Positions 1-64,000 of a DNA stretch of 64,000 nt are shown here, piece by piece; the first letter of the stretch is position 1; the number at the start of each line of letters is the position of its first letter. Both the position numbers and the translations under genes were made by a program. The stretch is from Zasmidium citrigriseum (Eukaryota > Ascomycota > Dothideomycetes > Mycosphaerellales > Mycosphaerellaceae), in NCBI GenBank assembly GCA_002786025.1, contig NHNW01000017.1, forward strand, positions 1 through 64,000, given 5' to 3'. Under the pieces are notes generated by a model. It was given only the letters and a program-made list of their open reading frames with translations, was not told the DNA's origin and ran no database searches.

Positions 1-461
1 GCCTACTTCTCGCGGATAGATAGTAATTAAGGATTTAGATTTCTCCCTCTTCCGAGATCTACTATAGTTAGATTACTAGTTCGATCTAATAGAAGACCGT
101 ATAGGATAGGGAAAAGGCGAATCTATAACGACTTTATACCTTACGACGATCGATAACGAGCGGTAGTAGAAGGTAGTTATAGCTTAGATAGTTCGAGAGG
201 ACTAGTACCTCGAATTCGTTATCGTATAGCGAGGGATCGTAGGTTAACGGTATTAGTATATAGTATAAACTAAAGGGTAAAAGTCTTAGTGTTCCGTAGG
301 CCGACCGCTTTATATAGTTACTTACGTATAGCTTCTTGTCTTACTTATCTACTTCCCTACTCTCGCGGCCTATTCTTACCGTCTATTAGAGAGCTCTAAT
401 ACTCCTTCTAGGCCTAATATTATCCGTTACGTTAGCGTAGATATCTAAATATATATCGTAG

Positions 462-529
462 ATAGCGTTAACGGCGCGCTAGGTGTACGTATAGTAGCGC
501 GTTAAAGCTTAACGCGCCGTTAACGCTAT
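462..529. repeat. 17-bp perfect inverted repeat in RIP block
   Basis: The arms at 462-478 and 513-529 (ATAGCGTTAACGGCGCG and its exact reverse complement) are separated by 34 bp. They could be a sub-terminal repeat of the dead transposon. No matching terminal copy was found at the other end of the block. Confidence 0.6.
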
Positions 530-1319
530 AGGAGTAGGGGCTTAGCGATAACGCGTGCCCTCTATTAATAACGCTTATATAGTATTATACTAGTATATAT
601 AATATACTATCGCTCTCGACTTTAGATTAAAACCCTCCGTATATAGGCTACCTCTATACGATATACTAGGCGTACGGGAAGTATTTCTATCGCCTAGAGG
701 GCGTATAGAGACACCTATAAACCTACGGCGCTACTAACGACCTAGAACGTATAATCTATGTCGACGACCTAGTAGATAGTCTAATACTTAACGTAGATAT
801 ACTAGCCTAGGCCCGGCCGTAAGTTAGAGAAGAGGATTACGGATAGGAAGGGTTGGAAGTTCTAGAATAGATACCGTTTAACGCTAAAGAAGACGATAAA
901 CAAGAAGAGTTAGAACTTCTAGATTAGGTGCCGTATAACGCGGAAGAGGATAACGATAAGATACTACTACTATAAGGGCTATTTAATACCTATACTAGGG
1001 TTAACGACAACTTATAGGGTAGAGAGGTAGAAAGTAGAGTCTCTAGTACTACGAGACTCTATAACGTCTAAGATAGTATAGATACGGGCGATACGACCGA
1101 CGATAATAGCGAATCTATCTACTCTAGTAGCTCGATTCGCATAGGCTATAGATAGCTCTCTATAGCAAGTAATCCGGATAACTATAATATTATAATATTT
1201 AAAGAGAGTACTAGAAAGAAGGTAGGAACGTAGCTTTACCCGTACGTTAGATATTATTATAGTAACGGCGACGACTAATACTCCGATATAGAAATACCGT
1301 ATATACTAGACGATTATTA

Positions 1320-4109
1320 GACGAAATAGGTATATTTGACTCCCTATTCGACTCTTCTTTCGTAAGATAGCTACTAGAAGAGAAGGTATTAGCTAAAGTA
1401 ATTACTCGCCTCCTTATAAATCTAGTACTTAAGCCTCTTTACGAACTACTAAGCTAGCGGAATCCAATCGAGCTTAAGGACAAGATAGAGTAGATAGGTA
1501 GCTCTTTATTAGGGCGATTAGGCTAGTAGTAGAGAGGTAAGATATTAGTAGCTATAGGACGTAGTACTAATAGAGCGATAAGGTATCTATTTAGGTTTCG
1601 TTCGCCGCTAGACGGAGTTCGTTTCCTTATAGGCTATAACGGATTTAAAGATAACCTAATATACGCCCTATACCGGATAATAATAAAACAAGAACCTAGG
1701 AGCTAGATCTACGGTAAGATAGCGTCTATAGACTAGTAGTAGCGGATATAAGATTCGCTCGGTATAGATAGCGTAACGATCGTACTAATTATTATTATAA
1801 GTAACAAGACGTAGGTAACGAATTACTAGGGAAACCTTACTTCGTATCTAGTATATATAACGATTAGTAACCTTCTAGAAGACGTACGGTGCTTAAACAA
1901 CCGCCTAGCTAGTATACTCTTAGCCTAGCTACTAGTTATTAAGGATAGAGACCTCGTTACCTAACTCTAGGTACTATACGACTATATAAACTAATTGTTC
2001 GACCCTATCCGCCGACTTAGATACGGAGACGGAGTAGACATTAAGTATACGGACGGCTATATATAGCGATACTTCCCTATTATAGTAGCGATATCGATTA
2101 ATTACGAGGAGTAGGTTAAGATAGTATACGTTAACTCTCGAAACTACTATCCGCTATATCTTATCTACTCTAACTAGCGCGAGAACCTCGAAATTGTAGC
2201 TAAATAGTATACGTATAATAATACTAAGCGCTAGTAGAGGAAGTAATAGTACCGCTAGTCTAGGGCTAGTAAAGGCGACTAAAGCAAGAAGAGGAAAAGT
2301 AAGGCCTTATACGAGTCGGACGATAAGGACGATCTAGTATAGGACGTCTACGATATAGAAAACTTCGCGTAGGGATACCCTAAGGTAAATATCTATAAAA
2401 CGCTTATCGTTAATATCCTATACTAGCTACTAAAGGGAGTACTTTATTACACCTTAACTTGGACGACGAAGCTTTTAACGGAATAGATACGGAAACGTAC
2501 TACTAAAAGAGTTAAGCGCTAGATAGCCTACAACCTAGGCTAGAGTATAAAAAGAGGTAAGGCCGCCGTACCTATAGAGGCGATTACCGATATTATCGAC
2601 TAACGGTTTATATCTATACCGCTATACCCTAATACTAAGGTCTTCCGCTATTTCTCTAAGGTTAAATAGTAGATAGGCAAAGAATAGAAGAGCCTACTAC
2701 GATAGATATTACTAGTGTTTACGCCGCTATTAATAGAGGCTAATTAGATACTAGCCTTAAATTTTATATAGGCTATAGTAGACTTTATCTTATTAGCTAT
2801 ATACCCGAGCTACGACAATAATACCCTACGATATATAGACCTAGCGTTATTCTAAATAAACGAGCTTCGGGACATATTTTTATACTTCTAACTACGATAT
2901 AGCGATAGAGAAGAGGAAGGGGAAGGATACTTTAATTTCCCTAAGTAGTATACTATAATATACTATCTAGAGATAATCCGACGATTCGGCGGTACTACTA
3001 GGTAAGAGACTAGATTATTCGAGTATAACTACGTTAAATGTATTAAGAATACCTTTAAGCTTACTAATAAGAAGAATAGTTAGGAGGACTAGATTATAGA
3101 CGCCGAGAAGCGTAGGATAAACCTTTAGACCCGCTTCGACGATACTCTACTCTTTTAAAGGCTAACTCGGACTAAAGAGCTAGAACGTTTGTTAATACCT
3201 AATAGACCGACTTAAGCGGTAGATATCCCTAGTATATTCGGATAGCCGAGGAAGACGTTAAACGTAGGCCTCCCTATTAATAACGACTACTAGAGAATAG
3301 TCGCGGAGGTAGAATCGATACTCGGTAAGACTAAAGGCTAATATTTCCGTAGAGTAATAGCTACGTTTATGCGCGAGAATCGGCTACCTCCTCTAGTAAT
3401 AGTATTAGCTAAAGGTAAGTATAGACAGCCTAATCTAGATAAGATCGTAGAAGACGACGAATAGGTACTACTACTCCGTTTAAAGTTCTATTTATCCGCG
3501 AGGTATTGGAAAAGGACGGGCAAATCTCGATCTAATCTAGACGTAGTAGAGTAAGACTTCGTCTAATATATACGTTTATAGTAGAGAGTTTAAGGCTACG
3601 AGAGACACGACTAGATATAGATATAAGAGTATACTACTAGTACGGACGACACGGCTAAAGATATACCGTTTAAGGGTATACTACCCGCCTAAGCAAAACT
3701 AATCGTTATAGTAGAGGACTAAGCGTTAAGCGTTAATAGCGAAGGTATAGGCACTAAGAAGGATAAGGACGATACCTAGTTTACTAGTCGCGCTCCTATA
3801 CTAGAATATACTAGGGTATTCGTTAAACTATACTAGCCGAAGGAGAAGGATAGCTCGGTAGATAAGACATATAGTATAATAGTAATTAAGCGTATACTAT
3901 TAGTACTAGTACATAGCCTCTTATAAGGTAGACAGATATATAAACTCTCGTATATTACTTATACTATCTACGTAGTACTAGTCGATAAAGCCGAGCTAGA
4001 TAGAGACAAGTTTATTAATAACACGGCCGACTTCGAGACTTATAATATATTGTAGAACGTAGAGTAGAAGGCGGAGGTCGCTCGGGTAGTAGTAGACGTA
4101 CGCTCGTAA
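1320..4109 (+). pseudogene. Plavaka/KDZ-type DNA transposase, killed by RIP
   Basis: Codons starting at positions divisible by three form one continuous frame of about 930 codons with no frameshift. It is broken only by TAG and TAA codons of the kind RIP makes from CAG, CAA and TGG. Conserved blocks of the fungal Plavaka transposase family are readable in the right order. Around 1596-1680 is the segment matching the family's 'RDP..-I.-L-G...-F' block. Around 1761-1860 is 'SNKTQ...N.Q-G', matching its SDKTQ block. Near 2090 is 'YEEQ', matching its ADYPEQ block. Near 2640-2690 is the G-K-E-x-K-S block, and at 2931-3060 are NFPK, then IIRRFGG, then TNKKNS. The C-terminal part continues to a stop at 4107. 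Catalytic integrity cannot be judged because many codons are altered. The true N-terminus is unclear: a different frame looks coding just before 1320, so an intron may lie there. Confidence 0.75.
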
Positions 4110-4329
4110 CGCTAATCTAGATCGTAACTATATATCGCTCTATAGAAGCGCTTCGATATTAGTTTCGAGCAGCGTATACGTATTAGGCGGCGTAAACATA
4201 TACGTATACCGCGGCGTAATTGTATCGAGCGGCGTAAGGACTACGAGTAGGCTAAGCTACTTAGCGCGTTAACGCCGCGCCTTATATATATCTTCGCGCT
4301 TCTCGAACTACCTTAGCCCGCTTAGCCTA

Positions 4330-4890
4330 CTCGGTATCCTTAACTACGCTCGCCTTTTAGGTTTTCTAGACGTAGATCTATATACTTTATCTCTATACTA
4401 ATAAGTACTGCCTTTAATAGACTACTATTACTAATACTTATAAGATCTCGAGCCTACTCTTCTCTAAGCTTCGTAAGAGGGATAATCTATAGCGTTATAC
4501 GCCTAGTTAATACTATAAACCTCTAGAATACGAGACTTTTACCGAGTCCTATACGCCTAATAAAGAATATATCCTATCTATAGTATATTAGACTAACTAG
4601 TATATCTACCTACTCTAGCTTAGGCTAGAAACCTTTCCCTAGATATAACTTCTCTAATACCTAAGTTAGGCCTATAGTAACGATAGCGCGGATATATTTA
4701 GACTACTACTCGTCTTCTAATACGATAGACTCGTATACTAATACTTAAAGGTCCTCTAATATATAACTAACGATAGTAGTTATTTAATAACTAACCTAAC
4801 GCTTAAATTCTATATCTCTGCGAGGTACCTACTATTTAATATATCTATTAGGTATAGGCCGACTCGTATCCGATAAAGAGGCGGGCCTAA
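4330..4890 (-). pseudogene. RecQ-like helicase remnant, RIP-mutated and truncated
   Basis: On the minus strand a frame interrupted by RIP-type stops reads a Walker A region (G-L-G-K-S-L-V-F-Q, about 4520-4550). It is followed by a stretch resembling helicase motif Ia (I-I-P-L-T-K-L plus E-E-Q, about 4445-4490) and 'AVLISIE' (about 4390-4415). This order is that of DEAD/RecQ helicases, where a 'GKS' loop is followed by 'PL..L..DQ'. The sequence stops resembling a helicase near 4330, before the DEAD-box and the second RecA lobe, so the copy is truncated at its C-terminal end. The upstream part, to about 4890, also reads as protein but is not diagnostic. It could belong to the same element as the transposase or be a separate nested element. 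Confidence 0.55.
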
Positions 4891-5640
4891 ACTTATCGAG
4901 CCTTAGGCGAACGCTCTTCTTCTAAAACCTACTACCTTACCTATACTAACTCTTTACTACTCTACTCTTAGTTATACTTAGTTATATACTAGGCGAATTA
5001 TTCCTATTAAGACTAGCCTAGCCTTCGATATAGATAGATCTAGTTACTCGCTTTTCGATACTAGTAGTATTAGCTAGATTTAGATATAGTATAAATATAT
5101 TAGGAGTAAGAGATTGTAGAGGAGTCTAACTAGAGCTACCTAGACTATCCTCTAACGTTATAGTATTAGTAACTCGCTATTAGACGTCTACCTACCCTAG
5201 TATTAGGACTACCTCTTCGACTTAATAAGTTCTAATATATATCTAATACGATAAAAATATATATAGAAGCTTATAGAGCTAACTCGTACAATTATACTTA
5301 TATATTAGAGTAGTATTAGAGGTAAAGTTTTAAGTATATTATCGCTATTAGAGGGAAATTAGCTAGACTAGTTACATAATAGGCGCGCGGCCCTACGACG
5401 CTAGCGATAATATATAGTATATAAATAGTAACGTATCTATAAAAATTAGATAGAAATACTTACCTTTATATACTATATAAACGATATAGTTAAATTTTCG
5501 ATAATAATCGAGACAACTAAGATATCGCGTCTTAAATAGACCGCGTTAAGGGTATTATAATAACCTAATACTAAAAAAGTTACTAAATAGGATTAGACTC
5601 TCTATAGAGGTATTTAAGTAGTAGGCCGTATAGTAGGTTT

Positions 5641-5923
5641 AATAGACGTGCATAGAGGGAAGTGTCCGATTAGTAGACTTGGATAAGCTATATCGGAGTC
5701 GTGTCGGAGCGAAATCCTTTACGTAAACACGGCCCGCAAACACCTCGATGGAGGGTCTGACTCACGTGAGATAGGCCTGCCCCTCATCCCGATGCAACCT
5801 CACCTCGAGGTCTCGACTCTGTTTTGCAACATCAATTTACGCCACCATCCTGGACGCCTATTGAACTTCATACAGATATCGTAGAAGGACGGAATTTGAT
5901 GGTATCTTGCTTCAGTCGATGAA
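5641..5923. other. Transition from RIP block to gene DNA; PhyH upstream region
   Basis: CA and TG dinucleotides return across about 5640-5730. The remaining 190 bp is the only upstream sequence left for the dioxygenase gene. No clear TATA box is visible. Confidence 0.5.
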
Positions 5924-6901
5924 ATGACACGTACCAGCAATGGAACGGCCAACGGCAACGGACTCTACAATCAAGAAGTCCACCAAATACATATTTCGGA
6001 CTCAGCCCGAGAGGCAGGGACTGCAAGCCCAGAAATCATCGCTGAAGCGGTAACATATCTCCATCGAGATGGAATTGTCGTCCTGGAGAACGTGATTGAC
6101 CCCTCTCACGTAGACGCTCTTCAGGCCAAGCTAGGACCAGAGGCAGAGGAGATCGCACGGAATCCAAAACATCACTTCAATTGGAACAAAGGAAACATGG
6201 ACCAGGCCCCGCCTTTGATACCGGACCTTATGTATCAAGACGTCTGGGCAAACCCGATTGTGGTATCTGTTCTTTCGTCAATCCTAGGACCATCGCCCGT
6301 TTCCCATTATGCGAATGGCAACACTGCTCTCAAATCGACCGCGAGGCAACCAGTACACAGCGACATAGACAAGCCGCACCCGCTATATCCTTTCGCATAC
6401 GCTGTCAATATCCCGCTCTGCGACGTCTCGATTGAGAACGGTTCGACGGAGATCTGGGTCGGCAGCCATAGAGATAGCAACATCGACCAGCATAACGAGT
6501 ATGCCGATGGCGAGTACGATTTGACGATTAGGCCTGAGCTCTTAGAGGAGAGAAGACAACATTCGCCTCCTATCCAGCCTTCAACGAGGAAAGGCAGCAT
6601 CATTCTTCGAGATATTCGCTTGTGGCATGCTGGCATGCCGAATACAACTACAACGCCGAGAATTATGCTGGCTTTTGTTATTCAGCCCAAGTGGTTCCAA
6701 GCTCCATCGAAGGTTCTCCTGCCCTTGACAGCGAAGAAGCTGGTCCAACAGTGGCAAGCAGAGACTGGGCTGGAGTACGCTGCCAAATGGGTCGATGGCG
6801 AAGTCGACCACAAGCTCGTGAGCTCTGATGAAGTCGACTTCAGTACCAGAAATACGAAGCTGCTGGAGCTGAGCGACATGATGCGACCAGAAGTACATTA
6901 G
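5924..6901 (+). CDS. Phytanoyl-CoA dioxygenase (PhyH) family oxygenase
   Basis: Single-exon protein of 325 residues. The PhyH fold is indicated by the facial-triad pattern His145-x-Asp147 (Q-P-V-H-S-D) with distal His235 (L-W-H-A-G) and Arg246, which would bind 2-oxoglutarate. These are Fe(II)/2-oxoglutarate-dependent enzymes. Fungal members often act in secondary metabolism, but the substrate here cannot be deduced. There is no signal peptide. It converges on the MFS gene, with only 63 bp between the two stop codons. It starts about 190 bp from the edge of a RIP-mutated repeat, so its promoter may be exposed to silencing or RIP leakage. The alternative of a primary-metabolism phytanoyl-CoA hydroxylase is less likely, because no peroxisomal targeting tripeptide is present at the C-terminus. 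Confidence 0.88.
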   Translation: MTRTSNGTANGNGLYNQEVHQIHISDSAREAGTASPEIIAEAVTYLHRDGIVVLENVIDPSHVDALQAKLGPEAEEIARNPKHHFNWNKGNMDQAPPLIPDLMYQDVWANPIVVSVLSSILGPSPVSHYANGNTALKSTARQPVHSDIDKPHPLYPFAYAVNIPLCDVSIENGSTEIWVGSHRDSNIDQHNEYADGEYDLTIRPELLEERRQHSPPIQPSTRKGSIILRDIRLWHAGMPNTTTTPRIMLAFVIQPKWFQAPSKVLLPLTAKKLVQQWQAETGLEYAAKWVDGEVDHKLVSSDEVDFSTRNTKLLELSDMMRPEVH

Positions 6902-6964
6902 GCTCATGCCCTCAAAAGGATAGCTACGTCTATGTCTACTCATCTACGTCTGTTGAGAGTTCAA

Positions 6965-8798
6965 TCAGGCAGCAGCCACTGCGGCTTTCCCCTGTCCCAG
7001 TCGTCTCCGATCAAACACAATCGAGAATACAAGTACCATGAACGTGGCTCCACCAAGAGCAATGCCCACGGCATAGGCATCCTTGAGACCCGCCATGTAG
7101 CTGTCAATGGCGTACTCCAAATCATCTCCGGACAGAAGCTTGCGGAGCTCAGTCGCACCAGCGGCAACAAGCGATGCCACATCTATAGTAGGAACTTTCT
7201 TCAAATCCAGGATGAGCTTGTTTGTGAAGAGTGACTGGCCGACCGACAGCCAGATGGCACCTCCGAGGAGCTGGGAGAATAAAGCCATTGCTGAGGCGGT
7301 GCTCAAATCTGCGGGGTCCACGACGGCCTGGGCGACAATTACAGCGGTCTGTCGGGTTGTTAGTGAAACATTCGTGAGAATTGAAGGGTCGTGTCGAGAC
7401 TTACCTGCATGCACAGCCCGAGGCCAATACCCACAAGCACCTGATATCCAATCCACTCTCCACTACCGCTGCCGACTGCAAGGGTGTAGATGAGGCCGCT
7501 TCCAATGGTGACCAAAGTGCTTCCAAAGAGGCTGACGAGCTGGAACTCCCCAGCCGCCGTGATAACAAATCCAGCCACCATTGCGAATATGGACGCACCA
7601 GCAACAAGGGGAATGCTTCGAATGCCCGATTCCGCCGCATCAACGCCCGAAACGACCTGGAAGTAGATCGGCAGATAGTACAGCAGAATGAAAAAGCAAC
7701 CAGCGATGATGAAGTTGTAGACCATCATGATACTCATCGTCTTGATCTTCAATAGACGTGTGTTGACGGCCGCTCGATCTCCGAGATAGATCTCCACCCC
7801 GATGAACGCAGCGAAAAGGACCGCAGCACCCACGAGGGTGCCGATCACGTCGCTAGAGGACCATGGTTTGGTGACACCGCCCCACTGTAAGGCCAGGAGG
7901 AAGCTGATCACGGCTCCAAGAAGAAGTGTGGTCCCGCCGATGTCCATTTGTAAGATCTTCTCTTTCCATGTGGCGCGGACTGGTTTTGCGTGTTCTGGGT
8001 TGGTGTAGAACAAGAGAATGACTGCGGCTGCGACACCACCGATAGGTAGATTGACTGTCAAAAAAGGTCAGCCTCTCCTTCTTCAAAGGGTGAGGATCTG
8101 GGGCAATAGACGCACTGTAGAAACACCAGCGCCACGATACATGCTGAGTGAAAGCACCTCCAAGCAATGGACCAATGACACTTGCAACAGCAAAGCTTGC
8201 ACCAATGATCCCGAGAAGAGCTGGCGTTTTTGCTGGAGGAGCACTGAGAGCAACGATGATGTATGATCCAGAAGTGATTCCCGCTCCACCAACTCCAGCA
8301 ATGGCCCGGCCAATGATGAGTGCGGTAGAGGAGGGAGCGACGGCACAGATCAGGCTGCCGACTTCGAAGATGAAGACGGCGAATAGAAAGACCACTTTGA
8401 CCGAGAAGTATTTGTATCCTTTGCCCCACATTGACTGGAAGGCTGCTGTGGTCATGAAGAAGCCGCTGCCGTACCTTGATCGTAGTTAGCATTGTAGAGC
8501 GTTAACGGATCTACAAGTCGTCTCACCAAGCAACATCATCCAGACTGTGGAAGTCATCCGTGATCTGCGGTATGGCTGTCGAGATGATACTTGTGTCCAG
8601 TGCAACAAGAAAGATCGATAGTGCTGCTGCACTTAAGATCAAGATGAGCTTCGCGGTGCCGGGATACACAACAGGGTCGGTATCGGTCACTTCATCGGTT
8701 GAGTGCGGTGGTGGAACGGAGTTGGGATGGCTGTCGATCGATTCTTTGATGGATGGGGCCTCCGAGGCATCTAGCTGCCTCTCTTTGGTTTCTTCCAT
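6965..8798 (-). CDS. MFS exporter, DHA2-like (14-TM drug/toxin efflux type)
   Basis: Four exons with introns at 8475-8526, 8055-8115 and 7349-7404 join to 554 residues in frame. The N-terminal 45 residues are polar. TM1 carries the DHA2 signature [12 protein letters not shown]. Later come the motif C-like stretch [11 protein letters not shown] and the G-P-L-L-G-G...S-W-R-W-C-F-Y-I-N-L-P segment typical of 14-TM fungal toxin-efflux proteins. Length fits that family. It is expected in the plasma membrane exporting a small molecule. It converges with the PhyH gene and shares a 662-bp divergent promoter with the Zn2Cys6 regulator at 9461, suggesting joint control. The substrate is unknown. Confidence 0.88.
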
Positions 8799-9460
8799 GC
8801 TTGTCGAACTCGAAGCTGAGTTTTGTTCTGTATGATGAGAAGAACGAGGAGGATTGGCGAGCGTTTATATTTCTATGAAGGAGATGATGATCCAAACTTA
8901 GTCTTGCTGTGGGTCTCTCATCCAACCCTGAGAGTGTTTGTGTTCTACGGTCTCCATAGCGAAAGAGCGGACCAAGCGGCCCTTCGTCCGTGAAGGGTCG
9001 TCCGTCTCGTCCGTTGATCCTGCGGGATTTCCATTCCAGTTATTATGACTCTTCTGGTGGCAGTTTCGACCCGTTCTTGCTTGCCTGTGCTTCAGAGGCA
9101 CCAGGTCTGATCACTTTGGTTCAGAAACGGCTGATGGTGGTGAATCTTGAGCGCGTCGCGACTGCCGCTTGCTCGAAGCCGCTGCTCTGCAAAAGAAGCC
9201 ATGCTCCCAGACCCATGAACGTCTGCTCATCGATTGTTTACCAGAAATTCATTCCTTTCGAGTCTGGGTGGAAAACTCGTTGTGATGGAATATCGGTAAG
9301 TTGAACTGTGTTGAACATCGACAAAGTTCGAACGCGTCGCGGATTCCCAGATTCACTTGCGTGGAGACGCCAAGACCTTAGTCATAGCTGACTACTCGTG
9401 CCTGCTTCATCCGTTGGTCCGCTTTCCTCTTCCTCTTGTTCCACTTCGTCCGCCACAACC
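8799..9460. promoter_or_regulatory. Divergent promoter of MFS exporter and Zn2Cys6 regulator
   Basis: Three direct copies of TCGTCCGT lie at 8984-8991, 8998-9005 and 9007-9014. The first sits in the loop of a palindrome, CCCTTC (8980-8985) and GAAGGG (8992-8997), overlapping its left arm by two bases. Read on the other strand, each copy contains a CGG triplet (ACGGACGA), the half-site most Zn2Cys6 proteins bind. The neighbouring regulator may therefore control both genes and itself; this is inference. Confidence 0.45.
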
Positions 9461-11766
9461 ATGCCGTCGTCAAACCACTCCGGCAGCGACCATGCAGGCG
9501 TGCAGAAGCGAATGCGCAAGGGTACCAAGAGCTGTCTGCCATGTAAGTCGGAAAACACTTTTTGAAATCGATTGTTTTCTCATCACCATGGGCAACCTCA
9601 TAAGTATCACTGCTGGAAGGAGGACTTCTGAATCTTGCATCAAGAAGGACGCTTTTTTGACTTGTAATCTTTTGTCCAGGTCGAAAACGGAAGATTCGAT
9701 GTTCTGGCAACGGCCCGTCGAACGACTCTTGTCCCGAATGCAAATCCCGAGGCGTCCAATGCGTCGCCCAGGGTATCATCTCCGTGGACGATGCAGAAGA
9801 GAACGCTCGGCTAAAGGCGTACATCGAAGAGCTTGAGTCTCGACTGGAAGAGACCAGATCGATGCCAACGAGAGAACATTTGACACCTCAAGCGAAGCCT
9901 GCCAACAGCGATGGAACTGCCCAGCAGTCTCTCGAAAGCCTCCTAGCGAATGTCAGCACTTCGAAAGACACCAGAGAAGCTTCTAGAGGCCACCATCTTG
10001 TGTACGATCAATTAGAAGAGGACTTGGGATCAGCAGGTGCTCCTCTGGTACGGCTTCTGAATAACCCTACGCTTGGCACGACTTTTCAGCCTTCACAGGA
10101 TGAGAAGACAGGCAGAGTGCTGGACAATCATCGTCAAGGAAATTGTCACCTCAGTCAAACCTCACCGGAACACTTGGATGCTGTTCGCGAGCTATGCTCA
10201 CATCTGCCCCCAAATGACGAGTTGAATGACATTCTCGATAATCACAGCTCGTGGTGGTCATTGTATCGAGACACGCTAGGTTTAGTCTGGGGCGAAGAGG
10301 ATTGCAAGTCGCTTCGCGAGTTTGCTATGCAAGCGTTAAGTTCGAAGCATCCATCACTGCTGGGTATTCTCCTCACAAGTCTGGCTGTGAGTACCGGGAA
10401 CTTGCAAAGATATCTGCCTCCTGTCGAGCGACGAATCGTGAACGTGGACGAGTACGCCGGGTGCGAGTACGGTCTTGGCTGTCTCATGGCTCTCGGACTC
10501 TGCTACATAGGCTCATTACAGCCTCGACGGGCTTGGACGATCTACAGGCGTGCCATTGCCCTCCTTCAACTAAACGGACTCCATGTGCGGCGGAAATCAG
10601 AGAAGCATGAATTGCTCTTTTGGCAGCTATTTCATGCCGACAGATGGGTTTCACTCATGATCGGTCTGCCACATTGCATTTCAGACAAAGTGTGCAACGT
10701 CACGATCCCTTCGATTGAGACACTTGGTCCAGGGACATGGCTCTACCGCCGCATTGGACTGTTGACCGGGCAAGTCATTGACTGCCTGCAAAATGTAAAA
10801 GGACCCACTCTTGCGGCTGTCTTTGAGATCGAAGAGCAAATGGACGAGATGAAGTCACAGCTACCTAACGGATATCTCGACATGATTGAGATCCGTGCCT
10901 GTACAGATCTGACCGACAAGCTGACCCGACTATACCGGGTGGTTCATTTCCACCAACTCAGAGCACACATTCACCTTCCGTTCCTACTTCGATCTGCCAC
11001 TCAGGAGCGGTACAAGTTTAGTCGAGAAAGCTGCATCGACGACTCTCGCAACTTACTAGAAGCTTATCTCGAGATCTTCGACACCGACCCTTCTGCTGCC
11101 ACGTATGGGACGGTATTGAACTTCACAGCTTTCGTGGCTGCCATTGTGGTTTTGATGGATGTGGCCTGCTACCGCAGTTCAGATACACCCCCTTCGTCTG
11201 CTCGTACACGGGCTGAATCGGACTGGCGGATACTCTACCGCGTCATGGATGCGATAAAGCACGGCGGCACCACAAGCGCAGCTGGCTTGATCTGCCGCAA
11301 ATGCTATGCTGCACTGGAACAGCTAGTATCCAGTGCTCAATCGACAGATCAGAACGAACCACCGAAGCGAGTTGTGCTGCCATACTTTGGCACTTTGCTG
11401 ATCACCAAGCCCCCTACAAAACAGTCGCCTAACCAACCGAGTGAGGAGCAAAACAACCAAGTCCTAAGTTCCACAAGTTCTGGGAACTGGCCCATGGGAC
11501 ACGATACCCAGGTGACAAACCCACAAAGCATGCCTTTCAATGTCAGCATGGACGGTCTTGCGATGAGCAGCGACTTTTCAACGTACCCAAATTCGAACCC
11601 AGCGCCCGGTGTGATGTTCTCATATAATGGTCCTTTTCTTCCGGAGGGAGATCCAGCTGGATATGGGTCGCTGCCTGTTGCAGGATCTAGCTGGTTCAAC
11701 GACTTTGACATGGGCACTGACTGGAGTTGGCTGACTGCGGACTTGCCGCCGAATGTTGCGATTTGA
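9461..11766 (+). CDS. Zn(II)2Cys6 transcription factor with fungal_trans domain
   Basis: Exon 1 (9461-9542) and exon 2 (9680-11766) join across a 137-bp intron to give 722 residues. The intron splits the second cysteine codon of the zinc cluster, which is complete only after splicing: C25-x2-C28-x6-C35-x9-C45-x2-C48-x6-C55. A basic stretch, R-K-R-K, lies between the cysteines, and a short coiled coil follows (about residues 63-80). The middle region (about 285-420), with 'G-L-C-Y-I-G...R-A-W-T-I-Y-R-R-A-I-A-L', matches the fungal-specific transcription factor domain. The C-terminus is Ser/Asn/Pro-rich and likely activating. It is divergent from the MFS exporter and probably a pathway-specific nuclear regulator of this small group. 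Confidence 0.9.
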
Positions 11767-12581
11767 GGGCAAGGTCTCGAGAAAGTGGCCGCCCTGAAAC
11801 ACTTCTAATCACTGGACTGGTGGCTCTGTGTCGGAGACTCCTTGCGAGATAGCACCTTCTTACCACATCGAATGGACCTCATCGCCGCCTCCCTTCCTTG
11901 CTCTTCGTCTTGATGATTTCATTGATGGCCCGTCCTCAGCCAGTGGAACCACTGATACTGATCTCAAATGTGGCGACGCAGCTTCGCATTTGCACAGTCT
12001 CTCTCCGCATGAACGACCTGTAGAATATGTTACTCAAGGCCTGGTTGGCATGGAGATTTGCGTTGAGGTTGAGAAACGACAATTTTTCCAACGTGCCGCC
12101 GGACGTTCGGAGCATGCCACACCAGTATTGTGATGATTGAATATCTCCCTCCCCTTTCTCGGGTGCTCTGTTCTCTTGCAAGACGTTAACGCTTTTGAAT
12201 GCTGACCGTTTCATTCACACTCCTTTCGTTTCTTACGATATCCTGGAGTACTCTGGGATGTTTCGAGGGAAGTATGGGCCATGGAAATGCAGAAGGAGAG
12301 GTGAAAAAGTGATGTCACGACCTGAGCTCGGCGAAAGCGGTCGAAATTCGTTCCCGTCCGAACACAGCTCAAACCGATGCCACGCTGCCCGAAGTCCTCC
12401 TGCTATCGATCGTAATGGAACATAACGATGAGCTCAATATAAACGACGTCGATTTACACAAAAAGGATTACCAGTAAGGTCCAGCTGTGAGCCAGCCAAG
12501 TAGAGCAAAAAAGAAGGTTGTATTTAACGTTTCCTGCTTGATTGTTAGTGATTGTTGAATGCACCGTTGCTACGATATGCT
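11767..12581. other. Intergenic region, no protein gene seen
   Basis: Only short unconvincing frames occur here. An A6 run at 12507-12512 (T6 on the minus strand) lies about 70 nt past the 3' end of the tRNA-like gene and could serve as a distant Pol III terminator. Confidence 0.5.
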
Positions 12582-12720
12582 CACCGAAACGGGGAATTGA
12601 ACCCCGGCCTTGTCGGCACTTGCAATGAGAGCGACAAATCCTAGCCACTTTGTAATGAGTTAGTAACTACTCGAGGTGATGCAGTTGATCGAAGGGTTGA
12701 TGTACCTAGACCATTTCGGA
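12582..12720 (-). tRNA. tRNA-Glu(CTC) gene interrupted twice, D-loop insertion with spliceosomal intron features
   Basis: Read on the minus strand from 12720, TCCGAAA (acceptor), TG and GTCTAG (start of the D-arm) are followed by a 58-bp insertion (12705-12648). The gene then resumes with TGGCTAGGAT. The anticodon stem TGTCG/CGACA pairs perfectly around a loop with anticodon CTC (12629-12627). Nine extra bases (12625-12617) sit after position 37, the canonical tRNA intron site. The T-arm CGGGG-TTCAATT-CCCCG is intact. The 3' acceptor strand TTTCGGT plus discriminator G pairs with six of seven 5' bases; the first pair is a U-U mismatch. Removing both insertions leaves 72 nt, the normal length for tRNA-Glu. 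The D-loop insertion splits box A, so normal Pol III initiation is doubtful. It may be a pseudogene or an unusually processed gene. Confidence 0.8.
12648..12705 (-). other. 58-bp GT-AG insertion with TACTAAC branch motif in tRNA D-loop
   Basis: The insertion begins with GTACAT and ends with CAAAG, with TACTAAC placed 12 nt before the terminal AG. Length, ends and branch-site spacing match the spliceosomal introns of the protein genes in this window (49-71 bp, several ending in AAG). Its precise removal restores the canonical GTCTAG-TGGCTAGG D-arm sequence. Confidence 0.75.
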
Positions 12721-13538
12721 GTGTGATTGGTTGAGAGGAACGCAGAAAAAACCTATCATAATGCTTGCATTAATGCCGGGGTACAGGAAGAGGTCGGAAG
12801 CCTTCAGTTGCCGATTCTCCCGCTTCAGCATTTCCCACGCACCCAATTTTGGCGAGACCATCTATTACTGCTCATTCTACAATCTAACAGCCTCTTACCA
12901 CCGAGACATACTGGACAATGTTGCAGAAGATCGCAAGATTCAAAAGTGAGATCAATATAATTGATTTTGATCAAGAAGCGTTAACGACATGAAGTAGATC
13001 GAATACGATAGGAGACGCATGACAGTAGACACGATCTCCTCTTCCAACAAGCGCATTCCTGCTTTGCTGAAAGGTTTGGAGTAGAAGTTCTTGTGACCGA
13101 TTGGGCCAAGCTCGTGACATCTCTGCCCGATACTGCGGGCAAAGCGGAAGGGCCAAGGGCACGTAAGCGCTGTACAGACACAAATGGGTGAGACTTTTCA
13201 CCAAAATCTCGAGGCGAGAATGGCTTCAATAGTGTGTCACTGTTGATTGAGATAATTTTTGTTGATCTGATGTCTTGGCAGGCTTTCATTAGATTGAGTC
13301 CGGCGAAAGAAGGACACGTTTGGATGATGGCACCCCAATTTGACTCCACTCGCCTGGAGATCACGACGGAAAACGCTTCAGGCATTGGAGAGTACGACGA
13401 AATTCGTTCAATTTGTTCATCACCTCGTTCTACAAAGGTCAACGCCCGTTATGAGTCGCCAAAACACCAAAGAAGTTTCGCATGTCGATGGCCGTTGCCA
13501 GTGGCCTGGTTCTTGGCTGAATGAAGGAGAGAGAGGTT
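12721..13538. other. Intergenic region, nothing recognised
   Basis: There are short frames only. No tRNA, repeat or conserved protein fragment was seen on either strand. Confidence 0.5.
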
Positions 13539-14172
13539 TCAGTCAGCATCCACCATATCCTCATCGTCGTCGTCCTTCTTCTTGCTCTTCATCTCCTGGA
13601 AGTTGGCCGAGTTCTCCTGCTTCTTAGGCTCCATTGGCGGTGGTGAGGTGGTAGGGCGAGTCATCTTGGTCTCGTCCGTGATCTGCCGTCCAACGCCCTT
13701 CTTGCCTGCTCCAGCTCCTGCACCAGACTCCTTCACCTCGCCACCCTCCTCATCCTCATCCTCATCCTCCTCCAGCTTATCGAAAGCCTCCTGGGCCTCC
13801 TTCAGTACGGCCTCACAGTCCTCAACAAGTCCCCTCTCCACCTCTCCCGGGTTCGTGCATCGGCCGTAGCCTAGCTTCGCGATGCGCACCGCCTCCTTGG
13901 CCATCTCGAGAAAGTCAGGCGACGTTCCACAGCCAATGACTTGGCAAGCACGTGCTCGCAAGAGAAGCGGGAGGTCGGTATTCTCGAGTAGAATCCGCGC
14001 CTGTGAAAGAGTCAGTCATCGCTCAGGCGGCACATGTCAGCTCGCATACCGTCTCCTCGGCTTCCTGGTATTTGCCGTCTTCGTGGGCTTGGATCATGGA
14101 CTTGTCGAGTGCGTAGTAGGTCCGGATGGTGTTGCTTGTGAGATATTCTTCGAGGGGCTTGCTTTCTGCCAT
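13539..14172 (-). CDS. Conserved-looking acidic helical protein, unknown function
   Basis: Two exons (14172-14050 and 14000-13539, intron 14001-14049) give 194 residues. The start is the M-A-E-S-K-P codon at 14172. The N-terminal 100 residues look alpha-helical, with a repeat-like pattern (Y-Q-E-A-E-E-T-A-R-I-L-L and F-L-E-M-A-K-E-A-V-R-I-A) reminiscent of a single TPR-like hairpin. An acidic coiled segment (E-D-E-D-E-D-E-E) follows, and then a Lys/Asp-rich tail ending in D-A-D. There is no signal peptide or membrane segment, so it is probably cytosolic or nuclear. I do not recognise the family. It is divergent from the HNH-like gene. Confidence 0.75.
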
Positions 14173-15008
14173 GTCGCTTGACGTTCTCCGAGAATGATGA
14201 AGAGACAAAGCCGTTGAGCAGCGGAAGAGAAGCTTTTGAGATAGGTGTCGTGCGCGAGAGAGAGAGAGAGAGGTCAGAGGTCTTAGAGTATACTATATAG
14301 GTGGCGCCGGCCCGAACCGTGCTGCAGCGGCCCGCAAGCTTGTGCGTCAAACGCCGTCCTCCGACATCACTCTTGACTTTACTTAACGTTACACTTGACT
14401 TCACTTCCGGCTCCCATTTTCTCTGGCTAAGTCAGGCATACATCATACAATAGATGTAGGCATTGAAGCTTCATGCTTTGCTGTCCTACCTGCCTCTGCA
14501 TGGACAACATGAAGCCGTCCCCAAACATCTGCGTTTGCGGCTGATCGCTCCACCAGACGCTGGTGAGAAGGGTCACTTCGTGCTGTTTTGTATCATCGGC
14601 GGACTTTATTGCGCATTAAATAATGAGATATCCCGTTGTCGCTCTCAGTTCCCTGTTCATGTAGCTAAGTCAGTCGCCACACATGATAGTGACGCAGCAG
14701 ACGCTCCCGACTTTTGGCTGTGCTTGTTCCTTCCCACTTCGCCGACTTGTGGTCGTTCCTTCCCACTTTACCGCCAAGCTCATTTAGCCTCTTTTTTCAT
14801 CTCCATCCTTCCTTTCCTAATCTTTGCTTCTCACATCACTTGTACACATCCCACATTGTTGACTCTTTCGGTCGACCTCAAGCCTCGCCATACAGCGATT
14901 TATCAAGTCGCCCTACTCCAACTGCAAGCTCCATTGCGAATCTCAGCGGTGACTTCCTCTGTCCTTCAATACTCACCGGCATCCACTCGAAGGACTACAC
15001 CACCGCAC
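14173..15008. other. Divergent upstream region with GA microsatellite
   Basis: A GA/CT microsatellite lies near 14253-14272. A pyrimidine-rich stretch precedes the ATG at 15009, typical of a fungal leader. An open frame from 14463 runs into the downstream gene, but its translation looks non-coding. Confidence 0.5.
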
Positions 15009-18000
15009 ATGTTCTGCGTCTTACCATCCGGCGGCGCTAATCCCCTCGGACGGGCCGCGTTCTTGGAGGAGCGGCGCCGAAGTGAGGCGGACGACGACTT
15101 TGTTGCCACACTCCCAATCGAGTTATATCCCATTACCGCCAATCTTGCACCCGAGAAGCCCGGCTGCACTCTCTACAAAGCCTCCCGCAACCAGGCCGCA
15201 CACGTTGATCAAGCGGAATGGACCCTGAAGCACCAATACGCCTTGCTATGGACCCAACCCTCCCGTCAAGTCCACCGTCAAACCAGTCGCATGCTGGCCA
15301 AATCAGCACGCTCTATCGCAGCATCTGCTGCTGCATCCAATGACTTTGACATCAAGCACACATGCACCGCCTCCCATGATCCAGCTGACAACAACCATGC
15401 CGATGCCGATGACGATGACGACGACCCAGGCCGCAAGTCAGGCAGAAAGCGCGCCCGCCAGTCGTCAAGTTCTCCTCCTGAGCGACAACAAAAGAGAGGC
15501 AGAGGCACCGGGCGCGAAGAAGAACAAGACGAGGACGAGGGCTATGGTAATGGGGGGGAGGGCAATGAGTCGGGAGATGATTGGCGTGGTGATGGAAGCG
15601 ATTCTGATGGGAATGATGATGATGATGATGAGGAGGAGGAGGCGGAGGAGGAACAGGAGGAGGAGGAGGAGGAGATTGTTCAGCCTCCCGTAGGCCGCAA
15701 GGGGTCGCAGCGGAAGCTTCGTGCTATTCAGCTGTCGCCAAAGTCAAAGGTAAGCAAAAGAATGACAGCCATCTCCGCGGGGTTGGAAAATTCCAGGCTC
15801 ATTGGTGCTGCAATTGAATCGATAAAACCTTCGACGGGCGGGAATTGCTTGAGGTAGACCCCATACTTACAACATGGACGCACTAATCATCTGCAGACTG
15901 ATAAGGAATTCGCTGCCACCGTCGACGACCTGCTTCAGGCTAGCGACATCAGTCTGAAGAACACACACCGAATCGCTCGTCGCTTGAGAGACAGTACACT
16001 CCGACGAAATATCAGGGCATTCACACCAGACATGTCCGAATATCGTCTCTCCCATCTCGTTTCAGGCCCTCCATTGCCTGGCCGAGACATTCAACCTTTG
16101 AGCTTTAAGCGAGATATCAATCCGTACGAGAGTTGGGTCTTCAAGTTCAAAACCAGGGCTACAGGATCAGAAGCGAAAGGCACCAGCCTTCGAATGCCAT
16201 GTACAGTCATGCGCAAGGACGCTCAGAAACCTGAGATCGACAAGATGCATCAAGAGTTGGCGCGTATCTACAACTCCTGGCCGCGGGACATCACGAAAAT
16301 AGGCAATGGCGAGGCAAAAATGATCAAGAACTACATCTACACCATCGCGTCGGCAAATCTTTACGCCCATCCACACCAAGTGGACCAGGTTACGCACAGC
16401 AACACCCTGACCTACCAGACCAAGGTGCAGTTCATTGATCCAAATACTGGTAGGAATTTGAGAATCAACGTCTCCGCGACCGCCACTGACAAGGCGATGG
16501 CTGGTGTTAATGTACCCCGGCTACCCGCTTTGAACATTCGCGTCGGCACAGATCAGAGCATCATTACGACTACCCCTGACAATCCTCATCACGTGGCGCC
16601 GCCCACTTGCAAGCTCGGACCGACGCAGACGACCTCCCAACAAACCCAGCACACGGCTGAGAATGCTGTCTACTGGATTGCTTCACAGCTTCAGGGGTTA
16701 GTCGCAACGGAGGCTCGTATGAAGAAACTGCACGTCATGTACCGAAAGCAAATCGGCTTGCAGAAAGGTACTGCAACGAAAGAAGGAATCTATGGTGGAG
16801 AGTCTGACCTGTATTGGACGTCGTGCTACAGGTCGGCACGGCAGACCCTAGTCTTTCCAGCAAAGAAGGTCTATGAAGACCTGACCCTTACACGCGATGA
16901 CCTTGGACTGAAGATCTATTCATTGAATGCGAGTCGAGCAACACCAGTCATGGAGACAATCTTGCAGTTGTTCTGCAATGGTTCCGACATTCGCTACGCT
17001 TGGCTTGAGGCAGCCAAGACTGCTGACTATGTCAACGGAGAGATTGCTGACGGCATCCCTCCATCATCGCAATGCGACTGCGACGAATCGACTACCGCCA
17101 CTGAGTTGCATGTCTGCGAGGGCTGTACCGCTCCTGTTCTCTGTCAGAGTCGAGCATACGATAGCATGGGCAGACTTGTGTGCCCAATTTGTCAACAGCG
17201 TGATCGGCTCAAGGGGCATGGTCGTCGTCCACCAGGCGAATCACTTGCTGCAATGTGGGCACACAGATCTCTGCTGAGGAACTTCAAGGCAGAGTGCGCC
17301 GTGAGGGGTGAAGATCCAAATGATGACAAGTTCCGCAAGATCTTTGAAGCTGCCTGGAAGCAAATCAAGTCAAGACTGCCTGGGCAAGGCGAGGCCGCGA
17401 AGCTACCCAAGAATTCCAAGCCAACGAACTACACGGACCAGTGGAGCGGCAAGGAGTTCGACGTCGGCGAAGAGCGTGCTCCGATAGGTAGCAACCCTTC
17501 TCGCCGTCGATACGTTCCTGGCGGGATTACCATCGACACCATCCATCGGCAAGGTCATCCGAAGAACGAACACCTAAAGCACTCCTCTGACAACCTGGCA
17601 ATCACTTGCAACGCCTGCCAGATGGCCAAGGGTGCGTTCAACCCCGGCGCCTTGCACGAGATCGGATGCTTCAAGAGACTCAGCCCACAGAAGCAGGCGT
17701 CAGACAAGGCTCGAAAGGAACTCATCGACAAGCTGACGGAGATGGCGGTCGCGAACTGCAAGCGGCCTTACATCAACCTTGGGGAGGGCGACGATGAGTC
17801 CAAGTTTCAGAAGATACACGCAGAGTCCGTTGCTGGCCGATCATCGCCAAATGAGCCCGGACCTTGGGACGACAAGGCCCGTCAATTCGTGACGAAGAAG
17901 GTGCCTCCCTACTCTCCCGACAACTCTCTCTGGGACGATGCCGCCTGGGATCGTGCACAGGAGTGTGCCAGGTCCATGGAGAAAGAATTCGGAGTCAAAT

Positions 18001-19046
18001 TGCACACACTGAAAGACGGCACTCTCTGGACGGGAACGGAATACAGCAATCCAGACGACCTCGATCGCAACGGCGTCTTCCTCCTTTGTCAAGAGCGACT
18101 TCAGCGCATGAGGCTGGTGTGCAACAAGAAGTGGGAGACAATGGACGATGAGGAGACACTCTACCGCGAGATTCTCTTTCAGTATTGTTGCTCGCAGACC
18201 ACGAAGCCGCACCTTCAGTGGCTCAAGAAGAAGTATGGTGATCGGCTTGGTCTGTCATTGGTGCTGTGGAAGCATTCTCCGTTGCGCTTCAGTGTGGCGC
18301 ATCGCCTGCACGGGTTTGGGATGTTCACCGGCTGGAAGCGAGCCGCTGACAACGTTCAGGAGCGCATCGCCAACGACGCTGCGAACAATATGCTCATTGA
18401 GTCATGGTATCTCAACGCCGCAAAGATGGACATGGCCGATGAGTACTACGAGGAACTTGATGAGATCCTGATCGCTGTTGACATCACCGACCGGGCCATC
18501 TACAACCCTGGCAAGCCCGTCTCCGTCCAAGGTGTTACGAACGCTGACAGTGTTTCGATTGGTGATGAGTTTGCGGGCGGTGCATTTGATGAGAACGCTG
18601 TGGCAGGAGATGAGGATGGGGATGGTGTTGGTCGTGCTGCCGACCTTGGCCCTTCCTCTGACACTGGCGTCGGTGTCGGTGGTGGCGGTCAACCTTCTGC
18701 TGCTCAGGATGATGACACAGAAATGACAGGTACCGATGGTGGCGCTGCTTCTGCCAACGCTGCCGACGCTGGTGCCATTGCTGGAACCACGACTGGCGAG
18801 GAGGAAGACCAGGTTGGCAACCCTGGTTTCCAGCATGCTGTCAACGAAATGTACCAGACCATTTTCGGCAACGACATCTTGCAGCAGGCTCTTGCCACAG
18901 ACAGGCAATTCCGGAGACTCCTTGGCGAGCTGCAGTCCATTGCTGATGGTGAGTTTGAAGGTGACAGCTGGGACCAAGCATGGGGCACATGCTTGAACAA
19001 GATCCACGACGCCTACATCGATCCAGCACAGCCCCAAGACTCATGA
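15009..19046 (+). CDS. Large acidic protein with Cys-rich cluster and HNH-like motif
   Basis: Exons 15009-15749 and 15897-19046 join to 1296 residues. Residues about 140-225 hold basic NLS-like clusters (G-R-K-R-A-R, K-R-G-R-G) and long Asp/Glu tracts, suggesting a nuclear protein. A Cys-rich patch follows with C640, C642, C654, C657, C663, C676 and C679 (C-x2-C pairs, possible zinc binding). Residues about 765-825 resemble an HNH/endonuclease VII-like core: W-S-G-K-E-F, then I-T-I-D-T-I-H797, then D-N813-L-A-I-T-C818-N-A-C821-Q-M-A-K-G. A long helical region and an acidic Gly/Ala-rich linker lead to a short helical C-terminus. The family is not recognised, and nuclease activity is inference from the motif alone. 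The start was chosen because the upstream extension of the frame has no other Met and looks like leader. Confidence 0.8.
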
Positions 19047-20185
19047 ACACAGCAAGTTTGAACGGCAGTCTCATTCGCCACCCTCCCTCCGGATGACTTT
19101 GAGATCTTGGGTACGGAGCTTGATTTGGCATTGAATGGGCATTGGCATTGGGATTTGGATTTGGATTTGGATTGGTATTGACGTACGCATTTGTTTGGCA
19201 GCATGGCATGGAAAGTCGCAAGGACTGATGGCGTTCAGGAGAGAGCAGAAAATCGAAACAAAATAGATAGACAAAAACACTACAAACATGAGCATCTTTA
19301 GAAAAACCATTCCCCAATACCGATCGTATATTGTCGTCGTTTCCGATCTTCCTACCCTGTGTCTGCTGTTTTGTTGTTGTTGTCAGAATCCGCCTCAATC
19401 CAGAGCACAAAGATACCCTTCATCAAACGCCCAACGTGGCGACGTTCCCATCATCCAACGGTATCGACTCACTGACGGCATGATGGCGAGCCGGTCGTCA
19501 CCCATGGAATAAAGTGACCTGATGACTTCTTGCGATGGAGTGTTGCGCACAGTCGGCTCAAATTGCAGTTCACGCGAACCATCATCTCCCTCCCGTCTAC
19601 TTTCCACCATCATTCATCTCAATCAACTTCTCAAAACAAGAATGAGCTTTCATGGATTCCACGGAGCTGTCAAGAAACAATTGCAGTGCGATCTTTGCTC
19701 TGCGTTGGGTGGATGGCTGGATGCATGTATCTACTCCTTCATCATGCGGATTTTGGCACAGCGTGCGAATTTCGACCCTCGCCCGCTTTTCCCCGAGCTC
19801 AGGTCTTGGCCGACGCAGCACCACTCCTCCACCTTCTGTGCCTGACGATCCACTGGAGTTCTACTCCAATCTAACCGCAAGTCGACTAACACAACGAACG
19901 GCAACATGTCGGCGGTCTCGAGTCGAGGCATCACGCCTATCAGACAGGCATCTTGCCCCATGGCCAAGACGAGAACCCCAGGTCTCACACGGATAGGCGG
20001 TGCGGCATCGCGAGACTACAACTGAACAAGTTCTTCGACAGCTTTGTGAAGCATGACGAGCTAATGGCAAAACCGCGCTCCCGGCACCGGACCATGGCCA
20101 AGATGATGAAGAGTAGAAATAAGCTGAATGCCCGGCGCCGGCGGAGGCTTGCTCTTCTGTTGTGCCTTTAACTTTTGGAAGGTCA
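19047..20185. other. Intergenic region with TTTGGA-type microsatellite
   Basis: A short tandem array of GGATTT units lies near 19147-19175 and explains an Asn-Pro-repeat open frame on the minus strand. No gene was recognised. Confidence 0.5.
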
Positions 20186-22720
20186 ATGGCAAGCATGAAG
20201 ACGATTCTGTCTGGAGCGGGAGCTTTGCTTTCGCTGGCTTCTTGCTCAAATGCATTGACCTACACCAATGTGTCTGAAGTACCACTCTATGGATTGAGCC
20301 CTCCAGTCTATCCAACTCGTCAGTATTGATCCAATGGTCGAACTGCATAGAGCGAGACTGACCGTCCATAGCTCAAGGGAATGGCGGACCCGACTCAGCC
20401 TGGCAGGAGGCCTACTCCAAAGCCCGCACCCTCGTCGAGCAAATGTCACTTATTGAGAAGGTCAACATGACAAGAGGCCACACCGGAACATGCGTCGGGA
20501 ACACACCAGCAATAGAGCGCTTAGGAGTCAAGCCTTTGTGCTTCGCAGATGCTCCAGACGGCATCCGAGGACAAGAGTTCGTTTCTTCGTTCCCAGCTCA
20601 GCTTACCGTTGGAGCTACATTCGACCGAGATCTTATGTACCGCTATGGCAAAGCACTTGGCGAGGAATACCGTGGCAAGGGTATCAATGTTGCTCTTCTG
20701 CCAGTAGGAGGACCGCTTGGCCGTGTTGCCCGGGGAGGCAGGGTAAGACATTGAAGACGACAATCTGGATGGCTGAGGCACTCGCTAATGCTTTGCTTTG
20801 CATTCGTAGAACTGGGAAGGATTTGGTGCTGAGTATGTTCCATAAGGCTGCAGCCTCACGTTGAGAGGGAAGGAACGATCGCTGACCCCTTCCTCTTTAG
20901 TCCATTCCTCTCGTCCGTCGGTATGGGAGCAGTGACCACAGGTCTGCAAGATCAAGGCGTCATGGCACAGATGAAGCACTGGTTGCTGAACGAGTATGTG
21001 GAATCCAAGGTATTGGTCACTCCTTCCACTGACACATCGAAGGCAAGAATGGCGCCGCCTGCCTGGCTCAATGGGCGAGTCAATCTCCTCCAACGCCGAT
21101 GACCGAACCATCCACGAACTTTACGCATTCCCCTTCATGGACTCTCTCAAGGCTGGAGCTGTCTCCGCCATGTGCAGCTACCAAAGAGTCAACAACAGCT
21201 ACGGATGCCAGAACAGCAAGCTTCTCAACGGCATTTTGAAGACAGAGCTCGGGTTCCAAGGATTTGTGACAAGTGATTGGGACGCTCAACACGCCGGTGT
21301 TGCCTCTGCCAACGCTGGTCTTGATCTTGTGATGCCTGACGGCGGATACTGGGGAGATAATCTGACTGAGGCTGTCAAGAACGGTTCAGTCGCCGAGAGC
21401 CGTCTGGATGATATGGTGACCAGAATTCTTGCTGCTTGGTATCAAATTGGCCAAAATGAGGGATACCCTGATGTCGCTGTACACAGCTATGATGTGCAGG
21501 CACCCATCGTTGACGTTCGAGGTGATCACGGGTCTCTCATCCGCGAGATCGGTGCTGCTGGTGCAGTCCTTGTCAAGAACGTCGACAACGCTCTGCCGCT
21601 CAACAAGCCACGATTTCTGAACATCTACGGATACGATGCAAAGACACCAGACGCCCCTTGGACGAACCCATCCCGCTTTGGTGGTGGATACGAAGTCAAC
21701 TTTGGCTGGAACACGCTCAATGGTACACTTATCACCGGCGGTGGCAGTGGCTCAAACACACCCTCGTACCTTATCAGCCCATTCGACGCCATTCAGAGAC
21801 GGGTGATGGAAGACGGCGGCATGGTGCGGTGGGACTTCGCGAGCGTCAACCCACCAACGATCAACGCAAACACCGACGCTTGCCTGGTCTTCATCAATGC
21901 CTATGCCTCGGAATCATTCGACCGAACATCGCTCACAGACGAGTTCTCTGATCAATTGGTTAAGAATGTTGCGACCAACTGCTCAAACACCATCGTTGTG
22001 ATTCACTCTGCTGGTATTCGTGTTGTGGATGAGTGGATCGAGCACCCCAATGTTACTGCCGTTATCTTCGCTCTACTCCCCGGACAGGAGACTGGCAACT
22101 CAATTGTCGATGTCTTGTACGGAGACGTTTCACCATCTGGTCGCCTGCCATTCACCGTTGCAAAGCAAGAGAAGGACTACGGCAATCTCTTGAACACCAC
22201 TCTCGGATCTGGTCCATTCCCACAGGACAACTTCACCGAGGGTCTTTACATTGATTATCGCCACTTCGACAATTACAACATCACCCCGAGATTCGAGTTC
22301 GGCTATGGTCTCAGCTACTCCAGCTTCTCTTACTCTGACCTTACCGTCACCAAGACTGGCGATACCGCAGCTGAGTACCCTGCGATGAACGGCACTATCC
22401 CACAGGGCGGGCCCTCAGAGCTTTGGGACGTCATCTTCAATGTCACAGTCACTGTCCAGAACACCGGAGATGTCTCGGCCGCTGAAGTCCCTCAGCTTTA
22501 CGTGGAGATTTCTACCGCGCCCAAGAACCAGCTTCGTGGATTTGAAAGACTCCAGCTTGAGGCTGGTGCGAGCAAGACGGCCACGTTCTCGCTGAAGAGG
22601 AGGGATCTCAGCGTGTGGGATGTTGTTGCTCAGAAGTGGAAGCTCCAGAAGGGAAGCTATCCTATCGTGGTTGGAGCCAGCAGCAGAGATGTGAAGTTGA
22701 CGGGCTCGTTAGAGATTTGA
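20186..22720 (+). CDS. GH3 beta-glucosidase, secreted
   Basis: Five exons: 20186-20318, 20372-20742, 20810-20832, 20901-20993 and 21043-22720. They give 765 residues, and the 23-nt third exon is required to keep the frame. The N-terminus is a signal peptide (M-K-T-I-L-S-G-A-G-A-L-L-S-L-A), with M1 or M4 as start. The GH3 order is clear: P-V-Y-P-T-P-Q-G-N-G, then E-K-V-N-M-T, then G-R-N-W-E-G-F-G-A-D-P, then K-H-W-L-L-N-E-Q. The nucleophile is Asp285 in T-S-D-W-D-A. A second lobe and a C-terminal fibronectin-III-like domain (about 675-765, F-E-R-L-x-L-x-A-G) follow. It hydrolyses beta-glucosides such as cellobiose or plant glycosides outside the cell. Many N-glycosylation sequons fit secretion. 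Confidence 0.93.
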
Positions 22721-22925
22721 ACGTTGTTATGTCATAGACATAGAGGAGAGAACACTTCTACCTGACCTTGTCGTACCTGCCTCATTCGGCGAGTGAGGTT
22801 TGCGGCCGCAGCGGCCCGCATCTCGCCCGCGTTGCCCGCGCAACCTCACATCAAAATGCTTCTCTCCTCGATCCCATCTCACAGAAACTGCAAGCAGCTA
22901 CGGCATCAAGAGCTGCGTTGGCAAC

Positions 22926-24350
22926 ATGTCGAGACGTAAGTACGACGGAGAACGACTCCATATAAAGCTGACAGAAATCTCACGTTCAGCCCTCCTCGAC
23001 TGGGCCACCGCTTCGACTTGGGTGTTGGCACCACCCAAGCTCGCCGCCATCGCCAACGCCATCACGGCGGAGCTGGCCACCCCGGTGGCAGACGACAACA
23101 TCGTGCTCTGTGGTGGCGCTGCGCTCTCCCTCCTCTCCTCCAAGCCAGAGGACGTGCTCCGCTTCGCACAAGAGAAGCTACACACCTGGCACTACAGCGC
23201 CGTGCCGACCCAATGGCGCCGACTCTACGAGGAAGCCTGCCTCCACATGGCCGCCAAGGACCTGTCCAGCGTCTTCCTGCCAGCTGCCACCGCCACCGCC
23301 ACAACGACCGACACTGCCTCGTACAACGAGGGATGCGAGCGCCGTTTCGCTGACGCTATAAAGCATCTTGACAGAGCGACTTTCATTGCCGGTGCCCCAG
23401 GCCGAAGGGCTCTGATTGAGAGCACATTCGACGAGCTGGAGACGTTCCTTGCGAACGCGGGCGAAGATCTGCCAACAATGCCCCTCAACGTCGAGAAGCC
23501 AGGCCCTCTGTACACCGATCATCCCATCTGGCGATGCGCGAGGCGTCTGAGCTTCCAGGAATTCGACGCTCATCTGTACAACAACGGCAGCCCGATCATC
23601 ATCCCACAAGTTGTCGACGACTGGCAAGCAAATAAACTCTGGTATGACGCCAGCTACCTCCTCCGACGTACTCTTGGTGGCCGCCGCATCGTTCCTGTCG
23701 AAATTGGCAATAGCTACACCGACAGCACATGGACACAAGAACTGATGCCATTCTTCAACTTCATCGACAAATTCATGGCCACAGACAAGCCCGAAGCCGT
23801 GGGCTACCTCGCTCAACATGACCTGCTGTCCCAGATTCCGAAGCTCAGAAACGACATCATGATGGTGGACTACACATGGGCGCAGCCTCCACCACCACAA
23901 GGCGCCGCCGCCGAGACTTTCGGTTTGGCAAACACACCACAATTGCGGCAACCTCAACTAAACGCATGGCTGGGCCCAAAGGGCACCAAGACTCCACTTC
24001 ACACCGACGCATATCACAACATCCTTTGCCAGGTCGTAGGCCACAAGTACGTGCGTCTCTATCCACCGGAAGAGAAGGCCAAGCTGTACCCAATGGCCGT
24101 TGACGAGAACGGCATCGAAATGGGCAATACCTCCTCTGTCGACGTCAAGTACATCACATCCAAAGGTACCGAAAGCAAGATGGACGACGAGACAGCACAA
24201 CAGTTGGATGAGAAGTTCCCACTCTTCCAAGAGGCAAACTATCAGGAGGCGTACCTTGGCGCTGGAGATTGCCTCTACATTCCACTTGGATGGTGGCACT
24301 ACGTCGAGAGCAAGTCGAACAGCTTCTCAGTTTCGATCTGGTGGAATTGA
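22926..24350 (+). CDS. JmjC-domain 2-oxoglutarate oxygenase (JMJD5/KDM8-like)
   Basis: A tiny first exon (22926-22935, M-S-R-C/P junction) and exon 22990-24350 give 456 residues. The C-terminal half is a cupin/JmjC domain: N-A-W-L-G-P-K-G-T, iron ligands His341-x-Asp343 (P-L-H-T-D) and His440 (G-W-W-H-Y). This arrangement is close to the KDM8/JMJD5 and HSPBAP1 group, which acts as protein hydroxylases or demethylases. The N-terminal 200 residues are helical and Ala-rich. The 54-bp intron has a strong GTAAGT donor but is a multiple of three and has no stop, so a retained form would add 18 residues. It is expected in the cytosol or nucleus. Confidence 0.85.
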   Translation: MSRRKYDGERLHIKLTEISRSALLDWATASTWVLAPPKLAAIANAITAELATPVADDNIVLCGGAALSLLSSKPEDVLRFAQEKLHTWHYSAVPTQWRRLYEEACLHMAAKDLSSVFLPAATATATTTDTASYNEGCERRFADAIKHLDRATFIAGAPGRRALIESTFDELETFLANAGEDLPTMPLNVEKPGPLYTDHPIWRCARRLSFQEFDAHLYNNGSPIIIPQVVDDWQANKLWYDASYLLRRTLGGRRIVPVEIGNSYTDSTWTQELMPFFNFIDKFMATDKPEAVGYLAQHDLLSQIPKLRNDIMMVDYTWAQPPPPQGAAAETFGLANTPQLRQPQLNAWLGPKGTKTPLHTDAYHNILCQVVGHKYVRLYPPEEKAKLYPMAVDENGIEMGNTSSVDVKYITSKGTESKMDDETAQQLDEKFPLFQEANYQEAYLGAGDCLYIPLGWWHYVESKSNSFSVSIWWN

Positions 24351-24899
24351 ATCGAGCATTGAGGTTTCGAGATACCACAGGACACTGGTGTTGGAACGAC
24401 CGACGTGAGAGGGACGATAACCGATTTCACAGCATGGGAAGGATCAGCGACTGGAGTTGCGATGATTGATTGATTGAAGTCGACTGTTCCTTACCCAGAA
24501 CAGGAGAAAAACGAAGCATCGGCGTTGGAAGGATTGACTACAGAATGATACCCTCTGCTCGAAGCGGTGGAAGCATGATTGACTGCTTTGGCGTTAATTG
24601 ATTGAAGAAAGATACCCTGTACTACTAGGACGGATCGATGGATGCTTGCTTTGACTGACACGAAAGGCAGCGCGTTGGGATCATGGGTACAATGGCTGCA
24701 GCGACATGAGGAAAGCTACCCTCAAATTAACTCAACTTGAACGATGTCTCTATCTCGTTCAATCGCCGTTAACGCTGTTCCTCTCTCATTCATCCCTGAG
24801 TCGCTAATCGCCTGCGTGAAAAGAGTTCGAAATTCATCTCATGGTTAAATTCATTCCCCTATCTCTACATAAACATCATACAAAACATCCAAACATATC
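24351..24899. other. 3' region between convergent genes, nothing recognised
   Basis: This sequence separates the stop codons of the JmjC and MFS genes. It is rich in A/T and in GATTGATTG-like words, with no gene seen. Confidence 0.5.
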
Positions 24900-26552
24900 C
24901 TAATACTGCCTCGCCCTCTTCGACTTCGCCCTCAACATCGGCCCAAACCGATACATAACAAAAGCAATCATACTCAACCCCGTCGCCACGCAGCTCAACA
25001 ACAAGCCAGCCCACTGACTGCCCATCCCATGGAACATCTGACTCGCAAAAAGCGGACTCACAGCACCGAGAGTATTCCTCATCAACCCCTGTCCCGCAAT
25101 CGCCGAAGACGAGCTATCGCCATAGCAATCCGCCGTGTAGGAGTATGTGCCCTCGAAGACGAAGTAGATTCCGAACGCGATGGGCGCGAGAGAGATGGTC
25201 GGTGCGATCCAGGGGAGGTAGCCGTATTGCGTGAAGGAGTACAGGAAGAGACCGATGGGGAGCCAGATTGCGCCGAACATGGCGCCGTAGAGGCGGTCCT
25301 CGGGTGTTACGCGACGGTCTGGGTCGTCGACGAGTTTGTTGTATTTGCGCATTTGGAGGTGGTGGGCCATCCATCCCAACGTCGTGCCGAGGGCGAGAGA
25401 GATGTATGGCAGGCCAGAGACGCCTTCGTTCCAGCCGCGTTTCTCGGAGAATGTGATCGGGATGACGGACAGGAAGAGGAAGACGACGAACCAGGTGAAG
25501 CCGATCCAGAGACCAAAGGCGAAGACGACGGGTTCGGAGACGAGCATGCGGACGGCTTTGACTGAGGAGGCCTTGAGCATGACTTTGAGCGTTGGTGTTT
25601 CGATATCCTCGGGGGCGACATATCGTGTGTCGCCAGTGGCTTTGACGAGCTGCTTTGCGCGTTTATGGAGGGTGACGCCACCACGAGTCTCGGGGAAGAA
25701 GAGGAAGATGCAGATCAGGAGTGGGATGTTCGACAGCCCCTGAATGCCTTCGATCCAGCGCCAGCCAATGGCTTGGTCGATGAAGCCCGCGTATATCGGT
25801 GCCGCTACTGTGCCAAGAATAGCGATATACGAGAACATCGCCATAGGACCTCCTCTGTCTCTAGGTTCGTATAGATCGTCGAACGTCCCGCCGACTAAGA
25901 TGGTTCCAACGCAGCCAAAGAGACCAAGGAACGCTCGCATGACCAGGATCGTTGCGATGTTCTTGCCCAAGGCCAGACCGATGAAGCAGAGCGAGAAGCA
26001 GAAATACGCACCCGCGTAGATGACTTTTCGGCCGACGAGCTCGCAAAAGGGTGCCAGAACCAGTGGTGCCAAGGCACAGACGAAGTTGAAGAAGAATAGG
26101 CCAAGCTGTCCGATCTCGGTCGAAACTCCGAAGTCCGCACACATGCTGTTAATACCAGAAGAGTATGCCGTTGTAGCCAATCCGATGAACAGGGTCATGA
26201 GATTCAGCATCGTCGTAACACCTCGCTTGTACCAGGGATTCCAGTCGAAGGGATTCTCGCAGTCGCCCTTGGCGAAGTGTAGCATCAGGTACTCCTTTCC
26301 ATCTTGATGCACGAGTTCGGTCAATGTGAGAGGCATCTCACAGTTGACTTCCACAAGTGGTCCATAGTCGTCGTGCAGTCCAGCCTCCTTGTTCGCTTCG
26401 AGAAACGATCCTCCTGCAATTCTTCCAAACCGCGAATCGACCTTCTCTTCCCTCTGAATGGACTGGGCGTCCGGGGTGGTGGAATAAGGTGTATCCATGT
26501 CCTTCTCGTCCCCCTTGCTCCAAGCACTGCCGGCTCTGGACGGTCCAGCCAT
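24900..26552 (-). CDS. MFS transporter, DHA1-like 12-TM (polyamine/drug type)
   Basis: Single exon, 550 residues. A polar N-terminus of about 105 residues includes N-P-F-D-W-N-P-W-Y-K-R, the cytosolic entry typical of fungal Tpo/Flu1-like DHA1 carriers. Twelve hydrophobic segments follow. The loop after TM2 has E-L-V-G-R-K, the motif A position between TM2 and TM3. The loop after TM4 has Y-E-P-R-D-R-G-G-P, and after TM6 comes P-E-T-R-G, all standard for this family. The central loop and C-terminal tail are basic. It is probably a plasma-membrane proton antiporter for a small organic compound; the substrate is not predictable. It converges with the JmjC gene. Confidence 0.9.
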   Translation of the reverse strand: MAGPSRAGSAWSKGDEKDMDTPYSTTPDAQSIQREEKVDSRFGRIAGGSFLEANKEAGLHDDYGPLVEVNCEMPLTLTELVHQDGKEYLMLHFAKGDCENPFDWNPWYKRGVTTMLNLMTLFIGLATTAYSSGINSMCADFGVSTEIGQLGLFFFNFVCALAPLVLAPFCELVGRKVIYAGAYFCFSLCFIGLALGKNIATILVMRAFLGLFGCVGTILVGGTFDDLYEPRDRGGPMAMFSYIAILGTVAAPIYAGFIDQAIGWRWIEGIQGLSNIPLLICIFLFFPETRGGVTLHKRAKQLVKATGDTRYVAPEDIETPTLKVMLKASSVKAVRMLVSEPVVFAFGLWIGFTWFVVFLFLSVIPITFSEKRGWNEGVSGLPYISLALGTTLGWMAHHLQMRKYNKLVDDPDRRVTPEDRLYGAMFGAIWLPIGLFLYSFTQYGYLPWIAPTISLAPIAFGIYFVFEGTYSYTADCYGDSSSSAIAGQGLMRNTLGAVSPLFASQMFHGMGSQWAGLLLSCVATGLSMIAFVMYRFGPMLRAKSKRARQY

Positions 26553-29500
26553 CTGAATCGATTCGGAGGATATAATAAGTGATAAGAGGGAGGAAGAGAG
26601 AGAATATGAAAGTTTAAGAAAGAGATACCAGACCCTTCTTTTTGAGTCCCTGGAAGGATGGGTCCACGCTTACCGAGACTTACCTGCCATGCCGCCATGC
26701 TGTCACGCTTTGCCAGCGGCGTTGGTTGTTTTCTTGGATGATCTCATGTGGTGGACCGGAAGTGAGAGGGAAACGGTGAGGTCCACCATAGCACCGTGAT
26801 CCCACCGAAAGCATGCGATGCGAGATATCGCCACTCTTCGGATGTCGTGAGGGATTGTGTCCCGACGCCAGCTGTGTACTGCTCGAGGGCGAACAGTTTT
26901 CAAGCCTATCTGACATTTGCCATCGAAGGCATACGTCACCAGCTCGAAGGCGTGAAGTTTTGAGCTATCCCATGCGATGGTTGATGGTTCTTCGTCGGCT
27001 CTTCAAGGGCGTTTTGCAAATCTTGAGCTCCACTTTCGGGCCGCTCCGCTGCCTGCCGAAGAGTCTAATGACGCCGCATGCCTCAAATTAGGCTGAGACT
27101 TTGGCGGCGTCGAGAAGAAAGCTGTGTTTCCGAACCTGGGATTGATTTGTGATGCGGGTTGGCGGCCCATGGTCGGCGGAGAGGCTGTGGACTGGGTGCG
27201 ATTGGAAGGGCGGATGGGCGACCTCTTGCCCGACGCTGGTGCACCCACTCGTCTTGGGTCCACGAACGGTCTCATCCACCACGTGCTGTAAACGCTTTTT
27301 CTCCGGCCATTACGAGAGCCTCAGATTCTTCAATCACTCTTGCGAAGACGTGCTTTGCGTTCCGTTGTCATCCGCGCATCTAGATTGACGTTCAAATCGA
27401 GTATCCCATCTTGGCCATTGCATGCGTTTCAGACCATGCCGAAGGCGGATTTGTTGCCCTGCCATTCGGGCGCGAGTCGTTTCTGAGAGAGTTCAGCTGA
27501 TGGCGCTAGCTCAAGATCCACCTGAAGATCGTTGTGCAGATAATTGTGGATTGGCGAGGACCACCTCCAGTTCCATGTTGGCCCTTGTTCGGCCAAGTCT
27601 GAACAGCCACGTCCTCGTTCATCGACCTCTGGTTGTTCATAAGATCCTCACCAGACGAAGCGAGCAAAGATACCATTGGATTAGCCGCCCTTGGCTCTGT
27701 ATCGTTGTCTTGGGACGAGAATCGCATTGAAGGACTCCTGGGCGACTTGGTTCACCGCATGGATGCTCGATCCGTGGAGCCAACGCAGGCGATGCCAAGG
27801 GTCGCATCGGTGACCTTGCAGCGTAATTCGAGACGAGACCGAACAGCGAACGGATACCCGGCACCGTGGATGGTGGAAGAGTGCCAGAATCTGCAATTTG
27901 ACCGCGACGCAGGCCGAGCGGCCATGTGCATCCGCCCAGCTGTCCTCTTCGCCGTGTTATGGTGCCGAATGTTGAACGATACTTGCATGACGCTATTGAC
28001 GCCAATGCGCGAAATGCCGGAGTGCCCTTGGGGTCTTGAAATTGCTTCCGGTACCTCCACGTTGCCGGTCCCCATGGTACAGCGCCGGAGTGCCGCCTTG
28101 TCCCGACGAAGGATGTTGTAGTTGGGCCGCCTGGGCAACAAGGAGCTCCAGTGCTGTCGAATCGTGCCATGACTCCCTATATGGAGATTGGAAAACCAGC
28201 TCCAGGGACAGTAGTCTTCGAGTCCCCTTTGGCGAGGTCGTCGTGTGGCTGATGGTCGTGCTTCCTCAACGGTCGCGGTCCTCAAAGGGCGTCGTCAGGG
28301 CTGGAAGTGGTGGAATTGGGAGATTGTTGTGAAGATATCGAGATCCGACGGCAGCAACCAATCTAGTACAGCATGATGGTCGGCCGCCACAATCAAGGTC
28401 CAAAGACGTCGCAGCGAGCAGGACGCATGTCGTCGGTCGGCCGGCTCTTGATGATCAGTAAGTCCAGTATGGCCGTCACTGATATTTGAGGTAGGTCATA
28501 ATGTGTCGTCACCAAAATGGGCCTTGCCCCAGGGAAGTACTTCCGCGGGCAGTGTCCTCGGAGCCATCTCGACCGCCGCGGTCAGCTGATTGTACTGTAA
28601 AAGAGGCATCCAAAAGAACATTTCCTGGCCTGAACCAGAGGATTGAGAACGTCTTCATGATGAACAACGAACACACGCGAAGTCAGGGACTGGCGTTCCT
28701 GTGTTCATGTCCTCGGTTAGCACTCTCCCGAGCATCATCGGACGGCAAAGTCGGTGCCAAGAGCCGCGAGACGAGGAAGTCCGGCCCACTCACGAACAGC
28801 ACCATTTCCCGCAATTTCTTGAGAGGCGAGCCGTGATGGAAGGGCAGAGGTTCCATGGAAGGACCCAGTGGTCAGTCGAAATGGCGAGGAAGGAAACCGA
28901 CCGTTGGAGAGAATCTCGCAAGGTCGGCGACCGTCTGTGTGGTCTGCACTTCGAGCTGGTTTCAATCCATGTAGCGCCCGGCGCTGGCTTCTCTCTGTCT
29001 GCATCAAGAAACTCGCTCGATGGCTGATTCTCAGGTCTGACCGATGGACCAGAGGAAGCTTCCTTGCAGGTGATTTCGCATGGCGGGGCGCGTTCGTGTG
29101 TCGTGGCGGCGCAGGAAGTTTCCAAGATTAAGGGTGGCTTCTTTCGACTCGCATCACCTTTGCAGTGGTCTTCTTTCGGTGTAGGAGACAAAGGAGAAGA
29201 GTTCAGGAAAGACAGATGGAATGTGTGCGAAATGAAGAGGAGACTGGAAGTTTGGAGACTGGGGAAGGGATGTGGAGAGCAGGAAGGTTCTTGCCGACGA
29301 GCCTCGTCTCGGGGCGGCGGCAACATCATCTGCCGCCTCAAAGTCGACCTCCTTCATCTTCCTGGCCCACACAACATCGTCACAGTGATGAACGGTTCAG
29401 GACATGAAGTCGGCAGTTACAGACCGTCCCCAGTCTGACCATAGCTGACCATGCCCTCGGGATCCCAGTGAGAGGCTATTTTCTGCACGTCTCAGCTGGA

Positions 29501-30439
29501 CACGTTACGCCGCGGACACGCATGCATACAGACCAACCATCATCCAGCGCTACCTTCTCTCAATTCGACAAGAACAACTGTACCCACGCAGCGAACGGAC
29601 GCATTCATTGCTGCGAAGAAAAGACTCCGAGGCAAGAAGACGTCCAAATAGACTTCTCCCCACACTTTAACTGCAGCTGCCGCCACACCATCTTCACTAC
29701 TTCCTATTTCGGCACAGGCTCGCGTCTTGCAGCGGAGATCTGAAAGCTAATAGTCCTCTAGACGCCACGTAGAAACACTTTTCCACGCGAGAACAATGAT
29801 ATTCCCGTCGTAGCCACGCGACCATTGACAGGGCCATGAAAAACTCGGACTCTTCTTACGCTGGTCCGCCGTCCAACGGATTGTACTCAACGGTCTACGT
29901 TCACCGTACTCTAAACGGCATCCGCGGTGATCAAGCTTGTTTTCGAACCTTTCTGCTCCTTCAGACCGCCCTGGGCGCCAGCCACCTGCAGATAATCGCC
30001 TCTCCAAGGTCACCAGCATCCCAATCATGTGCCGGACAGCAACTGCTTACCGTCTTCCACACGGCTGGAGCCGAAGACTTCTTCAAGAGCCCAATTCCAC
30101 CTCGGCGGAACCCCCAATCATCATACAGCCTAAGAGCTATCCAAAGCCACGGAAGGTTTGACAAGTACTTGGTCTGGACCTCTGAGCTCGAAATTGTCTT
30201 GTGCTCCATCTCAAAGGAGTATACCAGCATTTCTGCCGTCCCGTGGCTTGCTATGACCAGCGCCTCTTTGCGGGAAAGACGAGTATGACCAAAGTGCCGA
30301 GGATTCAGAAAGTTGACCTGGTGATGCGTACTCCAGAAAGTCATTACTTTAAGACTGCGAGGAAGAACGCAGCTTTGAAGGTAGGTGGTCTTCTTACTCT
30401 TTTCTTATCACCCAGTCTCCCCATCCTCCGTCTGACAAG
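26553..30439. other. 3.9-kb stretch with no convincing gene
   Basis: Several open frames of 90-180 codons occur on both strands (for example 27633-28121 + and 27637-28170 -). They overlap one another, lack recognisable motifs and have no splice partners I could build. CA/TG content is normal, so this is not a RIP block. It may hold a decayed gene, a non-coding RNA or long promoters for the MFS gene and the FAD oxidase. Confidence 0.5.
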
Positions 30440-32393
30440 ATGGTGACCTCTCTGTTTGATATATCAAAGCTCAGCATACTTACGGGCTTTGTCCTGTCTG
30501 TGACCGGCACGCCACTCGACCCTCGAGCAGGAGCCCCCATCCTCTCCATCACCCAAGCCCAATGGGCATCGTTGAACAAGAGCGTCGGAGGTCGACTAGC
30601 AGTTGGCTACCCCTTCGCCAAACCGTGCTTTAGCTACTGGAATGGCAACGCGGTCACTCCAGATGCCGCAGCCTGTACCGCCGTCCAAATGGGCTACACC
30701 GACGAACAGAGCATCGCCAACAACTTCGGTGGCTACATCAACGTATGCAAATGCCCCTATTCCTACCATCCACATCTCAACTAACACAATTCAAAAGGTC
30801 AACTGGGGCACCTGCCAATCCCAAGCCCAACGCTGCGCACTGGACTTCAACGCCCCCCAAAACCCATTGTACTACGCCCCACCCGCCAACTGCTACCAAG
30901 GTTCCGTCCCCAGCTACTACATCAACGTCCAAAAGGTCTCGGACATCCAAGCTGCCCTTAAATTCTCCAACAGCACCGGCGTCCCACTTGTCATCAAGAA
31001 CTCCGGCCACGACTTCAAAGGTCGATCCGCCGCCCCCAACACCCTTGCTTTGTGGATGCACAATGTCCAGCCAGATATTAAGTTGAAGAAGAACTTTGTC
31101 CCTGACGGCTGTGCGAGTTCTCCTGGCGATGCGGTGGTTTTCGGAGCTGGACAGGGGTTTGCAGGGGTTTATGAGTTTGCTGAGGCTAACAATATCACCG
31201 TCTTGGGAGGCAGTAGTAGGACTGTTGGACCTGCTGGTGGTTGGATCTCTGGCGGTGGCCATGGTGCTCTGTCGAATACTCTGGGCTTGGGAGTCGACAA
31301 TGTGATGCAGATCCGGACTGTTCTCCCGAATGGGACGTACGTCACCGCGAACCGATGCCAGAATCAGGAGTTGTTCTTTGCGTTGAGGGGTGGTGGCGGC
31401 AGTACTTTTGGTGTGAATTTCGAGATGGCAACAAGAGCGCATCCCCAGGTAAGACATACCTATCCCTTCCTCCCTCAAGGTCTCACGCTAATCATGATCT
31501 AGATGACCATCCAAGTCGCCTACATCCGCTTCGCCGCCACCAACACCTCTTCCATACAACAGTTCATCAACATCCTAACCCAAAACGGCGACCGCTGGGC
31601 CACAGACGGCTGGGGCGGCTACATCACTCCAGGAGCCCTCAGCAACCAAGTCTCCGGCCTAATCCTCTTCACCCCCTCCCTCTCCTACGACGAAGCAGTC
31701 ACCTCCATGAAACCCCTCACTAGCTATGTCGCCTCCTTGGGCAACGCAGTTCTCGACAACAGCATCTCCACCTCCGACTCCTTCTACCAAGCCTACACAA
31801 AGTACATCTCGCCGAACCAAGAAAAAGTGGGCCTGGGCGTAGCCGTCGGCTCAAGACTAATCCCTCGCTCAATACTCCAGTCCTCCTCCGGCCAGAAGAA
31901 ACTCGCCGACGCCATGATGCGCGCGACGCAAATGGTCATCCCCTCCAACAAAGGCACCGACATGCTCAACGACCCAACAGCCCTAACCTACGGCCCCCCC
32001 TTCCAAATCCTCGTCACGGCCCCCTCGTCGTTCACCCCAGACTCCAACTCCCTCTCCGCCGTAACACCAACCTGGTACAACACAGCCTGGCACATCGCCC
32101 TCGGAGCGGGAATCGCCAACGACGCCAGCGCAGACGAAATCAATTCCGCGTTCCAGACTGCACACGACGCAGCTCAAGTGCTGAGGGATGTCACGCCGGG
32201 GAGTGGGGCTTATATCAATGAGGCGGATACTTTTGAGCCGGACCCCGTGGGTGCGTATTGGGGACAGGAGAACTATGCGAGACTGCAGGCTGTGAAGAAG
32301 GAGGTAGATCCGGGGAATCTGTTGACGACGTGGGGGGCGATTGGATGGGATCAGGGGGATGCTCGATACAAGTGCTACCCTAGTGTGTCGTAG
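30440..32393 (+). CDS. Secreted FAD-linked oxidase, berberine-bridge-like
   Basis: Exons 30440-30742, 30798-31448 and 31503-32393 give 614 residues. A hydrophobic N-terminal signal (L-S-I-L-T-G-F-V-L-S-V-T-G) implies secretion. The PCMH FAD-binding domain spans about 130-320. His172 in N-S-G-H-D-F-K-G is the expected covalent FAD attachment site. The G-P-A-G-G-W-I-S-G-G-G-H-G loop follows, but the cysteine that makes the second flavin bond in bicovalent enzymes is replaced by Ser in G-S-S-R-T-V-G. The C-terminus carries the BBE motif Y-x-G-Q-E-N-Y-A-R-L, followed by the V-D-P-G-N-L-x-T-x-W-x-x-I-G-W ending. Such enzymes oxidise sugars, alcohols or alkaloid-like compounds. It converges with the STB6-like gene, 53 bp apart. 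Confidence 0.9.
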
Positions 32394-32446
32394 ACTGTCG
32401 ATGTGATTACGAAGTTCATGAAATGGGGTATATAGAAAAAAAAACC

Positions 32447-35125
32447 TCACTGCATATTACAACTCCATCCGGGTTTCTCGCCTTCTTTCTCCAATTCCAC
32501 AACTCGTTCTTCGACCCTTCGGACGCCCTTCTCGTAATCCTCCACGCCCGCGCCAACGTCCTCGACTCGACTTCTCAATCCTCCAATTTCGTAGTCTAGC
32601 TTAGCCGCAATCGTCTCAATTTCTTTCGCGCCTTCTTCCAGCCGCTCCTTCGCCTCCCTTAGGACACCTTCCGAATGGACCTGCATCTCCCTCACAGCCT
32701 GCAACTTCGGATCGTGCAGCGATTCCAGCGCACCCTGATCATGATCCAGCTGCTCGAGAATCTCATCCAGCCGTCGGATCTGGCCCGTCGTCCAGTCCGT
32801 CGTCTCGGATTGCAAGGCAGTGATGAGACTACGCAGTCGTTTTGCTTCCTTGGCATCGAGTTCCTCGGCGGCGAGCTGGGCGTTGAGATCTGTCTCATAG
32901 AAAGGATCGTCGCCGTCGTCTGCAGGGCCGGTCCAGTGCAGGACGCTGTCTTCTGCCAAGCTGAAACTTAGATGTCTGGGGAAGGCAGCGCTGGAATGAG
33001 CTTGGAGTTGGATGTTGACGTAGTGGTTGTAAGAGAGTGTTCGGCGGAGGAGGGTGCTTGCGTCGACTTCAGTCTCGGGACCAGTGGGTAGGACTTCGTT
33101 AAGGTCGATGCCGTTGTATATCGAGCCTGCTATCGATGCAGTCGCGGTGACTGTACGTGAGGGATCCGTGTCGCCATTTTCGTCCTGTTGCTGGATTTCG
33201 TGAGTGTCGCCGCTGACTTCTCTGGAGAGACTTGAAACTGGTGGCTGCAAGCTCTCTTGAGAAGCCAGCTGCGTATCTGATGCGTCTATCATGGAGCGAG
33301 ATTCGGCTGTCTGTGCTCGGGGCCTACCCAAAACGACGTTCAATCGGCTGCTCTGCTCTGCGACAGTATGCAGGTCTCCTTGTCCAGTGGGTTTATGACT
33401 AGTCTCCGGACTGCTGGTCGGACTGGTGTGGGACCGTCGTAACAGAGGCCGCCTGCCCTTCGTATCACTTCGTTCCACGGGTGACGTCGGCGATTGCTCG
33501 TCCGTGGATGGCTTCGACCTGTGTCCCAGTCCTACAGCACCTTTGCCAATGTTTGTTGCACGCTTGAGCAATGAAGGCTTCGCAAGACCATCCTCGCTCT
33601 CGTCGCCTTCTTCAAGCGGTGTAGGCCTGTTGAAGTCATCATACTGTTTTTCCTGCTCTCTTTTCGTTGCAGGAATGCCATCGACGGTGCTTTGACGTCC
33701 TGAAGTCCAAGTAAATCCGCCGTGGTCATCAGACTTGAAGACCAGTGTTCTATTAAAATGCGGAGCTTCCTGGACTTCCTTTGGCTCATGACCATCGCTC
33801 AGTTTGTGCTTCTTGATCGGTTTGCCGTACCAAAGCCACTTCGCTCGATCTCCAAAGACCAGCTGAACAAATCGATCAATGTCGACAGTCTCGATTTCAG
33901 CGATACCGGCTCGATCTCGTCTGCCCACAGCATCCATGACCATCTCACCTCCTTTGCCGCTCAATTCAGCAACAGTAGACTTGACAGCTTTGGGAACTGC
34001 CCAGCGCTCTTTATCAGCAGCCTTCTGCGTGGCCTTGTGGAGCCTGTCTAGTGTTCGCCGATCGAGACGCCGGGTACGGTCCAATTTCTGCTGCTTCTGA
34101 AAAGCACCGATGCCTTTCTTCATTGACTCAACATCGAATGGATCTTTCGAAACAGGCGTATTGAGCGAGTTTAATCTGTTTCTGGCGCCCATGAGAAGCC
34201 CGAGCAGTCCAGCCACGGTAGTCGGGCCCAAGATCCCATCGTGCGGCTCGACGTTATAGTAGTCTCCGCCCATCTCAACCCACCAGTCGTTGATGGCCTT
34301 TTCGGTCACATCGCACAATAAACCGTCGGCATAATCTATCTCGAGCTTGTCGAAGATAGTCAAAGCGCTCTGGCAGAGTTTCACCAGTTCAATGACAGAC
34401 TTGTAGATATCATTCTTGTCACTGGTCCTGTAGAGTTGATGAAACTTGGCGATGGTGGCGACAGCCGGGGCGGACAATGTTAAGCCAGATCGTCCAGAAC
34501 AACCAAGCCGCTTGAGGTCCTCGTTGACGAAGAACTCGTGGCGATGTTTAGATACATCTCCATCCGGGACTGCTATGACAGTGAGAGAAGACGGGAAGCC
34601 GGACAAGTTGGTGACCATCAAAATGCCAAGTGGAGTGTCTCGACGCCGGGCGTGATACTGATTCAGGGCTTTAAAGTAGACTCGAAGTCGTAGTGACCAG
34701 GTACTCTCATCGATTGGGACACTAAGCACACCGACCATGACAACATGATTGGGGTCGCCTGTGTATGTGGTGATGAGGAAAGTCGGATGCGTTCGTGAGG
34801 TGGTCCATTGCTCCACAACATAGCACTCGTAGCCGTGCAGTTCGCGCCGTCGGTCCAGAACAGTGGTAGAAGGGTCTTCTGAAAGATATCGGAAAGCAAC
34901 AGGATCGGTCAAGACAAATCGCTGGTGGCCTGGCTGAGCCTTGGGTGAGGACAGAGCATTCTCGTCAAACTGTTGAGGCGTTTGGGGTCTTGGCGAAGAG
35001 GGTGTCCCATTGTGATCGGTGGGCGCGTGAGATAAGAGCGGACCTCCAGTCTGCAGCGGCGGAGGCTTCGATCTTCTCTTGTCGACCGAGCTTCTGCTCT
35101 TGTCGATGGACGCTCTTGTGGCCAT
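32447..35125 (-). CDS. STB6-like (Sin3-binding protein family) protein
   Basis: Single exon, 892 residues. After a low-complexity start (1-65) comes a conserved N-terminal domain (about 68-260: F-V-L-T-D-P-V-A-F-R-Y-L, then R-R-R-E-L-x-G-Y-E-C-Y-V-V-E-Q-W). I associate this with the fungal STB2/STB6-like family, which in yeast binds the Sin3 histone deacetylase scaffold. Residues about 280-400 are helical and may include a peptidoglycan-binding-like fold (D-G-I-L-G-P-x-T). The middle is disordered and Ser/Pro-rich, and residues about 760-885 form a strong coiled coil. It is likely nuclear. It is divergent from the Rmd5/Gid2 gene. Function in filamentous fungi is not established; the family assignment is from memory of the domain. 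Confidence 0.75.
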   Translation of the reverse strand: MATRASIDKSRSSVDKRRSKPPPLQTGGPLLSHAPTDHNGTPSSPRPQTPQQFDENALSSPKAQPGHQRFVLTDPVAFRYLSEDPSTTVLDRRRELHGYECYVVEQWTTSRTHPTFLITTYTGDPNHVVMVGVLSVPIDESTWSLRLRVYFKALNQYHARRRDTPLGILMVTNLSGFPSSLTVIAVPDGDVSKHRHEFFVNEDLKRLGCSGRSGLTLSAPAVATIAKFHQLYRTSDKNDIYKSVIELVKLCQSALTIFDKLEIDYADGLLCDVTEKAINDWWVEMGGDYYNVEPHDGILGPTTVAGLLGLLMGARNRLNSLNTPVSKDPFDVESMKKGIGAFQKQQKLDRTRRLDRRTLDRLHKATQKAADKERWAVPKAVKSTVAELSGKGGEMVMDAVGRRDRAGIAEIETVDIDRFVQLVFGDRAKWLWYGKPIKKHKLSDGHEPKEVQEAPHFNRTLVFKSDDHGGFTWTSGRQSTVDGIPATKREQEKQYDDFNRPTPLEEGDESEDGLAKPSLLKRATNIGKGAVGLGHRSKPSTDEQSPTSPVERSDTKGRRPLLRRSHTSPTSSPETSHKPTGQGDLHTVAEQSSRLNVVLGRPRAQTAESRSMIDASDTQLASQESLQPPVSSLSREVSGDTHEIQQQDENGDTDPSRTVTATASIAGSIYNGIDLNEVLPTGPETEVDASTLLRRTLSYNHYVNIQLQAHSSAAFPRHLSFSLAEDSVLHWTGPADDGDDPFYETDLNAQLAAEELDAKEAKRLRSLITALQSETTDWTTGQIRRLDEILEQLDHDQGALESLHDPKLQAVREMQVHSEGVLREAKERLEEGAKEIETIAAKLDYEIGGLRSRVEDVGAGVEDYEKGVRRVEERVVELEKEGEKPGWSCNMQ

Positions 35126-35487
35126 TTGAGCGGTTCAGTAGCACGTCGTACCGCGCATGCCGCGGTGGGTTTCACCGATCTTGATCCACCATCTCGTGAC
35201 CACGGAAAGCCAGGTATCGTCTTCGTCCGGTAGTATTGGCCTTTCACACCCAATTTACTGCATTTGATTAGGTTGATATTGTGATTTGATGGAGGAGATC
35301 GGTATAGTCGAGGAGCCAGGGTGAGATGAAGTCACCAGCCACCGCCGGACTGCGCTCCGCTCCTGATACGCGCTTATCGCCGGCGAGCTCGACCGCACCT
35401 TTCACTGCAGCAAACATCCCGTCGACATCGCTTCAAATGACCCGCTAATCGCCCATCAATACCATCAACTCAATACCCTCGCCCGCC
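35126..35487. promoter_or_regulatory. Divergent promoter of STB6-like and RMD5 genes
   Basis: This is 362 bp shared by two housekeeping-type genes. No clear TATA box or repeated motif was seen. Confidence 0.45.
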
Positions 35488-36792
35488 ATGGACAATATCC
35501 TCGCCGCCCACAAACAGCAGGAGACCAAGGGCAACCTGGCCAAGACCATCGACTCAGTGCAGTCCCTCATCGACCTGCTGCAAACCACCCGCGATAATGT
35601 CGCCGCCGACCCTTCCATGTCCGCGCTGCACCTGGCGAAGCTGCAGACACCGGTTAAGCAGTCTTTCACTAAGCTAGAAGAGGATTTGAAAGAAGTGAAC
35701 AAGGGCATGAACGCCTACCAGAAGGCCCTCAAGGACAAGTTCAAGACGGCCAGCTTGCCGACGAGCAGTAATGAGGTGTTGAGCGAGAAGGAGGATTTGG
35801 TCAACCGAGCGATAGCTATGCACTTGCTGCGGGAGGGCAAGTTCAACGTGGCGAGGACGTTTGTCAAAGAGGTCAGTGCGAAGGCGCCGGAATCGAAAAG
35901 TGAAGAGGGTGGAGACGTGGAAATGGAGACAGAGCAGCAAAGCACAACGAGATCTTGGATCGAAGACCTCGCAGACGCCGACGATGTGATGCTCGACGGC
36001 ATGGAAGCCGTGGCAGACGGGGAGCTGGAACGCAGTGGCCTGCAGAAGAAGTTCACCGACATGTATCACATTCTCGACTCGCTACGGAATCAACACAACC
36101 TCGAACCCGCCATAGAATGGGCGCGGCAACACTCTTTCGAACTGGAGAACAGAGGCTCGAATCTGGAATTCGAACTGGCCCGACTGAAATTCGTCGAGCT
36201 TTATACAACCGAAGACATCATGTCCGACGACCCCTTCGCTGGACCCCTCCGAGCTCTCGAATACGCCCGCGAAACGTTCCCAGCGTTTAGCACACGCTAC
36301 GCACGTGAGACGTCAAGTCTGCTTGGATCTCTTGCTTTCTCTCCCGAGCTGGGCACTTCACCTTACAAAACCTTCTTCCACAACTCCTCGTCTTTCGAAG
36401 AAGCCTCAGCAAGCTTCACCCGCGAATTCTGCGGCATGCTCGGTCTTTCTTCCCAATCACCTCTCTATACAGCAGTCACAGCCGGCGGCATCGCACTGCC
36501 AATTCTGGAGAAAGTCGAGCGTGTCATGGCACAGGCTAGAGGCCAGTGGACGTCAGTGAACGAGTTACCGGTCGAAACGCCTTTGCCGCCTGGCTTCGCC
36601 TTCCACAGCATATTCGTATGCCCCGTCAGCAAGGAACAGGCGACGGATGCGAATCCGCCGATGATGCTCCCGTGTGGACATGTGATCGCGCGAGAGAGTT
36701 TGGACATGCACAGCAAGGGCAAGAGTCGCATGAAATGTCCTTATTGCCCGAGCGAGAGTCATCCAAGAGATGCGAAGAGGGTGTATATATGA
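35488..36792 (+). CDS. rmd5: GID/CTLH E3 ligase subunit Rmd5/Gid2
   Basis: Single exon, 434 residues, close to yeast Rmd5 length. The order is N-terminal coiled coil, LisH (about 104-130, A-M-H-L-L-R-E-G-K-F-N-V-A), CTLH (about 187-245), CRA region (about 250-345) and C-terminal RING. The RING is degenerate in the way typical of Gid2: C378-P-V-S, P-C396-G-H398 and C417-P-Y-C420, following T-D-A-N-P-P-M. With Gid9/Fyv10 it forms the catalytic core of the GID ubiquitin ligase, which degrades gluconeogenic enzymes when glucose returns. It acts in the cytosol and nucleus. The RING ending K-C-P-Y-C-P-x-E favours Rmd5 over its paralogue Fyv10. Confidence 0.9.
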   Translation: MDNILAAHKQQETKGNLAKTIDSVQSLIDLLQTTRDNVAADPSMSALHLAKLQTPVKQSFTKLEEDLKEVNKGMNAYQKALKDKFKTASLPTSSNEVLSEKEDLVNRAIAMHLLREGKFNVARTFVKEVSAKAPESKSEEGGDVEMETEQQSTTRSWIEDLADADDVMLDGMEAVADGELERSGLQKKFTDMYHILDSLRNQHNLEPAIEWARQHSFELENRGSNLEFELARLKFVELYTTEDIMSDDPFAGPLRALEYARETFPAFSTRYARETSSLLGSLAFSPELGTSPYKTFFHNSSSFEEASASFTREFCGMLGLSSQSPLYTAVTAGGIALPILEKVERVMAQARGQWTSVNELPVETPLPPGFAFHSIFVCPVSKEQATDANPPMMLPCGHVIARESLDMHSKGKSRMKCPYCPSESHPRDAKRVYI

Positions 36793-37720
36793 TGATTCAA
36801 GGCTATTGCGATGGCCGGTCATTTGTATCTGGTAGCATCAGGGCACAATTTTGGCAAAGCTCGTCAAGACGAGAGTTCCTGCGGTCGGCCCGATTTTCTT
36901 CTGCGTATCTGAGTCGCCGGTGGCTGGTCTCGTTTCTCATCTCCAGCAAGCATGACAGGCTGTGACGCAGCAGTTTGGACCTTAGACTGTGGTAGTCGCA
37001 TCTAGCAAAACGTCCATGATACCTTGGCCTATTACGAACCCTCCTACTGCTTTATGATCTTCGCGGGCCTCGCAGAATGCTCCATGCCAAGATTCGACGG
37101 CAATGGACCACGCAAATGTTCCGGCAGTTGTCCGACTCCTCAAATGGGTTAGTACCTGTGAAACGGATTCCTATACACACAGGGCTGTTCGCTGATTATT
37201 CTAAAACTCAGGCATTGTCGGTCAAGCGGTCGGTTTTGACCGGGACTCCAAAGCCATGAGGCCCAAGAAACAGGAATATGTCGGCATCGAAGCACAAGTC
37301 CGGCCGAAAATGCATATTGTTCATTGGACACAAGACCAGTGGCCGTCATGCAGGCGAGATCAGTGAGATGCCTAATTCGCAGTAAAAGCTATGTCCGCTA
37401 CTGAACATGTCGTGAGCAGGGGAATGAAGCTGGGGGACTTAAGCTTTTATCGCCGGCTTGATGAGCTGGAGACAGTCTTTGTCACACATCCACATACGAA
37501 GCAGGGTTAGCGTGATACTTCATTGATCCTTTCGGTGATCGATTGGATGACGTCTAACGGACAAAACATCTGCGTCTTCGCCGATGTTGAGAACGACGGA
37601 CGAACGAGCAAATTATAAAAGATGTAGCAGAAGATCAATCTTTCTGGACAGCATCAAGCCAGAGCATTACAAACCACAACGGCAGCCAAAGGAACACTTT
37701 CAGCATCCAACACAACAACC
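36793..37720. other. Upstream region of SDR gene with TATA box
   Basis: No gene was seen in the first 800 bp. A TATAAAA box at 37614-37620 lies about 100 bp before the SDR start codon, and the leader after it is A/C-rich. Confidence 0.5.
37614..37620 (+). promoter_or_regulatory. TATA box of SDR gene
   Basis: TATAAAA lies 101 bp upstream of the ATG at 37721. Position and sequence fit a core promoter. Confidence 0.55.
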
Positions 37721-38711
37721 ATGAAGGTCTTCATCACTGGAGCTGCCGGCTTCATTGGCACGGCCGTGACTGAGGAACTCATTTCCCACGGACATGAGGT
37801 TCTTGGTCTTGCTCGTAGCGACGAGGCTGCGGAGAAAGTAACTCAGAACGGCGGCAAGCCTCAGAAAGGAGACCTGAAAGATCTGGAGCGCCTGAAGTCC
37901 GGCGCTGCTGCTTGCGATGGAGGTACATACTTTTGGTTGACCCTTCGAGCTCTGTGCGACATTTACTGATGCTTTTCATGAAGTGATCCACCTCGCTTTC
38001 GTCCACGACTTTTCGGACTTTGATGGTTGCTGTGCCATCGACCGAGCAGCTATCCAAGCCATGGGCGAAGCGATAGCAGGGACCAACAAGCCTCTCATCA
38101 TCGCTTCGGGTACACTTGGCTACCCGACCGGCAGTTTGGCAGACGAGGACACCGAGCCCGAGCGAAAGACTCCATTCGCCAAACGTTCCGAATCAGGCGA
38201 CCTCATCAAGAGACTCTCCAAGGAGAGCAACATCCGCGGAATGGTCATGTGCCTCACCCCCACCGTCCACGGTCGCGGCGACAAAGGCTTTATCCCCACC
38301 ATCATCGAGGCCTCCAAGAAGGCGGGTTTCGCAACCTACATCGGCGACGGCTCCAACGTGTGGCCGGCAGGCCACCGTCGGGACGCCGCAGTTCTTTTCC
38401 GACTTGCGTTGGAAAAAGGCCGGGCTGGTGCGACATATAATGCTGTTGCCGAGCAGGGCGTCAGCCACAAGGATATCGCGGGCGTGATTTCGAAGAAGCT
38501 GGGGATTCCGGTGGTGAGCAAGAGTCCGGAGGAGGCGGTTCAGACTTTGGGGTTCCTCGGACATGTGGTGGGCATGCATAATCCTGTGTCTAGTGAGAAG
38601 ACGAAGAGGGAGTTGGGCTGGCAGCCGAAGGAGGTTGGGTTGTTGGAGGATATGGAGGAGAATTATTTTATTCCTGGTGCGGGAAGCAAGTTTGTCCAGG
38701 GTTTGAACTGA
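37721..38711 (+). CDS. NAD(P)-binding epimerase/dehydratase-like SDR protein
   Basis: Exons 37721-37922 and 37984-38711 (intron 37923-37983) give 309 residues. The Rossmann fold starts at residue 2 with the extended-SDR fingerprint G7-A-A-G10-F-I-G13. The following region contains V-I-H-L-A-F and I-I-A-S-G-T-L-G-Y. The classical active-site Y-x-x-x-K is not visible where expected after S-G-T-L-G, so this is an atypical SDR. The family is often annotated as NAD-dependent epimerase/dehydratase or 3-beta-HSD-like. It is cytosolic, and the substrate is unknown. A good TATA box suggests regulated expression. Confidence 0.87.
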
Positions 38712-39385
38712 AGAAACGTCAGACTAAAGGGAAGAATATTAATCAGAAGGGTGCGGTGGAATGAATAAAACAAATGTGTATACATGACGCAGCCTCAGAT
38801 TCCAGATGCTCGAGACGCCGCCGTGCAGCCATTGCTCCAACAATTCCTCCAGCATCGCATCACCCGCGGAGGAGCCGCGAGCCATTCTTCTAACCACCGA
38901 CAGCCGTTTCGCCTACGGACCGCAGAATTACAGCGGACGTTGCAACAAAATCCCGAAAAATGAGAGGTTTGTGTCGGAGGCTGCTGGTGTTGCTGGGGCG
39001 GCTGCGTTGAAGAAACGGCTGTACCAGACATCTAGCCACCTCACCCCAGACATTCAAAGCTCGTCTCTATGACTACTGCTACGTTTGTGGGTTAATGACT
39101 GCGCCATTCCCCCATATACACTGCTGGTGTGCATTGCAGATCCGTCTGGCTTATGACGATGGAGAGCCGGCGTGGCGAGCAGAACTCGTTGCTGGGCCTA
39201 CTGTTTGGCCTCCTACCAGGACTGCCATTACGAAGTGTCTCGAGATCGAAATCTGTATAAGAACGCTGTTCGCTGGCTTGGCTCAGTCTACCATCTCATC
39301 CGAACAAGACAGGCCAAGAAACATCCTCGCAGCTCAACCCCCAACCCTCCTCCCTCGATCGAGACCCGTTCGAACAAGATTCGCC
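38712..39385. other. Intergenic region, nothing recognised
   Basis: Only short frames are present. An open frame entering from 39095 reads into the next gene, but its N-terminal part looks non-coding. Confidence 0.5.
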
Positions 39386-40405
39386 ATGTCGCTTCTCATA
39401 CTCACGCCACTTCTTGCAAGCCTCTGCTATGCAACACCAGTAGGGACTAGAGTGGCAGATGTGCCTTTCTCCGCAACAGACTCTGTGGCAACCTTCACCT
39501 GGACGGACGCAACAGAGACCACGACAGCGACATTCACCCTTCCTCAACGCCGTGAACTACCAACCTGGCCTCGGCATTTCCATCATCCTCTGGACATCCA
39601 CCATCTGGCGCAGGCAACGGAGACTCTCAAGCACGCCGTCAACGATAACGAATTCATCGTGACTCCGAAACATCAAGTCGAATACCCACCAATCAAGACC
39701 GGAATACATCATGAGCCGGCTAGCAAAGAAGCCCATCCAACGTCCAAGGAGCAACTCCAGCCGGCCAGCAAAGAAGAAGCCTATCCAACATCCAAGGAGC
39801 ATCACGAACCCCATCCTACAAAGACATCGATCTCCCTCAACGTCCCCACCGAAATCGCCCTCCTCCACGAAGCCGCCATCCTCCACGAACGTCAAGATGT
39901 CTCAACTTTCACCTTCACCGGAGCAAGCACCACAGCCATCTTCACCTTCACGTCGCCGACAGGAACCGATGCTTTCACCTTTCCAACACTCACGGGCACC
40001 GACGCTCTCACCCTAACAAATCTCCCCTTCCAAAAAGACCGCCGAGCCGCCACGACCGTGACAGCAACCTGGGAAGGCTCCACAACAACCTTCACCTTCG
40101 ACACTGATGCTACGAGTTTCCCTTTTGCTTTGGATAAGAGGGCTACGACTGCTGCACCGAAGCCTTCTGCGTTTCCGGTCAATGTGCCGGATACTTGTGC
40201 GGATGCTTGTGATGCGGCGGATGTGAGCTGTTCTAGCTTGTTAACTTCGTATACGGCGAACACTATGTGGTAAGTCCGTCTGAATTGAAAGTCTAAGGGA
40301 GTGATGTTAACGGGGTTTCTTTGTAGTTCTTCCTGGTTCACGAGCTGCCATAGCTTTTGCTCTGCAACTGCAGTTGCAACCGCTCTCCCTCTGCCAACTC
40401 TGTGA
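39386..40405 (+). CDS. Secreted Thr-rich repeat protein with symmetric six-Cys C-terminus
   Basis: Exons 39386-40269 and 40327-40405 give 320 residues. The start chosen gives a clear signal peptide (M-S-L-L-I-L-T-P-L-L-A-S-L-C-Y-A). Three degenerate Thr/Phe-rich modules (about 35-52, 173-190 and 225-238) share a T-F-T-[WF] core, a T-T cluster and a final F-T-[LF]. A His/Pro/Lys stretch with alternating P-A-S-K-E and P-T-S-K-E repeats lies at about 111-146. Kex2-like dibasic sites occur at R55-R56, R219-R220 and K251-R252. After the last one sits a compact cysteine domain with C271, C275, C282, C295, C302 and C306. The last three cysteines appear only after splicing of the 57-bp intron. It is likely extracellular or in the cell wall, with effector-like size. 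The family is not recognised. Confidence 0.8.
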
Positions 40406-41050
40406 CGGAATGACGAGACGATGAAGACGAACTGAATCATAGAAGGGGAATGAGTATGAATGATCGATGGGTGACGAAACGAGCGAATGACTTGAACGAA
40501 TGACTGTTGGCTGCAAAGGAATGGAAACGATTGAAACGATTGAAACGATCGACGGCTAGCTTTGACACGAGAGATGCATCACAAGCAATGAAAGTAGCAT
40601 AACTGATCCTTCAACATCGAGCATACCCTTCCTGGTCTCTCGCTGACTCACCTCGCGTCTCCCCAAACCGCGAAAGCTGAGAGCTCGGCATGATCTCCTT
40701 TGTCATCGGCAAGACATCAAGCCGCTTTTCGGGCCCGGCACGTGAGAAGTCAGGCCGAATGTACGGACTGACGTTGTAAGGCTCTATTTTGATGCCGATT
40801 GTGCATCTTCTCGCTTTCTTGTGCTCGATGTACGGCGGCGGTGAATGTGTAATGTGGCAGCCGTTCGTGGGTCATTGCGTTTGCGAACCTTACCAAGGCG
40901 GGTCAGGAGGATGTAGTGCCATCGTGTCCGGATGATCGATAACAGAGTATCACAAGGTGTGTGATATCTTATAAGACCTACGCTCAGCGACGCCAAATCA
41001 ATGCCTCAACATCGACCTCCTCTACAACCCCAACTACCACCTTCAATACC
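40406..41050. other. Intergenic region; short GAAACGATT repeat and GST promoter
   Basis: Three near-identical GAAACGATT/C units stand at about 40525-40551. A TATAAG at 40970-40975 lies about 76 bp before the GST start codon. No gene was seen. Confidence 0.5.
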
Positions 41051-41839
41051 ATGTCTTCCCTCAAACCCCTCAAACTCTGGGGCGCCGGCGGCCCCAACCC
41101 CCCAAAAGTCGCCATGGTCCTCACTCTCCTCTCCATCCCTCACGAAGTCATCCCCATCCCCATGAGCGAAGTCAAAGACCCCAAGTACACCTCCAACATC
41201 AATCCCAACGGCCGCATCCCGTCGCTTCAAGACCCCAACACAGGCCTCACGCTCTGGGAGAGCGGTGCCATCATCGAGTACTTGATTGAGAAATATGACA
41301 AGGAGAGAAAGTTAAGTTTCGAGCCGGGCACGGATGAGTATTTCCAGGCGAAACAGTGGTTGTTTTTCCAGGTTTCTGGGCAGGGGCCGTGAGTTGTCTC
41401 CTTCTTATCAAGCTTGGATGGGATGATGAGCTGATTGTGATGGTGCAGATACTACGGCCAAGCCGCCTGGTTCCAAGTCTACCACCCCGAAAAGGTCCCC
41501 AGCGCCGTGGAGCGCTACATCAAAGAGATTCATCGTGTGACCGGCGTGCTTGAGGGCTGGCTGTCGAAGCAGAATGACAAGCACAGCAAGGCAGGGAATG
41601 GTCCTTGGCTCGTGGGCGAAAAGATGTCGTACGCCGATATCTCGTTCGTCATGTGGCAGAGTCTCTTGACGATGCTCCCACCACTGAAGGACAAGTATAA
41701 TGAGGACCAGTATCCTTTCGTGAAGGACTGGATGAGCAAGATGCGGGAGGATAAAGCCATTGGTGGGGTGATTGAGAAGGCTATGGCTTCGCATGGGGAT
41801 ACGTCTGGGTGGAAGGGGTTCGATGCGTACTTGTCGTAG
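41051..41839 (+). CDS. Glutathione S-transferase, Ure2p-like
   Basis: Exons 41051-41388 and 41449-41839 (intron 41389-41448) give 242 residues. The thioredoxin-like N-domain has P-N-P-P-K-V at the glutathione site, then N-P-N-G-R-I-P-S-L. The W-E-S-G-A-I-I-E-Y-L motif, which contacts the gamma-glutamyl group, follows. The helical C-domain begins after Y-Y-G-Q-A-A-W-F, characteristic of fungal Ure2p-like GSTs. It is cytosolic, conjugating glutathione to electrophiles. An in-frame upstream ATG at 40961 would add 30 residues, but it lies before the TATA-like element and is less likely to be used. It converges with the sulfotransferase-fold gene, 13 bp between stops. Confidence 0.9.
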
Positions 41840-41852
41840 GTGCGATGGCTGG

Positions 41853-42722
41853 CTATCGTAAGGAGTGATAGTATGCCAGTATTCCAATGAGGACACCGAA
41901 GAAGCTTACTGCTGTTACCGTCATATTCCTCTCAGCCTTTCGCCCTCGCGGATCCTGGACTCTCGATTTGAACTCCTGAAACTCAGTCACCGAGTTGCCT
42001 CGCGGAAAAGGCTCGTCCGGAACAGGTTTGTTCAGGAATTTGCAAAGCGGCTCCCACCCATTTTCAACACTCCAGTCGAGAAACTCACGACCCTCGGTGC
42101 GGCACATCTCCTCGAGGTTCTCGTAATGCTTTTCATAGATCTCTCCCATCTTCTCCAGGTTCCGCTGTAAAGGCGCCATGAACAATGGATCCAACACCGT
42201 GCAAGTCCAGAGCCGGATCCAGAAAAGGTCTGTAAGGAAGAACGTCCTGATGTGCTTCCACCAGGAGCCATAGATGTTGAACAGCGTTGACTTGACGCTT
42301 TCTTCCCATGCCTTAACGTCCCTCCTTCGATTCAGAATGATCATCGCCTCTGGGTAGCAGTGGATGAGCTCTTCGCTAAAGCAGCAGCATGGGGCATCTG
42401 TCACGGCCATGCAATGCCCGATGATCTTGTCGAACTCTTCGGCGTTTAAGAAGGCTGTGTTGCTCGCGACTTTGGCTTTGGCAAGGCGATACCATTGCGG
42501 TGCGTCGGACATGCGGTGTGAGACGACTTGCATGCCGTGATAGGTCTCATCATAGCCCAATCGAACAAGGGCTTTAGAAAGCGATTCTGTGCCTGAGCGG
42601 GAGAGTCCCAAGCAGAGTACTTCGAGGGGTCGATCTCGTTTCAAGTTTGGTTCTTGGATGGGATAGATGACCTTCGCCAACGACAAAAAGGCGTCTACCA
42701 TGTATCTGTGCCATGTTGCCAT
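41853..42722 (-). CDS. P-loop sulfotransferase-fold protein (Sulfotransfer_4 type)
   Basis: Single exon, 289 residues from the M-A-T-W-H start, which has good spacing. An in-frame ATG at 42947 is also possible but adds unconserved sequence. The N-terminal P-loop reads V-L-C-L-G-L-S-R-S-G-T-E-S-L. Downstream come V-T-D-A-P-C and the helical Y-P-E-A-x-I-I-L-N-x-R-x-x-x-x-W-x-x-S-V segment of the family. A hydrophobic C-terminal segment (V-T-A-V-S-F-F-G-V-L-I-G-I-L-A) may anchor it to a membrane. Members are widespread in ascomycetes, often near secondary-metabolite genes. No biochemical activity can be assigned. Confidence 0.82.
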   Translation of the reverse strand: MATWHRYMVDAFLSLAKVIYPIQEPNLKRDRPLEVLCLGLSRSGTESLSKALVRLGYDETYHGMQVVSHRMSDAPQWYRLAKAKVASNTAFLNAEEFDKIIGHCMAVTDAPCCCFSEELIHCYPEAMIILNRRRDVKAWEESVKSTLFNIYGSWWKHIRTFFLTDLFWIRLWTCTVLDPLFMAPLQRNLEKMGEIYEKHYENLEEMCRTEGREFLDWSVENGWEPLCKFLNKPVPDEPFPRGNSVTEFQEFKSRVQDPRGRKAERNMTVTAVSFFGVLIGILAYYHSLR

Positions 42723-43184
42723 GGTTTCGAGTTGCAAAAGGTGGATGTGAAGAGGTGGTGGTGTCGTAGTGTTTTGATATAGTGCTCTTCGGTCGACGAG
42801 AGTCGAGGACTCAAGTTTCTCTTGCCGAAACAGTTGTCTAAATGAGAAGCGTGTGCCCCAACGTCGAGCAAGTAGTCTTGTCTCCCGGCAGTCGCAGCTT
42901 ATGTCATAGCTGAAGCGAAGGATTGACATGTATCCTCTTTCCCGCAAGGGACTTCGTCAGCGGCCAGTCACCAGCTTGCATATCAGCGAATACCGCTCAT
43001 GGTCCTGTCAAGCAAAGTGTTTTCAAGTAAGTAGTCTTGCAACTCTCCGGACCTACGAGGCGTGGCCTCACCGGCGCAAGTGTGATTGCAGGAGATCTCT
43101 CAGTGCACCGCGCGCCTGTGCACAAAGATTGATGGATGTTCTCGATGCCGCAAATGAGAAGGTCGCATCCTCTCGGGATCAAGC
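42723..43184. other. Intergenic region, nothing recognised
   Basis: It lies between the sulfotransferase-fold gene's start and the stop of the next minus-strand gene. No feature was seen. Confidence 0.45.
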
Positions 43185-44932
43185 TCAACTCTGCGCAATA
43201 TTCCTCGACCGAAAGCGAGCAGCCGCAGCGAAACCAGGTCCAGCATCTCCCATTCGACACAGCGTACGAGGTTGGAACGTCTTCTTGATCCTCTCCCGCC
43301 TGAGTTCAGTCGCGCATCGTACAGCTTGACACCAGCCTAGCTCTTTCATAGCACCGATCTCCTCGAAAAAGTTCTGTGCCATTTCGACGAGGAAGTCGGT
43401 GAGGTCAACGTAAGGTAGGCCCTTGAAACTGGAGTAGTGATAGATGCTGCGACATAGACCCTTGGCATTGTCAAAGGCTGACTTCTCGATATCCTGGGCA
43501 GAGAGGTCCTTTAGGAAGGTAGCAGATACAGGCCGGAAGTATAGGAGGCGTAGCAATGTGCAGTCCAGCAGGAGACCAATCAAGATGTCGTAGGTATGGT
43601 TCTTCACAAGATATCCCGGAGTGCGGAATCGATAAAAGGTCGTAAATGTGTCCGAGGTAGTCATGAAGCAATGCTCCTCGTTCTCAAGGTCGAAGGCGTT
43701 TGGCTCGTCATCCGCAACAAAAGTCGTTGGGACTTCGAGATAGGTTCCGTGTGTCCGCCTCGTTTTCTCCTCGTACCAATCCTTAACGTCCTGTCTTGTC
43801 CTACAGATGTCGGCACATATTGACTCGAGATCAGTCAGAGGAGCATTTGGATGCATCGAGTCATCCGTGCGTTCGAGCAGAGCTGGGATCTTCATCACGA
43901 TGCGGTAGAACTCGGTCAACGGTCCTCTGCTTTCCACATTCGCCTCAGCAAGGTCAAGCCATTGTGGCTCTCCAAGAATGATGGCTTTTCTGCGTGCTAC
44001 GCCAACAAAGAAGGTGGGCATCCGCAAGTTCCAGAAGATCAGTCGATCAAAGGGCTCTGCCATATTCAGGAAAGATGCCCCATATGCTCGAAGGAGTTGC
44101 TGTGCTCCCCAGTAGTGAGTTCCCCAGCTACCTTTCTGATGGGGCACCGGAATTGCGTCATCGTAGAGGCATAGCAGCATGATGCTAGTAACAACGGCCT
44201 TCGGATCCATGTAAGGCACTTGATCCGCAGGGGCGCTGGTGGCCTTGATGAGCTGATTCAATACTTTTCCGTACGAAGCCTGCGATTCCCGAACGAGACG
44301 AAGGTCGCCAGTCTTAGAGCCTATATGGGCGAAGCATAGTGTGTCGATGGCTACTCGAAGCAGTGGCGTAGATGCGATATCCATGTCAGGGAGAGCAGCC
44401 AGGTAGGATCTCCTGTTAGCCAGCCCGGCCCTCGCTTCAGCTGTGGGAAAGTGAGTGTTTAGGAAGTCCGATAGCATCTGCATTTGCTGGATTGGGCGCA
44501 TGCTGATGGTTGAATACCGCCGGCTCATCGGTCTTCTGTGTCTTCGCGCAACATTGCTCGAGGTCCTAGTGTGGCTCGCAGTCCCAAGAGACAGAGTGCG
44601 GCTGGTGACTGTCCGCGCATCATCGCTCTCGGGGCTGTCTGGTGATGATCCGGCATCCTCTTCATCTTGTATTTCGGGAATGTTGCCAGCTGGCTGGTCT
44701 GGTGGCAAATAGATTAGCAGGCGTTACAGCTCGCACGCGGGACACATACCTGCTGCATGGACAAATACTCGGTCTATTGCCTGCGTAATGCATGGTTCGC
44801 AGTATGGGCCGACTTGGTCGCGCTGGCCAGGTACTGGTTAGCACGCATAATCCTTCCCGAGCGTAGGGTTTCGAATGAGGGCGTAGAACTCACACCCTGC
44901 TTCAGTCTCCCGCAGATCTCGCAGACACTCAT
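43185..44932 (-). CDS. Transcription-factor-like protein with N-terminal C4 zinc motif
   Basis: Three exons: 44932-44894, 44822-44750 and 44698-43185. Introns 44823-44893 (donor GTGAGT) and 44699-44749 (donor GTATGT) give 541 residues in frame. The first two exons encode C4-x2-C7-x13-C21-x2-C24, a zinc-ribbon or treble-clef spacing, not the Zn2Cys6 pattern. A Ser/Arg-rich linker (about 55-105) follows. The rest is helical and resembles the ligand/middle domain of fungal C6 regulators (L-R-V-A-I-D-T-L-C-F-A-H-I-G and Y-G-K-V-L-N-Q-L). It is probably nuclear. The first exons are modelled by eye; alternative 5' exons are possible. It is divergent from the SnoaL-like gene. Confidence 0.7.
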
Positions 44933-45551
44933 CGATACTAGCCGTTTGGCTTCTTATCAAAGAACGCGTACTCCTCTCAGGTAGTGTCTCTCATGGCGTC
45001 TGCCTGGCTTTCCAGAATGGTGACTGGAGATTCTTGACGAGTCCACTCCGCCTTTCCACAAGAACACTCGGCAGCATGACGGCACGGCGTTTCCTGGAGA
45101 TAGCACGGGAGGTTCTAATGCACACTGCCGAAAGCTTATCGGGATACCTGTTGTCGACATAGCGGCGATTCGTCCACGTGATTTCGATTGTTCGAATGCC
45201 TTTCCAGCATCATTACTTTGAGGACTTCGAGACAGAAACTCGTCGAGCCGGAGCCGGAGATGGTTCGATGAAGAACATGATGTTGGTCGATGGATGGAGA
45301 AGGTTGAGGTTACGAGGTGACGTTGACATTGCCGTGGGCCCGAGCGTCTTCAGCCCCGGCTCGACCAGGGGCCAAGACTTTTCCTTCTCTCCATCACCTT
45401 CTCGTCTTCTTTCTCACCATGGGAACGGACATCGATTGATACAGTGTCGGCTTCTCGATGGCAATCCAGATGCATTGACCCGTCCTGCCGCTCAACGAAG
45501 AAGTGCAATTCCGAAAGCGGGCATCCTTGTTTATCAGACCATCCAGATCCA
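44933..45551. promoter_or_regulatory. Divergent upstream region of C4 regulator and SnoaL-like gene
   Basis: This is 619 bp with no clear TATA box. Short frames only. Confidence 0.4.
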
Positions 45552-45977
45552 ATGGCACCGGTCGTGGACCTCAAAGACGAGTACGCCGTCCGCCAGCACT
45601 GCTCAGATGTCCTGCGTCAGTTCTTTCATATGATTGACCACCGCCAGCTGGACCCCAGCGGGGAGTTCTGGCGAGAGAACATGGCCCCAAACTACACCTA
45701 CCTGGGACTTCACGGCAGGTACGAGCCCATCGACCTCAAAGGCCATTTGGCGCATGTCAAGATGTTCGCGACAACGGAGTTCCCTGGCTTGAGTTCGAGT
45801 GTCAGCGATATTCGGACTGAAAGAATTGAAGGGGATTTGAGGAGTTTCGTGAGATGCGAGATTTTGAATGCGCCGCCGGGGATCAAGAGACCTCGGGCGG
45901 CCGAGATCAAGTGGAGTTGCTTGGACGGCAAGCCCAAGATCTTGCAGATGAGGACGATGACCGGGTTTGTCATATGA
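45552..45977 (+). CDS. SnoaL/NTF2-like small protein
   Basis: Single exon, 141 residues from M-A-P-V-V-D-L-K. A helical N-terminus (C-S-D-V-L-R-Q-F-F-H-M-I-D-H-R-Q-L) contains a W-R-E-N-M-A-P-N-Y segment. A curved-sheet-like C-terminal half follows, ending in I-L-Q-M-R-T-M-T-G-F. Size and pattern fit the SnoaL/NTF2-like fold used by polyketide cyclases and dehydratases, but catalytic residues cannot be assigned. A longer in-frame start at 45444 is possible. It is divergent from the C4 regulator and converges with the tannase gene, 43 bp from its stop codon. Confidence 0.65.
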   Translation: MAPVVDLKDEYAVRQHCSDVLRQFFHMIDHRQLDPSGEFWRENMAPNYTYLGLHGRYEPIDLKGHLAHVKMFATTEFPGLSSSVSDIRTERIEGDLRSFVRCEILNAPPGIKRPRAAEIKWSCLDGKPKILQMRTMTGFVI

Positions 45978-46020
45978 AGATCTTATTGTCTGTCTAGGTG
46001 CAAAACTGTGGCACCTGTTC

Positions 46021-47637
46021 TCAGGACGAACAGACATAACTCTCCCAGTCATCCACATCCTTACCCACTATTTTTGCAGTCTTCGGCCAAGGACACAACT
46101 TCCTGGTCCTCTCACTCCCATCTGGCGGGCCACTCGACAAAACATGCTGCGGAGCCTGGCCTTTCTCGACCCACTCAACTAACTTCGGTAGGACATGATA
46201 CTCCGCCGGAACCTGAGGATAAAACGACGCCGCACCACAATGCCCTCCACCTGGGACCATGAACAGACGATACCAATTACTCACATCACGACCGAAGAAC
46301 TTTTGCACATCGGCGAGATGCTCAATCGGTAGGGTCGCGGCGTTGTAAGGATCCGCCCAGCCCTGCGAGACAAGGAGCTTGCCGCCGTGGCGGTGGAAAG
46401 CGGAGAGGTCAGGGCTGTTCTCATCAATGAGAGTGCCGGCTTTGGCATTGACTGCATCGACATCCGAAGCCCAGTTGAAGGTATCGCTGTCGTAGGACAG
46501 GTTACCAAAGACTAGATTCTGGAGGATGGGGATGCTGAAGGCGTCCGCGAGGGAGCCTTCCTGCATCGTCCATTCCATCTCGCTGCCGAGCGAGAAGCCG
46601 GGATAGAGTTGTTGATCGTTGTCGGAGCGTCTGGGACCGGCGTAGATGGCCTCCGCCGCCTTGATCTTGGCAGGAGTGAGGCAAGTAACTTGACCATTTG
46701 CGTTGAGGGATGATTGACCTGACCGACAAGCCAGAGAATCGATGTCGAAACGACAATTCAGCGGGTCCTCAATCACCCTATCCTTCACCCCATCGATTCC
46801 ATCACAAGCATCCAGCACAGCATTCGTCATAAAGTTCAACTCGGGCTGCGAGAGCTTCGACTCCGTCGTCTACAATCACCAAAATATCAGCAATCCTCAC
46901 CCACAACACAACAACCAAGATCAACTCACATTCGTCCTCTGCGCATCCCACAAAAAGCTCAAAGCAAGATGCGAATACCAGTTCCCCGGACTCCCTGCGA
47001 AAATACCATCGAATAGCTGCGGATGAAACTGCGTTAACGCAAACCCCTGCGCACCACCGGTACTACACCCAAAATAATAGCTCTTCTTTGGACAAGACCC
47101 ATAATACCACTCAACCCACTTCCTAGCCGTGGGTGTGAAAAGCGCAATAGCATCGTGGATCCAGGCCTTGACCTGATCTCGGTCGTGGAGGTAAGGGAGA
47201 TAAACGCCTGGCTCTCCAGATCCGTTGTTGTTCTCTACTGCGGAGTGGCCTGAGTCTCCCCCTGCGACTGCGAACCCAAGACCGCTGTTGAGGTGCGTGA
47301 GCATGGTGGCGTAGTCAATGGTGCCAGCCATGCCGCCATTTCCGACCGCGAGGAAGCGGGAGTGGTACTCTGAGTTGTCGGGAAGCCATAAAGCAAAGGC
47401 GAGGGTATCATTGGAGCCGTAGGATACTGAGCCGTAGACTTCGCAGAACGGGATCGCGTTGGTTGTATTGGAGATATTGAGGGTGCCATGAGGATAGTAC
47501 GTTGCGTTCTGGAAAGCTGCATGTGGAGTTTTGAAAGCGTGTTGTTTGAACAAACTGGAGCATATATGTTTTGGTGAAGAGGGGTACGCAAAAGAGAATG
47601 CTACCAAGGTCGTGGTAAGCCATACTAATGGATACAT
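46021..47637 (-). CDS. Tannase/feruloyl esterase family enzyme, secreted
   Basis: Exons 47637-46930 and 46869-46021 (intron 46870-46929) give 518 residues. The M-Y-P-L-V-W-L start gives a signal peptide (T-T-T-L-V-A-F-S-F-A). The in-frame upstream ATGs would bury it. The nucleophile is Ser192 in Y-F-G-C-S-T-G-G-A-Q-G. Asp409 (Q-G-W-A-D-P) and His446 (G-G-G-H-C-G) complete the triad. Cys191 and Cys447 form the disulfide that defines this family's CS-D-HC motif. Further cysteines lie in the lid region with a likely calcium site (D-A-C-D-G-I-D-G-V-K-D). It hydrolyses gallate or hydroxycinnamate esters outside the cell, consistent with use of plant material. Confidence 0.92.
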
Positions 47638-48049
47638 CGCAGAGAACCAATTTTGCGGCAGACATTTCCTGGAGTGGACGCTTGTCGCTTTAAAACAACC
47701 TGCCAGAACATGCCGACAACGAAATGCCGATGTCCCGCACATTGTGGCGAAGATCTGCCATTGCGGACGGACAAAGGTGGAGGCGGAGACTAGCGTGGAG
47801 GCCATGCAGTCACGAATGCGAACTGGCCTGAACACATCCCGCCTGTGATGACAACATCCTCATTCCATCGAGAGCATCATCCAGTCGAGAAGGCCTGATC
47901 TCCAACGTTCGGCGCAGACATAGGACTTGAATTCGCCAGAGCCTCGATTGACTCCTGAGATGGCCACATTGCTTTTCCACGACGCACTCCCTTCTGTATT
48001 TGAAGACTCGATCGCTACCAATTGCTCTTTCAAAAGCGAGAGTGGATGG
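47638..48049. other. Tannase upstream region / NLR 3' flank
   Basis: No additional feature seen. Confidence 0.4.
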
Positions 48050-50427
48050 TCAAATATACCTCAAGGCTTCACCTCCAGGGTCATTGGGCTCCTCTCCCAC
48101 GAGGCGTCTCTCAATTCTGGCCAGCGCCCGACTTTCAAGTTGCGTCTCCCGATGTCCAATGCCAAAGATCCTCTCCAACCCGGAAGCACTCTTCCCCCGC
48201 ATATCCTTCGCCTCTACGAGCTTTCCCTGTCGTTCATAGACGGAACCGAGTCTCGAGTATACAGAGCACATGGTGTGGTGTCCCGCCCCTTGTGAGCGCT
48301 CCATGTTGACCATGATCCGAGAGAACATTGTGTCCGCCTCGTCGAGCTTGTTCAAGTCCAGATATGTGCTGGCCAGGTAGAGGCTTGTGTTGAGGGTGCG
48401 TGGATGCTCTAGACCGTGTAGCTTCACACGTCCTGCCAATGCTTGGTCAAGTAAGTTGCTAGCGTCAACGAAGCGCTTCTGCTTTCGGTAAACTCTACCC
48501 AGTTGACTCATTGAGCGTAGAGCAGACTCATGATTTTGTAGTTGTGCTTTTTGTGCCCTCTCGATTGCTGTAAGGAAAGTCTGCTCAGCTTCGTAGAGCT
48601 GCCCACGATCGGTCTGAAGGTTTCCAAGGTAGTTCTCCAGGTCGATTAGAACAACAGCATCGTATTCATGCTCGCCCTCCAATACCTTTGTGCAAACTTC
48701 ATACAGTTGTTGGCTCTGCGCAAAAGCTTCCCAGTCTTTCAGGAGAGAGGCAACCTTGCAAAGCTCAATCGCGGTCTGTCGCCTGAGCCCGACGTTGAGG
48801 TTGGATGCTAATTGGAGTGCGTGTGGCAAGAGTCGTCTTCCAATGGACCAGTAATGAGCCGCGTTATAGTCTGGTTGCAAAGTGGCGATGAGTGATACGG
48901 CGACCATGTATAGCGATTTCCTTTCCTCTGGGCTGGCGATGCTGTGCAATACCCATCGATGAACCACCGGGTGCATCGCATAGCTGTCTTGATCTTCCGA
49001 TAGAGTCGCCATAGAGAATCTCAGCAAGACTTCCATTGCATCCAAAAAGCTCAACTCGTCCTCCGAGAGCGTACGAAGCCACTCAGGGGTGTTGGCATCG
49101 CGTTGAGTGCAGCTGATGAGCTCGTACCAGACGTCGTTGTAGTACAGGAAAGCCCACAGCCGAAGAAGTTGAGCGGCGCCTCTGTTCGTCTGCTCAATGT
49201 GGTCGTACGATAGTTTCCATGTGGTCAGCACACTCCGCTCATCATCGTCTTGCAAGGGGTATCCGCTCTGGCGCTTCATCAACTCGTCCCACTTCCGATC
49301 GTAGAAATCGATGTACTTTGAGATTGTCATTCCCGTACGACTGATGTACGCTCCCGCCTGTGTGATTGCCAAAGGTAACCCGCACAGCTTGTCGAGAAGT
49401 CTTTCTGTATCTAAGTCCAGAATGTCAGAAATTTCGACATGGGCAATACATATACGATACCTGCAAGCGTAATCGCTCTGTTCACAGTAGTCGTCAACAC
49501 CTCCATGGCCTGCTCCCGGGTCAATCTATCCACGTGGAGATTGGGCTGACCGACTGCTAATACAGCGAGTCTGGTAGTGATCAAGACATTCCCATGATCC
49601 GCATGAGGAAGTACTTTTGTGTAGTCGTAAGCTTGGAGATCCTCTGCATTGCGCCAGTGCCTGTCCACGTTATCCAGAATCAGCAGCCACTCCGTATTGT
49701 CGGGCTCACCAAGCCAAGCTGTGAACAAAGCTGAGGATGCTGGTATATCGCTAGAGTCGTCTCCGTCAAGGTGATGGCCTAGAGCTCTCTTCGCGCATTG
49801 TGCGAAAGCCTGATGCAGCCCGTCCTTCGAAGAGCCGTCTACCCAAAATACTGAACTGAACTTGTTCGAGTTTCTCCTCGCAAACTCGATACATAATTGG
49901 GTCTTTCCGATGCCGCCCGTCCCGTGGACCACATACGTCCGTCTACGGGGAGACAAGTGCAGCTCGGCCCCAAAGTAGGACTCGAGCTGGCTCATCTCAT
50001 ACTCGCGGTCGACAAAGTTACCCGTCAGCGGTACACCTTGAAGATTGAAGGAGACCATATCTACCATGCAATGAGTCACTTCATAGCTCGCCATTCTAGC
50101 GGAACAAAAGTACTCACAGTGAGCTTTAGCGCTTGTCTCTGAAGCCCCGTTAGATCTCGATATCTTGCTTTTTTCTGCAGCCTGTGATCGCATCAAGGCA
50201 AGCCTTTGGCGACTGTCCGCGTTTGATTCCTCAGCAATGTCCACGAAGAAACAGTTCTGGTAGATATTCCCGTTCTGCAGACGACTTTCGCCAGACGCAG
50301 TTGTGTCTCCGTACACTTGTCTTGCTGGTCCCATCGTCTCGTACCAGCAAACCGCAAACGCACATGACGGCAAACTTGGAGTGACAGGGAGCTGATACAA
50401 TCGCTCGCGACGAAGAAGCTCCGGCAC
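48050..50427 (-). CDS. NB-ARC/TPR NLR-like protein
   Basis: Three exons: 50427-50118, 50060-49461 and 49410-48050, giving 756 residues. The N-terminal 100 residues match no NLR effector domain that I recognise. The NB-ARC follows the fungal linker H-Y-M-V-S-F, restored only by splicing. Walker A is G-T-G-G-I-G-K-T (150-157), Walker B L-L-I-L-D-N-V-D, then V-L-I-T-T-R and C-G-L-P-L-A. The C-terminal 250 residues hold TPR-type repeats (A-E-Q-T-F-L-x-A-I-E-R-A; G-L-E-H-P-R-T-L-N-T). Fungal NLRs of this design act in heterokaryon incompatibility or sensing of non-self. It lies 252 bp downstream of a HET gene in the same direction. The first intron (57 bp) is a multiple of three without stops. Confidence 0.88.
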
Positions 50428-50679
50428 TGCCCCTCATTTGGTGGGATCATGGTGTGGTGGCACAGCAGATTCGCTAACGATCCAGGTGCTTCCACGTTAC
50501 AGTCATGGGTGGAAGTGGGAACACGGGAAAGAACGCAGCTTCACTCTTAGCGGCTTTCGCAAAGAGGCAAGTACGCATGATGAGCCAGTGTTTCAAGAGA
50601 ACATTGGACATTTCCTAGAACGTATAAACCATATCCGAGAGTGGGAGTCTTGAATCCGACCACGTCAGGAAGCACGCTG

Positions 50680-52503
50680 CTAAACCAGACGTATTGTTGT
50701 GGGCCTTGCCACAGGTATGCGCTTGTAGTCACAGCGTACTATGCAAGTACCAGTGATCACAAAAGTATCCATGTCCGGACGCTCTTCTATAGATGGAAGC
50801 CCTCGCAGCGTCACCGCTCGCAACCCCTTTCCATGCACTGACAGATCTGGCTGCAGTAGTATTACATCGTGGCCTGGTCGACTCTCTGATGATCCCGCTA
50901 TGTCGACCTGATAGACGCTCGATTTAATCTTCCGATTGAGTGCAGTTGAGTCGTTCTCGTCGGCAGGCTTGTTCCTCAATTCAGTCCTCCGGGTCCCGGC
51001 TTCCAAGGTACCTAATCGAAATGCTGTGATGCAGAGACTGCCATCTTCGTTCACCACATCATCGACAGCTCCCGTGACCTCGGTCTGCTGAAGAGACACT
51101 CCAAAGTCGAGGCTGTCATGCCCTGGAATATTGATGGGTACTCTCCAGTCGGCACTCCACGACGGTATCGCACCAGTCTGTCCATATTCATCGCGTTGAT
51201 ACGCAGCCAGCCAGATCATATACCCAGCCTCGCCGTTCCTCGCAGCATGAAGAGCATACTCTGTGTACGTCTGTTCGTTAGACAGACCATAATTCGCTTC
51301 CACGGGAGGGGAGTCGACCAAGTCTGACATTGCAAACAACCGGTCTCGTGCATCACCGCACTCATACGCTTGCAGATGCCACATCAGCTCCGTGCGGTAC
51401 ATTTTTCGGATATCTGGCTGCAGGAATCTGTTCAAGCGAGCAAGCGATTCGGTCTCCTTCACCGCAACGTTTAGATTCCGCAGGAGTTCGACAGCCTTGC
51501 ACATGTCCGAGAAGGCAATCTCATCGCCTCCGCAGAAGACACGCGCTTTCGCCCGGGATGCGTACATTTCTTGGATTATCCATCGCCGGTAGAACCACCG
51601 GTAAGTGAAAAGTACGTTGAGAATCTTCGTGATGCGTTCAAGTGCCGGCCGATCCTCCGCTTGCTTCGCTGATGATGGGTTGGTAAGATTTGTCTGGTGA
51701 TTCTGGCCGAGCTTTTCTGATATTCTCACTCCACCTTTCGCAAATTGTAGAACCTTTAGGAAGCTTCGAGGTGGGTATGGAGTAGCCTTATCTGCGTTCT
51801 TCCGCGAGGAAAATGATGTGTTGGCGGTAGCATCATAATGATTGACGGCATTGTTTGGGTCAAGACCCATTTCCTCATCTCCAGCATGTTCAATGACCGA
51901 CATGACGTTCGAGGCTGTTTTGCCGAGGAATTGCTTCGCATTCTCATTGCTCTGCAACCGTAGGTACTCTTCATTCGACAGAATAGACCTCATGAACGTG
52001 AATGAGATACGGCCTTCTCGCGCCAGAGTCCCAGGCCCAAGCCAAGCTATCGTCTCGCTTGCTTTGGCATAGATTTCGCCCATGAGACTGACATGGGCAT
52101 TGCGTTCCGTCGTATTGCCCTCATCGATGCAGATTGCGTACGCCCATAGATACAACGGTCGATCCTTTCTCCGCAAACAGCGCAGAGCGTCATGCAGGTT
52201 GGTGGTGATACGAACGTCTCGTCCCCTGACAAGTACTGTGTTCCTCTGCTTCCTAGGGGCATGATCCGAAATAGCCGTGGTAGCATGCTCCTCACGCGGG
52301 TTGCCAAAGGTGTAGGTGATGGCTGAGTAATTGCATGGCTCGTCCAGTGATGTTTGGGAGAGTTCGCACACGATTTCTGCTGTTCGGTATTGGGAGGGTT
52401 GCACCACCAGAAGTCGTATGCCTCTCGGAGGGAGCGCCAGGTAGATGCTTGGAGGATGTACAGGCGCCATGGTCTTCACTACTCGGGAGGCGGGCGATGT
52501 CAA
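50680..52503 (-). CDS. HET-domain protein (heterokaryon incompatibility)
   Basis: Single exon, 607 residues, starting at M1 or M12. The HET domain spans about 57-330: Y-S-A-I-T-Y-T-F-G, T-N-L-H-D-A-L-R-C-L-R, then L-W-A-Y-A-I-C-I-D-E (119-128), E-R-N-A-H-V-S-L-M-G-E-I-Y (133-145) and A-W-L-G. After an insertion of about 110 residues, the W-I-I-Q-E and C-G-G segments and a D-A-R-D-R-L-F-A motif follow, as in other HET proteins. The usual W-x-D-A-x-C-I-x-Q core carries Tyr for Asp and Glu for Gln. HET domains trigger cell death upon non-self recognition. The partner may be the adjacent NLR. Confidence 0.9.
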   Translation of the reverse strand: MTSPASRVVKTMAPVHPPSIYLALPPRGIRLLVVQPSQYRTAEIVCELSQTSLDEPCNYSAITYTFGNPREEHATTAISDHAPRKQRNTVLVRGRDVRITTNLHDALRCLRRKDRPLYLWAYAICIDEGNTTERNAHVSLMGEIYAKASETIAWLGPGTLAREGRISFTFMRSILSNEEYLRLQSNENAKQFLGKTASNVMSVIEHAGDEEMGLDPNNAVNHYDATANTSFSSRKNADKATPYPPRSFLKVLQFAKGGVRISEKLGQNHQTNLTNPSSAKQAEDRPALERITKILNVLFTYRWFYRRWIIQEMYASRAKARVFCGGDEIAFSDMCKAVELLRNLNVAVKETESLARLNRFLQPDIRKMYRTELMWHLQAYECGDARDRLFAMSDLVDSPPVEANYGLSNEQTYTEYALHAARNGEAGYMIWLAAYQRDEYGQTGAIPSWSADWRVPINIPGHDSLDFGVSLQQTEVTGAVDDVVNEDGSLCITAFRLGTLEAGTRRTELRNKPADENDSTALNRKIKSSVYQVDIAGSSESRPGHDVILLQPDLSVHGKGLRAVTLRGLPSIEERPDMDTFVITGTCIVRCDYKRIPVARPTTIRLV

Positions 52504-52874
52504 GACATTAGAGCTTTCTCAACTTGGGACGTGGTGAATTTCCGCGGGTTGCATCACCCAGGTTGGTTGCCGATGTGGCCGATGACAGTGGTCTGCATGA
52601 TCCGGAGTTCGAGTCCACAGTAGCTCAGGGATTCAACAAGCGAATTGTTAATCGACGATCTTCTGTACAGCTGAAAGCAAACCGCCTCCCGTGTGTGTAT
52701 ACTCTGAGTCTACGTGCATTTTGAGAAGCTCTGGAATTGGCATGGTGCGAGACGAGCCCCTGAATCAATTTACAGGTCCTAGTTTGCGCTTGGCCATCGC
52801 TCAATCATTGTTGAGCTTCGGCTGCATGATCCGCTTCCTAGGAGGACCAAGGGCGTCGCGTTGTACATATCATT
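52504..52874. other. HET upstream region, nothing recognised
   Basis: No feature seen. Confidence 0.4.
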
Positions 52875-54551
52875 TTATTCATCCTCCATGGAGGGCGGCC
52901 GGTAGTTGCTCGAATCCTCTGTGGCTCTCCCTTTACCCTTGGGGCGACTCCCGCCAGTTCCAAAGAGCTCCTCATACATCAGCTCTTCTTGGGTCCTCCT
53001 CGTACGTCGACCTGGTGCTGGGGCATCGCCCGTAATATCAGATATGCTCCTCTCGACAATCCTAATCCCCTGCGATTTGGTCCCTGTGCACACAATCATT
53101 AGCTCACCACAAAACACAGAGAAAGTGCTGGTCCACTCACCATTCTGCTCGTCCGCTTCCTCCCTCAAAGGGCTATGATACTTGACAACGTTCTTGTTGC
53201 CCTGCTGGACCTCCTTCTCGTAATAATTTCTCTGCCAATCCGCATGTTCCTCATCGCCACTCCTTGTTCTTGATTTGTTCCGAGCACGCTTTTGCTCTTC
53301 TTCAGATGGACGGAGGAACGATTCTGGCGTCTTCTCTGCAACACCTGCTGCCTGCTTGGCTTTGTTGATTTGGATGGGCGTAGGCTTCTTTTCCTTCTTT
53401 AACAACTCGAAATCCCTCTTCATCTTGTCGTCAACTTTCTTATTGAATTCTTCCATGTACTTTTCCACTGCGGGGTCCGCAAACATCGGGTCTGTTGACT
53501 TTCCATTGAAGGTGGAAAACGTGGGATCCTCTCGTTCGTAAGAGGGCACTTCTGGGATTGGTCGATTCTCTGGAGATGGGGTGGGTCGGTCGTCCCAGTG
53601 AACGGATTTGGCCTGGTCATTTGCAGAGGCTGTCTTTTTTGTCTCTTTGGACTGCGCTCCGTGGCTGTTTTGTGGAGCAGATTCCTGCGGCTTTCGGTTT
53701 GCATGTGCATGACCCGGAGGTGGTCTTGCCTCTTCTTCCTCTTCTACCGTGGCTTGGAAAGGTGTCCCAGGGGTAGGCGGAGGCGTTGGCTTAGCCTCTT
53801 CAGAGGGTTCTGCGGTAGCTTGAAATCTCCCTAGACCGGACCGTGGGGTCCTCTTCTGAATGGATTTCTGTGGTTCAGGCGTAGAAGATGGCTTTCTCTT
53901 CGATCCAGGCTGGCTGCTGTTAGGCTTTGGATGTCCTCCATGGGGCGGTTGGTGGGATGACGGAGGAGGAGCACCACCAGACGTCGGACCAGGAGACGGA
54001 CGCTTAGATGATGATGGAGGACCGCCAGGACCAGGAGCAGGGGGCGGCGGACCTCCGCTTCCTCCACCTCCTCCTCCTCCCCCAGAACCAGTAGGAGAAC
54101 TCGGACCATTCCCACCCCAATTCGCACTCCTCCTTCCCCCATCTGTAGCCTGCTCCCACTTCTGCTCCCCACCAGTAATCCACCACCCCGCAAATCTCTC
54201 CCAATCCCTCACCTTTTCCGCCTCAAGCGCCGCCTTCTCCAAGAACCCCATCTGGCCTGTCACCACATACAGTTTACGCTTCGTGGACCTGTCATCAAAA
54301 GCCCTGTACATTCGAGTGTCGGCCCGCTTTTGGCGGTAATATTCATCTAGAGCGTAAGTGTAGGTCTTGAAGTGATGTTTCCAGGAGAGTTGCTTGGAGC
54401 CCGTCGTAAAGTAGCTACGGTGGGGATAGCCATAATGACATTCGTGAATGTCGACGGGAGGCGGTGCTGGGGGTGGAGTGTAGTAGCTTTTGAGGCTGTC
54501 TTCGAGGGATGACCAGCCGCTGCCTGCGCCGAATTGTGTGCCCCAGGGCAT
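52875..54551 (-). CDS. Disordered proline-rich protein, unknown function
   Basis: An intron at 53084-53140 (GTGAGT donor, CACAG acceptor, 57 bp, in frame and stop-free) leaves 539 residues. The N-terminal 135 residues look folded and may be conserved (Y-T-Y-A-L-D-E-Y-Y-R-Q-K-R; L-Y-V-V-T-G-Q-M-G-F-L-E-K; W-E-R-F-A-G-W-W-I). A Gly/Pro/Ser-rich region of about 200 residues with poly-Gly follows. Next is a charged helical part (M-E-E-F-N-K-K-V-D-D-K-M-K-R-D), then a short C-terminal helix E-E-L-M-Y-E-E-L-F-G. No membrane or signal sequence. I do not recognise the family. Confidence 0.75.
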   Translation of the reverse strand: MPWGTQFGAGSGWSSLEDSLKSYYTPPPAPPPVDIHECHYGYPHRSYFTTGSKQLSWKHHFKTYTYALDEYYRQKRADTRMYRAFDDRSTKRKLYVVTGQMGFLEKAALEAEKVRDWERFAGWWITGGEQKWEQATDGGRRSANWGGNGPSSPTGSGGGGGGGGSGGPPPPAPGPGGPPSSSKRPSPGPTSGGAPPPSSHQPPHGGHPKPNSSQPGSKRKPSSTPEPQKSIQKRTPRSGLGRFQATAEPSEEAKPTPPPTPGTPFQATVEEEEEARPPPGHAHANRKPQESAPQNSHGAQSKETKKTASANDQAKSVHWDDRPTPSPENRPIPEVPSYEREDPTFSTFNGKSTDPMFADPAVEKYMEEFNKKVDDKMKRDFELLKKEKKPTPIQINKAKQAAGVAEKTPESFLRPSEEEQKRARNKSRTRSGDEEHADWQRNYYEKEVQQGNKNVVKYHSPLREEADEQNGEWTSTFSVFCGELMIVCTGTKSQGIRIVERSISDITGDAPAPGRRTRRTQEELMYEELFGTGGSRPKGKGRATEDSSNYRPPSMEDE

Positions 54552-55038
54552 GCTGAAGGCCGTCAGTGTAGAAAATGAGATATTCTGATGTGTACAATAT
54601 GTGAAGAGAAATGGATGGAAGTTGAAGAAAGTAGATTTATTGAAGGGTAACTATTGCGTGGTGAGCAATTGTCTGAGTTGTGAGAGGACATTATTCTTTG
54701 TCTTGGTATGCCGGATTTGTACAGACTGGGCGAAATCAAAAAGTCTGAGGGGTGTTTGCTTTGTGAGACAATGAGATTGAAAGCTCACTTCGTTTCATAC
54801 CAAATCAAAGCTCCATTTTGAAAGTCAGTCGCTTGGTCGAAAGACTTTCGCATGTCGTGAAGTCGCGCCGCGTTCTTGGGTATCCCATGTCAAACTCCAA
54901 CAGAACCAAACTCCGTTCGCTGTCTGCTTTGTCGGAAACAGCGCAGTCGTGTGTGTATTGGCAGAGTAGATCATGCTTGTCGCAATGCCGACTTGATCCT
55001 CATCTGCCGGGGTCGTGATTCATCATATCCATCTTCCT
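54552..55038. other. Upstream/3' region, nothing recognised
   Basis: A/T-rich sequence upstream of the disordered protein and the 3' flank of the bHLH gene. No feature seen. Confidence 0.4.
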
Positions 55039-55404
55039 TCATCCCTGACCCATCATGCTGTTCTCCTTGGCCTCCTCGCGGTCGCGAATGTCTCTCTCGG
55101 TCGAGCGATAGACGTCGTCGATGGCTGGCTTCTGGTACTGGCCAGAAGATATAGCGATCTGGGTGAGACGGTCCTTCTCAGCAATCTGCTCCCTCATGTA
55201 CTGCACGGTAGACTGCAGGACGACGGCCTCGCTGCGGCCCATGCCCTTGGTACCCGGGACGATGTCGCAGAGACGGTCGAAGCCGGCGCGGATGGCCTCG
55301 CGACGCTTCTTCTCGGACTCGATGTGGTGTTTCTTCTTCTGGTCATCGGTGAGGCGGGCTTTGGCCGGGGTGATGGGGCTCTGAGGTGGGTTGCTCCCTG
55401 CCAT
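55039..55404 (-). CDS. bHLH transcription factor, Ino4-like
   Basis: Single exon, 121 residues, little more than the DNA-binding domain. The basic region H27-x3-E31-x3-R35 (H-H-I-E-S-E-K-K-R-R) is the E-box-reading triad. The loop carries P-G-T-K-G-M-G-R-S-E-A, and helix 2 is V-V-L-Q-S-T-V-Q-Y-M. The Ino4/INO4-like family uses this domain, heterodimerising to activate phospholipid genes through CATGTG-type sites. Filamentous-fungal relatives have wider roles. It is nuclear. It is divergent from the Munc13-like gene, with 845 bp between. Confidence 0.88.
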   Translation of the reverse strand: MAGSNPPQSPITPAKARLTDDQKKKHHIESEKKRREAIRAGFDRLCDIVPGTKGMGRSEAVVLQSTVQYMREQIAEKDRLTQIAISSGQYQKPAIDDVYRSTERDIRDREEAKENSMMGQG

Positions 55405-56249
55405 GTTGGAGCTGACTTGAGGTGGACGGGCGTTGAGTCGTGGGTCGGTAGAGGTGATGGGTTGGAGTGGTGGTGGAGGATGGGTGTGGAGTCGTTGGTT
55501 CTCGGCGCCGAGGATGGTGTCGAGGAGGTTATTGAGTGATGCGGCCGGCTCTATGCGCTCGCACTGGGGGTCCTGTTCAGACGCTATCTTGCAGGCTCAG
55601 GGCGATGTGTCGCTGAGGTAGGGCAGAGTCGAGGTCGTGGTGTGGATGCTCGAGGTGGGCAGGTGTTGGTTAGTATGTGTCGGCTCACGGCGGACGGAAA
55701 GAAGCTAGTCTGCGGGCCGGAGTGCGCACGTGAAGACGAGCTAGCATGTCCTCGTGAGTGAAGGTAGGCTTCATTCACTTGCGGCTGTCACATGCGAATT
55801 GCGGCGGCGAGCAGGTGCGGGCGGGAGCCGGCGCGGTGGGGTGTGGATTAGGTTCGGTGGAGCATCCTTGCAGATTGGGGCTTGGCATGGGTGAGCCAAA
55901 AATGGCAGGCACCGTGGACACGGCGCTGCGTCATTGGTTGCGAAGGGACGGCGGCCGTTTGGAGCGCGCGTGGTGGAGAGTGGGCGAGTGTTTGCAGTGG
56001 ACGCCTTGTTGATGGTCCTACTACTGCAGACCACAACATTCACTCACATTCACGACATATATCACGATACGGAAGGAGAGACCCCATCGCACGTGGCTGG
56101 CGGGTGAGGTGAGCGTGGCAAGGAGACTTCCACGTTTGGCCTGCTGCTGCTGCTCCATCCCCGCCTTCACCGAGCCTGTTTCACGCTTGCGCCTGCGACT
56201 CAAGACAACTTCTCCCTCACGCACCACTCTGTAGTGGTATATACCCACC
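55405..56249. promoter_or_regulatory. Divergent promoter of bHLH and Munc13-like genes
   Basis: GC-rich over the bHLH side, with a pyrimidine-rich leader before CCACCATGG at 56250. No clear TATA box next to either start. Confidence 0.4.
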
Positions 56250-59200
56250 ATGGAGCGCTCGTCCGCCCGCTCGTCGGTCAACAGCCGCCGCACCAACTCG
56301 CACAGCGCTCGCGAGACGATGCGCCGCAACATGTCCTACGCCGGCCGCTCGCACGTTTCCGAACAGGATGCCTACCTCTACGCACTCCGCGTTGCATATC
56401 TTGCATATCTCCTACAACCGCGCCAAAAACGGGTACAACATGTTGCAAATACGTCGAAACCCATTCAAAGATCGTCGACCTCGATCAACGACATGGTCAA
56501 GGACTTTAGCTTAATACGAGACAGCAAGAGCACCCGATTCCCTCATGGATTCATGTCCGCCCTGGACAAAAGGCTGGAGAAGGTTCTGATCGGGAGAGAA
56601 AGCATGCCTGAGTATAATGACGCCAACATCAAGCGCACATTTGGTGCCTTTCTGAACGAGTTCAAGAACCCGACTTTTCGAAAGAGCATGGAGAAGGACA
56701 GGAGGGTGGAAGATCTGCTGCTGATATTCTTCTCCAAGGCAACTAGTGAATTGCAAAAGGGCAAATCTGCAGAAGACGATAGCTGGAAATTGATGGTCGA
56801 TCGACATGTCGCTCTTTTCGTCAGGTTGATCAGCAGTACCCTCTCCAACAACGACTGGACCCGTGACAGGCCGGAATTGACGAGTCGTTTAAAGACGCTG
56901 GAAACGAAGCTGTTACAACACGATCAAGATCTGGCAGATGAGCGGCAGAGGAATGGCGGTCAGGGAGGGACGAGCATTGAAGTTGAGGTGCCGCGGTCGT
57001 ACGAGGTCAGGGACATGCCGTTGGTAATCAGAGTCTGCAGGATATTTGCGAAGCCGACAGTACAGGCACAGAATGACATCAACGCCCACAAGGACGAATG
57101 GACCGAAAGAGCAGCGCTGCGAGATTTGAAGGAATATCAGAACCACCTCATGCTCAACACGCGGGTTACGTTATCCAAGGATGACTTCGATCTGGACGAG
57201 TCGTACGAGGCATGGCGAAAAGGCGAATACAGCGATTTGAGCCAGATGATGCTCGCACTAGTTCAGTCAGATCCGACCCTGGCGAAAAGCACCTCACCCA
57301 GCAACCTACCTTCATACAAGCCTCCTCCTGCAGCCGCGAATGATGGCGGATACGGTGACCTTCACAAGACGCTCTCCAGAGGAAGCGGCGAACACGACTC
57401 CAGCTATGTGGTTGACCAGCCGGTTGACATGAGTGGATTGAACTTGGGCCATTCGTCGCCAAGAGACTCTGGGACTGGCTCTCTGGATGGCAGCAATGCC
57501 AACTTCACCTTCATACCTTCGGATGCGCGGGCGTATTATCGGCAGGTATTGAAGTCAGCTTTGACCGCAGACCTTCAGGACGATGATTTACAACCCTCAA
57601 TACCCACCGAGGAGATACCTCCCATCAAACTACTATCCGAGCACTCGACGGAGCTTCTGAATGAAATTGCGCTTCGCTGGCGTATACCTTCCTTTTCCCG
57701 GCTGGTCTTATTCCTGGATGTCATTCGCGAGAAATATCAAAATTCGGAAATCAGCCTGGATACCTTGGACGCAGCGTTTACCTTTGTGAAGGAACCTCCC
57801 CCAGAGCCCAAGAAAGGCAAAAAGCAGCCCGTACAGGCCAGCTTGTTCGATCGCGAGAAGTGGACGCTAGCCGACTTCGCTCTCATGCAGAACGTCCTTA
57901 GCAGTCTACACGATGCTATGTTGAGGGAGTTGTTTGAAGTCTTTCAAGATGCATACGAAGCCAAGCCTCCCAACATCGGCCCCGTCATGTTCATCCTGGA
58001 GGGCCACATCGAAAACGACCCACTCTACAACGCAACAAAAGAGGACGATGAGGCTTTCACGCAGATGATGTCTGAGCAATTGAGACAGAAAGCTAAAGCA
58101 AAGTACCACGACATGCTTGCCAAGAACGTACCGGACGACTCTTCGAACTGGGAGTTCTACAATGTGATCAAGCTTGGCCAGTCCGTGACGGCACTATGTC
58201 AGAAGATTCAGAAGCGGTACAGAGGCGAGAAAGGAATCATCAGAGGAGTCGAGCCTCTGCAGATTCTGCTGAAACAGATTCTCCCATCATTCTCAGTGGA
58301 TGCCAAGGAACTTGTCGCGCGCATCATCGAGCTGGCCAAGCAGCGCAACGAAGAGATCCCCACGCAGGATGGCTTTGAATTGTATGGCGAGCTTGTACAG
58401 ATACGCAAAGTGTACGCACAAGCACTTCCTGGTCGAGAGTTTGACTTCCACATCGAAAGTCTTCTACAGGACTTCGTCTGGCGCTGGATACAAACTATGG
58501 ACAGCAAGCTACTTGACTGGATAGACGGTGCTGTGGCACATGATGATTTCCAGGTCAGACAAGATCCAGCGGCGAAAGAGCGTGGCGATCCCCCCGCCGA
58601 TGAAGAGCGACATTCACAGAGTGCCATCGATATCTACAAAATGTTCCACGAAAGCATGGACCACATCATCCAACTGGATTGGGATGACGATCTACAATAT
58701 GCCAAGTTCATGACCGCCATCAGCAAGTCCATTGGCAAGGGTGTCGCGAAATATTGTGAACTGCTGGAGACGAAGTTTGCTCGCGAGATGGACCGACAAA
58801 CACCTGAGCAAGAAGCTCGTGCCCAGCAGAAGCAGCACGAAAAGTGGCTTGCCGCCGCTCGTGATGTCTGGGCTACCGGAGGTATGGGTCAAAAGATTGA
58901 GCCATTCCAGTTCTGGCCGGAAAGTTTTGTCAAGATCAACGATATCGAGTACGCGACGCTGCAACTGGACAAGGTCGAGCAGGAGATGAATGTGGATGGG
59001 TGCGTGGCAGCGATACAAAAGTACGAGCCACCTCCACCTCCCAATGTTCGCAAGCGGGGCGAGAACAAGTTCATGTTCACCATCAAGATCATCGAGGCCG
59101 AAGATCTGAAAGCTGGTGACATGAACGGGTTGAGTGATCCATATGTGGTTCTGGGCGATGAGTATCAGAAGCGACTTGCCAAGACGAGGACAGTGTATCA

Positions 59201-60570
59201 GTCGTTGAATCCGAGATGGGATGAGACTGTGGACATCTTGACCACCGGCCCGCTGAATGTTATTGCCACTGTTTGGGACTGGGATGCGCTGGGTGATCAC
59301 GACTGCCTGGGACGAACCAGCTTGAAGCTCGACCCCAACCACTTCAACGACTACTTGCCTCGTGAGTACTGGCTGGACCTTGATACACAGGGACGAGTGC
59401 TTGTCAGAGTGACAATGGAGGGCGAACGAGACGACATCCAATTCTACTTCGGCAAGGCATTCAGGACTTTGAAGCGCACCGAACGAGACATGACGCGAAA
59501 GATCACCGACAAGCTCTCTGCCTACATTCAGCAATGTCTGTCGCGACGAACACTTCGAACCCTGACATCTTCGTCCACGCCTGGTATTGCTGGAGTCAGC
59601 ATGAACACAATGCGCGGCTATTTTTCGAAAATGTCGGGACAAGTCTCAGGTCGACCAACGTCTGTCGCACAGAATCCGGCACCGAGCGCCGCCAACATTG
59701 CTGAAGCTGCGAACAACGCTTTGAAGCCTCTGCTGCAGTACTTTGACGATAATTTTGCGATTATGAAGCAGACGCTGACCGACAGTGCGATGATCATGGT
59801 CATGACCAGGTTGTGGAAGGAGGTGCTCGTGACGATTGAGGGTCTGTTGGTTCCACCTTTGAGCGACAAGCTCTCTGCGCAGAAGCCTCTTAGTATGCAA
59901 GAGGTGGATGTCGTTTATAGGTGGCTGCAGGTGAGTTCAATTTAACCCCGAGAGACAATTGACCGTTTGCTAATGACATTGATAGATCCTCTTCGACTTC
60001 TTCCTCGCCTTCGACCATGAGCGTGGCGTCGCCGACGGTGTCCCAATGGACGTCCTCAAATCGCCCAAGTATCATGACCTCCAGAATCTCAACTTCTTCT
60101 ACTTTGAATCCACCGATAACCTCGTCCGCACATCCGAGAGCATGGCATCCGCGACAGCTGCTCGCCAGCAAGAACAAACAGCTCGTCTAAACCGCCTCTC
60201 AGCACCTGCTGGCTTCCTATCACCAGCGCTCGGTGGCACCCGCCGCTCAAAATCCATCATGCAAAGCCGCAACCTAGGCACAATGCGCAAAGCGAAAGAA
60301 GAAAAGCGCAAAGAAGCCCAAGCCGACCCCAACGACGACATGATCCTCCGTATCCTACGCATGCGCCCCGAAGCCGAGAAATATCTCAAAGACCGCTCGC
60401 GACAGAAGGAACGACTCGCTGCTGCGGCTGCCGCCGCAGCGATTGTTAGACAGAGTATGCAGGCTAAGCAGGGTATGGGCCATGGACCTAGTCAGAGTCT
60501 GGGTGGTGCCGGGCGTGGTGGATTGCAGAGGGGTGGTGCGGGGAGGGTTTGGGGGACTATTAGGGAGTAG
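56250..60570 (+). CDS. UNC13/Munc13-like MUN and C2 domain protein
   Basis: Exons 56250-59930 and 59986-60570 (intron 59931-59985) give 1421 residues, with the start in a perfect CCACCATGG context. The protein is largely helical, with MUN (MHD1/MHD2) regions at about 540-830 and 1140-1290. A C2 domain lies at about 938-1060 (F-T-I-K-I-I-E-A-E-D-L; L-S-D-P-Y-V-V-L; W-D-W-D-A-L-G-D-H-D) with acidic loops able to bind calcium. The C-terminus is basic and Ala/Gly-rich. Fission yeast Ync13 and Git1 share this design. Ync13 links vesicle fusion and cell-wall integrity at division; Git1 acts in glucose/cAMP signalling. It is expected at the plasma membrane and sites of growth. Confidence 0.9.
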
Positions 60571-61142
60571 CATTGTCCTGATGGGAGGCGTGTTGTGAGA
60601 AGAGAGGGGATTGAGGTGTAATGTGATGAACAGGGCGTTTTTCGAGGGTTTGGATTTTGGGACGGGGGATGGCCTTGCATGATACACCCTTTAGCAGCGA
60701 TTTGTTTGTTTGTGAACAAGTTCAATACTTCTTGCGAGAATGGCGGATGGACAGTGGTATGTAAATTGAACGAGAATGATTAATCTACAGTCCCTTTCCT
60801 TTTTCCTTTTTGAGCTTTCGTATTTCGTTTCCTTCTTTCGTTCTGGCTTATGGTTTTCTTGCTCTCGGTGCTTCGGCCTTTGCGAGTTCCAGGCGTGGCT
60901 TTCACGGGCTGAGGAGGTGCTCCGTGAAAGCCGGGCTCGCTGATAGGAGCTGTTTTGGGAAGGTTTGGACGTCATGTCCTTGGCTTCTTAGGTCTGTGGA
61001 GGGGTACAAGAAAGAGGGCCTCAGACTTATTAAAAGTACGAGACCTCTTCGTTCGGCGAATCCAATGGACATTCGACGCTACATCTCATTGTTGAGAAGA
61101 AAACGAAAGACTGAAGAATCTCATCACGATCAACGACCGACC
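60571..61142. other. Intergenic region, nothing recognised
   Basis: It holds the 3' flank of the Munc13-like gene and the leader of the next gene. An in-frame extension from 60810 looks non-coding. Confidence 0.45.
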
Positions 61143-61964
61143 ATGGCTTCATTGGACAGTCCATTCCTGGCACTTCCACAGGAGATTAGGGATTTGATCT
61201 ACCGCTTCGCTTTTGAGGAGACGCTTGCTGCGCCGGCGGGATACAAGATTTTTGTTGATGGGAAAGAGGTCAGACAGTCAACAGACCCATCCACTACAGG
61301 AGTCCATCGATTTTTAACGCGCTACCCTTCCACACCGCCTCGACCGGCGTGGTACAGCATCTCGCTATGCTGTCGACAGACATATCAGGATGTTCAAGAA
61401 TTCTTCCACAGCCAAGCCAAACGGGATGAAGAAGCCGTCCTAGACATCGAACTTACCTCCACCTCCGCAACAATACACTTCACTCGCCTCACAATCCCCA
61501 ACCCAAAATCCCTTCGAATCGAGCTCCGCATAACACACATCTTCGATGCAGCCCTCTGCACCCATCCCCCAGGTCCCCTCGACAATCGTGCTCTACGCAC
61601 AATATTCGAAACGCTGAAACGATATATCACCCACGGGGCGCATCTCTCTCGTCCCTCCCCTCTAACCTCACCTCTACCGAAGCTGGATACCTTGACAGTC
61701 GAAGTGGCGCCAGCATGGAGCGCTGAGGAAATGGCGTTTTACTTCGGGCATCCGGGGGAACAGTTTCGAATTGTGGTGGACAGGTTGGTGGGATGGATTG
61801 AGGCGGTGGTGAGGTGTGGAGTTTTGGCAGGACGAGTTGGGGTGGTGAGGCTTGGGAGTGAGGTTGAGGGGTGTGAGGGTGGAGTTTGGGAGGTGCAAGG
61901 AGCGGAGGTGTGGGATGAGGGGATGGTTGTTGGGATGAGGGGGTTGGGGTATATTTGGGATTGA
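61143..61964 (+). CDS. F-box-like fungal protein, unknown function
   Basis: Single exon, 273 residues from M-A-S-L-D-S-P, with a CCATGG context. The N-terminal F-L-A-L-P-Q-E-I-R-D-L-I-Y-R-F-A-F is the F-box-like helix pair found in a large ascomycete family of small proteins. S-L-C-C-R-Q-T-Y-Q-D-V follows. The C-terminal third becomes very Gly/Val/Glu-rich (GAGGTGT-biased DNA), perhaps influenced by the adjoining G-rich minisatellite. It may be a substrate receptor for SCF ubiquitin ligases; this is inference from the motif only. Confidence 0.75.
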   Translation: MASLDSPFLALPQEIRDLIYRFAFEETLAAPAGYKIFVDGKEVRQSTDPSTTGVHRFLTRYPSTPPRPAWYSISLCCRQTYQDVQEFFHSQAKRDEEAVLDIELTSTSATIHFTRLTIPNPKSLRIELRITHIFDAALCTHPPGPLDNRALRTIFETLKRYITHGAHLSRPSPLTSPLPKLDTLTVEVAPAWSAEEMAFYFGHPGEQFRIVVDRLVGWIEAVVRCGVLAGRVGVVRLGSEVEGCEGGVWEVQGAEVWDEGMVVGMRGLGYIWD

Positions 61965-62004
61965 GGGTGAATTCGTTGGAGATGGGGGTAAGGATTGAAG
62001 CGAG

Positions 62005-62263
62005 AATGGGAGTGAGGATGGGAGTGAGGGTAGGAGTGACGATGGGAGTGACGATGGGAGTGACGATGGGAGTGACGATGGGAGTGAGCTAGAGAGTGAG
62101 CTAGAGAGTGAGCTAGAGAGCGATTTCATTCCATCACAAATGAAAGATGTTAACATACATCCTCTCCCCTCTTAATTTCACTCTTTGGCTCACTCCTTAG
62201 CTCCTCTTTAGCTCACTCTCCAGCTCACTCTCTAGCTCACTCTTCAGCTCACTCTCTAGCTTA
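62005..62263. repeat. Inverted pair of 12-bp minisatellite arrays
   Basis: Left array (about 62005-62124): about ten 12-bp units, first GATGGGAGTGAC/G, then CTAGAGAGTGAG. Right array (about 62188-62263): about six units of AGCTCACTCTCT, the reverse complement of the last left-array type. The arms share perfect complementary runs of about 20 bp and are separated by about 63 bp, so the locus can fold into a hairpin. Confidence 0.85.
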
Positions 62264-62459
62264 CTAACGTGTGAAAGTCGAAGTCGTGAATTCATTCACT
62301 TGCAGCTTTCCTTCCGAAGTTTTACCGTCCGTCTGTGACGGTCCGAGCGTCAGCCGCCACACAAAACTTGCGACACAGCTCGGAGCACTTCAACCATTTC
62401 GACTTCAAAACACATCACTCCACCAGTTCCGTCGACACATCCCGCTACTTGTCGACACC

Positions 62460-63305
62460 ATGGCGTACCCCGCCACCTACGACGAGGTCATCACCAAACA
62501 GCTCAGCAAGATCCGCGAAGTCCAGCAAAAGATCGACGCTGGCTTCGAGGAGCTTCACGACACTCTCCGTACATTCCAGAATCAGATGGCCGTCGCGGAG
62601 ATCGCTGAGTACCAGGCGAGGCAGAAGATGGCTGATGCAATAGAAAGAAGGGCAAAAGAAAAGTTAGAGCTCGCGGACCGAATGGACGCTTTCGCGCATC
62701 AAACGGACGATTTCGCGAATCAAATGAACAATTTCTTAGAAGGAAAAAAGACCGTCACTCAGGGAATCAAGAAAGCCGCCGAGGAGAACTGCCAGCTCGC
62801 GGTGGAGCTTGAAAAGAGAAATCGGGAGCTGGACGAGCGCGAGGCGATGATCGAGGCACGAGAGAAGGCCTTAGCGGAGTGTGAGGGAGGCAAGGGCGGC
62901 GTTAAGGACAGCGGCATCGTGGATGAGGATCGATTCGGGGGTATTGCACTGCAAGGAAAGACTTTGGCCAGCATGAGCGAGAAGCTCGAGACCATGCCAA
63001 CTCTCGCCGGGGTCCGTTCTCAACTCGACGAGATGCAGAACCGACTCGGCGTCAAAAAGAACAACGCCAGTCCCGTCAACCACTCCTTGCCTTTCAACCC
63101 ACCCATGGGCGTCACCACCGGCGACTACCGGAAGTTCAAGGGCTCTCTGCACGAGCAACTGATGCAGCAGTACCTCTACTTGCAGGCACAGCAGAATGAC
63201 TTGCGAGAGCAGCTGTCTCGTGAGGCGCAAGGACAGGCACAGGCGCGGGCTACTGCGAGGGCTAGTGATGTCGCAACGGCTCAAGAAGACTCGGCACAGG
63301 AGTGA
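62460..63305 (+). CDS. Coiled-coil protein, unknown function
   Basis: Single exon, 281 residues from M-A-Y-P-A-T-Y. In-frame codons continue upstream to 62271, but they run through the leader next to the minisatellite and look non-coding. Residues about 10-150 are a long coiled coil with heptads (L-S-K-I-R-E-V-Q-Q-K-I; R-A-K-E-K-L-E-L-A-D-R-M). Small repeats of F-A-x-Q-x-(D/N)-(D/N)-F (about 77-92) lie within it. A second coil, near 175-195, and a Gln/Ala-rich tail (A-Q-G-Q-A-Q-A-R-A-T-A-R) follow. No signal, membrane or catalytic motif. The family is not recognised. Confidence 0.72.
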   Translation: MAYPATYDEVITKQLSKIREVQQKIDAGFEELHDTLRTFQNQMAVAEIAEYQARQKMADAIERRAKEKLELADRMDAFAHQTDDFANQMNNFLEGKKTVTQGIKKAAEENCQLAVELEKRNRELDEREAMIEAREKALAECEGGKGGVKDSGIVDEDRFGGIALQGKTLASMSEKLETMPTLAGVRSQLDEMQNRLGVKKNNASPVNHSLPFNPPMGVTTGDYRKFKGSLHEQLMQQYLYLQAQQNDLREQLSREAQGQAQARATARASDVATAQEDSAQE

Positions 63306-63868
63306 GTGCACCTTGACGGCGTGCATCAGAGGATGCGAATGAGAATTACGGGGTCTTGGAAAAGCTAGAGGCATGGACTTGGGCTAAAAGCAGGCAGGTC
63401 GCCTGGGTTCCTGTTGCCCTTTCACTTCTGGCTCCTCTATTGCGCCAAGAGCAACTGAATGACAGCGCAGCGTAGCAGATTCTGTAGTATCTCAGATACT
63501 CAAAGGATCCAAAAAGAATGTGATTTCGCACATCTTTCCTTGGCTGATATCTCTCAACATGTTTAAGCAATTACGAAGAAGGCTTCCGAAGGCTCTAGGT
63601 TGTCTTTCACGTTCGAGAGATCTCGATGAATGTCGGAGTGCGATCGAAAATGTTGGATTGCAATTCTCGTCGTCACCAGCTGTGAGGCGCAATTCATTCA
63701 CTCACTTGTGAAGTCCGTGCACGACGGCCCGGGCCACTAGTCGCTGCGACTCCGCACCTTTTCTCTTGCAGCTTCGGCTAAGCTTTCTTGAGAACAACCT
63801 GGCTTCTCTAGCTCCTGCTTTAGGTCCCATCCACAAGACCTGCAACACCCTACCTCTTCCTACCCATC
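63306..63868. other. Intergenic region, leader of the last gene
   Basis: Pyrimidine-rich sequence (about 63760-63865) precedes the ATG at 63869. Otherwise nothing was recognised. Confidence 0.45.
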
Positions 63869-64000
63869 ATGGCCGAGCCTGTAGTCGAGGAGACGGACAG
63901 AGCTGCCCTTGCGGTGGACAGTGCAAGCCACATCGCACCGAAAGAGCAACTGAAGGCCGCGAGGAAAGCCATCAAGAGCGCTATCCGCGCGGTAAACCGG
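63869..64000 (+). CDS. 5' end of a gene running off the window
   Basis: The ATG follows a CT-rich fungal leader (C-C-C-A-T-C-ATG). It opens 44 codons without a stop to the window edge. The start is M-A-E-P-V-V-E-E-T-D, then a charged helix with K-E-Q-L-K-A-A-R-K-A-I-K-S-A-I. Too little is present to name a family. It is partial at its 3' end. Confidence 0.55.
   Translation, partial: MAEPVVEETDRAALAVDSASHIAPKEQLKAARKAIKSAIRAVNR

Follow-up and report, generated by a model that had tools for sequence, protein, structure and literature searches.

Spliceosomal-type introns outside position 37/38 in at least 23 nuclear tRNA genes of the fungus Zasmidium citrigriseum

A stretch of 64,000 nucleotides from Zasmidium citrigriseum (contig NHNW01000017.1, positions 1 to 64,000; hereafter the window) was analysed. 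For a conserved gene of the window, the top protein match is in Zasmidium cellare (90% identity), followed among named matches by Dothistroma, Pseudocercospora and Zymoseptoria (79-76%), which makes a host in the Mycosphaerellaceae most likely. On its minus strand lies a tRNA-Glu(CTC) gene in three exons, interrupted by two spliceosomal-type introns and by a canonical intron at position 37/38 of the tRNA (Table 1). Neither Rfam nor ARAGORN reported any tRNA in the raw window. A first-pass annotation had described a minus-strand tRNA-Glu(CTC) split in the D loop by a 58-nt GT..TACTAAC..AG insert, had read it as a spliceosomal-type intron within a nuclear tRNA gene, and had proposed running a tRNA finder with and without bases 12648-12705. 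ARAGORN made no call on the uncut gene and called tRNA-Glu(CTC) once these 58 bases were removed; the insert was thereby borne out, and its reading as a spliceosomal-type intron is supported by the results below. Removal of the insert had also been said to yield a 72-nt tRNA. The Glu(CTC) call was indeed restored, but a 72-mer is reached only when the 9-nt 37/38 intron is taken out too, and this 72-mer still has a U1:U72 mismatch. When intron 2 is excised as well, the end becomes CGGAA and the acceptor stem is paired throughout, so that removal of all three introns leaves a tRNA of 72 nt. The 3' end previously assigned to the gene, 12582, falls within intron 2 (12534-12584), which had been overlooked. 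Exon-exon junctions predicted for the Glu genes include TGGTCTAGTGGCTAGG and CCCCGTTTCGGAA, and, written as two halves, TGGTCTAG/TGGCTAGG and CCCCGTTTCG/GAA.

Table 1. Features of the tRNA-Glu(CTC) locus and a comparison mRNA intron, in window coordinates
Feature	Position	Strand	Basis
tRNA-Glu(CTC) gene, three exons	12531-12720	minus	ARAGORN and sequence
Exon 1, tRNA 1-15: 5' acceptor strand, U8, D-stem 5' strand, A14-G15; first part of box A	12706..12720	minus	ARAGORN and sequence
Spliceosomal-type intron 1, 58 nt, D loop 15/16, GTACAT...TACTAAC...AAAG; box A split	12648..12705	minus	cloverleaf scoring and ARAGORN
TACTAAC, branch-site motif of intron 1	12659..12665	minus	sequence
Exon 2, tRNA 16-70; holds box B and the canonical 37/38 intron	12585..12647	minus	ARAGORN and sequence
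Anticodon CTC (34-36)	12627..12629	minus	ARAGORN cloverleaf; coordinates by count
Canonical tRNA intron 37/38, 9 nt, TTGCAAGTG; expected tRNA splicing endonuclease substrate	12617..12625	minus	ARAGORN
Box B, intact, GGTTCAATTCC	12593..12603	minus	B-box pattern list
Spliceosomal-type intron 2, 51 nt, 3' acceptor strand 70/71, GTGAGC...CACTAAC...CAG	12534..12584	minus	sequence and ARAGORN
Exon 3: GAA = G71 A72 and discriminator A73	12531..12533	minus	ARAGORN
T6 run, 18 nt past the mature 3' end, probable terminator for Pol III (CTTCTTTTTTGC)	12507..12512	minus	sequence
mRNA intron, C2/MUN-domain protein gene, 55 nt, GTGAGT...GCTAAT...TAG	59931..59985	plus	gap in tblastn of homologues of that protein

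When the window locus was used as a DNA query against the whole genome, one other match emerged, a paralogue on contig C138 (C138:102636-102786). It carries introns at both of the same sites, GTCAGT...TTACTAAC...CAG as intron 1 and GTCAGT...CAACTAAC...CAG as intron 2. The mature parts of the pair, as first cut, are identical at 71/72 positions, and the introns have identities of 0.66 (intron 1) and 0.63 (intron 2) against a shuffle baseline of 0.52 (s.d. 0.04), which is approximate since its numerator and length came from two separate shuffles. Four paralogue pairs behave in this way: mature identities are 71/72, 72/74, 68/72 and 66/72, first-intron identities are 0.66, 0.58, 0.63 and 0.61 (shuffles 0.49-0.52, s.d. 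0.03-0.04), and the first introns retain GT, branch site and AG at an identical site. With similar exons and diverged intron interiors, the tRNA and its splice signals are conserved as the interiors drift, and in the Glu pair some common descent is still visible. A divergent Glu(CTC) gene (L119, C104:88330) has no spliceosomal intron; the window gene therefore need not be essential, and the idea that the two interrupted Glu genes are the only source of tRNA-Glu(CTC) was ruled out. Directly upstream of both interrupted Glu genes (window 12721-12730; C138) stands CCAATCACAC; CCAATCA is also found within 45 bases upstream of Asp a, Asp b, Ala, Gln-TTG, Ser-CGA and Met, and TATA-like stretches lie about 40 bases upstream of several genes.

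The genome (44.4 Mb, 148 contigs) was then surveyed for similar genes. B-box-like sites were collected with patterns covering GG..CC T-stems, one list covering 100 of 295 places, and an intact box B was a search requirement for most of the genes found. At most TGG..CCA and AGG..CCT sites 60 bases downstream were covered, so introns on the 3' side lay out of view there. A cloverleaf scorer was applied to 137 sites, once to the uncut DNA and once after GT...CTRAY...AG segments had been taken out. Thirty-five exceeded thresholds that we set ourselves, 19 of them only, or with a better score, after GT-AG removal and 16 without any such intron. ARAGORN, applied to 127 sites, called 23 uncut and 14 more only after removal. 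Allowed a canonical intron of 60 nt, it called the interrupted genes L033, L051, L056 and L067 uncut, two of them with a different anticodon, and for three of its 14 post-removal calls (L042, L043 and L045) it arrived at other cuts and other anticodons because the script retained the solution with the fewest cuts. An unspliced fit is also possible for Val-AAC a, Val-AAC b and Ser-TGA, whose uncut scores are 28.9, 32.8 and 35.9. Asp-GTC b, Ala-CGC, the second introns of both Glu genes and two Lys-CTT genes were added by reading the sequence.

In total, at least 23 nuclear tRNA genes of 17 isoacceptors contain 38 complete spliceosomal-type introns, one to four per gene; one further intron, in Lys-CTT b, has its 3' end beyond the DNA covered and is outside the 38. 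What had been noted as a single case thus has a paralogue with introns at both same positions and belongs to a pattern in 23 tRNA genes: the earlier observation is real and understated. Asp-GTC, Gln-CTG, Glu-CTC and Val-AAC are represented by two genes each and Lys-CTT by three, and single genes were found for Ala-CGC, Arg-TCG, Gln-TTG, Gly-CCC, Leu-CAG, Leu-CAA, Met-CAT, Pro-CGG, Ser-CGA, Ser-TGA, Thr-CGT and Val-CAC. Ala-CGC has four introns, and Asp-GTC b has three, the end of the third and the last exon being located in further downstream DNA.

Acceptor, D, anticodon, variable and T arms are all hit. By hand count from the spliced cloverleaves, introns lie at 4/5 (Ala, Arg, Thr), 9/10 (Gly, Met), 15/16 (both Glu, both Asp), in the 16-19 part of the D loop (Gln-TTG, both Val-AAC), at 21/22 (Pro), 24/25 (Arg), 26/27 or 27/28 (three Gln, Ala), in the variable region (Asp a, Val-CAC, Pro, Ala, Leu-CAG, Ser-TGA), at 50/51 and 51/52 (Gln-TTG, Asp b), 54/55 (Lys b, Lys c), 62/63 to 64/65 (Thr, Ala, Leu-CAA, Ser-CGA) and 69/70-70/71 (both Glu, Asp b, Arg, Lys a, Lys c). 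Position 37/38 holds none of the 38; it is occupied by a separate intron, as scored, in 19 of the 21 tabulated genes. Spliced lengths, which are partly set by the loop limits of the scorer, are 72 nt in 14 of these 21 genes, 74 in both Val-AAC genes, 80-81 in the two Leu and two Ser genes, and 85 in Lys a, a result of the scorer's solution for that gene, which combines a long variable arm with a canonical intron of 2 nt. Exons can be as short as 3-4 nt of mature tRNA at some ends and 10 nt in one inner exon. Imperfect stems remain in Gly-CCC and Met-CAT.

Four sites (L085, L104, L107 and L113) gave no tRNA solution and L120 fell under the scorer's thresholds, and the AGG..CCT repeat sites L164, L171, L175 and L176 were dropped for low scores. 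Several loci are tRNA-like by sequence or ARAGORN, scored below the thresholds and enter neither tally: L031 and L043 (Tyr-like), L103, L109, L117, L135, L137 and L160. An Rfam tRNA search of the same genome returned at least 42 matches, many of them on C41 and C51, which we take to be mitochondrial contigs; it scored 63 of 1309 candidates and is no census. As expected, the D-loop-intron pattern had no match in prokaryote genome contigs or viral contigs.

Other tRNA-like sequences were seen along the way. On C3, C11, C39, C55, C85, C94 and C138, AGGTTCGATTCCT sites are paired about 207 bases apart (for example L175 and L176) in DNA that is AT-rich where read; they form a repeated tRNA-like element, perhaps mutated tRNA-derived repeats. 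L137, L138 (C78) and L160 (C94) make up a small tRNA-like family (for example GCTGAYCTGG...GGTCAGC) with odd, differing anticodon loops, and T runs follow downstream in two of the three within the sequence read. L030 (C49:1634-1796) is a 163-base tRNA match above the Rfam cut-off on an AT-rich contig, for which the scorer gave no spliceosomal solution. In the window itself, positions 1-6000 are an AT-rich block (GC 0.38 against about 0.53 elsewhere) that resembles a mutated repeat island.

The 38 introns are 48-78 nt long. All begin with GT and end with AG, and 36 contain CTRAY within the last 30 nt, against 4.0 in shuffles, with 9-15 nt from the branch A to the 3' end; the two introns that lack CTRAY are both in Ala-CGC. 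Since GT, AG and CTRAY served to find most of the introns, these frequencies are partly circular. Less so are the preferences for G at position 5 (35/38) and T at position 6 (29/38) of the 5' splice site and, among 3' ends, for CAG (24) over AAG (6), the remaining eight being TAG. Seven introns (the two Glu intron 2s, three in Lys and two in Ala) were found via tRNA structure, their splice ends also being sought by eye. The tRNA introns are built like the mRNA intron of the C2/MUN-domain protein gene in the window, and the ordinary spliceosome of the fungus should therefore recognise them.

Dinucleotide controls were used to judge how often such a result arises by chance. Excision of GT-AG segments rescued or improved 19 of the 137 B-box sites, compared with 0-4 loci for 15 wrong 5' dinucleotides and 1-7 for 15 wrong 3' dinucleotides; candidate segments numbered 157-368 in the controls and 284 for GT-AG, and no control rescued a locus beyond the GT-AG set of 19. 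When any segment of 20-120 nt could be excised, 7 of 14 single-intron cases had the annotated intron among their top-scoring cuts, and in the remaining cases an end-shifted cut scored 1-2 points above it. Structure thus fixes the cut to within a few bases, and the exact site comes from the splice motifs.

These controls bear on the possibility that the interrupted copies are decaying pseudogenes whose GT-AG appearance is due to chance. In its favour, eukaryotic tRNA genes with extra insertions have mostly been regarded as pseudogenes (PMC4090602), and one other Glu(CTC) gene, L119, is without introns of this type. Against this stand the wrong-dinucleotide controls and the four paralogue pairs, with their similar mature sequences and diverged introns. 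Moreover, the acceptor stems of Glu, Asp b, Arg, Ala and Lys close only once a further intron is out, and a genome search with the spliced Lys sequence recovered no uninterrupted close Lys-CTT copy. On the dinucleotide controls and the paralogue comparison we rejected this explanation, which we hold to be extremely improbable.

Could the inserts be non-canonical tRNA introns, cut by the tRNA splicing endonuclease at a bulge-helix-bulge (BHB) as in nucleomorphs, Cyanidioschyzon and archaea? Endonuclease-type introns of this kind are described for a few eukaryotes (PMC4090602), and ordinary 37/38 introns are present in most of the genes found here. In a simple pairing test, distinct from a full fold, the central 4-bp BHB helix could form at 3 of 38 junctions, where random partners gave 1.9; three pairs were reached at 9 of 38, and intron 1 of the window gene forms one of the four pairs. 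The GT, branch site, AG and length of the introns match those of an mRNA intron, whereas the inserts of the Guillardia nucleomorph are 3-24 nt long (PMC4090602). With no excess of helices at the 38 junctions, excision of the BHB type was rejected and is judged very improbable.

We next considered which polymerase would transcribe the genes. A run of five or more T is a Pol III terminator. Of the 21 tabulated genes, 20 have such a run beginning no more than 43 nt past the mature end, compared with 69 of 3960 random 45-nt windows taken from long loci; the 21st gene, with 50 nt of downstream DNA covered, has TTTTCTTTTATTTT. One of the 38 introns contains TTTT, the expectation from dinucleotide shuffles being 5.4 and the minimum among 200 shuffles 2. 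The T runs and the intronic shortage of TTTT fit putative transcription by Pol III. Introns interrupt box A in Glu and Asp. All 21 tabulated genes retain an unbroken box B, in a search biased to intact box B. In two tRNA-Lys(CTT) genes (L204 on C66 and L205 on C61), box B itself is split by an intron at 54/55 (predicted T-loop junction GCGGGT/TCGAGCC), a situation that seems hard to square with ordinary Pol III initiation. The start of the intron in L204 happens to resemble a new box B (AGTTCGACTCT); L205 has no such resemblance.

These split promoters leave room for another reading, by which the genes yield long, capped Pol II transcripts that are spliced while being made, the tRNA being released afterwards from the spliced RNA. 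In its favour are the usual coupling of the spliceosome to Pol II, the split box B of Lys-CTT b and c and the split box A of Glu and Asp. However, the T runs downstream of 20 of the 21 genes and the shortage of TTTT in the introns would be expected of Pol III but not of Pol II, and all 21 tabulated genes have an intact box B, although for most of them the search required one. We consider transcription by Pol II improbable. The first-pass annotation had supposed the window locus to be either dead or transcribed by Pol II; box B, the T run past the mature 3' end and the scarcity of intronic TTTT point to Pol III instead, and the conserved exons speak against a dead locus.

Spliceosomal signals inside a structured RNA of Pol III type are present not only in the tRNA set but also in a U6-like gene of this genome. 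That gene (L206, C59:490950-491109) has a GTAAGT...TACTAAC...CAG intron just after the GGCC of the conserved core, and its score of 30.7 bits is under the Rfam cut-off of 44, as expected of an interrupted copy. A second U6 match (C117:112082-112180) spans the model in 99 bases and looks uninterrupted, at 42.2 bits also below the cut-off; a third, on C72, is partial.

The architecture of these genes recurs across the genome, with conserved exons and splice signals and with terminators downstream. The window gene is very probably one of at least 23 nuclear tRNA genes that have U2-type introns outside 37/38, their pre-tRNAs being made by Pol III, spliced by the spliceosome and then processed by the Sen complex. 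Pol III would transcribe the genes from the remnants of boxes A and B and stop at the T run. The spliceosome would then take one to four GT-AG introns out of the uncapped pre-tRNA, which would fold only after this step. RNase P and tRNase Z would trim the ends, and the tRNA splicing endonuclease and ligase would remove the separate 37/38 intron last, to give what we infer to be functional tRNAs. PMC4090602 presents the Sen complex as thought to measure from the tRNA body. Because the 37/38 intron could then be cut only once that body exists, spliceosomal splicing would come before folding. Making these tRNAs probably needs the spliceosome.

How far the cell would depend on such splicing is seen best for Lys-CTT, for which all three genes found are interrupted; the search with the spliced Lys sequence recovered only these three. 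The existence of L119 limits an argument from copy number to Lys-CTT, and even there it is weak because 4 of 16 genes used as queries in the same search (Asp a, Gln-TTG, Pro and Ala) missed themselves. Among Lys codons in six ORFs of the window, AAG leads by 150 to 65. Since the search may miss genes and tRNA-Lys(TTT) may read AAG, dependence on the interrupted Lys-CTT genes is an argument and no proof.

As to origin, the introns may descend from introner-like mobile introns that spread in the lineage, tRNA genes included, which would be compatible with spliceosomal splicing of Pol III transcripts. Introner-like elements, GT-AG introns of lineage-specific gain, occur in related Dothideomycetes. 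By hand count, the same positions (4/5, 15/16, 27/28, 63/64 and 69/70-70/71) are used in different isoacceptors. An all-versus-all comparison of the 38 introns, on the other hand, revealed no sequence family beyond the Lys b/c pair and one 14-nt match, and the Glu locus matched only its own paralogue in the genome DNA search, at the sensitivity of that search. Recent introner copies were rejected in the absence of near-identical copies among the 38 introns and, for the Glu locus only, in the genome-wide search, a test that detects recent copies only. The proposal that a mobile introner had struck one gene is not supported: at least 23 tRNA genes are affected at more than a dozen positions, and the introns share no family beyond the pair and the match just named. 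Descent from introners is on balance unlikely; an old introner origin that divergence has since erased is conceivable.

In textbook accounts tRNA splicing proceeds without the spliceosome, and the common view places most Pol III transcripts beyond its reach. U6 introns are known in several fungi. Searches of open full-text papers, as distinct from subscription papers and preprints, turned up no nuclear tRNA gene described as having a spliceosomal intron. For tRNA the finding is thus without a precedent that we could find, and spliceosomal introns in Pol III non-coding RNA genes are already known. PMC5832005 names U3 and U6 as the sole small structured RNAs for which frequent interruption is known, and gives 6-36 nt as the distance from branch site to 3' end in fungi. 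Like the tRNA introns, those of fungal U6 snRNA and U3 snoRNA are GT-AG introns with a CTRAC branch site in a small structured non-coding RNA (U6 being a Pol III gene), but they number one or two in one gene type, whereas here 17 tRNA isoacceptors carry one to four each, mostly beside a 37/38 intron.

The introns described here differ from the canonical ones removed by the Sen endonuclease and ligase, which accompany them in 19 of the 21 tabulated genes (for example the 9-nt intron of the window gene), in their position elsewhere in the tRNA and in their spliceosomal signals. PMC4090602 describes eukaryotic introns outside 37/38 as rare and counts those of nucleomorphs and C. merolae among the substrates of the endonuclease; the word stem spliceosom is absent from that paper. 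Archaeal, nucleomorph and C. merolae introns resemble ours in that several can occur per tRNA, in the D, T and anticodon arms (PMC4090602); they are of the endonuclease type, with a BHB in archaea and C. merolae, whereas ours show no BHB excess, are 48-78 nt long and have GT-AG ends and a branch site. For archaea, tRNAscan-SE 2.0 seeks non-canonical introns with BHB models (PMC8450103). The spliceosomal introns in the rDNA of lichen fungi also lie outside Pol II genes, and yeast spliced one of them out of a Pol I transcript (PMC8527467); there the setting is Pol I, rRNA and few introns, here it is tRNA genes with Pol III-like terminators. The introner-like elements of Dothideomycetes belong to the same fungal class, and the tRNA introns differ from them in having no repeat family.

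It is likely, on the sequences gathered here, that this lineage has undergone a genome-wide invasion of Pol III genes by spliceosomal introns, up to four per tRNA and even within box B, and that its translation would depend on the spliceosome and then on the tRNA endonuclease, some tRNAs (Lys-CTT, by the copies found) being obtained only via the spliceosome. About half of the tRNA genes found are interrupted (19 of 35 passing loci), which would break two general rules on the splicing of tRNAs and of Pol III transcripts. Standard tRNA finders could miss such genes, as ARAGORN did at the uncut window locus. The genes would offer a natural system for asking whether the spliceosome requires Pol II, a cap or long exons. 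Intron gain becomes directly testable as well: with a target RNA of 72 nt whose structure is known, species can be compared base by base for insertion sites and losses. If the proposed pathway is true, the spliceosome would be a general tRNA-maturation enzyme in this fungus, and a copy of the gene for its own U6 RNA would need the spliceosome too.
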